From NCBI GenBank assembly GCA_037139415.1, contig JBAXGN010000044.1, forward strand, positions 1 to 44,899: a DNA stretch of 44,899 nucleotides, given 5' to 3'. The stretch's first letter is position 1. Every line of letters starts with the position of its first letter. Of this stretch, positions 1 through 44,899 are shown one piece after another. The stretch is from Verrucomicrobiota bacterium. GTDB lineage: Bacteria > Verrucomicrobiota > Verrucomicrobiia > Limisphaerales > Fontisphaeraceae. Made by a program: the position numbers and the translations under genes. The notes under the pieces are model-generated. The model was not told the DNA's origin. It did not search any database and saw only the letters and a list, made by a program, of their open reading frames with translations.

Positions 1-28
1 AAATGCGGTAAAATGCAGTTAATACATT

Positions 29-479
29 CATCCCTTCAGGATGCATTGGGTTTATGGGACGCCTTTCCGGAGGTCATGCCCCGTTCCACTCAATGACGCT
101 ACTGTCTGGCATCCCATGCGGGATGCGCGCGACAACTCCAACGGAGTTGCGTCCTCCAGCCCAGGGTCGCGAGGAACGAGCCACCCTGGGTTTGGCGGTT
201 CGTGGATTCCCCAACCCTGAAGGGGTTGCGGCAATGGATACGCCATGATCAATTCCGCCACGCATCAAACGTCGGTCTTCCTGTCAAGGCGTACATTGAC
301 ACAACCCCTTGCAGGGTTGATGGGAAAAGGTGGGGCGCAGAACCAGCAAGGTTGCTCCCTCTTCGCCCCCGCAACCAACCCTGGCCTGTGGTGACGCAAT
401 TCCTTCAGAATTGTTTCACCGCACCACCCGCCGCGCCCAATCCATCGGGGGATTGGATTTCCCCAATCAGAAGGATTGG
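29..479. repeat. Array of short variable-arm hairpins
   Basis: At least eight short inverted repeats lie in about 450 bases. Arm pairs are 29-33/39-43, 109-115/120-126, 133-139/143-149, 212-217/223-228, 302-307/314-319, 397-402/408-413, 437-443/450-456 and 463-468/474-479. A longer-loop pair, CCCAGGG/CCCTGGG, is at 160-166/184-190. Arms are 5 to 7 bp and perfect. Several loops are CTTCA or its complement TGAAG, or nearly so (AGAAG). Arm sequences differ from one hairpin to the next while complementarity is kept. No credible gene is seen across 1-619. Function is unknown; the array could act as DNA or RNA structure, or be a remnant of repeat expansion. Confidence 0.8.
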
Positions 480-489
480 CAGATAATAG

Positions 490-527
490 CCGGTGTTGTC
501 CGGAGGCGGAAGGGGCCGGACCACCGG
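490..527. repeat. Long stem-loop next to the hairpin array
   Basis: CCGGTG (490-495) pairs with CACCGG (522-527), and GTCCGG (498-503) pairs with CCGGAC (516-521). A two-base bulge (496-497) and a 12-base purine-rich loop complete a 12-bp stem. It lies between the hairpin array and the end of the 620-1576 gene. It could serve as a transcription end for that minus-strand gene, but no T-run follows, so that role is not supported. Confidence 0.6.
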
Positions 528-619
528 AAATGCAGAGAAAAGACGAATGCACCCCGGAGCGGGTGCCAGAGAGGTTGGGGGAATGGCTTTTCGGACAATC
601 CATGAGGCGGTTGTTTCTG

Positions 620-1576
620 TCATCTCTTGACGTCTTCCATCGGCAGGTAGAAATCTGCCTGCAAGGGCGAGCGCTTCTCGAAGACCTTGCGAAGCAGCCC
701 CCCTCGGCTGGCTACTACTCTGGCAAACGCTTCGCGCGGGGATTCGCCAGCAAAGTCCGGGACCTTCGCCTTGAAGTCGTTCGCCCCACACCAATAAGCA
801 TTGACAAGCAAGTCCGGCGACAATTCGTTGTGAACGATAATGAGAGAGTCCATCACCTGCTCCAGTGGATAGGGCGCTTCCGACTGCAAACGCCACCAAT
901 TGCACATGGCCCGCTCAATCTCGTTGCTGCGCGCCATGTTCAGGAAGTTGGCCGCTTCCTCACCCGCCGGAAGTTTGCCGATGGACTTGTAGCGCGTCTC
1001 CAACTCTTCTCGCGTGGTCCCTCCGCGCTCGGCCATCCACGCCTGATACCGGAAGAAGTCATCCGCATTCGACTCGGCAAACGATTCAGCGGCCACAGGC
1101 TGCACCGTTTTGGGCGGACGTTCCGCAAGGAAGGCGGACCAGAGATCCTGTGCCGATGCGCCTGGGTGGCGCCGACGAATAAGCCACTCTGGACACGGCG
1201 GCTCACAGGGGACCGGCATGTTAGAGCATTCAAAAGCGCTGCCGTCGGTGAAATGTGACACGAAGGACAAGAAAATGTGTTCGCTCCCTTTTGGGATGCT
1301 TGCGAGTACGCCGTGGTGAGGAGCCGCAAAGCCTGCCATGACCACCTTCGCGTTGCCCTTGATGCCGACAACATCCGCTCGCTGAAAGCCCAACTGCAAC
1401 AGGAACTCGACGATGGAACGAGCAGGAGCAGCATCGAGCCAAGCTGCGTCTGTGCTTGGAATAAGCTGAATTCTGAGCGGTTGGGTCTTCGAGCGGACCT
1501 CCCGAATATGGTTTCTGAAGTCAGCCGTCGCGGTCTCCGCCTTCTTGCGGAACATGCCTTCAATAAACTTAAGCAT
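620..1576 (-). CDS. Conserved-looking hypothetical protein, 318 aa
   Basis: I do not recognise a family. The reading frame is open for 318 codons from an ATG at 1576 and reads as a soluble mixed alpha/beta protein without signal peptide or membrane segment. The first 15 residues are basic. A CEPPCPEW segment sits near residue 120, and the C-terminal half is rich in helix-forming, charged residues. Antisense frames here are also open but have less natural composition. No close operon partner is present: the sulfatase gene ends 157 bases upstream and the hairpin array lies downstream. Only a weak ribosome-binding site is visible before the ATG. Confidence 0.6.
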   Translation of the reverse strand: MLKFIEGMFRKKAETATADFRNHIREVRSKTQPLRIQLIPSTDAAWLDAAPARSIVEFLLQLGFQRADVVGIKGNAKVVMAGFAAPHHGVLASIPKGSEHIFLSFVSHFTDGSAFECSNMPVPCEPPCPEWLIRRRHPGASAQDLWSAFLAERPPKTVQPVAAESFAESNADDFFRYQAWMAERGGTTREELETRYKSIGKLPAGEEAANFLNMARSNEIERAMCNWWRLQSEAPYPLEQVMDSLIIVHNELSPDLLVNAYWCGANDFKAKVPDFAGESPREAFARVVASRGGLLRKVFEKRSPLQADFYLPMEDVKR

Positions 1577-1733
1577 AGGATTATGTGTGCGCGTTTTGCG
1601 GCCAACAATATTCCCGAACGCCTTTCTCGTTCATCGTTTCCGTTGGCCAGTTTGTTATCATGGTATCGACCATCCCCAAAAAGGCACCGCCGGTCAATGC
1701 GAAAAAATTATTTACCAATAGCCCATCCCCCAC

Positions 1734-3212
1734 TCAAGGCAGTTTGGAGAATTTGCCGGTGAAGCCTTCGCGGATGGTGCCGTCGTGGTTGATCAGGGGT
1801 TCGGCTTTCTCGACTCGGCCCAGCTCACGGCAGCCGGGGCCCACGCCGTCCAACCCGAGGTCATCCGCCATTTGGTTGGCGTACTCTTGCAGGCGTTTCA
1901 CGATGTCCGGATGTTGCGCCGCCACGTCGGTGGCTTCGCCGATGTCGGTTTGCAGGTTGTAGAGGAGTTGTTTGTTGAGCTGGAGCTTCCAGGGGCCGGA
2001 GCGCACGGCTTGCAGCTTGAAGCCTTGGTAATAATAGAACACTTCATGCGGCGGTTTGGCCCCGGCCTCGCCCGCGAGCACCGGCCAGATGTCCGCTCCG
2101 TCCAGCTTGCGGTCGGGGAGTTTGCCGCCCGCCAGTTTGGCGAAGGTGGGCAGGATGTCCATCATGGCGGTGATTTCGTCCGTGGCGGTGCCCGCGGGGA
2201 TTTTCCCCGGCCACCAGGCGATGGTGCAGACGCGGATACCGCCTTCAAAGGTGCTGCCCTTGCCGCCGCGCAGCGGCAGATTGCACGCGCCCTGGTTGAC
2301 CGGGCCGCCGTTGTCGCTGGTGAAGAAGACGAGGGTGTTCTGGTCCAGTTTCAGTTCCCGCAGGGTGGCAAACACCTGGCCCACGCTCCAATCCACTTCC
2401 TGCGCCCAATCGCCCAGGAGCCCGTTCTCGGATTTGCCCCGGAAGGCCTCGCTGGGATAGTGCGGGAAGTGTACGGCGGAATGCGGCAGGTAGAGGAAGA
2501 ACGGTTTGCTTTGGTTGTCGCGGATGAATTGCTGCGCCTTCTCGGTGTAACGCTTGACGAGGGTGGTCTGCGCCTCGGCGCGAATGTGCTCAAGGACCTG
2601 GTTGTTTTCCACCAGGGCCAGCGGCGGTTGCGCGCCCCGGATGCCCATGTCGTCGTCGTTGGGATTTTTGGCGGCGGCTTTCTTTTTTGGCAGGGGCTGG
2701 CCGTAGCTGCTTTTGGTGCCGTCTTCGCCCGGCCCCATGTCGTTGCTGTAGGGCAGCCCGAAGTAATAGTCGAAGCCCCGGTTGCGCGGCAGGAACTCCG
2801 GTTGATCTCCCAGGTGCCATTTGCCGATGCAGGCCGTGGCGTAACCGGCGGCCTTGAGGACTTCCGCCACGGTGGCTTCCTTCGGGCTCAGACCCACTTT
2901 GCTGACGGGAAACAAGACGTGCGGAATGGGCAGCACGCGCTTGGGATAACAGCCGGTCATGAGCGAGGCGCGCGAGGGGGAACATACCGGCGCGCCGTAA
3001 TGGCTGGTCAGCTTGCGGCCTTCCTGGGCCATGCGGTCCAGGTTCGGGGTGTGCTGCTTCTTGGCGCCGAACGGGCTGATATCGGCGTAGCCCAGGTCGT
3101 CAATGTTGATGAGGACAAAGTTGGGTCTGGCGGCGGGCGTGGCAGCCTGGTCCGCAGCGAGGCAGGCGCCGCTGATACCGATCAATAGGGCAAGGGCTAA
3201 TAATCGTTTCAT
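1734..3212 (-). CDS. Secreted sulfatase (arylsulfatase A-like)
   Basis: This predicted sulfatase hydrolyses sulfate esters, probably on glycans, outside the cytoplasm. Counting from the ATG at 3212, residues 1-20 form a typical signal peptide (MKRLLALALLIGISGACLAA). Metal-binding Asp-Asp is at about 38-39 (INIDDLGYAD). The sulfatase signature CSPSRASLMTG begins at Cys77, the residue converted to formylglycine in this family. The whole domain follows, ending near residue 492. The frame stays open upstream to a TTG at 3266 that would overlap the ribokinase stop by 4 bp, but the signal peptide favours 3212. It is the last gene of an operon with the kinase and the GH127-type enzyme. No sulfatase-maturing enzyme gene is in the window. 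Confidence 0.92.
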   Translation of the reverse strand: MKRLLALALLIGISGACLAADQAATPAARPNFVLINIDDLGYADISPFGAKKQHTPNLDRMAQEGRKLTSHYGAPVCSPSRASLMTGCYPKRVLPIPHVLFPVSKVGLSPKEATVAEVLKAAGYATACIGKWHLGDQPEFLPRNRGFDYYFGLPYSNDMGPGEDGTKSSYGQPLPKKKAAAKNPNDDDMGIRGAQPPLALVENNQVLEHIRAEAQTTLVKRYTEKAQQFIRDNQSKPFFLYLPHSAVHFPHYPSEAFRGKSENGLLGDWAQEVDWSVGQVFATLRELKLDQNTLVFFTSDNGGPVNQGACNLPLRGGKGSTFEGGIRVCTIAWWPGKIPAGTATDEITAMMDILPTFAKLAGGKLPDRKLDGADIWPVLAGEAGAKPPHEVFYYYQGFKLQAVRSGPWKLQLNKQLLYNLQTDIGEATDVAAQHPDIVKRLQEYANQMADDLGLDGVGPGCRELGRVEKAEPLINHDGTIREGFTGKFSKLP

Positions 3213-3262
3213 AAATTGCATTGAGCTAAGTCTGGCGAAGACTAACGTGCGGGGCTTGGATT

Positions 3263-4192
3263 TCAAGGCTTATACGTTTTGATGAAGCGTTCAATCTCGG
3301 GACGCCTGGGGGCGGAAGGTTGCGCGCCCAGCTTGGTGACGGATAACGCGGCGGCGGCATTGGCGAAACGCACGGCGGCATCCAGGGAGCGGCCCTCCGC
3401 CAGCGCCACGGCGAGCGCGCCGTTGAAGATGTCCCCGGCGGCGGTGGTGTCCACGGCCTTGACCTTGAAGCCGGGGATCAGCCGGTAGCCGACCGCGTCC
3501 GCCACCAGCGCGCCGCGCGGCCCCAGGGTGAGCACGACGGTCTGGGCGCCTTTGCTGCGCAGTTGGGCGGCGGCCCGCGCGGCGGAGGCGGGGTCTTTCA
3601 CAGCGATGCCGGTCAGGAGTTCGGCCTCGCTCTCGTTGGGGGTCAGGATGGTGATCTGTCGCAGCAGGCGGTCGGGCAGGGGACGGGCGGGCGCGGGATT
3701 TAGAATGACGGTTAATCCCAATTGGGCCGCCAGCTTGGCCGCGGCCTGGACGGTCTTCAGCGGCGTCTCCAGTTGCATGACGCAGACGCGCGCTCCCGCA
3801 AAGGCGCTGCGGGCGTCGGTGATGTCCGCCACGGATAATTTCCCGTTGGCACCCGAGGCCACGGCAATGCTGTTCTCGCCATCCTTGGCCACGAAGATCA
3901 GCGCCACGCCCGAGGGCGCAGCCTGGTCGCGCAAGACATACTCCACGCCGATGCCGTCGTGGCGAAAACCGGCGATGGCCTGCTCGCCAAACATATCCCC
4001 GCCGACGCGCGCCACGAAGGTGACCGCTCCACCGGCCCGGGCCGCGCCCACGGCCTGGTTGGCCCCTTTGCCGCCGGCGGCCGTGAGGAACTCTCCGCCC
4101 AGGATGGTTTCCCCCGGTTTGGGAATGTGGTCCAGACGGATGATCATGTCCGTGTTGGAGCTGCCGACGACGATGATGGCTGGTTTGCTCAT
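3263..4192 (-). CDS. rbsK: Ribokinase (PfkB family)
   Basis: Cytoplasmic sugar kinase of the PfkB family, 309 aa, normal length. The N-terminal substrate motif GGKGANQA is at residues 40-47. The C-terminal signature DTTAAGDIFNGALA starts at Asp248 and carries the catalytic base Asp254. NPAPAR (165-170) and TPNESEAELL (184-193) match ribokinases specifically rather than fructokinases. It begins 3 bases after the stop of the GH127-type gene, so the two are surely co-transcribed. Here it may phosphorylate ribose or another pentose released by the neighbouring hydrolases; the true substrate cannot be read from sequence. Confidence 0.9.
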   Translation of the reverse strand: MSKPAIIVVGSSNTDMIIRLDHIPKPGETILGGEFLTAAGGKGANQAVGAARAGGAVTFVARVGGDMFGEQAIAGFRHDGIGVEYVLRDQAAPSGVALIFVAKDGENSIAVASGANGKLSVADITDARSAFAGARVCVMQLETPLKTVQAAAKLAAQLGLTVILNPAPARPLPDRLLRQITILTPNESEAELLTGIAVKDPASAARAAAQLRSKGAQTVVLTLGPRGALVADAVGYRLIPGFKVKAVDTTAAGDIFNGALAVALAEGRSLDAAVRFANAAAALSVTKLGAQPSAPRRPEIERFIKTYKP

Positions 4193-4195
4193 AAG

Positions 4196-6541
4196 TTACT
4201 CAGCAAAGGCTTGAAGTTCCGCGCAGGAGGAGAAGGCTTGCTTGGGATTGTCCCCTCCCGCCGGTACGCCGATCACGCGGATGGCCGTGGCAGTAAGTGA
4301 TTGGGCCAGTTTGAGCGTGAAGGTCTGGCCATTCTTGAGCTTGGCATTGTTCGAGGCGGTGGTGGCCGGGTAATCCGTCAGTTCGCCGATGGTTTCCCAA
4401 GCGCCATCTTTGGTGCGTTGCACCTGCACCTTTGGTTTTCCCGCGCTGGCATCAAACCATCCGCCGTCGTGGAAGTTCTTGCCATGCGCGAAGACGATGC
4501 GGCTGAGTTTGACGGGCTCGGTGAGGGCTACGGCAAACCAGTCTTCCTTGGCGGGCTTGGCATCATAAGTTACCACTGCGCTTTGCGCATCGTCGTCGCA
4601 GATGGAGCCATCCATATTGCCCTGACGCGATCGGCTTTCCTGGCCGCCGAGCAGCAGGTTCGCACTCTTGAACTGGGGCAGGGGAAGCCACACTTTGTAA
4701 CGCCCCCCGGTAACACCGACATCCGCAAAGGGGACCAGGGGAATAGTGATGGCGGCACCGGCCTTCAGGGTGGCGGTGGCTTTGCGGGCGATGGCATTAA
4801 CCCGGAACACGCGGGCACCGGGCCAGGACCTATAATCTCCCGCTGCCAGTTCCGGGGAGACTTTCAGGGCCGCCAGATCAGCACCCGCCAGGCTGATGGA
4901 GTTGATGGTTTGGCCGAGGTCGGCCAGCAAACCCTCATCGGCTGCCAATACGAGTGGTCCGCACAACACCGCGGCTTTGTCCTGGTTCAGGTGGTTCCCG
5001 AGGATCACGCGCGGTTCCGAAGGGAAGTTCAGTTCAAGCAGGTCACCCGGTGACCATACGCGGCGGATGGTGGCGTAGCCGTCCGGCCCGATGGTTGGTT
5101 CCAGTTTTTGTCCCTCGAACGTGATCGTGGCGGCTCGGCACCAGGCTGGGAGACGGAGTTTAACTGCGAACTTCTTTTTGCCCGTTGGGTTGATTGTGAT
5201 GCGAATGCGTTCGCTGGCGGGGAATTGGGTTTCCGTAACCAGCGTCACTTCGGTGCCGTTGCGCAATTTGACTGCCGCTTTGCCGGCTTCGTACAGGTTC
5301 ACCACCACGCCCTCGGCATCGGTGCTGGTGGCAAACGTGGGGATGAGCGACACGCCGCGCGGACCACTGGAGAGACAGCAGTGGCCATCCAGCGTGGCGC
5401 TGTACGGCTTCTTGCCTTCCATCTGCACGTAATAACCCCAGGCCGTGCAGTTGGGGTGTTGCGCGCCGAAAAGCTGATTGAGCACTACACGCTCCAACTC
5501 TTCGGCAAAGCGGGCCTCGCCCGTGAGCCGCAGCAGTTGGGCGTTGAATTGCAGCCAGGTGACCGTGACGCAGGTTTCTCCCACGTTGTTATTGTTGGGC
5601 AGGTCAAAGTCGTCATGGAAATGCTCGCGGTAACTGGCGGTGCCGGTGAGGTAAAGGCGATTGCTTACAATATCCTTCCAGCCGTTCAGGCAGGCATCCA
5701 GAATCTGGCGGTCGCCGCCAACGGTGCGGTAATACTCCAGGGCACCATTCAGGCAGGAGATCATCTCATACGCCTTGGCATTGCCCACTTTATCCACGCG
5801 CTTGAGTTCCAGCAGCCGGGAGACGATATGCGGCCCGTTCTCCTGTTCCCACGAGCGCAGGATATATTTGCAGAAGTCCAGGTAACGCGTTTCGCCGGTC
5901 ATTCGGTACAGCAGGACCATCGGCTCCAGCACACTGGTTGGGGCCATCCCGGCATGATGCCCCGCCTTGATGATGTCCCGTTTGCCGGGGGTGTCGCCGA
6001 ACGTGTTGCAGAGGAGGTCCGCCATGCGGCGGCATACGGGCAACGGTTCCAGGTTGCCGGTGTACTGCATATAAGTCATCAGGCCAAGCAGGTTGTACTT
6101 GTGCGCCCAGACGTCCCATTCCGTCCAGCGATCCTTGTCCAGGTAGGTGCCGAGGTAGCCATCGGCTAATTGGCATTTGGAGAGTTCCGCCACGGTGTAA
6201 TCCAGCTTGGCTCGTAACGCGGGATCGCCGGTGTTCACCCAGGCCAGCGTGGCGGCATGCAGCCATTTGCCCACGTGTTCACCATCCCAGGATTGGCGGC
6301 CCGGTCGTTTGCGATAGCCTTCCAGCAGGCGGTCGGTATCAATCTTCACCATCCGGTTGGCCTCGTTGCCGACTATGCGGCTGCCGATCCATCCGCCCAA
6401 TTGCACGCGATCCGGCACCTGAAAATCCTGTTGGTCAGCCACCGCCGCAGGGAGTTTGTCCGGCAACGGTGACACCGCTGCCGGGAGGAATGTGGTTCCA
6501 GTTAAAATGATCGCCAATACGCTGCCAGTCATTCGCTTCAT
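4196..6541 (-). CDS. GH127-like (DUF1680) glycosidase with C-terminal F5/8-type module
   Basis: Likely secreted beta-L-arabinofuranosidase-type hydrolase, 781 aa. Residues 1-22 look like a signal peptide. The alpha/alpha-barrel region spans about 40-440. Zinc and catalytic residues of the family are visible: Glu322 and Cys324 in GETCVTVTW, and Cys388-Cys389 in GHCCLSSGPRG. In characterised GH127 enzymes the first of the paired Cys is the nucleophile. A beta-sandwich region follows, and the last 130 residues resemble a discoidin/F5-8 type C carbohydrate-binding fold. First gene of a three-gene operon with kinase and sulfatase. Related families (GH146, uncharacterised DUF1680) share these motifs, so the exact linkage cut is uncertain. 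Confidence 0.88.
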   Translation of the reverse strand: MKRMTGSVLAIILTGTTFLPAAVSPLPDKLPAAVADQQDFQVPDRVQLGGWIGSRIVGNEANRMVKIDTDRLLEGYRKRPGRQSWDGEHVGKWLHAATLAWVNTGDPALRAKLDYTVAELSKCQLADGYLGTYLDKDRWTEWDVWAHKYNLLGLMTYMQYTGNLEPLPVCRRMADLLCNTFGDTPGKRDIIKAGHHAGMAPTSVLEPMVLLYRMTGETRYLDFCKYILRSWEQENGPHIVSRLLELKRVDKVGNAKAYEMISCLNGALEYYRTVGGDRQILDACLNGWKDIVSNRLYLTGTASYREHFHDDFDLPNNNNVGETCVTVTWLQFNAQLLRLTGEARFAEELERVVLNQLFGAQHPNCTAWGYYVQMEGKKPYSATLDGHCCLSSGPRGVSLIPTFATSTDAEGVVVNLYEAGKAAVKLRNGTEVTLVTETQFPASERIRITINPTGKKKFAVKLRLPAWCRAATITFEGQKLEPTIGPDGYATIRRVWSPGDLLELNFPSEPRVILGNHLNQDKAAVLCGPLVLAADEGLLADLGQTINSISLAGADLAALKVSPELAAGDYRSWPGARVFRVNAIARKATATLKAGAAITIPLVPFADVGVTGGRYKVWLPLPQFKSANLLLGGQESRSRQGNMDGSICDDDAQSAVVTYDAKPAKEDWFAVALTEPVKLSRIVFAHGKNFHDGGWFDASAGKPKVQVQRTKDGAWETIGELTDYPATTASNNAKLKNGQTFTLKLAQSLTATAIRVIGVPAGGDNPKQAFSSCAELQAFAE

Positions 6542-6556
6542 AGTAATAATTGGTGT

Positions 6557-6585
6557 ATGATACGCAGCAGGCTTACATTTGTCGC
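6557..6585 (-). promoter_or_regulatory. Candidate sigma-70-type promoter for the GH127 operon
   Basis: Read on the minus strand, GCGACA (plus 6580-6585) and TATCAT (plus 6557-6562) are separated by 17 bases, and the -10 box lies about 15 bases before the ATG at 6541. The -35 box is poor (4 of 6) and the -10 box good (5 of 6). The rest of the 6586-6808 gap between the divergent genes shows no clear operator. Confidence 0.3.
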
Positions 6586-6808
6586 GATAAATTAGCGTGA
6601 GGCAGGTTGTTCAAGCGCATCTGCGAATGAGGAGCGCGGCGAAGATGTTTTCGCCGACTCACGTCAATTCTCTCATCAAGCCACACTGCTATACCGCTCG
6701 AACCGGTGTGATTTTGGTGTGGTTTTGGTTTACTTTTTCCACGGCCTGCCTGATTTAATGAAGGAATATCTTTTTTTCCGGGGCAATTTTTAGCACCATT
6801 GGGGCGGT

Positions 6809-8065
6809 ATGAATAGTGCCTTATCCATATTGGGACAGCGAACGAAAGAACCGCCCATCTCCTGGCTGATGAAGACGGCCCTGGAGCATCCGGGCATTAT
6901 TTCGCTGGCCGCCGGGTTCACGGATAACCCGTCGCTGCCGCTGCAGGAGGCGCGCGAGGTGCTGGCGGAAATCCTGTCCAATCCCCAGCGCGGCCAGGCC
7001 GCCTTGCAGTACGGCAGCACGGCGGGCGACCCGGAATTGCGCGCGGCCACGGCGGCGTTGATCCGCGCGGCGGATGGCGCTGCGGCGACGGACGCCCGCT
7101 ATCAGCCCGACCGGCTGCTGCTCACGCACGGCTCGCAGCAATTCCTTTATCTGGTCACTGAGGCGCTGTGCGATTCCGGCGATGTCGTGCTGGTGGAGGA
7201 TCCCACATATTTCGTTTACCTGGGGATTGCCCAGAGCCACGGGTTGCGCTGCCGCGCCATCCAGATGGAACCGGACGGCATCCGCCTGAAACATCTGGAG
7301 ACGGTGCTGGATGATCTCAAGCACACCGGGGCCATCAAGCGGCTGAAGTTTCTTTACCTCGTCAGCTATTACCAGAACCCCACGGGCACCACGACTTCCC
7401 TGGCGAAGAAGGCGGGCGCGCTGGAGTTGCTGCGGCGCTATGAGAAGGCCGCCGGGCACCCGATCTATCTGCTGGAGGATGCCGCGTATCGCGGGCTGCG
7501 CTTCGCCGGGCCGGAAGTCCCCTCCGCCCTGACGGCCGCCAAAACAGCGCGCGTGATTTACACCAGCACGTACAGCAAGCCGTTCGCCACGGGGATCCGC
7601 GTCGGCTACGGGCTGTTGCCGCCGGAGCTGGTCGCGCCGGTGCTGCGCATCAAGGGCAACCACGATTTCGGCACCGCCCATCTCCTGCAAAAGGTGCTCG
7701 CGGACGCGGTGCGCTCCGGGCGCTACGCCCGGCATCTGGCGGCGCTGCGGATCCGTTACGCCGCCAAGGCTGCCGTCATGAAGCAGGCCCTGGAACGGCA
7801 TTTCCCCACAGGCGTCGCCTGGGATGAGCCGCAGGGCGGGATGTATTTCTGGGTGCGCACACCGAAGCAGCTCCGTACCGGCCCGAATTCCAAGCTATTC
7901 AAACGGGCGGTGGCGGAGAACGTGTTGTACGTGCCGGGGGTTTTCTGCCACGCGGATGATCCCATCCGGAAAAAGCCGGATCACACCCTGCGCCTGAGCT
8001 TCGGCAGCGCGAGCGAGGCCGACATCCAGACGGGGATTGAGCGGCTGGGGCGGGCGATGGCTTAA
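6809..8065 (+). CDS. PLP-dependent class I/II aminotransferase
   Basis: A fold-type I aminotransferase of the 2-aminoadipate/MocR-like group, 418 aa, cytoplasmic. Seen motifs: SYYQNPTGTT with Asn190, Asp224 in LLEDAAYRGL for the cofactor pyridine, the lysine that would form the Schiff base in YTSTYSKPF (Lys257), and Arg264 (TGIRVGYG). The N-terminal GntR-type DNA-binding domain of MocR regulators is absent, so this is an enzyme and not a regulator. Family members act on 2-aminoadipate, aromatic or branched amino acids; the substrate here is unknown. It stands alone on the plus strand, divergent from the GH127 operon. GGGGCGG just before the ATG is the only candidate ribosome site. Confidence 0.88.
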   Translation: MNSALSILGQRTKEPPISWLMKTALEHPGIISLAAGFTDNPSLPLQEAREVLAEILSNPQRGQAALQYGSTAGDPELRAATAALIRAADGAAATDARYQPDRLLLTHGSQQFLYLVTEALCDSGDVVLVEDPTYFVYLGIAQSHGLRCRAIQMEPDGIRLKHLETVLDDLKHTGAIKRLKFLYLVSYYQNPTGTTTSLAKKAGALELLRRYEKAAGHPIYLLEDAAYRGLRFAGPEVPSALTAAKTARVIYTSTYSKPFATGIRVGYGLLPPELVAPVLRIKGNHDFGTAHLLQKVLADAVRSGRYARHLAALRIRYAAKAAVMKQALERHFPTGVAWDEPQGGMYFWVRTPKQLRTGPNSKLFKRAVAENVLYVPGVFCHADDPIRKKPDHTLRLSFGSASEADIQTGIERLGRAMA

Positions 8066-8213
8066 TTGGAGCGCGGCGGCAAGGCGGGGTAAGGGGGCCG
8101 CGATGCCGCTTTGGATGGGCGCGCCAGGAACCGCGCTGAGCAGCTTGTCAGCGATGACGATGGGATAACAATGTCGTTCCGTACCCCCTCCTGGCCGACC
8201 GATTACTGGCAGT

Positions 8214-8228
8214 CAACCCTGTGGGTTG
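8214..8228. repeat. Short perfect hairpin in the 8066-8370 gap
   Basis: CAACCC (8214-8219) and GGGTTG (8223-8228) enclose a 3-base loop. The arms match two hairpins of the left-end array (212-228 and 302-319). It lies between the converging aminotransferase and esterase genes and could end transcription, though no T-run follows on either strand. Nothing else is seen in the 305-base gap. Confidence 0.5.
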
Positions 8229-8370
8229 GGCTGGCTGGTCAATCGACGAGATCAAGGGGATGTCAATTATCCTCGCCAACGTTTACCTAGCTGAGCAGGC
8301 GGCATTAAATTCATCCCGGGTGGAACAAAATTGAGAACGCTTCCCACGAGTACCATCGAATGGAACGATC

Positions 8371-9135
8371 TTATTTCTTCCCGTGCGCCAAGATCCACTC
8401 GAAGAGTTTCGGATCACTGTAAGCGGCCGTCCAACTATCGTGACCGGCGTCCGGGAAGATGGTAAGTTCGACGTCGGTGCCAACGCGTTTGAAGGCATCC
8501 ACCATGCGTTGTGATTCACTCAGCGGCACTACGGGGTCCTTCCCGCCGTGGAAGGCCCGGATGGCCAGCTTCTTGAAGGCGCTTTCTTTGCGCTTGCCGG
8601 CCAGCAACACATCAATGGTCTCGCCGCCGCCGCAGATCGGGACGATCGCGGCAAAGCGCTCCGGATATTTGGCGGCCAAGCTCCACGATCCGTAACCGCC
8701 CATGCTTAACCCGGTGAGATAAAGGCGGTTCGTGTCCACGTTGTATTTGGCGCAGAGATCATCCAGCAACGCCAGCACGACATCATCCTGCCAGCGCTGA
8801 TTCGCCGGGCATTGCGGTGAAACCACGATGAAGGGGAAGTTGGTCCCTTGCGCAACCAGTTTGGGCGGGCCGTGCACCGCCACCTTCTGGACGTTCGTAC
8901 CGCGTTCCCCCGCGCCATGCAGGAAGATCATCAGCGGAAACCCTTGGCGGGCCTTGGCATCGTATTCCTTCGGCAGGTAAAGCAGATAGCGATAGCCGAT
9001 GGTGCGGGTGATGGTGGTTTCAAATGTCTGGGGGACTTGGGTTCCGGGTTGGGCTTTGGCGCGTTTCATAGGGAACATCAGGGTACACGTGGTTAATCCA
9101 ATCAGGACCAGCGAGCGATGAGACATGTTTGTCAT
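8371..9135 (-). CDS. Secreted alpha/beta-hydrolase (feruloyl-esterase/PHB-depolymerase-like)
   Basis: Serine esterase of 254 aa with an N-terminal hydrophobic leader (about residues 8-29), so probably exported. Catalytic triad is visible: Ser144 in GLSMGG, Asp200 in GGKDPVVPL, His232 in DAGHDSW. The oxyanion loop is FLHGAGERG (71-79). This arrangement is typical of prolyl-oligopeptidase-like carboxylesterases often found in polysaccharide degraders; the substrate is unknown. The start is either 9135 or the ATG three codons later (9126), and both lie within about 20 bases of the kdsD stop, so it is probably the last gene of the scpA operon. Confidence 0.85.
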   Translation of the reverse strand: MTNMSHRSLVLIGLTTCTLMFPMKRAKAQPGTQVPQTFETTITRTIGYRYLLYLPKEYDAKARQGFPLMIFLHGAGERGTNVQKVAVHGPPKLVAQGTNFPFIVVSPQCPANQRWQDDVVLALLDDLCAKYNVDTNRLYLTGLSMGGYGSWSLAAKYPERFAAIVPICGGGETIDVLLAGKRKESAFKKLAIRAFHGGKDPVVPLSESQRMVDAFKRVGTDVELTIFPDAGHDSWTAAYSDPKLFEWILAHGKK

Positions 9136-9147
9136 AGTTTTAGTTTA

Positions 9148-10119
9148 TTACATTAATTTCAGGCGCGGCAAGTCCTGGGAATCCACCAGGCCGACCGGTT
9201 CCTGCCGCGCGTTGACCACGACCAGATCGTCAATGGCGCGTTCGTTGAAAATCTTGAGCGCCTCGGCGGCCAGCGCGTTTTCCGTGATATGAATCGGGTT
9301 GCGAGTCATCACCGAACTCAACGGCTGGTTGAGCAATTGATCATCCGTAGCCATGCGCCGACGAAAATCGCCATCCGTAAAGATGCCCGCGAGTTTGCCC
9401 TTGGCATTGACGACGCTCAGGCTGCCGGATTTGGCGCGCGTCATGATCAGCAGCGCCTCTTTCACGGTCAGATGCTCGGCGGCCACGGGGTTCCGGTCGC
9501 CCGTGCGCATGATATCCTTGACGCGCACCAGCAGCGCCCGGCCAATCGCGCCGGAAGGATGGTAGCGGGCGAAATCACTCTGCTTGAACCCGCGCGCATG
9601 CAGGACCGCCATGGCCAGCGCGTCGCCCATCACGAGCATCGCGGTGGTGCTGGAGGTGGGCGCCAGATTGAACGGACAGGCTTCCTTGGGCACGCGCACA
9701 TTCAGGACCACGTCGCTGTGGCCCGCCAGCGAAGATTTGAGATTACCCGTGAAGGCGATCAGCTTCACCGCAAAGCGTTTGATGGCTGGCAGCAAACTTA
9801 ACATTTCCTCGGTCTCACCCGAATAGCTGAGCGCCAGGATCACATCGCCATCGGCAATGATACCCAGGTCGCCGTGCAGCGCATCCACACTGTTCAAAAC
9901 CACGGTGGGAGTGCCGGTGCTGGTGAGCGTGGCGGCGATTTTTCGCCCGATGTTGCCGGACTTGCCAATACCCACCACGACAAGTTTGCCACGATTGCGC
10001 ACGGTGGCGACAAGCAACTCCACGGCTGCATCAAAGGAGGCGTCCAAATGCTGGTTCACCGCCTTGAGGGCAGCGATTTCCACTTCAAAAACCTTGCGAG
10101 CCTGGGTCAGGTGTGACAT
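9148..10119 (-). CDS. kdsD: Arabinose-5-phosphate isomerase (SIS + two CBS domains)
   Basis: Interconverts ribulose 5-phosphate and arabinose 5-phosphate, the first step to Kdo for lipopolysaccharide; cytoplasmic. The protein has 323 aa, normal for KdsD/KpsF/GutQ. The SIS domain is at about 35-180 (VVVGIGKSGNIGRKIA, SYSGETEEML), and the active-site histidine is in HPSGAIGRALL. Two CBS domains fill the C-terminus (about 200-323). The ATG at 10119 is chosen because it begins 2 bases after the pheA stop and matches family starts; the frame is open further upstream but overlaps pheA. The presence of this gene implies an outer membrane with Kdo. Confidence 0.93.
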   Translation of the reverse strand: MSHLTQARKVFEVEIAALKAVNQHLDASFDAAVELLVATVRNRGKLVVVGIGKSGNIGRKIAATLTSTGTPTVVLNSVDALHGDLGIIADGDVILALSYSGETEEMLSLLPAIKRFAVKLIAFTGNLKSSLAGHSDVVLNVRVPKEACPFNLAPTSSTTAMLVMGDALAMAVLHARGFKQSDFARYHPSGAIGRALLVRVKDIMRTGDRNPVAAEHLTVKEALLIMTRAKSGSLSVVNAKGKLAGIFTDGDFRRRMATDDQLLNQPLSSVMTRNPIHITENALAAEALKIFNERAIDDLVVVNARQEPVGLVDSQDLPRLKLM

Positions 10120-10121
10120 GG

Positions 10122-11189
10122 CTATTGTCCTTCGGTGATGGGGTACGATCCCAGGACTTTGACAAAGGAGCAGTGCAGGTTCAGTTGCTCGATGGCGCGT
10201 GCCACCTTGCGATCGGTCATGTGCCCATCGCAATCCACGAAGAAGAAATACTCCCAGGCTTTGCGTTTGCTGGGGCGCGACTCGATTTTCGTCATGTTCA
10301 ACTTGTACTGGCGGAAGGGGGTCAGCGCGCGGTGCAGCGCGCCCACCTCATCCCGGATGCTGAACATGATGCTCGTTCGGTCCTTGCCGGTAGCCGGACT
10401 GCATTTGCGTCCCAGCACAATGAAGCGGGTCATGTTGACGACGTTATCCTGAATGTCCCGAGCCAGAATTTTCAAATGATATATATCCGCCGCCAGCACG
10501 CCCGCGACGGCAGCGGCGTGTTTTTCCTTGGCGGCCAACTCGGCGGAACGTGCGTTGGAGGACGTCTCAATGATTTCCACCCGGGGCAGTTCCCGCTGAA
10601 TCCATTCGCGGCATTGCGCCAGCGATTGCGGATGCACGTACAGACGCTTGATCTGGTCTTGTTCCACGTTGCTCGCCAGGCACTGCTGGATGGGCATGAC
10701 AATCTGCGCGACGATCTTGAGATCGCTTTCCACAAACATGTCCAGTGTGTGGGTTACCACTCCTTCCGTGGAATTCTCCACCGGCGCCACTCCATAATCC
10801 GCGCGGCCTTTGCTGACCACATTGAACACATCGGAAATGGTTTTGTGCGGCACATAGGTAAGGCTGGCGCCAAAGCGGGCAATGGCGGCCTGGTGCGTAA
10901 ACGTCCCTTCCGGGCCAAGGTAGGCTACTTCCATCGTCTTTTCCAGCGACAGGGCGCTGGACATGATTTCGCGATAGATGGATTGCAGCGATTCATTGGT
11001 GAGCGGCCCATCGTTTTGTTTGCAGACCCGCTGCAGCACGGCGAGTTCACGGTGGGGCGCGTAGATTTCCTCACCGGTTTTATTCTTCACCTCGCCGATG
11101 GACAACACATGCCGGGTACGCTCATTCAGCAGTTTGACGAGTTGTGCGTCGAGTTGGTCTATGGCTTTACGGTGTTCCTGGATGCTCAT
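10122..11189 (-). CDS. pheA: Bifunctional chorismate mutase / prephenate dehydratase
   Basis: P-protein of phenylalanine synthesis, 355 aa. The AroQ-type chorismate mutase helices cover residues 1-85 (QLDAQLVKLLNERTRHV). The prephenate dehydratase domain spans 86-270, beginning YLGPEGTFTHQAA, with the catalytic TRFIVLG at 254-260. The ACT regulatory domain is 272-355 with ESRPSK (303-308), the phenylalanine-binding motif, so feedback inhibition by phenylalanine is expected. It starts 11 bases after the scpB stop and ends 2 bases before kdsD, within the same operon. The partner tyrosine gene tyrA is in this window at 38710. Confidence 0.96.
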   Translation of the reverse strand: MSIQEHRKAIDQLDAQLVKLLNERTRHVLSIGEVKNKTGEEIYAPHRELAVLQRVCKQNDGPLTNESLQSIYREIMSSALSLEKTMEVAYLGPEGTFTHQAAIARFGASLTYVPHKTISDVFNVVSKGRADYGVAPVENSTEGVVTHTLDMFVESDLKIVAQIVMPIQQCLASNVEQDQIKRLYVHPQSLAQCREWIQRELPRVEIIETSSNARSAELAAKEKHAAAVAGVLAADIYHLKILARDIQDNVVNMTRFIVLGRKCSPATGKDRTSIMFSIRDEVGALHRALTPFRQYKLNMTKIESRPSKRKAWEYFFFVDCDGHMTDRKVARAIEQLNLHCSFVKVLGSYPITEGQ

Positions 11190-11200
11190 GATACTTCAAA

Positions 11201-11938
11201 CTAAGTTTGTTGGGGTTCTGCCGGAGGCGCGGCAGGGATAGCCTCGTTGGTGGCGGACGGTGCCGCTTCCTGGTGGGGGGATTGGCTGGCTTCCGTCGTT
11301 TCGGCGGCCGGTTGGGATGCTGGTGCGGTGGCCAGGTTGAGGTCCGCCGTCAATAACGATTCCGGTTTTTGCACCGGGATGCGCCGCAGTTCATCTGCCG
11401 CCGGCAGTTCGGTTAATCCGCGCAGACCAAAATATTCAAGAAATGCCGGGGTGGTGCCGTATAGGGATGGTCGTCCCACTACCTCTGCCCGACCGGTCTG
11501 TTCAACCAGCCCGCGTTCCAGCAACGTTTGCATCACCCCATCCACCGCGACACCGCGCACCTGTTCAATTTCCGCGCGGGTTACCGGTTGGCGGTAGGCG
11601 ATGATTGCCAGCGTCTCCAATCCGGGCTGGGAGAGCCGTGGGGGACGCGTCTTCTGTCCCAGCAAGGTACGCAGCCAGGGAGCGAACTCCGGCAGGCTGA
11701 CGAATTGCCAAGCCCCAGCCACACAAGCCAGGCGGAAGGTTCGCTTGGCATCCTCATGTTCACGCTGCAATTGTTCCAAAGCGGCTTGGATGTTATCCAG
11801 CGGGGTACGCTTGAAGGCGGCGGGGGCGGGTTCTTCAGCCTGCTCGGCAGTGGTCCGCAAGAGATCTCGCAATTCCTGCGGGGTCAGGGGTTTCTGCGAT
11901 GTAAACAGGATCGCCTCCAGAATGTCTTTAAGTTCCAT
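11201..11938 (-). CDS. scpB: Segregation and condensation protein B
   Basis: Partner of ScpA in the SMC-ScpAB condensin complex that compacts and separates replicated chromosomes. 245 aa. Two winged-helix domains lie in residues 1-180 (LKDILEAILFTSQKPLT; ETLAIIAYRQPVTRAEIEQVRG), the latter segment being diagnostic. The last 60 residues are a low-complexity Ala/Pro/Glu tail. It begins 3 bases after the scpA stop, as is common for this pair. No smc gene is in the window. Confidence 0.95.
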   Translation of the reverse strand: MELKDILEAILFTSQKPLTPQELRDLLRTTAEQAEEPAPAAFKRTPLDNIQAALEQLQREHEDAKRTFRLACVAGAWQFVSLPEFAPWLRTLLGQKTRPPRLSQPGLETLAIIAYRQPVTRAEIEQVRGVAVDGVMQTLLERGLVEQTGRAEVVGRPSLYGTTPAFLEYFGLRGLTELPAADELRRIPVQKPESLLTADLNLATAPASQPAAETTEASQSPHQEAAPSATNEAIPAAPPAEPQQT

Positions 11939-11941
11939 GGC

Positions 11942-12889
11942 TTAGTTGAATTGCGGATTCGTCGGCGATACGCTGGCAGTCGGGAGAGCCGGGAGATCAA
12001 GAGGCGGTTGTTCCGAGTGCGCGGGAGGCTGCACCTCCACGACCATGGTGGGCGCATGGGCGGTCGCGGGCAGCGTTTCCGTAAGTGGCTTGGGCTTTTC
12101 AACGCGCTCCGGCTGGTTGACCGGAATGGACACGGGTTTCGGTGAGGTTTCCGGCCCGGGTTGCTGCGGCGCTTGCGCCAGCTCAATTTCGCCAAATTCC
12201 TCCGATTGCACGATCACCACCTGCCGCAACCGCGTCAATTCCAGCACGGCCAAAAACGTGACCACCACCTCGATGCGGCTGGTGGCATTGGCAAATAATT
12301 CAGAAAACCTGACGGACGGACGCTCCAGAAGCAGGTTCCGGACGTACTGGATCTTCTCGCTGACCGACCATTTGTCCTCAAAAATTTCGCGCGTATTTTC
12401 CCGTTCGCCAAAGCGTTTCAGGATGGTGTTGACCGCGTTTAGTAGGTCAAAAATGGATAATTCACTGCGGGCGGGACCTTTGGGCGTCTCGAACTCTGGC
12501 TTGGCCGGCACACGCGCATAGGTATTCTCCTGCGTGAATTCCATGTTCTGCAACTGGGCGGCAGCATCCTTGAACTTCTTATACTCGACTAATTGGCGGA
12601 TCAATTCCCAACGCGGATCCTCTCCATCCTCCTCAACTTCGGTGGAAACCCGTTGCTCCTTGGGCAGCAACTCCCGGCTTTTGATGTACATCAGAGTGGA
12701 GGTCATGACCAGGAATTCGCCCGCGATTTCCAAGTCGAGCATCCGCATTACTTCAATGTATTCGATGAACTGCGTCGCCAGCTTGGTCAGGTTGACCTCA
12801 TAAATGTCCACCTCCTCCTTCTTGATTAGATACAAGAGGAGGTCCAGCGGCCCTTCAAACACCTCAAATTTTACTTTGTATTCGGACAT
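11942..12889 (-). CDS. scpA: Segregation and condensation protein A
   Basis: Kleisin subunit bridging the SMC heads. 315 aa; the N-terminal signature FEGPLDLLLYLIKKEEVDIYEV is plain at residues 10-31, and the C-terminal winged helix is at about 190-240. The remaining C-terminal 80 residues are Pro-rich and variable, longer than in Bacillus. First gene of scpA-scpB-pheA-kdsD-esterase. Upstream (12900-12909) is the perfect 10-bp palindrome CCACTAGTGG, a possible but unproven operator. Confidence 0.95.
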   Translation of the reverse strand: MSEYKVKFEVFEGPLDLLLYLIKKEEVDIYEVNLTKLATQFIEYIEVMRMLDLEIAGEFLVMTSTLMYIKSRELLPKEQRVSTEVEEDGEDPRWELIRQLVEYKKFKDAAAQLQNMEFTQENTYARVPAKPEFETPKGPARSELSIFDLLNAVNTILKRFGERENTREIFEDKWSVSEKIQYVRNLLLERPSVRFSELFANATSRIEVVVTFLAVLELTRLRQVVIVQSEEFGEIELAQAPQQPGPETSPKPVSIPVNQPERVEKPKPLTETLPATAHAPTMVVEVQPPAHSEQPPLDLPALPTASVSPTNPQFN

Positions 12890-13015
12890 CCGGCTTTCAC
12901 CACTAGTGGTTTAACCAGTGGGGTGACAAATCTAGCCGATTTCCAGCCCCTTTGGCAACGTGTAAAAACCTGTCCCAAAAAGCGGTGGTGGGTTCGCGTT
13001 TTCTACCGATTAAGC

Positions 13016-13044
13016 TTGTCTTTTGTGTGAACCTCGGCTAAAAT
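13016..13044 (+). promoter_or_regulatory. Candidate sigma-70-type promoter
   Basis: TTGTCT (13016-13021) and TAAAAT (13039-13044) are spaced by 17 bases, a good -35/-10 match. It precedes the monooxygenase-like gene, leaving a leader of about 120 bases before the chosen ATG at 13171. Confidence 0.45.
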
Positions 13045-13170
13045 TAAGTTACGCGTCGGTTTCTGAAGGGCTTTGCGCCGGTGTTTGCCATGGAGGGGCT
13101 CCAGTGCAGCCGCACCCGACTATCCTGCCGCGTCTTTTTCTTAGTCCAAGAAATCGAACCCAGGCAGTTT

Positions 13171-14784
13171 ATGATATATCCTCAAATCATTCAGGGCGGA
13201 ATGGGTGTCGCGGTGTCCGGGTGGACGCTGGCGCGTGCCGTTTCGCGAGCAGGTCAACTCGGTGTCGTTTCCGGCACTGCGCTGGCCTTGGTGTTGGCGC
13301 GCCGTCTTCAACTGGGTGATCCCGGTGGACCGCTGCGTCGTGCCCTGTCACATTTTCCTTTTCCGCCGATGGCTGATCGCGTTCTTGCGGAGTACTTTAT
13401 CGAAGGTGGCAAGCTGCCCAAGACGCCGTTTAAAACGGTCGCCATGCCAAACCTGCAACCGCGCGCCACTTTGGTGGAGTTGATCGTGGTGGCCAATTTC
13501 GTGGAGGTATTTCTGGCCAGGGAGGGCCATTCCGGCAAGGTTGGCATCAACTTCCTTGAGAAGATTCAACTCCCCACGCTTCCGTCCTTGTTCGGTGCGA
13601 TGCTGGCTGGCGTGGACTTTATCTTGATGGGTGCCGGCATTCCCCGGGCAATACCCGCCGTGTTGGACTGTTTTGCCAGTGGGGCTCAGGCCCAACTGCG
13701 CATGGATGTTTCCGGGGCTGCTGCCGAGGAGTCGTTTTGTTCTACGTTTGTGCCGCGGGACTTTTGTGGCGGCACCGCCCCCGCGCTCAAGCGTCCCTTG
13801 TTTCTCGGGATCATCGCTTCGGCGACCTTGGCGTTGACGCTGGCGCGTAAATCCAGCGGGCATGTGGATGGGTTTGTGGTGGAAGGTCCCACGGCGGGTG
13901 GGCATAACGCCCCGCCACGTGGTCCGCTCACGCTCAATGCCGGGGGGGAACCGGTCTATGGCGTGCGTGATGTGCCTGATCTGGAGAAAATCCGTGCGTT
14001 AGAATTGCCGTTTTGGCTGGCTGGCTCGTATGGCCGGCCTGGCAAACTTGCCGAGGCGCTGGCACAAGGTGCCGCTGGCATACAGGTGGGTACGGCGTTT
14101 GCCTTCTGCGAAGAGTCAGACATGGCGCCGGAACTAAAATATCGCACCATTCAGTTGAGCCGCGCCGGACAGATACGCGTGGTTACTGATCCGCGCGCCT
14201 CTCCCACCGGGTTTCCCTTCAAAGTGGCGCAGTTGGAAGGAACCCTTTCGGAGGCGTCTGGTTTTGCAGTCCGTGCGCGCGTCTGCGACGTGGGGTACTT
14301 GCGGAATCCCTACCGGCGGGCGGATGGGACGGTGGGCTACCGATGCCCGGCGGAACCGGTGGACGCATTTTTACGCAAAGGCGGTAGCTTGGAAGAGACG
14401 CAGGGCCGCAAGTGCGTCTGCAACGGATTGTTTGCCACGATCGGGCTTGGCCAGAGTCGCGCGGAAGGCGTGGAGGAGTTGGCATTCGTCACGGCGGGCG
14501 ACGACCTGACCGGTATCACCAGTTTTCTGCCGCCAGGCTGCAACACCTATACGGCGGGCGACGCAATCAAGTGCTTGTTGGCGCATGGCGAGGAAGTGCC
14601 TTTGTCCGAGAAGTCCAGTTGGGACGCCAGTTCAGGGCCTGATCACGCCGCAAACCTTGCGGAAATGGTGACCGTAAATCGAGAGGGTCACGGCCAGCGA
14701 CAAGAGGGAAGGGCGATGAGTGAACGTCCAGAGGATCAAAGCCCAGTAATGGAAACGTTCGCGGCCCAGGATGCCAAGGCGTAA
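13171..14784 (+). CDS. Nitronate monooxygenase-like (2-nitropropane dioxygenase family) flavoprotein
   Basis: TIM-barrel FMN enzyme, 537 aa from the ATG at 13171 (MIYPQIIQGGMGVAVSG). The IQGGMG start, the FVVEGPTAGGHNAP segment and GIQVGTAFAFCEES, which would bind the FMN phosphate, mark the family. The protein is longer than typical nitronate monooxygenases (about 320-370 aa), with an extra middle section and a Cys-containing C-terminal section (CDVGYLRNPYRR, GRKCVCNGL). The exact substrate is unknown. The last 50 codons overlap the end of the opposite-strand radical SAM gene and read as an unlikely tail. The frame is open upstream to 13081, but IQGGMG near the start fits family N-termini. 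Confidence 0.82.
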   Translation: MIYPQIIQGGMGVAVSGWTLARAVSRAGQLGVVSGTALALVLARRLQLGDPGGPLRRALSHFPFPPMADRVLAEYFIEGGKLPKTPFKTVAMPNLQPRATLVELIVVANFVEVFLAREGHSGKVGINFLEKIQLPTLPSLFGAMLAGVDFILMGAGIPRAIPAVLDCFASGAQAQLRMDVSGAAAEESFCSTFVPRDFCGGTAPALKRPLFLGIIASATLALTLARKSSGHVDGFVVEGPTAGGHNAPPRGPLTLNAGGEPVYGVRDVPDLEKIRALELPFWLAGSYGRPGKLAEALAQGAAGIQVGTAFAFCEESDMAPELKYRTIQLSRAGQIRVVTDPRASPTGFPFKVAQLEGTLSEASGFAVRARVCDVGYLRNPYRRADGTVGYRCPAEPVDAFLRKGGSLEETQGRKCVCNGLFATIGLGQSRAEGVEELAFVTAGDDLTGITSFLPPGCNTYTAGDAIKCLLAHGEEVPLSEKSSWDASSGPDHAANLAEMVTVNREGHGQRQEGRAMSERPEDQSPVMETFAAQDAKA

Positions 14785-16110
14785 GTTGGCGTGGACAAAG
14801 GCCATGAGATAGCGCCAGTTTACCGAGACGGAGACTTTTGGGGTCCGGTACTCGCGGAGAAAAGTGCGGATGCGTTGGTAATAAGGCCCGGGGGAATAGA
14901 GGTGTTCCATGAGGCGCTGGTAGCCCAGACGTAAGGTCTCCGGGTTCATCCGCGAAACAAAGTTGGTCGTTCCATCCCCATTATCGCCGGAGGTGTGGCT
15001 GCGCAGGCGTCCTTCGCTATTTAGCCGTTGGTACAGCTTCGTGCCCGGCATGGCTTGCAACATGCCGACCATGGCTGTGACGATTCCGCTTTTTTGAATG
15101 AACTCAATCTGCCGTTGAAAAACTGTGGGCGTGTCACTGTCGAATCCGACGATGAACCCGCCCTGCACCTCCAACCCGGCGCGCTGGATGCGTTTTACGT
15201 CAGCCACCAAGTCGCGCCCTTGGTTCTGGCGTTTGTTGCATTCGGCCAGACCTGCCGCTTCGGGCGTTTCGATACCGATGAAGACTTGGTTAAAGCCCGC
15301 CTCGACCATCAGCCGCATCAGTTCCTCATCGTCGGCGAGGTTGATGGACGCCTCGGTGAAAAACGGCATGCCGTGCCGGCCTTTTTGCCACTGGATCAGC
15401 GCGGGCAGCAATTCCTCGCGGAGTACCCGCTTGTTGCCAATAAAATTGTCGTCCACAAAAAAGACCGATCCGCGCCACCCCAGCCGGTAGATGGTGTCCA
15501 GCTCGGCAATGATTTGGGCGGTGGTTTTGGTGCGGGGGCGGTGTCCGAACATCGAAGTGATGTTGCAGAACTCGCAGTCGAACGGACAGCCGCGCGAGAA
15601 TTGAAGGCACATCGAGGCATACCGCTGCATTTCCGCCAGTTCCCATAGCGGCGCCGGGGTCTCATGCAGATTGGGAAACTCGGGCGAGGTGTACACCCGC
15701 CGTGCGCAACCGCGCTCGAAGTCATGCAAAAAATCGGGCAAAGTGACCTCGGCCTCGTTCAGCACAAAATGGTCCACGTCGGGGAACTGTTCATGTCCCA
15801 AGGTGAACAGCGGTCCACCCGCCACAATCGTTTTGCCTGCGGCGTGACAACGCGCGATCAGGTCCCGGGCAGAGTCTTGCTGGGCGATCATACCGCTAAT
15901 GAACACTATGTCGGCCCAGGCAATGTCCCGCTCGCGCAACGTTCGCACGTTGACATCTACCAGACGCTTGCCCCACTTGGGTGGCAGCATCGCCGCCACA
16001 GTCAGCAGGCCCAACGGCGGGAATGAGGCGCGTCGGCGGATGAATTTCAAGGCGTGTTTGAAACTCCAAAACGTGTCCGGGAACTCCGGATATAACAATA
16101 GTACGTTCAT
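14632..16110 (-). CDS. B12-binding radical SAM protein (DUF4070 type)
   Basis: Predicted cobalamin-dependent radical SAM enzyme, 492 aa. An N-terminal Rossmann-like B12-binding domain covers about residues 1-150 (FPPLGLLTVAAMLPPKWG; FISGMIAQQDSA). The radical SAM core starts with CPFDCEFC, the CxxxCxxC motif that holds the [4Fe-4S] cluster, at about residue 175. GGFIVGFDSDT lies near 320, and the DUF4070-type C-terminus ends with an aromatic-rich, possibly membrane-associated stretch. Relatives include hopanoid-modifying methylases, but the substrate here cannot be assigned. It stands alone on this strand and converges on the monooxygenase-like gene with a 153-bp overlap. Confidence 0.9.
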   Translation of the reverse strand: MNVLLLYPEFPDTFWSFKHALKFIRRRASFPPLGLLTVAAMLPPKWGKRLVDVNVRTLRERDIAWADIVFISGMIAQQDSARDLIARCHAAGKTIVAGGPLFTLGHEQFPDVDHFVLNEAEVTLPDFLHDFERGCARRVYTSPEFPNLHETPAPLWELAEMQRYASMCLQFSRGCPFDCEFCNITSMFGHRPRTKTTAQIIAELDTIYRLGWRGSVFFVDDNFIGNKRVLREELLPALIQWQKGRHGMPFFTEASINLADDEELMRLMVEAGFNQVFIGIETPEAAGLAECNKRQNQGRDLVADVKRIQRAGLEVQGGFIVGFDSDTPTVFQRQIEFIQKSGIVTAMVGMLQAMPGTKLYQRLNSEGRLRSHTSGDNGDGTTNFVSRMNPETLRLGYQRLMEHLYSPGPYYQRIRTFLREYRTPKVSVSVNWRYLMAFVHANLRLGILGRERFHYWALILWTFTHRPSLLSLAVTLSIYGHHFRKVCGVIRP

Positions 16111-16221
16111 CGTATCTTTCTAACCATAAAAATACACTGGGTATCATTATTCGTGCTATGGGGTGTTCACCCCATTGTGATTTTCATCGCTTTCGCTCGC
16201 CGTTGGGTTATTGTGACTGAT

Positions 16222-16482
16222 ATGACAGGTATTGAAGCGTTGGATGGTATTGTTGACTCACTCAAAGACCAGCATCGGCGGCAGCCCGACACCCGGCCAA
16301 CGGTTCTGCGATTGCCTTGGGGATTGGCGTATGATCTGGCTAAACTCGGGCGCGCGGAATTGGGCGATTTGGCTGATAAACTTTTGAGCGAAGGGGCCAG
16401 CATTTTGGAACGACAGGGTTTCCGGGGCTTCAAAGTGACGATTGATTGGAAAAACCAATATGGCGACGTGATGGCAACGTGA
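16222..16482 (+). CDS. Small hypothetical protein, 86 aa
   Basis: Frame starting MTGIEALDGIVDSL at 16222 encodes a small soluble protein with a basic middle (KDQHRRQPDTRPTV) and an amphipathic C-terminal half ending WKNQYGDVMAT. Family not recognised. Composition looks protein-like and better than the antisense frame. An upstream ATG at 16153 and a GTG at 16213 are also in frame; 16222 is chosen because upstream residues are a hydrophobic run unlike the rest. It lies between the radical SAM and restriction-modification genes with no close partner. Confidence 0.45.
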   Translation: MTGIEALDGIVDSLKDQHRRQPDTRPTVLRLPWGLAYDLAKLGRAELGDLADKLLSEGASILERQGFRGFKVTIDWKNQYGDVMAT

Positions 16483-16759
16483 CCGTACGGTCCGCCGGGC
16501 CAGGGTACCATGGGTGAACCACGTACGGATGCCGCTGAGGACACGGCTGGCTAAGGCTGTGGCCGTTCTTGCAGACCTTGTTGTCTCTGCTGTCTTTGTG
16601 CTCTCTATGGTTTATCAGCTTTGATTTTTCTGCAAAAATCAGCCCCCTCAGTCTCATTCTGAAATATGAAGTCTGAGAGTTACGATTCTCCCCTGATTAC
16701 TGTTTACCGATGACTGTTTTTCCTTTCCCCCAACAGTCCGTTTCCTTTACCTTCCCGCC

Positions 16760-19700
16760 ATGTCTGATCCGGCCACGTTTGAGTCGTTCCAACGCGCGCT
16801 GAACCGTCTGGTTGACACGTTCGGCCGGAACCTCGTCGCGTACAAAAGCTCCGCCTATGACGAGGCCAGCCTGCGCCAGGAATTCCTCACGCCCTTCTTT
16901 CGCGCCCTGGGCTGGGATGTGGAGAATGATGCCGGGCTGATTCCCCAGCACCGCGAAGTCGAGATCGAGAGCCGTCCCCAGATTGGCGGACGCCAGAAGC
17001 GCGCCGACTTCCTGTTCCGCACCCACCCCACCGACCGCTTTGTCTGCGAGGCCAAGAAGCCCGCCGAAGAACTCCACGCCGGTTACGCCTTCCAAGCCAA
17101 ACGCTATGCCTGGAACAAGGGCCTCCCGCTCGCCGTCCTCACCGACTTCGAGGAGTTCAAAATCTACATCGTCGGCGGACGCCCCTACAAGGACGAGCCC
17201 GAGGTCGGCCTCTGGGAGACCTGGCACTACACCCAATACCCGCTCATCGCCCAGCAACTCTGGGACCTGCTCGCCCGCGAGCGCGTCGCCGCCGGCAGCA
17301 TTGATCAGCTCATTGATTCCCTGCCCAAGAAACCCACGGGCAAGGGCAAAGGCAAGGCCAAACAAGGCTGGCTCATCAAGCCCGACCGCGCCCGCGCCCT
17401 CGACACCGATTTCCTCAACTTCCTCGATGAAGCCCGGCGCGAACTCGCCTCCGACCTGCTCCGCCACAACGACCGCGCCGATCTCCTCGAAGGCGCCCAG
17501 CTCAACGAATCCGTCCAGCGCATCCTCGACCGCATCCTGTTCCTGCGCATCTGCGAAGACCGCGATATTGACACCGGCTACCCGCTCGACCGCCTCGTCC
17601 GCTCCTGGCGTGAGGATGGCCATCCCGATACCGCCCGCACCGCCCGCCAGCAGCCGTTTGAACTCCACGATGAAGAGAGTAGGAGCCGACGTAAGGAGGC
17701 TCTAACATCGGCCCCCAAGAATGAGCCTCCTGACGTCGGCACCTACGCTGGCTCTCTATGGCACGCCCTCGTCCGCCACTTCCGCGCGCTGGACCGCCGG
17801 CCCCCCTCGCACATTCCCTTCTTCAACGGCAACCTCTTCAAGCCCCATTTCAGCGAGGAACTCCTGGTCAGCGACGAATGGCTGGCCCACTTCCTCGATG
17901 AACTGGGCGATGAGGAATCCCCCTACCTCTTCAGCTACATCCCGGTGGAAATCCTCGGCACCATCTACGAGCGGTTCCTCGGCAAAGTCGTCCGCCCGCA
18001 CGGGCGGGGCGTGACGATTGAAGAAAAGCCGGAAGTCCGCAAAGCCGGGGGCGTCTATTACACCCCGCGCTACATCGTCGAATACATCGTCGCCCAGACC
18101 GTCGGCAAACTGCTCGCCGGGCGCAAACCGGAGGACGCCCTCAAAGTCCGCATCCTCGATCCCGCCTGCGGCTCCGGCAGCTTCCTCATCTGCGCCTTTG
18201 AGGCCGTCTGCGAGCACTGCCAGCAATGGCTCACCGACCACCTCCACCAATCCGTAGGTGACGAGGTAACGAGTCTCAAACTGGAGGGGAAAGATCAGAG
18301 CCTCCTCACGTCGGCTCCTACGGCGGTGGCGTGGCTGAAGAAACACCGCGACTGGTGCTGGCTCGAACCCGGCGCCAACGCCGTCCACCTCACCACCAAG
18401 GCCCGCCGCCGCATCCTCCGCGAGACCATCCACGGCGTGGACCTGGACCCGCAGGCCGTGGAAGTCACCCAGCTCTCCCTCTACCTCAAGATGCTGGAGA
18501 ACGAGAACCGCACCACCCTGGCCCATGAGCGCAGCCTCTTCGGCAGCGATGAAGCCCTGCTGCCGCCCCTGCAAGACAACATCAAATGCGGTAACTCCCT
18601 CATTGCCTCCGATTTCTCGATGATCCCCGAGAACCTCGTGCGCGTGCATGCCTTCGACTGGCCCGTCCAATTCCCCGCCATCATGAAGGTCGGTGGATTT
18701 GATGCGGTCATCGGAAATCCGCCTTACCGCAGCTTGCTACTAGGAAAAAAACAGAAATCGGAAACAGACGACACTATCGAATATTACCAATCCAAGTATC
18801 CAAGTGCGGCCGTCTATAAAATGAATTTGTTCGGACTGTTCATGGAATACTCGACAGCGCTACTGCGGAAGGGCGGTCAATTTTCATTTATTATACCGAA
18901 TCTTTTCTTTACAACCCATTATTTCCGCGACCTCAGGCATTTTATGCTGGGAACAGGCAGTTTCAGCGCGGTCTTTGACCTGCGATTTAAGGTCTTCGAC
19001 GAAGCGGAAATGGGAGGAAACGGGATTTTTGTTTTTAGCAAGTTGGTAGAAGCGCCGGTGATGGAGATTCGCGTCGCTGAGTCAAAGGAGCATTTCATAT
19101 TACCTGTGAGTCGCCACTTGCCAACAACCTCATTGCGGTCAGATCCAGACCTCAATTTGCTGGCTTCCATGGGCGGTGGGACCGTGATGGCGCGTGTTCG
19201 CTCCCTTCCATTCATCACAATCGATAAAGCGTGCATTATTTATCAGGGAATTATTACGGGCGATAACAGCGTATTCCTTTCAGACACGCAACAAGGTGCA
19301 AAATGGCAAAGAATTTTGCGAGGCCGTGACATTGATCGTTATGCAAAAGAATTTGGAGGCATGTTTGTCTTCTATGAACCCAAAAAACTATGGAGCAACA
19401 CAAACCCAGAAATGTTCAAATCGCCAGAGAAGCTAATCAGCAGACAGACCAGTGATCGGTTAGTCGCGACCTATGATAACGAAGGTTACTTTTCATTGGA
19501 CAGCACGCATGTTATCCAGCTCAAGAACCCGCTCTTTTCTATTAAATATCTCTTGGGAATTTACAATTCTCGATTGCTCAACTTCCTGTATTCAGAAAAA
19601 GTTCAGGAAGGAGGCCGTGCTTTTGCCCAAGTGAAGGTTGTAAATTTGAAACCTTTGCCAATCCGACTTCTCGACCTTTGCAAACCCGCCGACAAAGCAC

Positions 19701-19894
19701 AGCACGACAAGTTGGTTGGCTTGGTGGACAAGATGCTGGCGTTGACACCACAGTTGCGTGCGGCCAAGACGGACGCCGAGCGGGAGACATTGCAAAACGC
19801 CATCACCGCCACGGATCAGCAGATTGATGCGCTGGTGTATGAGTTGTACGGCCTCACCCCGGCGGAAATCGCACTGGTGGAGGGCGGCCAATAA
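16760..19894 (+). CDS. Single-chain restriction-modification enzyme (type IIG-like: nuclease + N6-adenine methyltransferase + specificity domain)
   Basis: One 1044-aa protein appears to combine all functions of a DNA restriction-modification system. Residues 30-130 resemble an HsdR-type PD-(D/E)XK nuclease: Asp83 (QKRADFLF) and Glu97-x-Lys99 (VCEAKKP). A helical region follows. The methyltransferase has YYTPRYIVEYIV (about 429), motif I DPACGSGSF (about 468) and motif IV NPPY (about 652), which marks N6-adenine methylation. A TaqI-like target-recognition region (655-960) and a helical end follow. It should cut unmodified DNA and methylate self DNA. No separate hsd genes flank it. Two palindromic repeats sit in frame at residues 307-329 and 499-521. 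From about 18720 the DNA becomes far more AT-rich, suggesting a swapped specificity domain. Confidence 0.88.
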   Translation: MSDPATFESFQRALNRLVDTFGRNLVAYKSSAYDEASLRQEFLTPFFRALGWDVENDAGLIPQHREVEIESRPQIGGRQKRADFLFRTHPTDRFVCEAKKPAEELHAGYAFQAKRYAWNKGLPLAVLTDFEEFKIYIVGGRPYKDEPEVGLWETWHYTQYPLIAQQLWDLLARERVAAGSIDQLIDSLPKKPTGKGKGKAKQGWLIKPDRARALDTDFLNFLDEARRELASDLLRHNDRADLLEGAQLNESVQRILDRILFLRICEDRDIDTGYPLDRLVRSWREDGHPDTARTARQQPFELHDEESRSRRKEALTSAPKNEPPDVGTYAGSLWHALVRHFRALDRRPPSHIPFFNGNLFKPHFSEELLVSDEWLAHFLDELGDEESPYLFSYIPVEILGTIYERFLGKVVRPHGRGVTIEEKPEVRKAGGVYYTPRYIVEYIVAQTVGKLLAGRKPEDALKVRILDPACGSGSFLICAFEAVCEHCQQWLTDHLHQSVGDEVTSLKLEGKDQSLLTSAPTAVAWLKKHRDWCWLEPGANAVHLTTKARRRILRETIHGVDLDPQAVEVTQLSLYLKMLENENRTTLAHERSLFGSDEALLPPLQDNIKCGNSLIASDFSMIPENLVRVHAFDWPVQFPAIMKVGGFDAVIGNPPYRSLLLGKKQKSETDDTIEYYQSKYPSAAVYKMNLFGLFMEYSTALLRKGGQFSFIIPNLFFTTHYFRDLRHFMLGTGSFSAVFDLRFKVFDEAEMGGNGIFVFSKLVEAPVMEIRVAESKEHFILPVSRHLPTTSLRSDPDLNLLASMGGGTVMARVRSLPFITIDKACIIYQGIITGDNSVFLSDTQQGAKWQRILRGRDIDRYAKEFGGMFVFYEPKKLWSNTNPEMFKSPEKLISRQTSDRLVATYDNEGYFSLDSTHVIQLKNPLFSIKYLLGIYNSRLLNFLYSEKVQEGGRAFAQVKVVNLKPLPIRLLDLCKPADKAQHDKLVGLVDKMLALTPQLRAAKTDAERETLQNAITATDQQIDALVYELYGLTPAEIALVEGGQ
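17679..17746. repeat. Palindromic element copy A, in frame inside the restriction-modification gene
   Basis: Two 24-base arms (17679-17702 and 17723-17746) are reverse complements at 22 of 24 positions, around a 20-base centre. Arms begin GTAGG and end GGAGGCTC, or the reverse. The 68-base unit is translated in frame, giving SRSRRKEALTSAPKN and following residues between otherwise conserved protein segments. Other copies are at 18254, 19899 and 26420. Confidence 0.85.
18254..18321. repeat. Palindromic element copy B, in frame inside the restriction-modification gene
   Basis: Same architecture as copy A: 24-base arms (18254-18277 and 18298-18321) around a 20-base centre, total 68 bases. The arms pair at 18 of 24 positions. 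It is read in a different codon phase from copy A: here GTA is a codon, while in copy A the arm starts at codon position two. Even so, it contains no stop and gives SLLTSAPT on exit. Confidence 0.8.
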
Positions 19895-19898
19895 CCCC

Positions 19899-19988
19899 GT
19901 AGGAGACGACGCAAGGAGACTCAAATATGAATTCCATGAATGCCCGCAACCAGCCAAAAAGTTTGAGTCTCGTTCGCCCGACACCTAC
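19899..19988. repeat. Palindromic element copy C, just after the restriction-modification gene stop
   Basis: Arms 19899-19922 (GTAGGAGACGACGCAAGG...) and 19965-19988 (...CGACACCTAC) enclose a longer, 42-base, AT-richer centre. It starts 4 bases after the stop codon and could act as a stem-loop between this gene and the converging dnaG gene. Confidence 0.75.
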
Positions 19989-20037
19989 TGACGATACCGC
20001 GCTGGCGGGCCGCGCGACAATGTCGTTTCCGGCCCCG

Positions 20038-21828
20038 TTACAACTCTTGCTGGCGAATGGCGCGTAGCGTATTCTGCTGGGCCACCAAATGGACCTGTTG
20101 CTCCGCCGAGGTGTCCGGGTGGGATAACTGGGTAATGATAAGGTTATGTTGACGTTTAATGTACTCATCCCGCAGGCGGATCACGACGTCGCGCATTTGC
20201 TTCTCAGGCTCGGGAATGGGACGCTCTTCCGTCACGGATTCGGTGATGAGCTGTTTCAACTCCGGTTCCTCGAGGTCACTTAGAAATGAAGGGATGCTGA
20301 CCCAGCTCTCGTTGTAGTAATACGCCATGCGCAACGCGTAGAGGCGGCGCACGGTTTCGTGCTGCAACCATTGCACATCCATGCGCTGCGCCACCCAGGG
20401 CACGAGGTCATCCGCCAGCAAGAGCAACCGCAAGAACCAGAATTCGAGTGGCGTCGGGCGCTCGGCTGGCGGCGTGTCCGGCAGGTGGTCTTCCGTGTAT
20501 TCGGCGGATTCGTTGTGCGTCGGAGCGGGAGCTTTCCTGAATTCCATCCGCACTGCTTCTGGGGAGACCCCTAGGCGGTAGGCGGTCTTTTGGGCATAGA
20601 TATCCAGCAGCACCTGATTGCCGGTTTTGTTGACCGCCAGCGCCATGTCGTGCAAAACAGCCAGCCGACCCCGATCGGTGGCGATCTCATTGGTGGCGCA
20701 AAGGCGGCTCAGATAGTAATCAAAAAAGCCTTCCGCGTGCTGGATGATTTCCTGAAAGGCCGCGCCGCCATGAGCTTTGATGAAGCTATCGGGATCATGC
20801 GGAGCGGGGACCACGGCCACCCGGATGGCGAGGCCAGAATTCAGCAGGCTGTCCAACACCCGCACCGCCGCCTTCTGGCCGGCGTTGTCCGAATCAAAAC
20901 AGAGGATGACTTCGTTGACATAGCGTTTCAGGATGCGGGCATGTTCGTTGGTGAACGCCGTGCCCTGGGGGGCCACCATGTTTTGGGTGCCGGACATGTA
21001 GCAGGCAATCAAATCCAGTTGGCCTTCACAAATGATGGCGAACCCTTTTTCCAGGATCGCGCGTTTGGCCTTGTCCAGACCATAGAAGACTTTGCCTTTG
21101 GTGAAGATGGCGGTTTCGGGGGAGTTGACGTATTTGGCGGTCTTTTCATCACCGCTCAAGACGCGTCCGCTGAAGGCAACCACCCGCCCCTGTTCATCGC
21201 AGATGGGGAACATTAAACGTCCGCGAAAACGGTCATAATACCCCTCACTGCCTTCCCGCTTGATGATCAGGCCGGCCTGCTCCATGATTTCCAGGCTGAA
21301 CCCTTTGCTCTTGGCCCAGTTGACGGTGTCATCCCACAGGTCCGGGGCGTAGCCCAGGCGGAATAACTTCACTGCCTCGGGCGAGACCTGGCGTTTCGCA
21401 AGGTAATCGCGGGCGATTTGCGCCGAGGCCTCATTGCCCAAAGCGTTTTGCCAGCGTTGCGCAATTTGGTCATGGATTTGCAGCAGGGTTTCCTTGAGTT
21501 CCCGCGCCTGTTTTTGGCCGGGCTGGGCATCGTACTCAATGACGATATGAGCGCGTTCCGCCAGTCGGCGCACGGCCTCGCCAAAGCCGACGCTTTCGTA
21601 TTCCTGAACGAACGTGAAGACATCGCCGCCTTTATGGCAGCCGAAACAGTGAAAGGTCTGCCGATGCTGGTTGACGTGAAAACTGGGAGATTTTTCCCGG
21701 TGGAACGGACAGAGGGCGCGATGATTTGCCCCAGCGCGTTTGAGGGGCACATAACCGCCGATCACCTCCACGATGTCACTCGCAGCGCGGATTTGTTCCA
21801 GAACATTCGGCGAAACAAGGCCCGACAT
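20038..21828 (-). CDS. dnaG: DNA primase
   Basis: Makes RNA primers for replication with the replicative helicase. 596 aa, normal length. The CHC2-type zinc-binding domain is at residues 35-65 (Cys40, His43, Cys61, Cys64). The RNA polymerase core contains the TOPRIM motifs CEGQLDLIACYMSG and CFDSDNAGQKA. The C-terminal 150 residues are the variable helicase-interaction region. The start MSGLVSPNVLEQIR at 21828 matches DnaG N-termini. It lies 41 bases after the CvpA-like gene on the same strand. Its 3' end converges with copy C of the palindromic element. Confidence 0.96.
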   Translation of the reverse strand: MSGLVSPNVLEQIRAASDIVEVIGGYVPLKRAGANHRALCPFHREKSPSFHVNQHRQTFHCFGCHKGGDVFTFVQEYESVGFGEAVRRLAERAHIVIEYDAQPGQKQARELKETLLQIHDQIAQRWQNALGNEASAQIARDYLAKRQVSPEAVKLFRLGYAPDLWDDTVNWAKSKGFSLEIMEQAGLIIKREGSEGYYDRFRGRLMFPICDEQGRVVAFSGRVLSGDEKTAKYVNSPETAIFTKGKVFYGLDKAKRAILEKGFAIICEGQLDLIACYMSGTQNMVAPQGTAFTNEHARILKRYVNEVILCFDSDNAGQKAAVRVLDSLLNSGLAIRVAVVPAPHDPDSFIKAHGGAAFQEIIQHAEGFFDYYLSRLCATNEIATDRGRLAVLHDMALAVNKTGNQVLLDIYAQKTAYRLGVSPEAVRMEFRKAPAPTHNESAEYTEDHLPDTPPAERPTPLEFWFLRLLLLADDLVPWVAQRMDVQWLQHETVRRLYALRMAYYYNESWVSIPSFLSDLEEPELKQLITESVTEERPIPEPEKQMRDVVIRLRDEYIKRQHNLIITQLSHPDTSAEQQVHLVAQQNTLRAIRQQEL

Positions 21829-21869
21829 GACTTTAGCCAGTTAAAAAGGCGCGGTGCGGGAAGCGAACC

Positions 21870-22514
21870 CTACTTGCCAATGATTTGGTTGATGAGGTTT
21901 TCCTTTTGTTGCGCCTCCGTTGCTCTGGGGGTGGTCACCGCCTCCCCCTCCGCAGCTTTTGGGATCAGCACATAGTCCAGGTAAGCCCCCAAATGTTTTC
22001 CCGCAAATGAATCAGCGAAGATAGTTTGTTGAATTTCACCGAGGGTGGGAAAGGAAATGTTGCCAAACGCATCGGATTGCAGCTTGGCGGTTTTGGCCCG
22101 TTCATGTTCGGTGATCAAGGGAGCGTGAATGACGGAGATGACCACCACCAGGATGCACAAAAAGCGGATGATGCCGGACATCATTCCCAGCGGATATTCC
22201 ATGCTGCCAAAGAAATCGCACTGGGCGATGCGATCGCGCAGCGCCGTTTTGATCATGTAGATGATAAACAGAATCACGCAGCCGGTGGCCAGGTAGGCGA
22301 TGATGTTGGACCACATGAGACTAAGGGTGGAAAGGCGGGCCACCTCTTTGCCATAGCTTCGGCAGACATAGGCGCCAGCAAAGACGAAACCGAGCCAGGC
22401 AACCAGATCCAAGAATTCCTGGGACATGCCGCGCCGACGGCCGCGGACCAACCCAACCACCGCCACGACGATCACCACGAAATCAAACAGCGTTACTGGG
22501 AATCCGTTACTCAT
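21870..22514 (-). CDS. CvpA-family membrane protein
   Basis: 214-aa integral membrane protein with about four hydrophobic segments (LFDFVVIVVAVVGLVRGRRRG; FLDLVAWLGFVFAGAYV; IIAYLATGCVILFIIYMI; GIIRFLCILVVVISVI) and a soluble C-terminal tail. The GxxRG motif after the first segment is the CvpA/colicin V production hallmark. ATG at 22514 (MSNGFPVTLFDF) is preferred over an in-frame ATG at 22541. The frame continues upstream opposite to nothing useful, overlapping the MFS gene in another frame. Sits between MFS transporter and dnaG on the same strand. Cellular role unclear. Confidence 0.82.
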   Translation of the reverse strand: MSNGFPVTLFDFVVIVVAVVGLVRGRRRGMSQEFLDLVAWLGFVFAGAYVCRSYGKEVARLSTLSLMWSNIIAYLATGCVILFIIYMIKTALRDRIAQCDFFGSMEYPLGMMSGIIRFLCILVVVISVIHAPLITEHERAKTAKLQSDAFGNISFPTLGEIQQTIFADSFAGKHLGAYLDYVLIPKAAEGEAVTTPRATEAQQKENLINQIIGK

Positions 22515-22570
22515 AGTTATGTTGGCGGCAATATAAGCCATGGCGGGGCAAAGTTCAATGTAATAAATGG

Positions 22571-23824
22571 TTACGCGATTTTCCGCTCCACCCCAAGTTT
22601 GCCAATGAGCAGAAATACCAGCAGCAGCGCCAAGGGGTACAGTCCGGCGCAGGCCAGGAAGATGGGGGTGAAGCCATACACGTCCACCACGCTGCCGATG
22701 TAGAGTTGCGACAATGCGCTGACCCAGGAACCCAGCGCGCCGCCCAAGCCGGTCACGGTGGCGACGGAGTTTTTGGGGAAGACTTCCGCCGGAAGCGTGA
22801 TGTTGCTCCAGCCGCCATGACAGAACGTCATGCCCGCGACGAGCATCAGGGCCAGGGTGGGGTTGGCAATCTGCGTGGTCGCCAAACAAAATAGGAACAG
22901 CAGACCGGTCATCAATCCCATCGTGCTTTTGCGTGCGGTGTCCAATTCCCAGCCGCGGTTGATCAGTAACCGTGGAATCACTCCGCTGCACACGTTGCCC
23001 AGTGCGGCGGCGGCAAAGGGTATCCAGACAAACATCCCGATTTGTTTCAGGTCGAAGCCGTGCCGTTTTTGGAAATAGAGCGGAATCCAGAACAGCAGGA
23101 AATAGCTGATCGGGTCCGTCAACGCGCGCACGAGGATGCAGCCCCAGGTTTCGCGCATGCGCAGCAGTTTCGCCAACGGGGCAGGGCGTTCGACAGTAGC
23201 GTCTTCGCGTTGGCCGTCCAGGATCAGGGTGCGTTCTGCTTCGGTCAGGTTCGGGTGATGTTTGGGCAGTTTGAAGAGCAACGCCCACGCGGCCAGCCAG
23301 ACAAACCCGAGGGCACCGGTGACGAGAAAGCCCGCCCGCCAACCCCATTGCATGGCGATGACGGAGACAATGGGGGCTGCCGCCATTGAACCAAAGGCGG
23401 TGCCGGCGTTGAAGATGCCAATGGCCAGGGCGCGATCCCGCATCGGGAACCATTCGGCAACGGCACGCACGCCGCCAGTGAAGCTACCCGGTTCAAATAC
23501 ACCAAGCAGGAACCGGAAAAACGAGAACTGCCCCACCGTGGCGGCGAAAACATGGAGCATGTTGGCCAGCGACCAACCGGAAACGAAGACCATGAACCCG
23601 CGGCGGGTACCGATGTAATCAATGACGCGCCCGCTGACGGCGTACATCACGCCGTAGCTGGTGAGGAACCAGGCATTGATGGCACCGTAGCTGGCATTGG
23701 TGAGGCCGAGATCGTCCTTGATGGTGCCGATGAGCACCGAGAGCGTCTGGCGATCCAGATAGTTCAAGGCGGACGCCAGGCAGAGCAGGAATGCGATGTA
23801 CCAGCGTAGCCCTTTGATTTTCAT
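22571..23824 (-). CDS. MFS transporter, anion:cation symporter (hexuronate-type) family
   Basis: Inner-membrane transporter of 417 aa with twelve predicted helices. The N-terminus LNYLDRQTLSVLIGTIKDDL matches the ACS family LNYLDR motif, and GTRRGFMVFVSGWSLA is the loop 2-3 motif. Family members import hexuronates, glucarate, phthalate or phosphonates. ATG at 23824 (MKIKGLRWYIAFLL) is chosen; upstream residues to 23893 are polar and not conserved-looking. Followed at 56 bases by the CvpA-like gene. A role in uptake of sugar acids from the glycan enzymes nearby is only an inference. Confidence 0.88.
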   Translation of the reverse strand: MKIKGLRWYIAFLLCLASALNYLDRQTLSVLIGTIKDDLGLTNASYGAINAWFLTSYGVMYAVSGRVIDYIGTRRGFMVFVSGWSLANMLHVFAATVGQFSFFRFLLGVFEPGSFTGGVRAVAEWFPMRDRALAIGIFNAGTAFGSMAAAPIVSVIAMQWGWRAGFLVTGALGFVWLAAWALLFKLPKHHPNLTEAERTLILDGQREDATVERPAPLAKLLRMRETWGCILVRALTDPISYFLLFWIPLYFQKRHGFDLKQIGMFVWIPFAAAALGNVCSGVIPRLLINRGWELDTARKSTMGLMTGLLFLFCLATTQIANPTLALMLVAGMTFCHGGWSNITLPAEVFPKNSVATVTGLGGALGSWVSALSQLYIGSVVDVYGFTPIFLACAGLYPLALLLVFLLIGKLGVERKIA

Positions 23825-24045
23825 AAGTATTGTTGTGGATTCATTAGTCCGAATGGTTTTCCAAGTCAATGGAAAGTCTGAAATTCTTGACACTGTGGGG
23901 GCGCCGGTTCATCGTGCTGCCATGCCGCACAAACGCAGTGCAACACGTGCCGGAGTCGCAGGGCAAGGGTCAGCTATGGTGACTGGGTGGTGGCTTTTGG
24001 CCCGTTGCAGACCATCTGTCGGCACGATGAAATCATAAACCGCTT

Positions 24046-24318
24046 ATGCCTACCGCAATCATTCTCCTGAAAATAGATCCCAAGAAAGTCACCGGCACCG
24101 CCGAGAAGCTTTTGGATATTCACGCGGTAACGGATGTGTATTCCGTATCCGGACGGCACGATCTGTTGGTGATCATTAAGTGCGACTCCATTGACCTGAT
24201 AGAGTCCGCCATCACCGACCATTTGCTGAAGACCGATGGCATCATTGAAAGCGAAACGATGTTCGCTTTCCGCAGCTACGACAAGCGGGAGGGCGGACGC
24301 GCCATAGACGTGGATTGA
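24046..24318 (+). CDS. Stand-alone Lrp/AsnC ligand-binding (RAM) domain protein
   Basis: 90-aa protein made only of the alpha/beta RAM effector domain: AIILLKIDPKKVTGTAEKLL, VYSVSGRHDLLVIIKCDSID, and TMFAFRSYDKRE. There is no N-terminal helix-turn-helix, so it cannot bind DNA by itself in the usual way. Such SraM-like proteins are thought to oligomerise and bind amino acids. It is followed 26 bases downstream by the GH5 gene and may be co-transcribed with it. Confidence 0.85.
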   Translation: MPTAIILLKIDPKKVTGTAEKLLDIHAVTDVYSVSGRHDLLVIIKCDSIDLIESAITDHLLKTDGIIESETMFAFRSYDKREGGRAIDVD

Positions 24319-24344
24319 GAACCGGAACTGAATTTAAACCAACC

Positions 24345-25343
24345 ATGAAATTTTTCACCGGCATTGGATTACTCGTTGCGCTCACCATTGCTCAAGCAAG
24401 CGCGGCGGATGTTTTTGAACAGAACCGTCAGCTTGGGCGGGGCGTCAATATTATCGGTTACGATCCGCTGTGGAAATCCCAGGAGCAGGCCCGGTTCCAG
24501 GCCAAGCATTTCCGGTTGCTCAAGGAAGCGGGGTTTAATTCGGTGCGTGTCAATCTGCACCCGTTCCGCTCCATGGATGCGGATAAAGGCTTGGCATTGC
24601 GGGAATCCTGGCTCAAAACGCTGGACTGGGTGGTTCAAAACGCCACAAACCAGGGATTAATGGTCATCCTGGACTTGCATGAGTTTAATACCATGGGGGC
24701 TGATCCAGAGGCTAATAAAGAGAAATTTCTGGCCTTCTGGCGACAGCTTTCGGCGCACTGTCAATCTGCCTCGGACCAAGTGGTGTTTGAAATCCTGAAT
24801 GAACCCTCCAAGAAGCTCACGCCGGCATTGTGGAACGAATATTGGCGCGAAGCGCTGGCGATTATTCGTAAATCCCATCCCATGCGGACCGTCATTATCG
24901 GGCCGTCGTTTTGGAATTCCATTGATCACCTGAAGGAGTTGGAATTACCGTCGGATGACCGCCATCTCATTGTGACGGTTCACTATTACAAGCCGATGGA
25001 GTTCACGCATCAGGGCGCGGCGTGGTCATCGCACAAGGAGAAAAAGGATATTACCTGGTCCGGGACGGAAGCGCAACGCCAGGCAGTGACGAATGACTTC
25101 GCCAAAGCCGTTGCGTGGGCCAAGGAGCGCAATCGCCCCCTCTTTCTCGGCGAGTTTGGCGCTTATGATACGGCACCGACGGCGTCGCGCGTTTGTTATA
25201 CGGATGCGGTGGCGCGCACGGCGGAATCCCTGGGCTGGAGTTGGGCGTACTGGCAGTTCGACAGCGACTTTATCCTGTACGACATCAAGCAGGACGCTTG
25301 GGTTGAACCGATTTTACGGGCACTGGTGCCGGTTCGGCGGTGA
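24345..25343 (+). CDS. Secreted glycoside hydrolase family 5 (cellulase-like)
   Basis: Predicted endo-beta-glycanase, 332 aa. Residues 1-21 form a signal peptide (MKFFTGIGLLVALTIAQASA). The (beta/alpha)8 barrel carries GFNSVRVNLHPF, the acid/base glutamate in FEILNEPS (about residue 153), HYYKPMEFTHQG, and the nucleophile glutamate in FLGEFGAYD (about 269). Family substrates include cellulose, mannan and xyloglucan, not separable here. The ATG at 24345 is preferred over an upstream in-frame TTG at 24315 that overlaps the RAM gene, because it starts the signal peptide. Confidence 0.92.
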   Translation: MKFFTGIGLLVALTIAQASAADVFEQNRQLGRGVNIIGYDPLWKSQEQARFQAKHFRLLKEAGFNSVRVNLHPFRSMDADKGLALRESWLKTLDWVVQNATNQGLMVILDLHEFNTMGADPEANKEKFLAFWRQLSAHCQSASDQVVFEILNEPSKKLTPALWNEYWREALAIIRKSHPMRTVIIGPSFWNSIDHLKELELPSDDRHLIVTVHYYKPMEFTHQGAAWSSHKEKKDITWSGTEAQRQAVTNDFAKAVAWAKERNRPLFLGEFGAYDTAPTASRVCYTDAVARTAESLGWSWAYWQFDSDFILYDIKQDAWVEPILRALVPVRR

Positions 25344-25382
25344 GCATGAACAGATAAACCGCGTTGTGTGGAATCACACATT

Positions 25383-25586
25383 ATGAGTGAAAAACACGAA
25401 CAACAAGTAGAGTGGGGACCGTGTTGTTTTTGTGGTGAGGATATCGCCAAGACAGAGATTGATCCGTGCCGAGTAACCGTTGAGACGGTGCAGGGCGGGT
25501 GGCAGGTATGGGTTTGTCATGCCGAATGTTTCCGGTCTCGCATTACAACCAAGCCGGAGATTGATTTATCGCCTGCACATTTTTAA
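25383..25586 (+). CDS. Small Cys-rich, probably zinc-binding protein, 67 aa
   Basis: Starts MSEKHEQQVEWGPC at the ATG of 25383. Cys14-x2-Cys17 (CCFCGEDI) and Cys45-His46-x2-Cys49 (VCHAECF) look like a treble-clef-type metal site; Cys29 is extra. No known family recognised. It lies 39 bases after the GH5 gene on the same strand and converges with the alpha/beta-hydrolase. An upstream in-frame ATG at 25368 adds five residues. Confidence 0.65.
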   Translation: MSEKHEQQVEWGPCCFCGEDIAKTEIDPCRVTVETVQGGWQVWVCHAECFRSRITTKPEIDLSPAHF

Positions 25587-25595
25587 CTGAGGAGA

Positions 25596-26399
25596 TTACA
25601 CCGCCTCACTTTTTATCCACTTCACGATTTGTTCAGCGGCAACTTTCGGGGCTGAGCCCAGGATGTTGTGTTCGGCCATCCATACGACGCGTGTTCCTTT
25701 GAAGGTTTTGCACCTCCGTTTCAACCAAAGCAGCACGGGAACCCATGGTACGATAAAGTCCCAGAAACCGGTCAAATAATAAACTGGAAGTTGGGTGTGC
25801 GAGGCGACCGATCGCGGGTCGCTGCCTAGAATCAGGTCGTAACGGTTCTGAATGACCGCCTGGTCACCCGGGGTGCCGCGATTCACCAGGAATTCATCCA
25901 GGCTGCCTTGCATTACGGGATTGTTCCGATGCCGCCAGCGCATGAATTTCACATAGGCCCGCAAGGTCAGGCTGATGTTTTGCAACGTCAGTTTTCGTTG
26001 CATGGCGCGCACCAGAACCACGCCCAAGGGCAGGGGATAACGCACAAAACCACCGGCGAGAATGATGCCTTGTGGCGCAAAACCGCTTTTGCCCAATGCC
26101 TGTTTTGCCTGGGAGCGGGCCGTGAGCCACCAAGCCACTTGCGAGCCAAAGGATTCCCCGAGCAACCAGCCGGTCATGATGCCTTTGGCCAGCAAGGCCG
26201 CTTCGACATGGCGCGCGTAGTCTGGTAAATCCCAGCGCTGTAGCGGGTAGGTCATTTCCACCAAGCGCACTTGGCTGGCGATTGCCTGTCGAAATGCCTG
26301 CGCCAGCGTCCAATCCCCGTGCATGCCGGGACAATAGATCAAAGTCGGCAAACTGGCATCGCCTTGAATCCGTACTTGCAATGTATCCGTCATGCTCAT
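25596..26399 (-). CDS. Alpha/beta-hydrolase
   Basis: 267-aa cytoplasmic hydrolase. The nucleophile elbow GESFGS places Ser83 as catalytic. GFWDFIVPW carries a likely acid, and AEHNILGS (His near 245) supplies the base. LIYCPGMHGDW is the oxyanion region. It follows the aas-like gene on the same strand after about 100 bases holding a solo palindromic arm. It could be a lipase or thioesterase working with the phospholipid genes, but this is inference from neighbourhood. Confidence 0.78.
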   Translation of the reverse strand: MSMTDTLQVRIQGDASLPTLIYCPGMHGDWTLAQAFRQAIASQVRLVEMTYPLQRWDLPDYARHVEAALLAKGIMTGWLLGESFGSQVAWWLTARSQAKQALGKSGFAPQGIILAGGFVRYPLPLGVVLVRAMQRKLTLQNISLTLRAYVKFMRWRHRNNPVMQGSLDEFLVNRGTPGDQAVIQNRYDLILGSDPRSVASHTQLPVYYLTGFWDFIVPWVPVLLWLKRRCKTFKGTRVVWMAEHNILGSAPKVAAEQIVKWIKSEAV

Positions 26400-26419
26400 G
26401 ACCGGCCCCCATCCCTCCC

Positions 26420-26443
26420 GTAGGTGCCGATGTAAGGAGGCTC
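26420..26443. repeat. Solo arm of the palindromic element (copy D)
   Basis: GTAGGTGCCGATGTAAGG followed by AGGCTC matches the 24-base left arm of copies A-C. No matching right arm is seen within the next 60 bases. It lies in the gap between the aas-like gene and the alpha/beta-hydrolase. Read on the minus strand it encodes SLLTSAPT, the same peptide as on exit from copy B. Confidence 0.75.
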
Positions 26444-26498
26444 ACTAATTTTCCCCAGAATCCGCCCCGGCGATGTCTCGGTAACGCTCATGATGGCC

Positions 26499-28640
26499 CT
26501 ATTTCGCCTCCTCAATGACCTTTTGCAACTCCCGGTGGTTCACTTTGCCGGTGCCCAGCTTGGGAATCTCGCGCAGGAAGCGCACTTCGCGTGGAATGCT
26601 CAGGTTCGGCAGGCCTTTGGTTTGCAAGGTCGTGCGGATTTCTTCCAAGGTCAGCCGCTGATCATTGGAAACCGCGATGAGTGCCTCGCCTTTGTCGGGA
26701 TCGGGCCGGCTGATGATGGCCACTTGGTGTCGCAGACCGTACTGCGGGAAGGCTCCGGCCAACGCTTCTTCCACGGCGGTGAGGCTCACCATTTCACCGC
26801 TGATTTTGGCAAAGCGTTTCATCCGGCCCTGGATGAATACGAAGTTTTCCGGGTCTACTTTGACAATATCGCCGGTGTCATACCAGCCGCCCAAGGCTTT
26901 GAACGTGGCGTTGGCATCCGCATTTAAATAACCTTTCATTACGTTGGGGCCGCGCACGTGCAGACGCCCGCCTTCCGCCACGCCATCCACGGGTTCGAGC
27001 CGGTATTCGATGCCAGGCAGCAATCTTCCCGCCGATCCGAATTTCGCCAGAATCGGGGTATTGACGCTGATGACCGGGCTGCATTCCGTCGCGCCGTAAC
27101 CTTCCAGAATGCGCACGCCAAACCGTCGCATGTACAAACTGGCGGTGGCTTCCTGCACTTTTTCCGCCCCGGCAAACAGGAGGCGCAATTTGTAAAAGTC
27201 ATACGGGTGTGCTTTGCGTGCATAACCGTTGAGGAAGGTATTGGTGGCCAGCATCACCGTGCATTCCCGGTCGTAAAACGCCTCCGGCACCACGCGGTAA
27301 TGCAACGGTGATGGATAGAGAAACACGAACATCCCGCGCACCAGCGGCAGCAGGAGACCGGCGGACAGGCCAAAGCTGTGGAACAAGGGCAGGGCGCTGA
27401 AGAAACGCTCGGCATCGGTCATGTCCGACATGATCAGCATCTGACGCAGGTTGGCCAGGAGGTTAGCATGGGTGAGTTCCACGCCTTTGGGAATGCCTTC
27501 CGAGCCGCTGGTGAACAGGACGACGGCGGTAGCTTGCGGGTCGGATACAGCCAGCGGCCAGGATTGCGAAAACAGGGTGTGCTTTGCCAGGGTTAACAGG
27601 CGGGTGGCGTTGCTGATGGCGGCGCGCACGTCTTCCAGGTAAATCAGTTCAATCCCCGCGGCGGTCAGCGTTTCCAGCTTCAGTTTGGCTTTCGTGACAA
27701 AGGCGCGCGAGGTGATGATGTGCTTTAAGCCCGCCAATTGCGCGCAGCTCAGCATGATCACCGGGCCGGTGGAATAGTTAAGGATCGCCGGAACTTTCCC
27801 AGCCAGCCAGAGGCTCATCAGCACCACCGGGTTGGCGTTGGCATTGGGCAAGAGGACGCCGATGCGCTGACCGGGTTCCGCGCCGAGTTGCTTCAGCCAG
27901 TGCTGATGCAACACATCCGCGCCCACCATGAACCGGCGGTACGTGAGGGATTGCAGTGTGAAATCCTGCATGATGCAAAAATCCGGCCGCCGCGCCGCCA
28001 TGCTGACAATGGCCAGCGGGATGGTGCGTGCGCCGTGTTCCATTTCCACCTGGAATTGCTGGTGCATGAGGCGATCATGCAGCCACGCGGTCAACTGTTG
28101 GCGCGCTTGGGCCGTGCTTTCGCACGTCAACTTCGGCGGCGTCAGCACTTCGCTATAATGCGCGCTTACCGGGGTGAACCAGCGCTTCCAGCCGTAGTGG
28201 CGCGCCCAGTGGATGCGCTCTGCGCCGCGCAGGTAGCAGGTGATGACCTTGGCGTGGGTCTTAAACAGGAGGAACCCGGTGCCTTCGTAGATTTTCATCA
28301 GCGACCCGGTGCGCGACATCCGGCCTTCGGCGAACAATACCAGGCGACCGCCGCCTTGCAGATGCTCGGCCATGCGCTTGACGGCGTAGGGGGAGGCGGT
28401 GTCAATCGGGAACGTGTGGCTGTTAATCATCACCAGCCGATGCAACCAGGAGGTTTGCGCCGTGGTGGAGGAAGTGACAAATTTCCAATCCCCATCCAGG
28501 TGCGCCAGCAGAAACAACCAGTCCAGCCACGACTGATGGTTCGGCAACAACAGCACCGGGCCGGGGGTTTTCAGCACCTCCGTGTTGAACGCTTTGAAAC
28601 GGTAGAAAAACCAGAGAAATATCCGGGCGACGAGTTTCAT
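26499..28640 (-). CDS. aas: Aas-like bifunctional acyltransferase / acyl-ACP synthetase
   Basis: Re-acylates lysophospholipids at the inner membrane. 713 aa, the usual fusion. The PlsC-type acyltransferase domain (1-220) has His35-x4-Asp40 in NHQSWLD and a substrate motif FAEGRMSRTG. The adenylate-forming domain (230-713) has the P-loop LFTSGSEGIPKG (about 375), GYGATECSP and YDTGDIVKVD. It starts 4 bases after the lplT-like stop, the classic lplT-aas pair, so function is well supported by context. Confidence 0.9.
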   Translation of the reverse strand: MKLVARIFLWFFYRFKAFNTEVLKTPGPVLLLPNHQSWLDWLFLLAHLDGDWKFVTSSTTAQTSWLHRLVMINSHTFPIDTASPYAVKRMAEHLQGGGRLVLFAEGRMSRTGSLMKIYEGTGFLLFKTHAKVITCYLRGAERIHWARHYGWKRWFTPVSAHYSEVLTPPKLTCESTAQARQQLTAWLHDRLMHQQFQVEMEHGARTIPLAIVSMAARRPDFCIMQDFTLQSLTYRRFMVGADVLHQHWLKQLGAEPGQRIGVLLPNANANPVVLMSLWLAGKVPAILNYSTGPVIMLSCAQLAGLKHIITSRAFVTKAKLKLETLTAAGIELIYLEDVRAAISNATRLLTLAKHTLFSQSWPLAVSDPQATAVVLFTSGSEGIPKGVELTHANLLANLRQMLIMSDMTDAERFFSALPLFHSFGLSAGLLLPLVRGMFVFLYPSPLHYRVVPEAFYDRECTVMLATNTFLNGYARKAHPYDFYKLRLLFAGAEKVQEATASLYMRRFGVRILEGYGATECSPVISVNTPILAKFGSAGRLLPGIEYRLEPVDGVAEGGRLHVRGPNVMKGYLNADANATFKALGGWYDTGDIVKVDPENFVFIQGRMKRFAKISGEMVSLTAVEEALAGAFPQYGLRHQVAIISRPDPDKGEALIAVSNDQRLTLEEIRTTLQTKGLPNLSIPREVRFLREIPKLGTGKVNHRELQKVIEEAK

Positions 28641-28644
28641 GGCT

Positions 28645-29871
28645 TCAGGATTGGTTGGTTACGTTGGCGGGTTTGAGGGCCGGCATTTTCAGCAGGGCGA
28701 TGATCACCGCGCTGACCAGCGCCAGCGCCATGAAATTCACTGAGGCGGTGGAGCCGAGATTGGACAACAGGATCACGCAGCCGCCGCCAATGATCATGGA
28801 CAGGTTGTCAATGAGGTTCTGGACGGCGATGGTTTTGCCGAGTTTATGCGGGTCGCTTTCACATTGCAGCGCGGCATTCAGCGGAATCAGGAACAGCCCG
28901 CCAAAGACGCCGGTAATGATCAGGCCGGTGATTGTCAGCAGCTCCGGCGTGGCCTGGTGAACAAATCCCAGCGCGGCGATGAACAGGGCCATCACCCAAC
29001 CGTAGATGCGCACCGCCCGCAGGTCGCCGATCTTGTGCAAATGCCCGACGATCATGCTGCCGCCGATGATGCCCACCGCCAGCCACAGGCTGAGCAGGGA
29101 GACCTTGGTGTTGCTCGTCAAGCCCAGCTCCCGCAAGCCCCAGGATTGGAAGTTACTCTTCATGACGGAGCCGCTGACCCAGAACAAGCCGGTCCCGAGC
29201 AGCATGCGGCTCAGGCGCGGATGCCGGAACAGGCTCATGGCGTGCTGGCTAAATTCCCGGATGCTGGCGCGTACGCAGATATCCGGATTGCACGGCGTCT
29301 TGGACATGAACAGGGTGAGCACCAGGGAAAGCGCATAGACGATGAACACCGCGCTGTACCCGACGCCCGCCGAATAATGATCCGTCATCCACGCGCCAAA
29401 GATGATGCCCGTCAGAATGGCGACGATGGTCAGCATCTCCACCGTGCCGTTCGCCTTCACCAGCCGCTCGGCGGGCAGAATCTCCGGCAGCACGCCGTAC
29501 TTGGCCGGTGAGAACACGCACGCCCCCACGCCGATCAGGAAGTAGCCCGCCGCCTGCCAGGGGCCGCTGGAGGTCAGACTCACCGAGCCGACCAGCACGC
29601 CGATGATCTTGATGACATTGCCGCCAAACAGCCAGCGAGTCTTGGGGAAGCGGTCGTTCAGGAAGCCCGCCGCCGGCGCCAGTACCACGTACGCGGCGTA
29701 AAACATGCAGGCGTAAAACGCGTTGGCGCTATTCACATGCTGTTCGGTGATCACCCCCTGCTTTTGTTGGGCGGTCAGCGGACCAATGATCAGCCAAAGG
29801 AACATCTGGTCGCCAAACGCGCCCAGGAATTGGCTGATCAGCACAAGCGGATAATTGAATCGGTTTTGCAT
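28645..29871 (-). CDS. lplT: LplT-like lysophospholipid transporter (MFS)
   Basis: Multispanning membrane protein of 408 aa with about twelve helices that would flip lysophospholipids inward for Aas. LISQFLGAFGDQMFLWLI at the start, FLNDRFPKTRWL in loop 2-3 and FSPAKYGVLPEILP are typical of LplT and its relatives. ATG at 29871 (MQNRFNYPLVLI) is chosen; the frame is open to 29910 but that adds a polar, non-family leader. Between marR (upstream, same strand) and aas. Confidence 0.88.
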   Translation of the reverse strand: MQNRFNYPLVLISQFLGAFGDQMFLWLIIGPLTAQQKQGVITEQHVNSANAFYACMFYAAYVVLAPAAGFLNDRFPKTRWLFGGNVIKIIGVLVGSVSLTSSGPWQAAGYFLIGVGACVFSPAKYGVLPEILPAERLVKANGTVEMLTIVAILTGIIFGAWMTDHYSAGVGYSAVFIVYALSLVLTLFMSKTPCNPDICVRASIREFSQHAMSLFRHPRLSRMLLGTGLFWVSGSVMKSNFQSWGLRELGLTSNTKVSLLSLWLAVGIIGGSMIVGHLHKIGDLRAVRIYGWVMALFIAALGFVHQATPELLTITGLIITGVFGGLFLIPLNAALQCESDPHKLGKTIAVQNLIDNLSMIIGGGCVILLSNLGSTASVNFMALALVSAVIIALLKMPALKPANVTNQS

Positions 29872-29913
29872 GAATACGATTATATCGGGTGGATACGTGA
29901 GTGGCGGCAAACC

Positions 29914-30387
29914 TTAAACGGCCGGGCCGATTGTTTCAGCCAATTGTTCCGCATTGGAGCTGACTTTCGTCAGCTCCGCCGCCAGCTTGCAGGCGCGGGC
30001 CGCTGGGAGGTCGCCCCAGACCGCCTCGGCCGCCGCATAATAGTGTGGCAGGATGTCCTGCACCAGTTTGCGCCCGGCGGTGGTGAGCACCACGCGGTAG
30101 GCGCGCCGGTCGTCCGCCAGATCGCGGCGTTGCACCAGCTTGCGTGCCTCCAGCCGGTCGATCAATCCCGTCACATTGGAGCGGTGCATGATTAATCGGC
30201 GGCTGAGTTCCACCTGCGAAACCCCCTCGGGCTGGCTGTCGAGCAGATTCAGGATGTTGAATTGGCTGGGGGTGAGGTCCCAGCGGACAAAAAACAGGCG
30301 GCTGGCGTTCCACACCGTTTCCGCGGTGTGCAACAGGCCCAAAAGCGCTTCGTAGCGCGGCCCCGGCTGTGGCAATGGTTGCAACAT
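29914..30387 (-). CDS. MarR-family transcriptional regulator
   Basis: 157-aa winged-helix regulator. LTPSQFNILNLLDSQPEGVS and LSRRLIMHRSNVTGLIDRLE (about 45-85) form the HTH; RRDLADDRRAYRVVLT is the wing with the family DDRR motif. It heads the lplT-aas unit (stop 42 bases before the lplT start) and probably controls it and itself. The bound ligand is unknown. The AT-rich 30388-30430 stretch upstream, with a TAACCTATCATTGTTTAGATG run, could hold promoter and operator. Confidence 0.88.
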   Translation of the reverse strand: MLQPLPQPGPRYEALLGLLHTAETVWNASRLFFVRWDLTPSQFNILNLLDSQPEGVSQVELSRRLIMHRSNVTGLIDRLEARKLVQRRDLADDRRAYRVVLTTAGRKLVQDILPHYYAAAEAVWGDLPAARACKLAAELTKVSSNAEQLAETIGPAV

Positions 30388-30522
30388 GGGGTTATGTCTA
30401 ACCTATCATTGTTTAGATGTCAACTAAAGTTTGGGATTATTTTCGACCCGGGTCTGGTTGCGTTCCCGCGGCGGGTGTTTTCCCTGGCGCTCCCAAATCC
30501 TTCGGCCAGCCGCCTTGGTCGG

Positions 30523-32475
30523 TCAGGTGCGTAGCGGCAGGGTGGCAATGAGGGTGGTGCGGGTCTTCGTGGATTTGATTTCCAACTGCCCATGGAAGAA
30601 TTTCAGGCGTTCGCGCATGCCGGAGATGCCGACGCCGTAGCGGGCAGATTCGGATTCCAACGCGTGCAGCTTGTCTTTGGGGATGCCGCAGCCGGCATCC
30701 TGGACTTCCAGCCGCACGGCCCGCTCTTCGCGCAGGAGCCGGATGGTGGCGGAGAGGCTGCCGGAATGCCGGTGAATGTTGGTCAAAGCTTCCTGGAGCA
30801 CTCGGAACAGGGGCTTTTCATGTTCCTTGGTCAGCCCGCTGAGTTTATTGGGCAAATCCAGAGTGAGTTGGATGCCGCTGCGGTGGCCAAATTCGGTGGC
30901 GAAGTCCCGGATGGCACCCAGCAGGCCGAAGTGTTCCAGTTGCGGCGGATGCAGCAGGAAGCTGAGGGTGCGGATTTCGGCAATGCTTTGCTTGGTGATC
31001 TCCATGCATTCATCCAACCGATCCTCGCTGCCGGGGCTAGCGGTTTTGGCGTGGTTGCGCAGGGAGCTGAGGCTGAGCAGCAGGCCCACCAGGCGCTGGG
31101 CGGTGGAGTCGTGGAGGTCCAGTGCGATGCTTCGGCGCTCGGCGTCCTGGGTGCGGAGGAGTTGCTGGGAGAGCTTCTGGAGTTGGGCCTCGGTCTGCTT
31201 GAGGGTGGTGATGTCGTGCGAGACGGTGGAAATAATCTCCACTTCACCGCCGGGCGATTTATGGACCAACAACACCATGAGGACCGGAATTTCCCGCCCG
31301 TCTTTGTTCAGGAAGGCGCATTCGCCGGTCCAGACGCCGTCGCGGGTGGCCGCCGGGATGGCTACCTCGCGCATTAAAGTGTTGGCCCACTCCGGGTGTA
31401 CATTGCCTATTTTGTAACCAGCCAGGTCTTCCTCCACGCCAATGCCGACCATCTTCCGACCGGCGGGATTGATGTAGATGATTTGGGTGGTTTTAGCATC
31501 GGCGAAGCCCACGAAATCCGGGGTCGCACCCAGGATGGCCAGCAGGCGCTTATGGGTAAGCTCCAGTTGTTTGCGCTCGGTGATGTCAATGGTGTAGCCC
31601 GCGAGCAGTTGTTGGCCGCCCAATCGGATGGGGAATTTGATGGAGGTGAAGTTGCGGCCGTTGAGGTCTTCATCCAATTTGAGGATTTTGCCTTGGGAAA
31701 CGACGGTCCAGTCATCGGCGGTAATTTTGGCGGCGAAGTCGGCGGGGAAGAGGTCGGCCATGGTCATGCCAACCATCGCAGAGCCCGGGATCCCGACCAT
31801 GTCCTTGAAGTTCTCGCTGGCTTTGAGGATGCGGCTTTGGGTGGGCGTCACTTCCTTGATGTAGGCGTGAATGGGGGAGTGCTTGATGAAGAGGCTGAGC
31901 AGTTCATTGGTCTCCCGCAATTCCTCCTCGGCCCGCTTGTGCTCGGTGATGACTTCAATCCCGGCGATAAACTCGTCGGGCGTCAAACGGGATGCCGAAA
32001 CCCGGTACCACGTCTTCAGGGACTGGATAAATATCTCAAACCGTTCGGGTTTGCCGGTGGCGGTCACGCGCCCATAAATCTCGAACAATTCGGGATTGGA
32101 CTCCCGGATGCCAGGGATAACTTCGGTGACCTTTTTTTCGAGGACCTGCTTTGACGCCCCAATCAGAGTTTCATAGGCGCGGTTGACGGTCAGGTAGGTG
32201 AAATCCACGGGGCGGCCCTTGGCATCGCGGTGAAGCCGGCAATGGGCAAGCCCATTCGGCATGTTTTCGAACAGGGAACGATAGAGTAGGTTGCTGGCTC
32301 GCAATTCCTCTTGCTGCATCTCCAATTCAACCTTATGGACCTGGAGTTCATGCACCGTTCGCAGGGCATTCGCGCGCGTCAGCGGCGCCGGGCGTTTTTT
32401 GGCAGCGGCCTTGACCCTGGCCTCCGCTTGGCGGCGCAGGCTGGCTGGCTTACTGCTTTTAGGAGCGTGACTCAC
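30523..32475 (-). CDS. PAS-domain sensor histidine kinase (NarL/HisKA_3 type)
   Basis: 650-aa signalling kinase with GTG start at 32475. Basic N-terminus and short coiled coil (residues 40-65), then three PAS domains at about 68-185, 190-305 and 310-430 (SLFENMPNGLAH; LFIKHSPIHAY; LAILGATPDFVGFADAKT). The phospho-acceptor H box is in ERRSIALDLHDSTAQRL (about 455), followed by a HATPase region with LQEALTNIHRH and DAGCGIPKDKL. No membrane segment is seen, so it senses a cytosolic or redox signal. No response regulator is adjacent; its partner is elsewhere. Confidence 0.9.
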   Translation of the reverse strand: MSHAPKSSKPASLRRQAEARVKAAAKKRPAPLTRANALRTVHELQVHKVELEMQQEELRASNLLYRSLFENMPNGLAHCRLHRDAKGRPVDFTYLTVNRAYETLIGASKQVLEKKVTEVIPGIRESNPELFEIYGRVTATGKPERFEIFIQSLKTWYRVSASRLTPDEFIAGIEVITEHKRAEEELRETNELLSLFIKHSPIHAYIKEVTPTQSRILKASENFKDMVGIPGSAMVGMTMADLFPADFAAKITADDWTVVSQGKILKLDEDLNGRNFTSIKFPIRLGGQQLLAGYTIDITERKQLELTHKRLLAILGATPDFVGFADAKTTQIIYINPAGRKMVGIGVEEDLAGYKIGNVHPEWANTLMREVAIPAATRDGVWTGECAFLNKDGREIPVLMVLLVHKSPGGEVEIISTVSHDITTLKQTEAQLQKLSQQLLRTQDAERRSIALDLHDSTAQRLVGLLLSLSSLRNHAKTASPGSEDRLDECMEITKQSIAEIRTLSFLLHPPQLEHFGLLGAIRDFATEFGHRSGIQLTLDLPNKLSGLTKEHEKPLFRVLQEALTNIHRHSGSLSATIRLLREERAVRLEVQDAGCGIPKDKLHALESESARYGVGISGMRERLKFFHGQLEIKSTKTRTTLIATLPLRT

Positions 32476-32675
32476 GGGAATAGGTTTGCCGCTTTATCAG
32501 TAGTGCGTCAAGGCGCAAGTGAAACCGGACGCAACCGCCTTCAGGATTGCTGGTGCAAGGCGGGGCGGGTGATGGAGATTTATTGGGAACCACCCCTCAC
32601 CCGGTCCGCTGAAGAGTGACGATTATAATTCTCGCAAACGCCCGCTCCCCTCGGAGGCTTTCGCGTCAGCATAAC

Positions 32676-32714
32676 CCCGTAGCGGGAAAACTGGAGCGTC
32701 AGCCCACCGTGGGC
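32676..32714. repeat. Two short hairpins behind repeated GCGTCAGC
   Basis: CCCG-TAG-CGGG (32676-32686) and GCCCA-CCG-TGGGC (32702-32714) each follow a GCGTCAGC word, about 34 bases apart. The style recalls the left-end hairpin array. Confidence 0.45.
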
Positions 32715-33078
32715 GAAAACCACCCTTTCGGAGTCAAATTTCAGGTTTTCAGACACTGATTTCTCCTTTTCGGACGGATTTGTTTGATCTCATGCCTGGC
32801 ACTATGGATTGGACTTAACAGGAATTTGATTTATTGATACATACTCCTTCGTATTCGTACTAAATGTCAGTTAATCAATGTCACTGTCCATTCATCCAGA
32901 CTCCAATTCCTTATTCACAGATGTTAAATCCTGATTAGCAGATGCATATTCTTTTGTTACTGACGTGATTTGTTTCATTTTATTGTATCAATATTTAGTT
33001 TCAAACAGCATTACTTTTGTTTTCATAAAACAAAGTTTTATGACATGCATCGTATGTTTTGAAATATGGAGCAGGTTT

Positions 33079-33104
33079 ATTTTTACAAAGGCCTTTGTAA
33101 AAAT
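33079..33104. repeat. Perfect 26-bp palindrome
   Basis: The core ACAAAGGCCTTTGT is flanked by matched T and A runs, giving perfect twofold symmetry centred between 33091 and 33092. A partial copy, GGCCTTTGTA, follows at 33111-33120. It could be an operator or cruciform. Confidence 0.8.
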
Positions 33105-33363
33105 GCTTTTGGCCTTTGTAAGCAAGGAAATCATGTATTTCAAATAGGAATTCAGGCGTGTCTGACATGTTTAAAGTATTATCTGTTAGTAAGTTGTGAC
33201 TTTATGTCTTTTATGGTTGATAGTGGGTTTGGTGCTTTATTATTATTTCCCAATAATATGGCAAATTTGAAGGGTTTTGGCATCGGTTTACCATGAAATG
33301 GATGGTTCCAGGGTGTTCCTGGGGTGGTTTGTGGTGTCGGCTCTTCGCAGCGCATCGGTAATT

Positions 33364-33984
33364 ATGAAGCTTGTTAAGACTAGTCAGTATGCCCGGCTGA
33401 GCCGCCTGAATCTTTTGGCGGAAGCGAACCGAATCAAGCAGGCGGTGGCCAGTGTCCCCAAGTATGCCAGCCTGGCGGATAAGTTGGCCGCGTTGGGCGG
33501 GAAGATCGCCGTCAGCGCCGCCAATCAGGCGTTGCGCGATGAGAAGGAAACGGAGTTGAAGGAGTTGATCCTGGTCACGGCCCGGGATTCCAAGGAGCTG
33601 GTCGCGATGGTGCAGGAGATTGCCGTGGGTTGCGTCGGCCTGAGCGCGGAGCCGATGGACCTCGTCGCGGCGGGATTGGAGATGCAGAAGTCGCATGAGC
33701 CCGTCGGCGCGCTGGGCAAGGTGCTAAATGTGCGCGTCATTGCCTCGACGGATTCAGGCAAGGTGCTGGTCCGCTGGAAACGGCTCAAGGGCGCGTCGCT
33801 TTATGAGATCAGCACGACGGATAATCCGAATGTCGGGACGTGGACGTTGCGTTCCGCGGAGACGAAGTGCAAGGGCACGCTGGAGGAGTTGGTCAGCGGA
33901 CAGCGCGTTTGGGTGCGCGTCCGCGCCAAAGGGGCCGCCGGGTTTGGTTATTGGAGCAATCCGGCCATGGCGATGGTGAGTTAG
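33364..33984 (+). CDS. Helical protein with FN3-like C-terminal domain
   Basis: 206 aa from ATG 33364 (MKLVKTSQYARLSRLNLL). Residues 1-125 are helical and Ala/Lys/Glu-rich. The C-terminal 85 residues resemble a fibronectin type III fold: VIASTDSGKVLVRWKRLKG, ASLYEISTTDN, ELVSGQRVWVRVRAKGAAG, FGYWSNP. There is no signal peptide. Function unknown. Preceded by the AT-rich gap and converging with the GH2 fusion gene; the frame is open upstream to 33277 but 33364 gives the more natural start. Confidence 0.65.
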   Translation: MKLVKTSQYARLSRLNLLAEANRIKQAVASVPKYASLADKLAALGGKIAVSAANQALRDEKETELKELILVTARDSKELVAMVQEIAVGCVGLSAEPMDLVAAGLEMQKSHEPVGALGKVLNVRVIASTDSGKVLVRWKRLKGASLYEISTTDNPNVGTWTLRSAETKCKGTLEELVSGQRVWVRVRAKGAAGFGYWSNPAMAMVS

Positions 33985-34116
33985 GCGGGAAATCCCGGCT
34001 TATCTTCAAGCTGCCTCGCCCGCTTCAGGCTCAGACGATCCGGTTTTGCTGGACGTCTTGCTTGTACTCATGGCAGCCGATCAAAACAGGGGGCTTATTC
34101 ACTGGTTCTTTAAAGC

Positions 34117-37100
34117 TCACTTCCCCGGCACGGTTTCGGCCAGGCCGACGTCGATGTATTGGCCGCCGCGGGTCTGGTGGCAGTGGACGGCGATGGTGTT
34201 TTTGCCGGGCTTCAGGGTCGCCCGGGCTTCCGCGCTCATGGGCATGGTTTCGTAATCGCTGATGAAGCCAGCGACGGAGCCGGCCAGGATGCCGTTGAGA
34301 TAGACTTCGGCGTCTTCATCATGGTGGATGATCAATTGCGGTTCTTTGAGGCCGCTTTCCGGGATGGTGAATTCGCGGCGCAACCAGATGTCGGCGGTAT
34401 TCCATTCGGTGCGGACGATTGCGCCGGGGGTGCCTTTGGTGCCAAACCCGGAAACGCCTTCCTTCCACGCCGCCGCATCAAAGTCCGGCTTGAACCAGCC
34501 GCCGGCGGGCTTTTGCGTGGTGTAACGCCAGTGGATATCGTCCTCTTCTTTGGCGGTGGGGACCATGGTGCGCGTGACGGGCGGCTTCGGCATGGGGGCG
34601 TAGTTCGCGGCCTTGGTTTGGTCGCGGCCAGCGTATTTCGCCCACACGGCCTTATCGTAAAGCATCTGGGCGAAGACGCCGCCGATGACGGGGCGCGCGG
34701 TGAAGCCGACCTTGCGGGCGCTTACGGTCTGGTACCAATCGGTGAGGGGCGAGCGATCCGGCGTCTCATTCATGAACAGGAAGATCGGGCCAATGAGGGC
34801 CTCGAAGTCCGCGCGGTTCTGCGTGAGGGTCGCCGTCCAGGTGATCCAATCCAGCTTGGTATAAGTCTGGCGGTTATCGAGCGGCAGGCCGTATTTGTTC
34901 TGCATTTTCTTGTAATAATCCATTTCCTTGCGCAGGACGGCGTCCGGGAAGAGGTTGAGGCCGAGGATGCGGTCCCAGATGAGGTTATACTTCTGGCTCC
35001 AGGTCTCGGGCTTGTCAAACGCCAGGCGGAAATGATCGCCGGAATCCGCTTCCTTGACCCAGCGCTGGGCGAACTCGCGGGCGAGTTTGAAGTATTCATC
35101 GGCCCGCGCATCGCCGCGCATCGCGCAGAGCTTGGCAAACGCGCCCAGCCCGCAGATGGCTTTGGCGCTCAGGTTGACATTATGCGCGAGATGCCCGGCG
35201 AAATCGTCGGTGCAGAGCTGATTTTCCGGATCAAACCCTTTCTCCTTGAGATAGGCGGCCCATTTCTCCAATTGCGGCCAGTAAAGGTTCGCGAAGTCCG
35301 GTTTGCCTTCCAACTGGGCGATCGCGCCGAAGAGGCAGAGGATATTGCCGCTTTCCTCGACCGGCATCTGGTTCTGCTCCGTGCGCTCGCCGCCGCCGTA
35401 GCGCTGGCCGTTCGCGTGCGGGTATTGGCCGAGGTCGTGCGGGGCGAAGGGGAATTTCCAGCGCTCGCTCGCGGCGTAATTCATGAACGGCACCAGGAAG
35501 GACTTCGCCTGCGACGCGCCAAACAGCAGGAATTGCGGCGCCATGGGATAGAAGACATCCGAGGTGCCGATGCAGCCGTTGGAGTGGTTCTCCTTGCAGA
35601 AGGAGATTGGCTGCCCGTTTTCGTCGGCCACGAACTTGCCCGCCGCGTAGCATTGGCGATACGCCAGCGCGCAGAGTTTGGCGTACTTCTCGCCGCCGGC
35701 TTTGGTTAAGTCGGCCATGAGTTCCTCATCGAACGCCACGCAACGCTTGAGCAGCGACGCGTACTCCTTCGCGGAGGCCTTGAGCAGATCCGCGGCTTCC
35801 CAGCCGTTCCGCCGCCAATAGGGGCGCAGGTTCTTTTTCATGTACTGGATCGAGTACAGATCGTCGTAGGCCACCATCAACCAGCGCGAGACCGGCTTGG
35901 CGCTCACGCTGCCGACGTCCACCGTCAGCACGGCGAACAAGCTGTCGCCGGAACCTTCCACCGGCGCTTTGGCCTGATCCTCCGCCGACGTGGGCTGCAC
36001 CATCGCGCTCACGCCGCGCGCGGACGGCGCCGCCAGATATAAATAGCCCCAGTCAATGCGGATGTCATCGCCGCGCTTGGCCAGGATCGCCTGATCCTTC
36101 GAGCCCGCCTTCACGACCGTCAACCCATTGATCTTTTCCTGGCCCACGACCACCGGTTGCTTGCCTTCGTTCACCGTCAACTCGGCGGAGGCGCTGAACT
36201 GGAAATCCACCTTGTGATTCTTGCCGTCCGTGGCTTTGAACTCATACGTCACGTACGTCACCGGGCGCGAGAGAATATCAATATCCTCGGGCAACGCGGG
36301 GGTCATGAAGGTGAGGGTGAGCGCGATGCCCGCGCCTTCAAACGTGTAAATACTGCGCGTGGGCAGCACCGTCAGGCTCGTCTGTTCGAGCGCGGGCAAC
36401 CGCCGGGGCGCGCCGCCCAAAACGCGGTACGGCTTGCTGTCAATGTTCACCACACTGCTCAGGCGATGCGGCTTCCCGGTCCAGTGCGTCGTATCGGTCT
36501 CGTTCAGTTTGTCGCTGGGCGACCAGACGCTGAAATACGGATCGCAAGCCACGAGCGGCGTGGCGGGCGGCACGAGCTTCGTGCCTTCCGCGCGGCGCGG
36601 CACCGGCGGCGTGTAAAGCTGCTTGTGCGCTTCGGTGATGGCGGCCTGATCCAGTTTCACCAGCGCGCGGTCGTACGTGAGCAAGCCGTTGACCTCAATT
36701 TCGCAATCGGTGGTCTGCGTATAGACGGCGGCGCACAAGCCGCTCTCGCCGGTCAGCAGGTGCAGCTTCCGCATCAGTCCCAAGTATGTATCCGTCAGCT
36801 CCTCGGAGGTTTTGAAGTTGCGATAGCCCCAATTCTTCTCGTCCTGCCAGGAGTGCCCCTTCACCGGCAGCCCGAGCCCGCCGAATTCCCCCAGCACCGC
36901 CGTGCGCCCGTCTTCCAGCTTCGGCACGCCCGGCCCCGGATAATTATGCATGTCAATCACGTCCCCGACCTTGCGGTCGGTCCAGCCGGACGCATTATTC
37001 ACCAGGCGCGACGGATCGAGCTGCTTGATCCACTCGCAGATGCGCGGCGTATCGTACTGGCCCCAGCCTTCGTTGAACGGCACCCACATGACGATGCAGG

Positions 37101-38529
37101 GATGATTCCAATGCCCTTCAATCATCGCCTTCATCTCCGTCTCGAATTGTTTGGCGGCATCCTCGCGCCCTTTGCGGATCGTATCCGTTTTATTGTCGCC
37201 CACGCCGCTGCCGGGCATGTCCTGCCAGACGAGCAGGCCCAATTTGTCGCACCAATAATACCAGCGGTCCGGTTCGATCTTCACATGCTTGCGCGCCATG
37301 TTCATGCCGAGTTCCTTGGTGATTTCGATGTCGTAACGCAGGGCGTCATCCGTTGGCGCGGTAAAAATGCCATCCGGCCAGAAACCCTGGTCCAGCGGAC
37401 CGTATTGAAACAGCGGCTTATTATTCAGCAGCAGCCGGTTGATGCCCGCCGCATCTTTGCCCATGGAAATCTTGCGCATGCCGAAGTAGCTCTTGACCCA
37501 ATCCATGGTGACAGAGCCGCCACCAAAATCAATCGTTCTCGCGTCAACGTCTGGCGCGTAACTTTTGACCCAATCCATGGAGACAGAGCCGGCATCCGTC
37601 AGGCGCACCTTGATATCATAAAGGAACGGCTGATCGGGCGACCACAGCTTGGCATTGGGGATCGGCAGCTCAATGAATTCCCCGAGTTTGCCGTTTTTGA
37701 AGGCGACCACTTCCCGCACGAGTTGATTCTTCGCATTATGGCGCGTGTTGGGATCTTCGATGATCACCTCCACGTGCTGTTCCGGCGTCGCGCCGACGGT
37801 GTCCACCGCGATGCGGACTTTGCCGCCGTCCACGTCCGCCACAATGCGCAGCTTCTGGATATGCGCGGGGAGGACCGGCTCCAGCCACACCGTCTGCCAG
37901 ATGCCCGAACTCGCGGTGTACATGATGCCGCCGGGCTTCAGCACCTGTTTGCCCTTGGCTTGCGGGCCGCGATCCGTCGGGTCCCACACCGCGACGATGA
38001 TTTCCTGCTCGCCCGCGGGCTTGAGCGCGTCCGTGATGTCAAAACTGAACGCGTCGAACCCGCCGCGATGGGTGCCGAGTTCCTTGCCGTTCACGGTCAC
38101 GGTCGCCTCCCAATCCACCGCCCCGAAGTTCAGCAGCACCCGTTGGCCCTTCCATTTCTCAGGAATTTGGAACGTGCGGCGGTACCAGAGGCGTTGCGTC
38201 TCCAACAGCGGCTTCATCACACCCGAGAGCGCGGATTCCACCGGGAACGGCACCAGGATTTGCCCGTCATATTTCGCGGGCTGGGCGGCGCGGTCCACGA
38301 TGGCGTACTCCCAGAGGCCGTTCAGGTTTTGCCATTCGCTGCGCACCAACTGCGGGCGCGGGTACTCGGCATGGACGGTCTCCGGTTTGACATCCTTGGC
38401 CCAACGGGTCGCGAGCGGCCCTTGCGCCGGCTGCCAGGCGGCGGCTTGGTGTTGCGTCAGCAATAAGGTGGCCGTGGCGGTCAGGACCAGTATCCGCGCC
38501 AGAAAAGTTCGGTGCTGTAAAGTGCTCAT
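34117..38529 (-). CDS. Secreted GH2-DUF4965 fusion glycosidase, 1470 aa
   Basis: Predicted exported multidomain carbohydrate enzyme. A signal peptide covers about residues 1-32. A GH2 module follows (about 60-640) with sugar-binding and immunoglobulin-like domains, the catalytic acid glutamate in PFNEGWGQ (about 484) and the likely nucleophile in VLGEFGGLG (about 548). From about 655 (ACDPYFSVWSPSDKLNET) to 1320 it resembles the DUF5127/DUF4965/DUF1793 glutaminase A-type proteins (KYNLIWDRILGLNLFP near 1185). The final 140 residues look like a beta-sandwich carbohydrate-binding module (LRREFTIPESG, IHHDEDAEVYLNG). Both halves normally occur as separate proteins of this size range. The antisense strand is open for long stretches but that is a GC-composition shadow. 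Substrate unknown. Confidence 0.88.
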   Translation of the reverse strand: MSTLQHRTFLARILVLTATATLLLTQHQAAAWQPAQGPLATRWAKDVKPETVHAEYPRPQLVRSEWQNLNGLWEYAIVDRAAQPAKYDGQILVPFPVESALSGVMKPLLETQRLWYRRTFQIPEKWKGQRVLLNFGAVDWEATVTVNGKELGTHRGGFDAFSFDITDALKPAGEQEIIVAVWDPTDRGPQAKGKQVLKPGGIMYTASSGIWQTVWLEPVLPAHIQKLRIVADVDGGKVRIAVDTVGATPEQHVEVIIEDPNTRHNAKNQLVREVVAFKNGKLGEFIELPIPNAKLWSPDQPFLYDIKVRLTDAGSVSMDWVKSYAPDVDARTIDFGGGSVTMDWVKSYFGMRKISMGKDAAGINRLLLNNKPLFQYGPLDQGFWPDGIFTAPTDDALRYDIEITKELGMNMARKHVKIEPDRWYYWCDKLGLLVWQDMPGSGVGDNKTDTIRKGREDAAKQFETEMKAMIEGHWNHPCIVMWVPFNEGWGQYDTPRICEWIKQLDPSRLVNNASGWTDRKVGDVIDMHNYPGPGVPKLEDGRTAVLGEFGGLGLPVKGHSWQDEKNWGYRNFKTSEELTDTYLGLMRKLHLLTGESGLCAAVYTQTTDCEIEVNGLLTYDRALVKLDQAAITEAHKQLYTPPVPRRAEGTKLVPPATPLVACDPYFSVWSPSDKLNETDTTHWTGKPHRLSSVVNIDSKPYRVLGGAPRRLPALEQTSLTVLPTRSIYTFEGAGIALTLTFMTPALPEDIDILSRPVTYVTYEFKATDGKNHKVDFQFSASAELTVNEGKQPVVVGQEKINGLTVVKAGSKDQAILAKRGDDIRIDWGYLYLAAPSARGVSAMVQPTSAEDQAKAPVEGSGDSLFAVLTVDVGSVSAKPVSRWLMVAYDDLYSIQYMKKNLRPYWRRNGWEAADLLKASAKEYASLLKRCVAFDEELMADLTKAGGEKYAKLCALAYRQCYAAGKFVADENGQPISFCKENHSNGCIGTSDVFYPMAPQFLLFGASQAKSFLVPFMNYAASERWKFPFAPHDLGQYPHANGQRYGGGERTEQNQMPVEESGNILCLFGAIAQLEGKPDFANLYWPQLEKWAAYLKEKGFDPENQLCTDDFAGHLAHNVNLSAKAICGLGAFAKLCAMRGDARADEYFKLAREFAQRWVKEADSGDHFRLAFDKPETWSQKYNLIWDRILGLNLFPDAVLRKEMDYYKKMQNKYGLPLDNRQTYTKLDWITWTATLTQNRADFEALIGPIFLFMNETPDRSPLTDWYQTVSARKVGFTARPVIGGVFAQMLYDKAVWAKYAGRDQTKAANYAPMPKPPVTRTMVPTAKEEDDIHWRYTTQKPAGGWFKPDFDAAAWKEGVSGFGTKGTPGAIVRTEWNTADIWLRREFTIPESGLKEPQLIIHHDEDAEVYLNGILAGSVAGFISDYETMPMSAEARATLKPGKNTIAVHCHQTRGGQYIDVGLAETVPGK
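37486..37590. repeat. 72-bp-period tandem duplication inside the GH2 module
   Basis: A 33-base segment at 37486-37518 recurs at 37558-37590 with 30 of 33 identities, spaced 72 bases (24 codons) and in frame. The protein carries MDWVKSY twice, separated by about 17 residues, just before the GH2 FGMRKI segment. Confidence 0.75.
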
Positions 38530-38709
38530 GCGTCCAGCCTGCCACAGTCCCCACCGCCGGGCAATGAGAGAAATAAGGTTAGTGAAATAAATAGTGCAAG
38601 AAACGAAAACCGGCGGTCAGAGGCAAGGAACAACCGGACATGAGTGAAATGAATTCCTTCAAAACCTGCGGCTCACGCGACCGCCAGCCCACCTGAAATA
38701 AGTCCGGGA

Positions 38710-39651
38710 ATGATCGGCAGCGTGAATCGCTCGACTTTTCCTCCGCACCTGCGGTATCCTGCCCGCGTGCAACTGAAACAGGTTACATTAATCGGGGTTG
38801 GATTGTTGGGCGGGTCCCTCGGTCTGGCGCTCAAACAGCGTGGTCTGGCCCGGCGCGTCGTCGGCTACGTCCGGCGGGAAGCCAGCGTGGCGGAATGCGC
38901 CAAAGCCGGCGTGGTGGACCACGCCACCCTGGATTTATCGGAGGCGGTCCAGGACGCGAATCTCATCGTATTTTGCACGCCGCTGGCCCAGATGCGGACG
39001 CTGGCCATGCAGATGAGTGGCCAACTTCGTCCGGGCGTACTGGTGACCGATGTCGGCAGCGTCAAAACCAGCGTTATCCGTGAACTCGCGCCCGTATTAA
39101 AACGGGCCGGCGCGGTCTTCATTGGCAGCCATCCCATGGCGGGCAGTGAGAAAACCGGGCCGCTGGCGGCCCGCGCGGACCTTTTTGAAAAGGCGGTTTG
39201 CATTGTCACCCCCACCCCGCAGACCCCGCCGGGAGCCGTGCGCCGGTTGCGAGCCTTGTGGAAAGCGGTGGGCGCACGCGTCCTCGAATTATCCCCCGCC
39301 CAACATGATGAGTTGGTCAGCCGCTCCAGCCATTTGCCGCACCTGGCCGCCGCCCAACTGGCCACCCTCGTGCTCGACCCGCGCAGCCCCAAAGAGCTGG
39401 CGCAACTGTGCGCGACGGGATTTCGGGACACCACCCGCATCGCCTCCGGTTCACCCGAGATGTGGCGGGACATCGTGTCTGCCAACCGCGAGGCGCTGGG
39501 GAAATCACTCCGGGCCTATGTGCGCGCCCTGGAAAACCTCGGCCGCTTGATTGAGCGTGGCGATAGTGCCGCCCTGGAAAAGTTCTTCAACACCGCCAAA
39601 CAGCGCCGCGACGCCTGGTGCGAGCAATTGGCCTCCCGCTCGCAGGAATAG
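38710..39651 (+). CDS. tyrA: Prephenate dehydrogenase (TyrA)
   Basis: Oxidises prephenate to 4-hydroxyphenylpyruvate for tyrosine synthesis using NAD(P). 313 aa from ATG 38710. The Rossmann motif is VTLIGVGLLGGSLGLAL; GSVKTSVIREL and IGSHPMAGSEKTGP hold the substrate- and cofactor-site residues, and RDTTRIASGSPEMWRDI is family-specific. The first 19 residues are not typical, and a GTG at 38767 (VQLKQVTLIGVG) may be the true start. No C-terminal ACT domain, so it is the simple form. It stands alone, complementing pheA at 10122. Confidence 0.93.
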   Translation: MIGSVNRSTFPPHLRYPARVQLKQVTLIGVGLLGGSLGLALKQRGLARRVVGYVRREASVAECAKAGVVDHATLDLSEAVQDANLIVFCTPLAQMRTLAMQMSGQLRPGVLVTDVGSVKTSVIRELAPVLKRAGAVFIGSHPMAGSEKTGPLAARADLFEKAVCIVTPTPQTPPGAVRRLRALWKAVGARVLELSPAQHDELVSRSSHLPHLAAAQLATLVLDPRSPKELAQLCATGFRDTTRIASGSPEMWRDIVSANREALGKSLRAYVRALENLGRLIERGDSAALEKFFNTAKQRRDAWCEQLASRSQE

Positions 39652-39755
39652 CAACGCTGGCGGTTAAGTCGGTGGGTTAGAAAACATCCCTGGCCACAAA
39701 GCGGCTCAGAAATCGCGATAAAGGAATGCTGGTGGCAGGTTTAGCCAAGGATAGA

Positions 39756-40259
39756 TCAGTGACCGCGTTGTTTGACAGCAGGCGCGGCGCCCGGCACCGG
39801 GAGCTTTAGCGGACGGAAGTTTCCCTGCTCACAACAGCGCACAAACGTTTCCGTCACCCCCTTGAGTTCTTCCCAGCGGTCGCGAATGGAAAGGGATTCC
39901 TCCCGCGTGATCCGATTATCCGCCGCCGCCGTGGCAATCACCTGGAGCAAATCGGCAAATTCCTTCACAATTTCATTGGTGGCTGGAATGAGATTCTCCG
40001 GTGGCGCGCCATCCGCCGGGGCGTTCCGCACAAAGAAGCCGTTGTTCCGTTCACACAACCATTGCACCAGCCGCGGGTCGTTCGTGCATTTCAGCAGCGC
40101 TTCCAAACGATCCAACGGATTGGCCGATCCGCTGCCACTATCCGCTTGCGACGCCTCCGTCCACTTATAGACCAGTGAAAGCGACACCCCTAACTCCGCC
40201 GCAACGTGCTTGGCCCCGGCCTGCTGGATCACTTCCCGCAATAATTCGTGTGACTGCAT
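39756..40259 (-). CDS. HTH protein resembling phage CII-type regulators
   Basis: 167 aa from ATG 40259 (MQSHELLREVIQQAG). Residues 12-35 form a helix-turn-helix (AKHVAAELGVSLSLVYKWTE), followed by a Pro/Gly/Ser linker and a helical segment, and a C-terminal helical domain (NEIVKEFADLLQVIATAAAD; LSIRDRWEELKG). The overall pattern fits the Phage_CP76/CII family, also found as single chromosomal genes. No phage genes are nearby. It is divergent from the SNF2 helicase. An in-frame start at 40280 is possible. Confidence 0.7.
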   Translation of the reverse strand: MQSHELLREVIQQAGAKHVAAELGVSLSLVYKWTEASQADSGSGSANPLDRLEALLKCTNDPRLVQWLCERNNGFFVRNAPADGAPPENLIPATNEIVKEFADLLQVIATAAADNRITREESLSIRDRWEELKGVTETFVRCCEQGNFRPLKLPVPGAAPAVKQRGH

Positions 40260-40597
40260 GGGCCCACGATAAACCACCACCCAGGTAATGAAAAGCAGAG
40301 ACTAATCTGGGTGGCACCTTGCCGCCAGCCCCGGAAAGGCTTTTCCCTCCGGTTGTTTTCACCTTCCCCAAGCGCTTTGCCTGCCCTCGTTTGCCATGGC
40401 GGGGTTCCATTTTTAGGCTGGCGTATTGTTCTGCGCAGTCATTTTATTGATTCCAAGATTGACATCCCGCCCCAGGCGGGAACCACCCGATCAAAAATAA
40501 ATGGCCTCTAGCGCAAATTTCTATTGACCACAGGGGGTAAATATTGTGCCAATATGAACCTTGCATCTTATATGGATGCCAACTGTGATTTTGACTA
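40260..40597. other. Intergenic region between CII-like and SNF2 genes
   Basis: 338 bases without a credible gene. It holds a perfect GC-rich hairpin, CCCGCC-CCA-GGCGGG (40466-40480), and a TTGACC at 40524 without a convincing -10 partner. AT-rich stretches at 40490-40560 could contain the helicase promoter. Confidence 0.5.
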
Positions 40598-43500
40598 ATG
40601 CCTAGAATTGCTAAAAACAAAGGGCGTGCGCCGCGGTTCTCCGCCAGCGCCGCCAAATATGACGCGCACCATTCCGTGCTGTCCAAGACGTACGGTGCGC
40701 TGGCCGACTTGCGTCGTGAACTGACCGAATCCAAAAGCAAGGTGGCTGAGCGCAATGACGTGCTCAAGCTGTTCGCCAGTTGCACCGATTCGCAACGCTC
40801 CTGGCTGTTGCTCGAAGATTACTTCGAGAAACTCTCCCTGTCCCGCAAGGATTTCCCCACGGAGGAGTGGTGGGCGCGCCTGTTGACGGTCACCGGACGC
40901 GAACGGCTCGAAGAGTTGGCCATCCTGTTCCTGCGCTCCCGGCGCACTGTCCCCACTGAACTCACCGAGTACGCCAACCTCCAGCGCTTTGCCGAAATCG
41001 AGCAGGCCGAGCAGGAGCAAAAGATGCTGAATACGCTCGAACGCTGGCTATTCCCGCCCGCCCCCGAGCACCTCGATGCCCCCCGTGCCACCCTCCGCAC
41101 CTTGTGTTCGGTGCGACCGGTCAAGGATTCCCAGTCCCTGCATACGCTGTGCGTCAAACTCAACCTGTTCCGCCCGCGTTCCGGCGAAAAGAACCGCACG
41201 CTCGAGGAAATCATAGAGCTGACCACGCGTGCTACGCACGAACAGGAATTATTTTCGCCCGACGACTGGGATTTCATGAAATGGATTGCCGACTGCTACG
41301 CCGCGGCGGACCCGGAAACCTCAGAACTGGATCTCGCCGGGGTGGAACTGCTGCAATGGCTGGCCCGCTGGGGCCATACGAAGCGACTGGAATGGGCGGA
41401 TCAACCGGCCTGCCTGTCCTTTAACGGGCAGGTGGTGGAACTCCTGCCCTGCCTGAATAGCGGGGCGGACGAACTATCCCTCTCGCCGCACCTGCAATTG
41501 CCCGATGGCAAATCCTGTCCATTGCAGGAAGTGAAGTTCTTTGCCGGCAGTCCGGCGATCGCCCTGGTGGGGAATGACTTTTTCCTGGTCCGCAATCCCG
41601 CCCCGGACATCCTCTTGGAACACTGGCGCGAAAACCCGGTCGTCCCTGTGCGCAAACTGAGCGCCCGCCTGCGCATGCAATTGCGCAAGCTGCGCCACTT
41701 GGGCAAAGTGGATTGGGATGCGTTATGCGTGACGCATACCGCCCGGCCGCAATTTACCTTTGAACTCAGCGCGGACAGCATCCACTTGCGCCTGTTGGCC
41801 ACGAGCGACCGCGATGGCAGCGAATGGCATTGGACTGGCAATGAGTGGATCACCGACGGAACGCCGAAGCAGGCAGACAAACCCAACGTCCTGGAAGATG
41901 CCCGGCTCGATGCCGCCACCCAGTGGCTACGCCGCCTCGATTGGTTCACCCCGGAACCCGGTCAATGGGTGGGCGATGCGAATGAAGTTTTCCTGAGCAC
42001 GCTGGCCGCCATCTGGAATGACCGCCCGGCAGAAGCGGATTTTCTGGGTAATCCGGCCTTCCACCGACTCTTCCTCCAACCGCGCCAGCTCAAGCCCAAG
42101 CTGATGATCAAGGGCAGCGGCATTGACTGGCTCTCCGTCTCCGCCGAATGGGAGGCGGAAGGGATGCGCCTCTCCCCGGCGGATCTCGAACGTCTGGCGG
42201 TCTCGACCAGTCGCTTTGTCAAACTGCCGGACGCCGGCTGGGTGGAACTCAACACCGCTGCCGTCGCCCAAGCCCACGAAACCATGGCCGACCTCGGCAT
42301 GGAAGGGTTGAGCCCCATCGCCCAAAAAATCGGCATGGAACAAGCGGCGCACCTGGATGAATCCGCCCTCGGACGATTCACCGCCACACCGGAACTTAAA
42401 GCCTTCAAGCAACGCCTGGCCAATTTCGACGGCATTCCTTCCATCCCCCTGCCCGCCACGGTGCATGCCGATATGCGCCCGTACCAAAAGGAGGGCTTTG
42501 ACTTCCTGTGCCAACTCACCAGCCTCCGGCTCGGCGGGGTACTGGCGGACGATATGGGCTTGGGCAAAACCCTCCAGACGTTGGCATGGCTGGCCTGGCT
42601 CAAGGAATATTATCGCAAGGATCCCAAACCTTCGCTGGTTATTTGCCCGGCTTCCGTGCTGCACAACTGGCGGCGCGAGGCGGAAAAATTCGTACCCACC
42701 ATGAAGGTGCTGGTGCTGGAAAGCGGCGCCGCCCGCCACAATCTGCGCAAACAGATTCCCCAGCACGATTTGATCGTCACCAATTACGCCCTCCTGCGGC
42801 GCGACCTTGAAGAGTTGCAGAAGTTTAACTTCCGCACCATCATTCTGGACGAGGCCCAATTTATTAAGAACCCGACGGCCCAGGTTTCGCAATCCGTCAA
42901 ACAACTCGAAGCCGACCAACGGCTGGCGCTGACCGGCACCCCCTTGGAAAACCGCCTGTTGGATCTCTGGAGCATTGTGGATTTCATTCAGCCCGGTTAC
43001 TTGGGCGACCAGGATCACTTCCACGAGACCTACGAACCAAAGGTGACCGGGGATGGCGAGGATGCTATCACTCAGTTACGGGTAGCGCGCCGGCGGTTAG
43101 CCGCCAAGCTGCGCCCCGTCATGATCCGCCGCCTGAAACAACAGGTGGCCAAGGATTTGCCAGACCGCATCGAGGAACGCCGCGATTGTGATTTGGGCGA
43201 AGCCCAGCGCAAACTATATCTGGCCGAATTGCGCCGCAGCCGCGAACAGATTTCACAGATCGTTGCGGAAAAGGGCTTGGCCCGCAGCAAAATGCATGTG
43301 CTGGCGGCTCTCACGCGCCTGCGCCAGATCTGCTGTCATCCCATGTTGGTCGGCAATGATTCCGCCTCGGGCAAGACCGAAACCCTGTTTGAACTGCTCG
43401 AACCGTTGCTGGCCCAAGGCCACAAGGTGCTGCTGTTCTCGCAATTTGTGCAGATGCTCAAGATACTGGAAGGCGAATGCCGCCAGCGCCAGATGCCCAC

Positions 43501-43876
43501 GCATATCCTGACCGGGGAAACCAAGGAACGGCAGGCCGTGGTGCAGGCATTCCAGAATGATCCCAATGCCGCCGTGTTCCTGCTCAGCTTGCGTGCCGCC
43601 GGCACCGGCCTGAACTTGACTACCGCGAGTTACGTTGTGCTTTACGATCCGTGGTGGAATCCCGCGGTGGAGGCGCAAGCCATTGACCGCTCGCACCGCA
43701 TTGGTCAGACGCGCACCGTCAACGCCTACCGCTTGATCACCCCCGGCACGGTCGAGGAAAAAATCTGGGACCTGCAACAACGCAAAGCCCAGACCATTGC
43801 GGACGTGCTCGGCGAGGAAGGCTTTGCCCGCAGCCTGTCACAGACCGACCTGGAATACCTATTTTCCGAGGAATAA
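40598..43876 (+). CDS. SNF2-family ATP-dependent helicase/translocase
   Basis: 1092-aa protein. The C-terminal half is a complete SNF2 ATPase: Walker A DDMGLGKTLQTLAW (about 650), ICPASVLHNWRREAEKF, ILDEAQFIKNPT (about 751), LTGTPLENRLLDLWSIVDF, and RSHRIGQTRTVNAYRLI (about 1034). The N-terminal 560 residues are of unknown fold, with no SWIM zinc motif seen. Such bacterial proteins move along duplex DNA and may remodel RNA polymerase or nucleoid; the target is unknown. ATG at 40598 is the first in frame. Divergent from the CII-like gene, upstream of tRNA-Leu. Confidence 0.92.
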   Translation: MPRIAKNKGRAPRFSASAAKYDAHHSVLSKTYGALADLRRELTESKSKVAERNDVLKLFASCTDSQRSWLLLEDYFEKLSLSRKDFPTEEWWARLLTVTGRERLEELAILFLRSRRTVPTELTEYANLQRFAEIEQAEQEQKMLNTLERWLFPPAPEHLDAPRATLRTLCSVRPVKDSQSLHTLCVKLNLFRPRSGEKNRTLEEIIELTTRATHEQELFSPDDWDFMKWIADCYAAADPETSELDLAGVELLQWLARWGHTKRLEWADQPACLSFNGQVVELLPCLNSGADELSLSPHLQLPDGKSCPLQEVKFFAGSPAIALVGNDFFLVRNPAPDILLEHWRENPVVPVRKLSARLRMQLRKLRHLGKVDWDALCVTHTARPQFTFELSADSIHLRLLATSDRDGSEWHWTGNEWITDGTPKQADKPNVLEDARLDAATQWLRRLDWFTPEPGQWVGDANEVFLSTLAAIWNDRPAEADFLGNPAFHRLFLQPRQLKPKLMIKGSGIDWLSVSAEWEAEGMRLSPADLERLAVSTSRFVKLPDAGWVELNTAAVAQAHETMADLGMEGLSPIAQKIGMEQAAHLDESALGRFTATPELKAFKQRLANFDGIPSIPLPATVHADMRPYQKEGFDFLCQLTSLRLGGVLADDMGLGKTLQTLAWLAWLKEYYRKDPKPSLVICPASVLHNWRREAEKFVPTMKVLVLESGAARHNLRKQIPQHDLIVTNYALLRRDLEELQKFNFRTIILDEAQFIKNPTAQVSQSVKQLEADQRLALTGTPLENRLLDLWSIVDFIQPGYLGDQDHFHETYEPKVTGDGEDAITQLRVARRRLAAKLRPVMIRRLKQQVAKDLPDRIEERRDCDLGEAQRKLYLAELRRSREQISQIVAEKGLARSKMHVLAALTRLRQICCHPMLVGNDSASGKTETLFELLEPLLAQGHKVLLFSQFVQMLKILEGECRQRQMPTHILTGETKERQAVVQAFQNDPNAAVFLLSLRAAGTGLNLTTASYVVLYDPWWNPAVEAQAIDRSHRIGQTRTVNAYRLITPGTVEEKIWDLQQRKAQTIADVLGEEGFARSLSQTDLEYLFSEE

Positions 43877-43947
43877 GAAAAAACGCAATGAAACGCTTGC
43901 GTTCCGCGCCGCCTTTTGTTTAAGGTTGCGCCCGTCAGTTTTTGGTG

Positions 43948-44034
43948 GCCGATGTGGCGGAATTGGCAGACGCGCTAGACTCAAAATCTAGTACTCGCAA
44001 GAGTGTGTGGGTTCGACCCCCTCCGTCGGCACCA
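43948..44034 (+). tRNA. tRNA-Leu (anticodon CAA)
   Basis: The 7-bp acceptor stem GCCGATG/CGTCGGC (one T-G pair) is followed by the D-arm, an anticodon stem CTAGA/TCTAG with loop CTCAAAA (anticodon CAA), a long variable arm ACTC-GCAA-GAGT, GGTTCGACC T-arm and an encoded CCA. The long variable arm fits leucine class II tRNA. It reads UUG codons. Confidence 0.95.
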
Positions 44035-44418
44035 ATAAACGGAATTATTGTCATGTTTCCAGTCACTTGTCTTGAACACCTTTAACAGCCTTCATTGGGT
44101 TGGAATCAGTTGGAACTGGCTGGAATAAAGAGAGATGCAAAACCTAGAGAGGCCGTTTTTCGTGCTTTTATACTTGTCGCGGGTTTTCAAAATCGACATT
44201 TGTAAGTCCTTGATTTCCAAGGCCCCAAGACAAGTGATTGGAAATGTTCCTTTAACGATAAAGTGAAAGTGGCTAGAATTGACCACCTTGGGAGATTTTG
44301 CCGTTTTGAGTTTTTTACATTAGGAAAAATTATCATCGCGGCGGGTCTGCGGGTGCTTGGCCAGGCTGGCGCGGGACTTCCGCGCAAGGTTCGCCGGATC
44401 ATAATTAGGGAATGGAGA
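44035..44418. other. AT-rich region without a supportable gene
   Basis: About 380 bases between tRNA and the small minus-strand frame at 44419. Composition is AT-rich. Short open frames on both strands lack natural composition. TTGGAATCAGTTGGAACTGG contains a repeated TTGGAA(T/C) word but no clear att-type duplication of the tRNA 3' end is seen. Confidence 0.5.
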
Positions 44419-44640
44419 TCACTGGATGTCTGCAAGCATGACCACCTTGGCGTGAGGTAACGCTTCCAATATGGCGTCCTTTTCTCCCTGGCATTCCGCC
44501 AACCATTCTTGGGTATCACTCAGAAACAAGTAATCGTATCCCTCCATGACGATGGGTTTGCCGTCGTCTGGCAATTGCCTTGTAGTAAGGCTCCCCAGCC
44601 TTTCCACTGGAATATTTACTGGTATTGCAGGTGCGCCCAT
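44419..44640 (-). CDS. Small hypothetical protein, 73 aa
   Basis: Starts MGAPAIPVNIPVERLGSL at 44640 and ends AKVVMLADIQ. Contains a plausible hydrophobic core (MEGYDYLFLSDTQEWLAEC) and acidic stretches. Family unknown. Just upstream on the same strand a 20-codon frame (44646-44708, MRRIIPEEIENFIFK...) ends 5 bases before this ATG, so this may be the second gene of a tiny unit or the remains of one frameshifted gene. Confidence 0.4.
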   Translation of the reverse strand: MGAPAIPVNIPVERLGSLTTRQLPDDGKPIVMEGYDYLFLSDTQEWLAECQGEKDAILEALPHAKVVMLADIQ

Positions 44641-44734
44641 AACTGTTATTTCCCTAACATACTCTTGAAAATAAAGTTTTCAATCTCTTCTGGAATAATT
44701 CTCCGCATGGTTCATTTTACGGCTACCAAGGCAA

Positions 44735-44763
44735 ACAACAACCGCCCTGGATGGCCAGGGCGG
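44735..44763 (-). terminator. Hairpin terminator of the right-edge gene
   Basis: Perfect 9-bp stem CCGCCCTGG (44742-44750) with CCAGGGCGG (44755-44763), 4-base loop. Read on the minus strand it is followed by TTGTTGTTTG, a T-rich tail. It lies 23 bases after the stop of the partial gene at 44787. Confidence 0.65.
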
Positions 44764-44786
44764 CTGCTCATGGGATGGATGCCGGG

Positions 44787-44899
44787 TTAATGATGGCGGG
44801 TGGATTCACCTTTTGTGGCTGGATTTACCTCCAAAGCATGTGCCGCCATGCCGTCCAGATACCGGGATAGATCAAACCCTTCCGCCTCGGCGTATGCCT
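44787..44899 (-). CDS. Partial hypothetical protein cut by the window edge
   Basis: Only the C-terminal 36 codons are present, ending TKGESTRHH with TAA at 44787. The visible part includes AEAEGFDLSRYLDGMAAH, helical and acidic. It is not recognisable as a family. Its frame is open to the edge and the hairpin downstream supports a real gene end. Confidence 0.6.
   Translation of the reverse strand, partial: AYAEAEGFDLSRYLDGMAAHALEVNPATKGESTRHH

Follow-up and report, generated by a model that had tools for sequence, protein, structure and literature searches.

How does a short palindromic repeat come to lie twice within one protein-coding gene, in frame and in two different codon phases, and does this mean that the element evolved to be tolerated inside genes? 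We address this question in a Verrucomicrobiota bacterium, in a window of 44,899 nt that comprises positions 1 to 44,899 of contig JBAXGN010000044.1. The host is a restriction-modification (RM) gene whose protein carries N6-methylase, Eco57I and TaqI_C domains, together with a match to the HsdR N-terminus that falls below its cut-off. The features of the locus are as follows.

16760..19894, + strand: host RM gene, a single open frame of 1044 codons encoding a type IIG-like restriction-modification protein
17679..17746, unstranded: copy A, a REPIN-like doublet (24-20-24) at about residues 307-329, found by arm pattern and covariance model
18254..18321, unstranded: copy B, a REPIN-like doublet (24-20-24) made of an arm, a 20-nt spacer (18278-18297) and an inverted arm
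18254..18277, + strand: left REP arm of copy B, GTAGGTGACGAGGTAACGAGTCTC, 39.9 bits with the covariance model
18298..18321, - strand: right REP arm of copy B, GTAGGAGCCGACGTGAGGAGGCTC, 38.4 bits with the covariance model
19899..19988, unstranded: third doublet (24-42-24, decayed right arm), found by arm pattern and equal to L291 2975-2998 and 3041-3064
26420..26443, + strand: single REP arm, intergenic, found by arm pattern

Copy B encodes VGDEVTSLKLEGKDQSLLTSAPT, at about residues 499-521 of the host protein. The original prediction held that the architecture of copy A recurs 575 bases further on in the same gene, in another phase and without a stop, and the coordinates bear this out: both copies have the 24-20-24 layout, their starts lie 575 nt apart, their first bases occupy codon positions 2 (copy A) and 1 (copy B), and neither contains a stop in the frame of the host gene. 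The two match each other best in opposite orientation. The third doublet starts 4 nt past the host gene's own stop codon; a homologue fragment in L072 (G022:C109) likewise has an arm directly past its end (552-575). As argued below, copy B is very probably a GTAG-type REP doublet that inserted into the RM gene and survives in frame in a flexible loop.

The arms follow the motif GTAG + GAGNC-GA-N[GTNA]N-GA-GNCTC. The window contains five matches to this pattern at up to three mismatches, against 0.00 expected from 100 shuffles, and a looser pattern with up to two mismatches finds 33+27 matches, or about 60 arms, across the whole genome, where the reversed pattern, used as a control, finds none. 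GTAG opens 44 of the 49 distinct arms, a count to be read with the search pattern itself, which demanded GTAG and allowed up to two mismatches over the whole arm. Pairs 8-21 and 12-17, whose positions the search pattern left free, covary. At 8-21 the distinct arms carry CG (14), AU (13), UA (4) or GC (1) and are unpaired in 17 of 49; at 12-17 they carry CG (24), GC (16), AU (3) or UG (2) and are unpaired in 4 of 49. The covariation score of 0.288 was reached by none of 500 shuffles, and slid controls stayed at or below 0.053. Two of the five covariation measures are unremarkable, namely pairs changed on both sides (a level reached in 35/500 shuffles) and additional kinds of pair (205/500); these values, together with the unpaired arms, indicate that degenerate copies are numerous. 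Searching the genome with a covariance model returned 132 matches with E values up to 10, and those inspected near 18.7 bits are mostly a second REP variant, GTAGCCGTCGAGGTAAGGAGACGG and its kin. This variant forms inverted pairs in the same genome (L314-L333, for example L331 C287:3573-3642) and occurs once within a phosphoglucomutase gene (L316).

Copy A as a whole folds into one long hairpin (z -8.5), whereas copy B folds no better than its shuffles (z -1.16), so a long hairpin suits the former and fails for the latter. For two of the four single arms of A and B, the left arm of copy B included, the hairpin energy is no better than that of shuffles. The inverted pair is a dispersed unit, with 140 doublets (139 distinct) in a set of at least 120 named loci, hereafter the named loci. 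The original prediction of a family of dispersed palindromic elements, with in-frame copies that genes read in more than a single phase, thus holds, and the phases are 1 and 2.

The doublet of copy B is REPIN-like and fits the GTAG REP superfamily as described in print (Di Nocera et al. 2013, PMC3733652), which includes intragenic GTAG REPs in the verrucomicrobium O. terrae. As that source describes them, GTAG REPs share with the present family the GTAG tag, a short, imperfectly paired hairpin whose stem shows compensatory changes, doublets with outward tags, a mostly intergenic location with some copies in genes and sometimes two per gene, and tags that provide TAG stops to flanking genes; the likeness rests on these described features. 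The superfamily has 24 family consensuses in print. Genes for replication and repair receive the emphasis there, and its main text does not use the word 'restriction', whereas RM genes are hosts here. REPINs of Pseudomonas fluorescens, as described by Bertels and Rainey (2011, PMC3116915), likewise consist of two inverted REPs and a spacer as the dispersed unit. In that species 14 of 1,067 16-mers overlap genes, compared with 31 of 140 doublets in the named loci here, counted by a different method; unlike the P. fluorescens elements, the present family showed no RAYT linkage in our scans. Rickettsia palindromic elements resemble the family in a behaviour that is no sign of kinship: they too insert in frame into functional-looking genes, but their tag is CGTC rather than GTAG and their lineage is different. 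The R. conorii elements are grouped by this CGTC tag in the text of PMC3733652.

The repeat family is largely confined to one order. Of the 58 genomes searched within the order, 29 contain the arm pattern, this genome counted; of 194 drawn across the phylum, two do, this genome being one of them. Among 80 of the at least 120 named records whose titles were recorded, 79 are Verrucomicrobia, many of them labelled Limisphaerales or Verrucomicrobia subdivision 3; the window, too, presumably comes from Limisphaerales. The remaining title belongs to a contig of a Klebsiella pneumoniae MAG (L165) that carries a Verrucomicrobia-type doublet, and this bin is probably mislabelled. In L140 and L193 neighbouring doublets of 58-60 nt form runs (FR_27, H5_VER1).

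Our scans by locus, by presence and absence and by RAYT protein tied no cognate transposase to the repeat. Eight Y1_Tnp loci occur in the genome, and a strong arm lies within about 0.6 kb at two of them, both crowded with other palindromes; the Y1_Tnp genes of L031 and L032 sit amid AACACCAAAGGTGTT, CAACTCCGTTGGAGTTG and other palindromes, possibly their own repeats. In seven other genomes, 30 Y1_Tnp loci (of 43 matches) gave arm matches at two only, all weak. One RAYT type showed no association with REP presence (21/29 versus 17/29 genomes, p 0.41), and 11 RAYT-like proteins compared with the named loci gave two matches, L168 and L217. The use of GTAG by TnpAREP is described in the text of PMC8266576.

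The original prediction left the balance between copies inside and between genes to be checked, and copies prove scarce in genes. Genic and intergenic calls come from a home-made gene finder rather than a standard annotation. Of the 59 strong arms in the genome (E up to 3.8e-4), 58 could be placed, the remaining one lying outside the fetched stretches; 48 of the 58 are intergenic and 10 lie in genes. These 10 sit in just five genes: the RM gene of the window, which holds four, the Eco57I/TaqI_C genes L104 and L085, the type I HsdR gene L114, and L091, which was scored as in-gene although its called start, at a doubtful 5' end, is probably wrong. RM genes thus make up four of the five hosts, a prominence that is a count and not a tested enrichment. 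Among 30 matches to the Eco57I family in the genome, three have in-gene arms within the fetched loci. Weaker arms are distributed similarly: 26 of the 32 placed are intergenic, four lie in called genes (two in a phosphoglucomutase gene, two in a low-scoring ORF of L329) and two overlap a gene end, one of them that of an MmeI-type RM gene (L315).

Across the named loci, 91 of the 140 REPINs are intergenic, 31 are in genes and 18 overlap a gene end; the called coding share is 77%, yet only those 31 lie inside genes. The 29 ORFs that contain them all have a Pfam match and are varied, including the valyl-tRNA synthetases L125 and L184, another class I synthetase (L225), PNP (three), PurL (two), xanthine dehydrogenase-like proteins (two), GcvT, LpxB, UvrA, a MutY-like protein, Hsp70 and others. 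RM proteins account for five of the 29 (L135, L141, L150 with a match at its cut-off, L178 and L155), and with this variety a pure RM-target reading was dropped. By reading, domain matches span or flank 20 of the 31 in-gene REPINs on both sides; those of L140, L150 and L229 are close to the end of their ORF, and in several cases the ORF is truncated where the locus stops. Inserts are common to homologue pairs in PNP, XDH, PurL and ValS, and the two PurL, two XDH, PNP and ValS cases look inherited and are therefore not independent. In the xanthine dehydrogenase-like pair L211 and L237 the inserts occupy the same site near residue 171, and L237 also holds a decayed form of a second L211 insert. 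One comparable case appears in the text of PMC3733652, Xanthomonas recB, where two species carry REPs at nearly the same position. The neighbouring called gene in L136, L191 and L165 appears to take its stop codon from the TAG within the REP tag, with 4-nt overlaps.

A structure predicted for the host protein (mean pLDDT 71.3, 14 aligned rows) places copy A within a stretch of predicted disorder and copy B partly so. Confidence drops below 50 at residues 288-330, which contain insert A, and at 505-516, within insert B, where a predicted helix (474-503) extends into the start of the insert. The low pLDDT at both inserts may in part be an effect of the few aligned rows there.

Related genes carry similar inserts. 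We fetched 20 stretches with RM homologues, of which L072 was left out of the alignment. By the covariance model, eight of the 20 have strong arms within or close to the gene, and arms lie within the main ORF in six (L061, L062, L063, L064, L071 and L073), two of which are broken or short, L061 being in two frames and L073 having 510 residues. Their inserts fall into three shared regions, at residue ~306 (window, L064, L073), ~455 (L063, L064, L073) and ~499 (window, L061, L062, L063, L064, L073; in L064 the model detected the second arm only), where the remaining RM homologues compared showed no arms; the L071 insert lies at a site outside all three. In a quickly built tree with 18 rows and long branches, from which L069 and L076 were left out, the regions at ~306, ~455 and ~499 need at least 3, 2 and 4 changes, and a single gain of the shared sites was dropped on these counts, with recombination of RM genes as a caution. 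A search for clean empty sites among the homologues found none, and lengths vary around the A and B sites. From the alignment, three loop regions of this RM family appear to have taken elements in several genomes.

A closer counterpart of copy B than copy A lies at the same site in L062, a gene from another family. The spacers agree at 17 of 20 bases, which together with the common site suggests that the two doublets share descent. The arms agree at 44 of 48 positions and the flanks at 275 of 360 (136/180, and 139/180 beyond a second element), so that the arms are better preserved than the flanks (p 0.015). The window and L062 genes fall in different clades of the tree. RM genes recombine, and recombination or gene transfer likely lies behind the likeness despite this separation. 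The L061 insert in the region at ~499 is read in another phase, a difference that points either to an independent insertion or to a shift.

Is the family, then, built to be read? The original prediction took openness in several phases as a sign that the element evolved to be tolerated inside genes, and selection for readability, which would let it spread there, could draw on several observations. The consensus arm is open in five of six frames and so is not riddled with stops, left arms alone are slightly more open than shuffles (descriptive means of 4.75 versus 4.49 in intergenic and 4.87 versus 4.48 in in-gene copies), and in-gene copies occupy two phases in both RM and core genes. The openness of the arm is nonetheless ordinary, in that random hairpins with the same pairs average 4.67 open frames and 61% of them match or beat the consensus. 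Copies A and B as wholes are each open in only two of six frames. Whole REPINs equal dinucleotide shuffles, with 2.10 of 6 frames open versus 2.07 between genes (39 of 100 sets of shuffles attain 2.10) and 2.19 versus 2.14 within genes (42 of 100 attain 2.19). One phase is always closed because the GTAG tag reads TAG there, and none of the 182 intergenic or 62 in-gene strands has it open. Those 31 REPINs of the named loci that lie in genes fall in phase 1 (11) and phase 2 (20), and never in phase 3. With the strong preference for intergenic sites added, we consider selection for readability very unlikely, and that part of the prediction is unsupported. The in-gene copies are those that could be read, and the family itself is not specially readable. 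Their lengths agree with this: REPINs of 0, 1 and 2 mod 3 number 3:9:19 in genes versus 30:31:30 between genes (p 0.009, named loci), and the skew to 2 mod 3 (19/31 versus 30/91) is expected with selection on frame. Since two length classes are common, one fixed insertion size cannot account for all in-gene copies.

Two further histories concern the copies in the RM gene. That copy B is a mere recent local duplication of copy A, a possibility on which the original prediction would have foundered, is suggested by their position in one gene and their common layout, and is almost certainly wrong: the copies are in opposite orientation, their spacers share only 5 of 20 bases direct or 10 of 20 inverted, and copy B has its closer counterpart at the same site in L062. 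Among 161 elements, at least 10 align better to each copy than the two do to each other, the A-B score being 88 and the ten best other partners listed scoring 89-102 for A and 95-104 for B. A domesticated loop, in which inherited insertions now serve the enzyme and the REP likeness reflects only their origin, is improbable, if less so. It would fit the site and spacer that copy B shares with the first L062 element, conserved at about the level of the flanks, and the inserts shared by the PNP, XDH, PurL and ValS pairs. The inserts are, however, patchy on the tree, vary in phase and length within one region and lie in predicted disorder, and the better preservation of the arms over the flanks points to the DNA rather than the peptide.

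Survival of an inserted doublet is the reading we prefer. The analysis shows the repeat family and the covariation of its hairpin, the in-frame position in the gene, the insertion regions shared by homologues and the intergenic preference. A non-autonomous REPIN-like element would have inserted into the type IIG-like RM gene, moved in single-stranded form by a RAYT (TnpAREP) transposase, as its membership of a known class suggests. The insertion would survive where the frame is kept, the always-TAG phase is avoided and the site is a flexible loop, and the enzyme presumably tolerates the insert. In-gene copies would then be survivors of purifying selection and not products of selection for readability. 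Set against the open papers searched, two observations appear new: the three regions in which members of this RM family share insertions, and RM genes as four of five in-gene hosts of strong arms in this genome, with varied hosts elsewhere.

RM genes could also act as landing pads and carriers, with REPINs settling time and again in the same loops of a mobile RM gene, riding with it between bacterial families and seeding new genomes from there. We hold this to be a speculative and rather unlikely idea; if true, it would help explain the spread of the repeat across the order without a resident cognate transposase having been found. REP elements are named as extragenic, and the present family provides a natural collection of insertions that keep the frame. 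They occur in RM enzymes as well as in core enzymes, among them class I tRNA synthetases, PurL, LpxB and Hsp70, and different genomes are hit in the same region. For an element this short, the count of open frames is at chance level. The family thereby opens the question of how non-autonomous repeats enter proteins and which loops take about 23 foreign residues, and raises that of why RM genes stand out in this genome.
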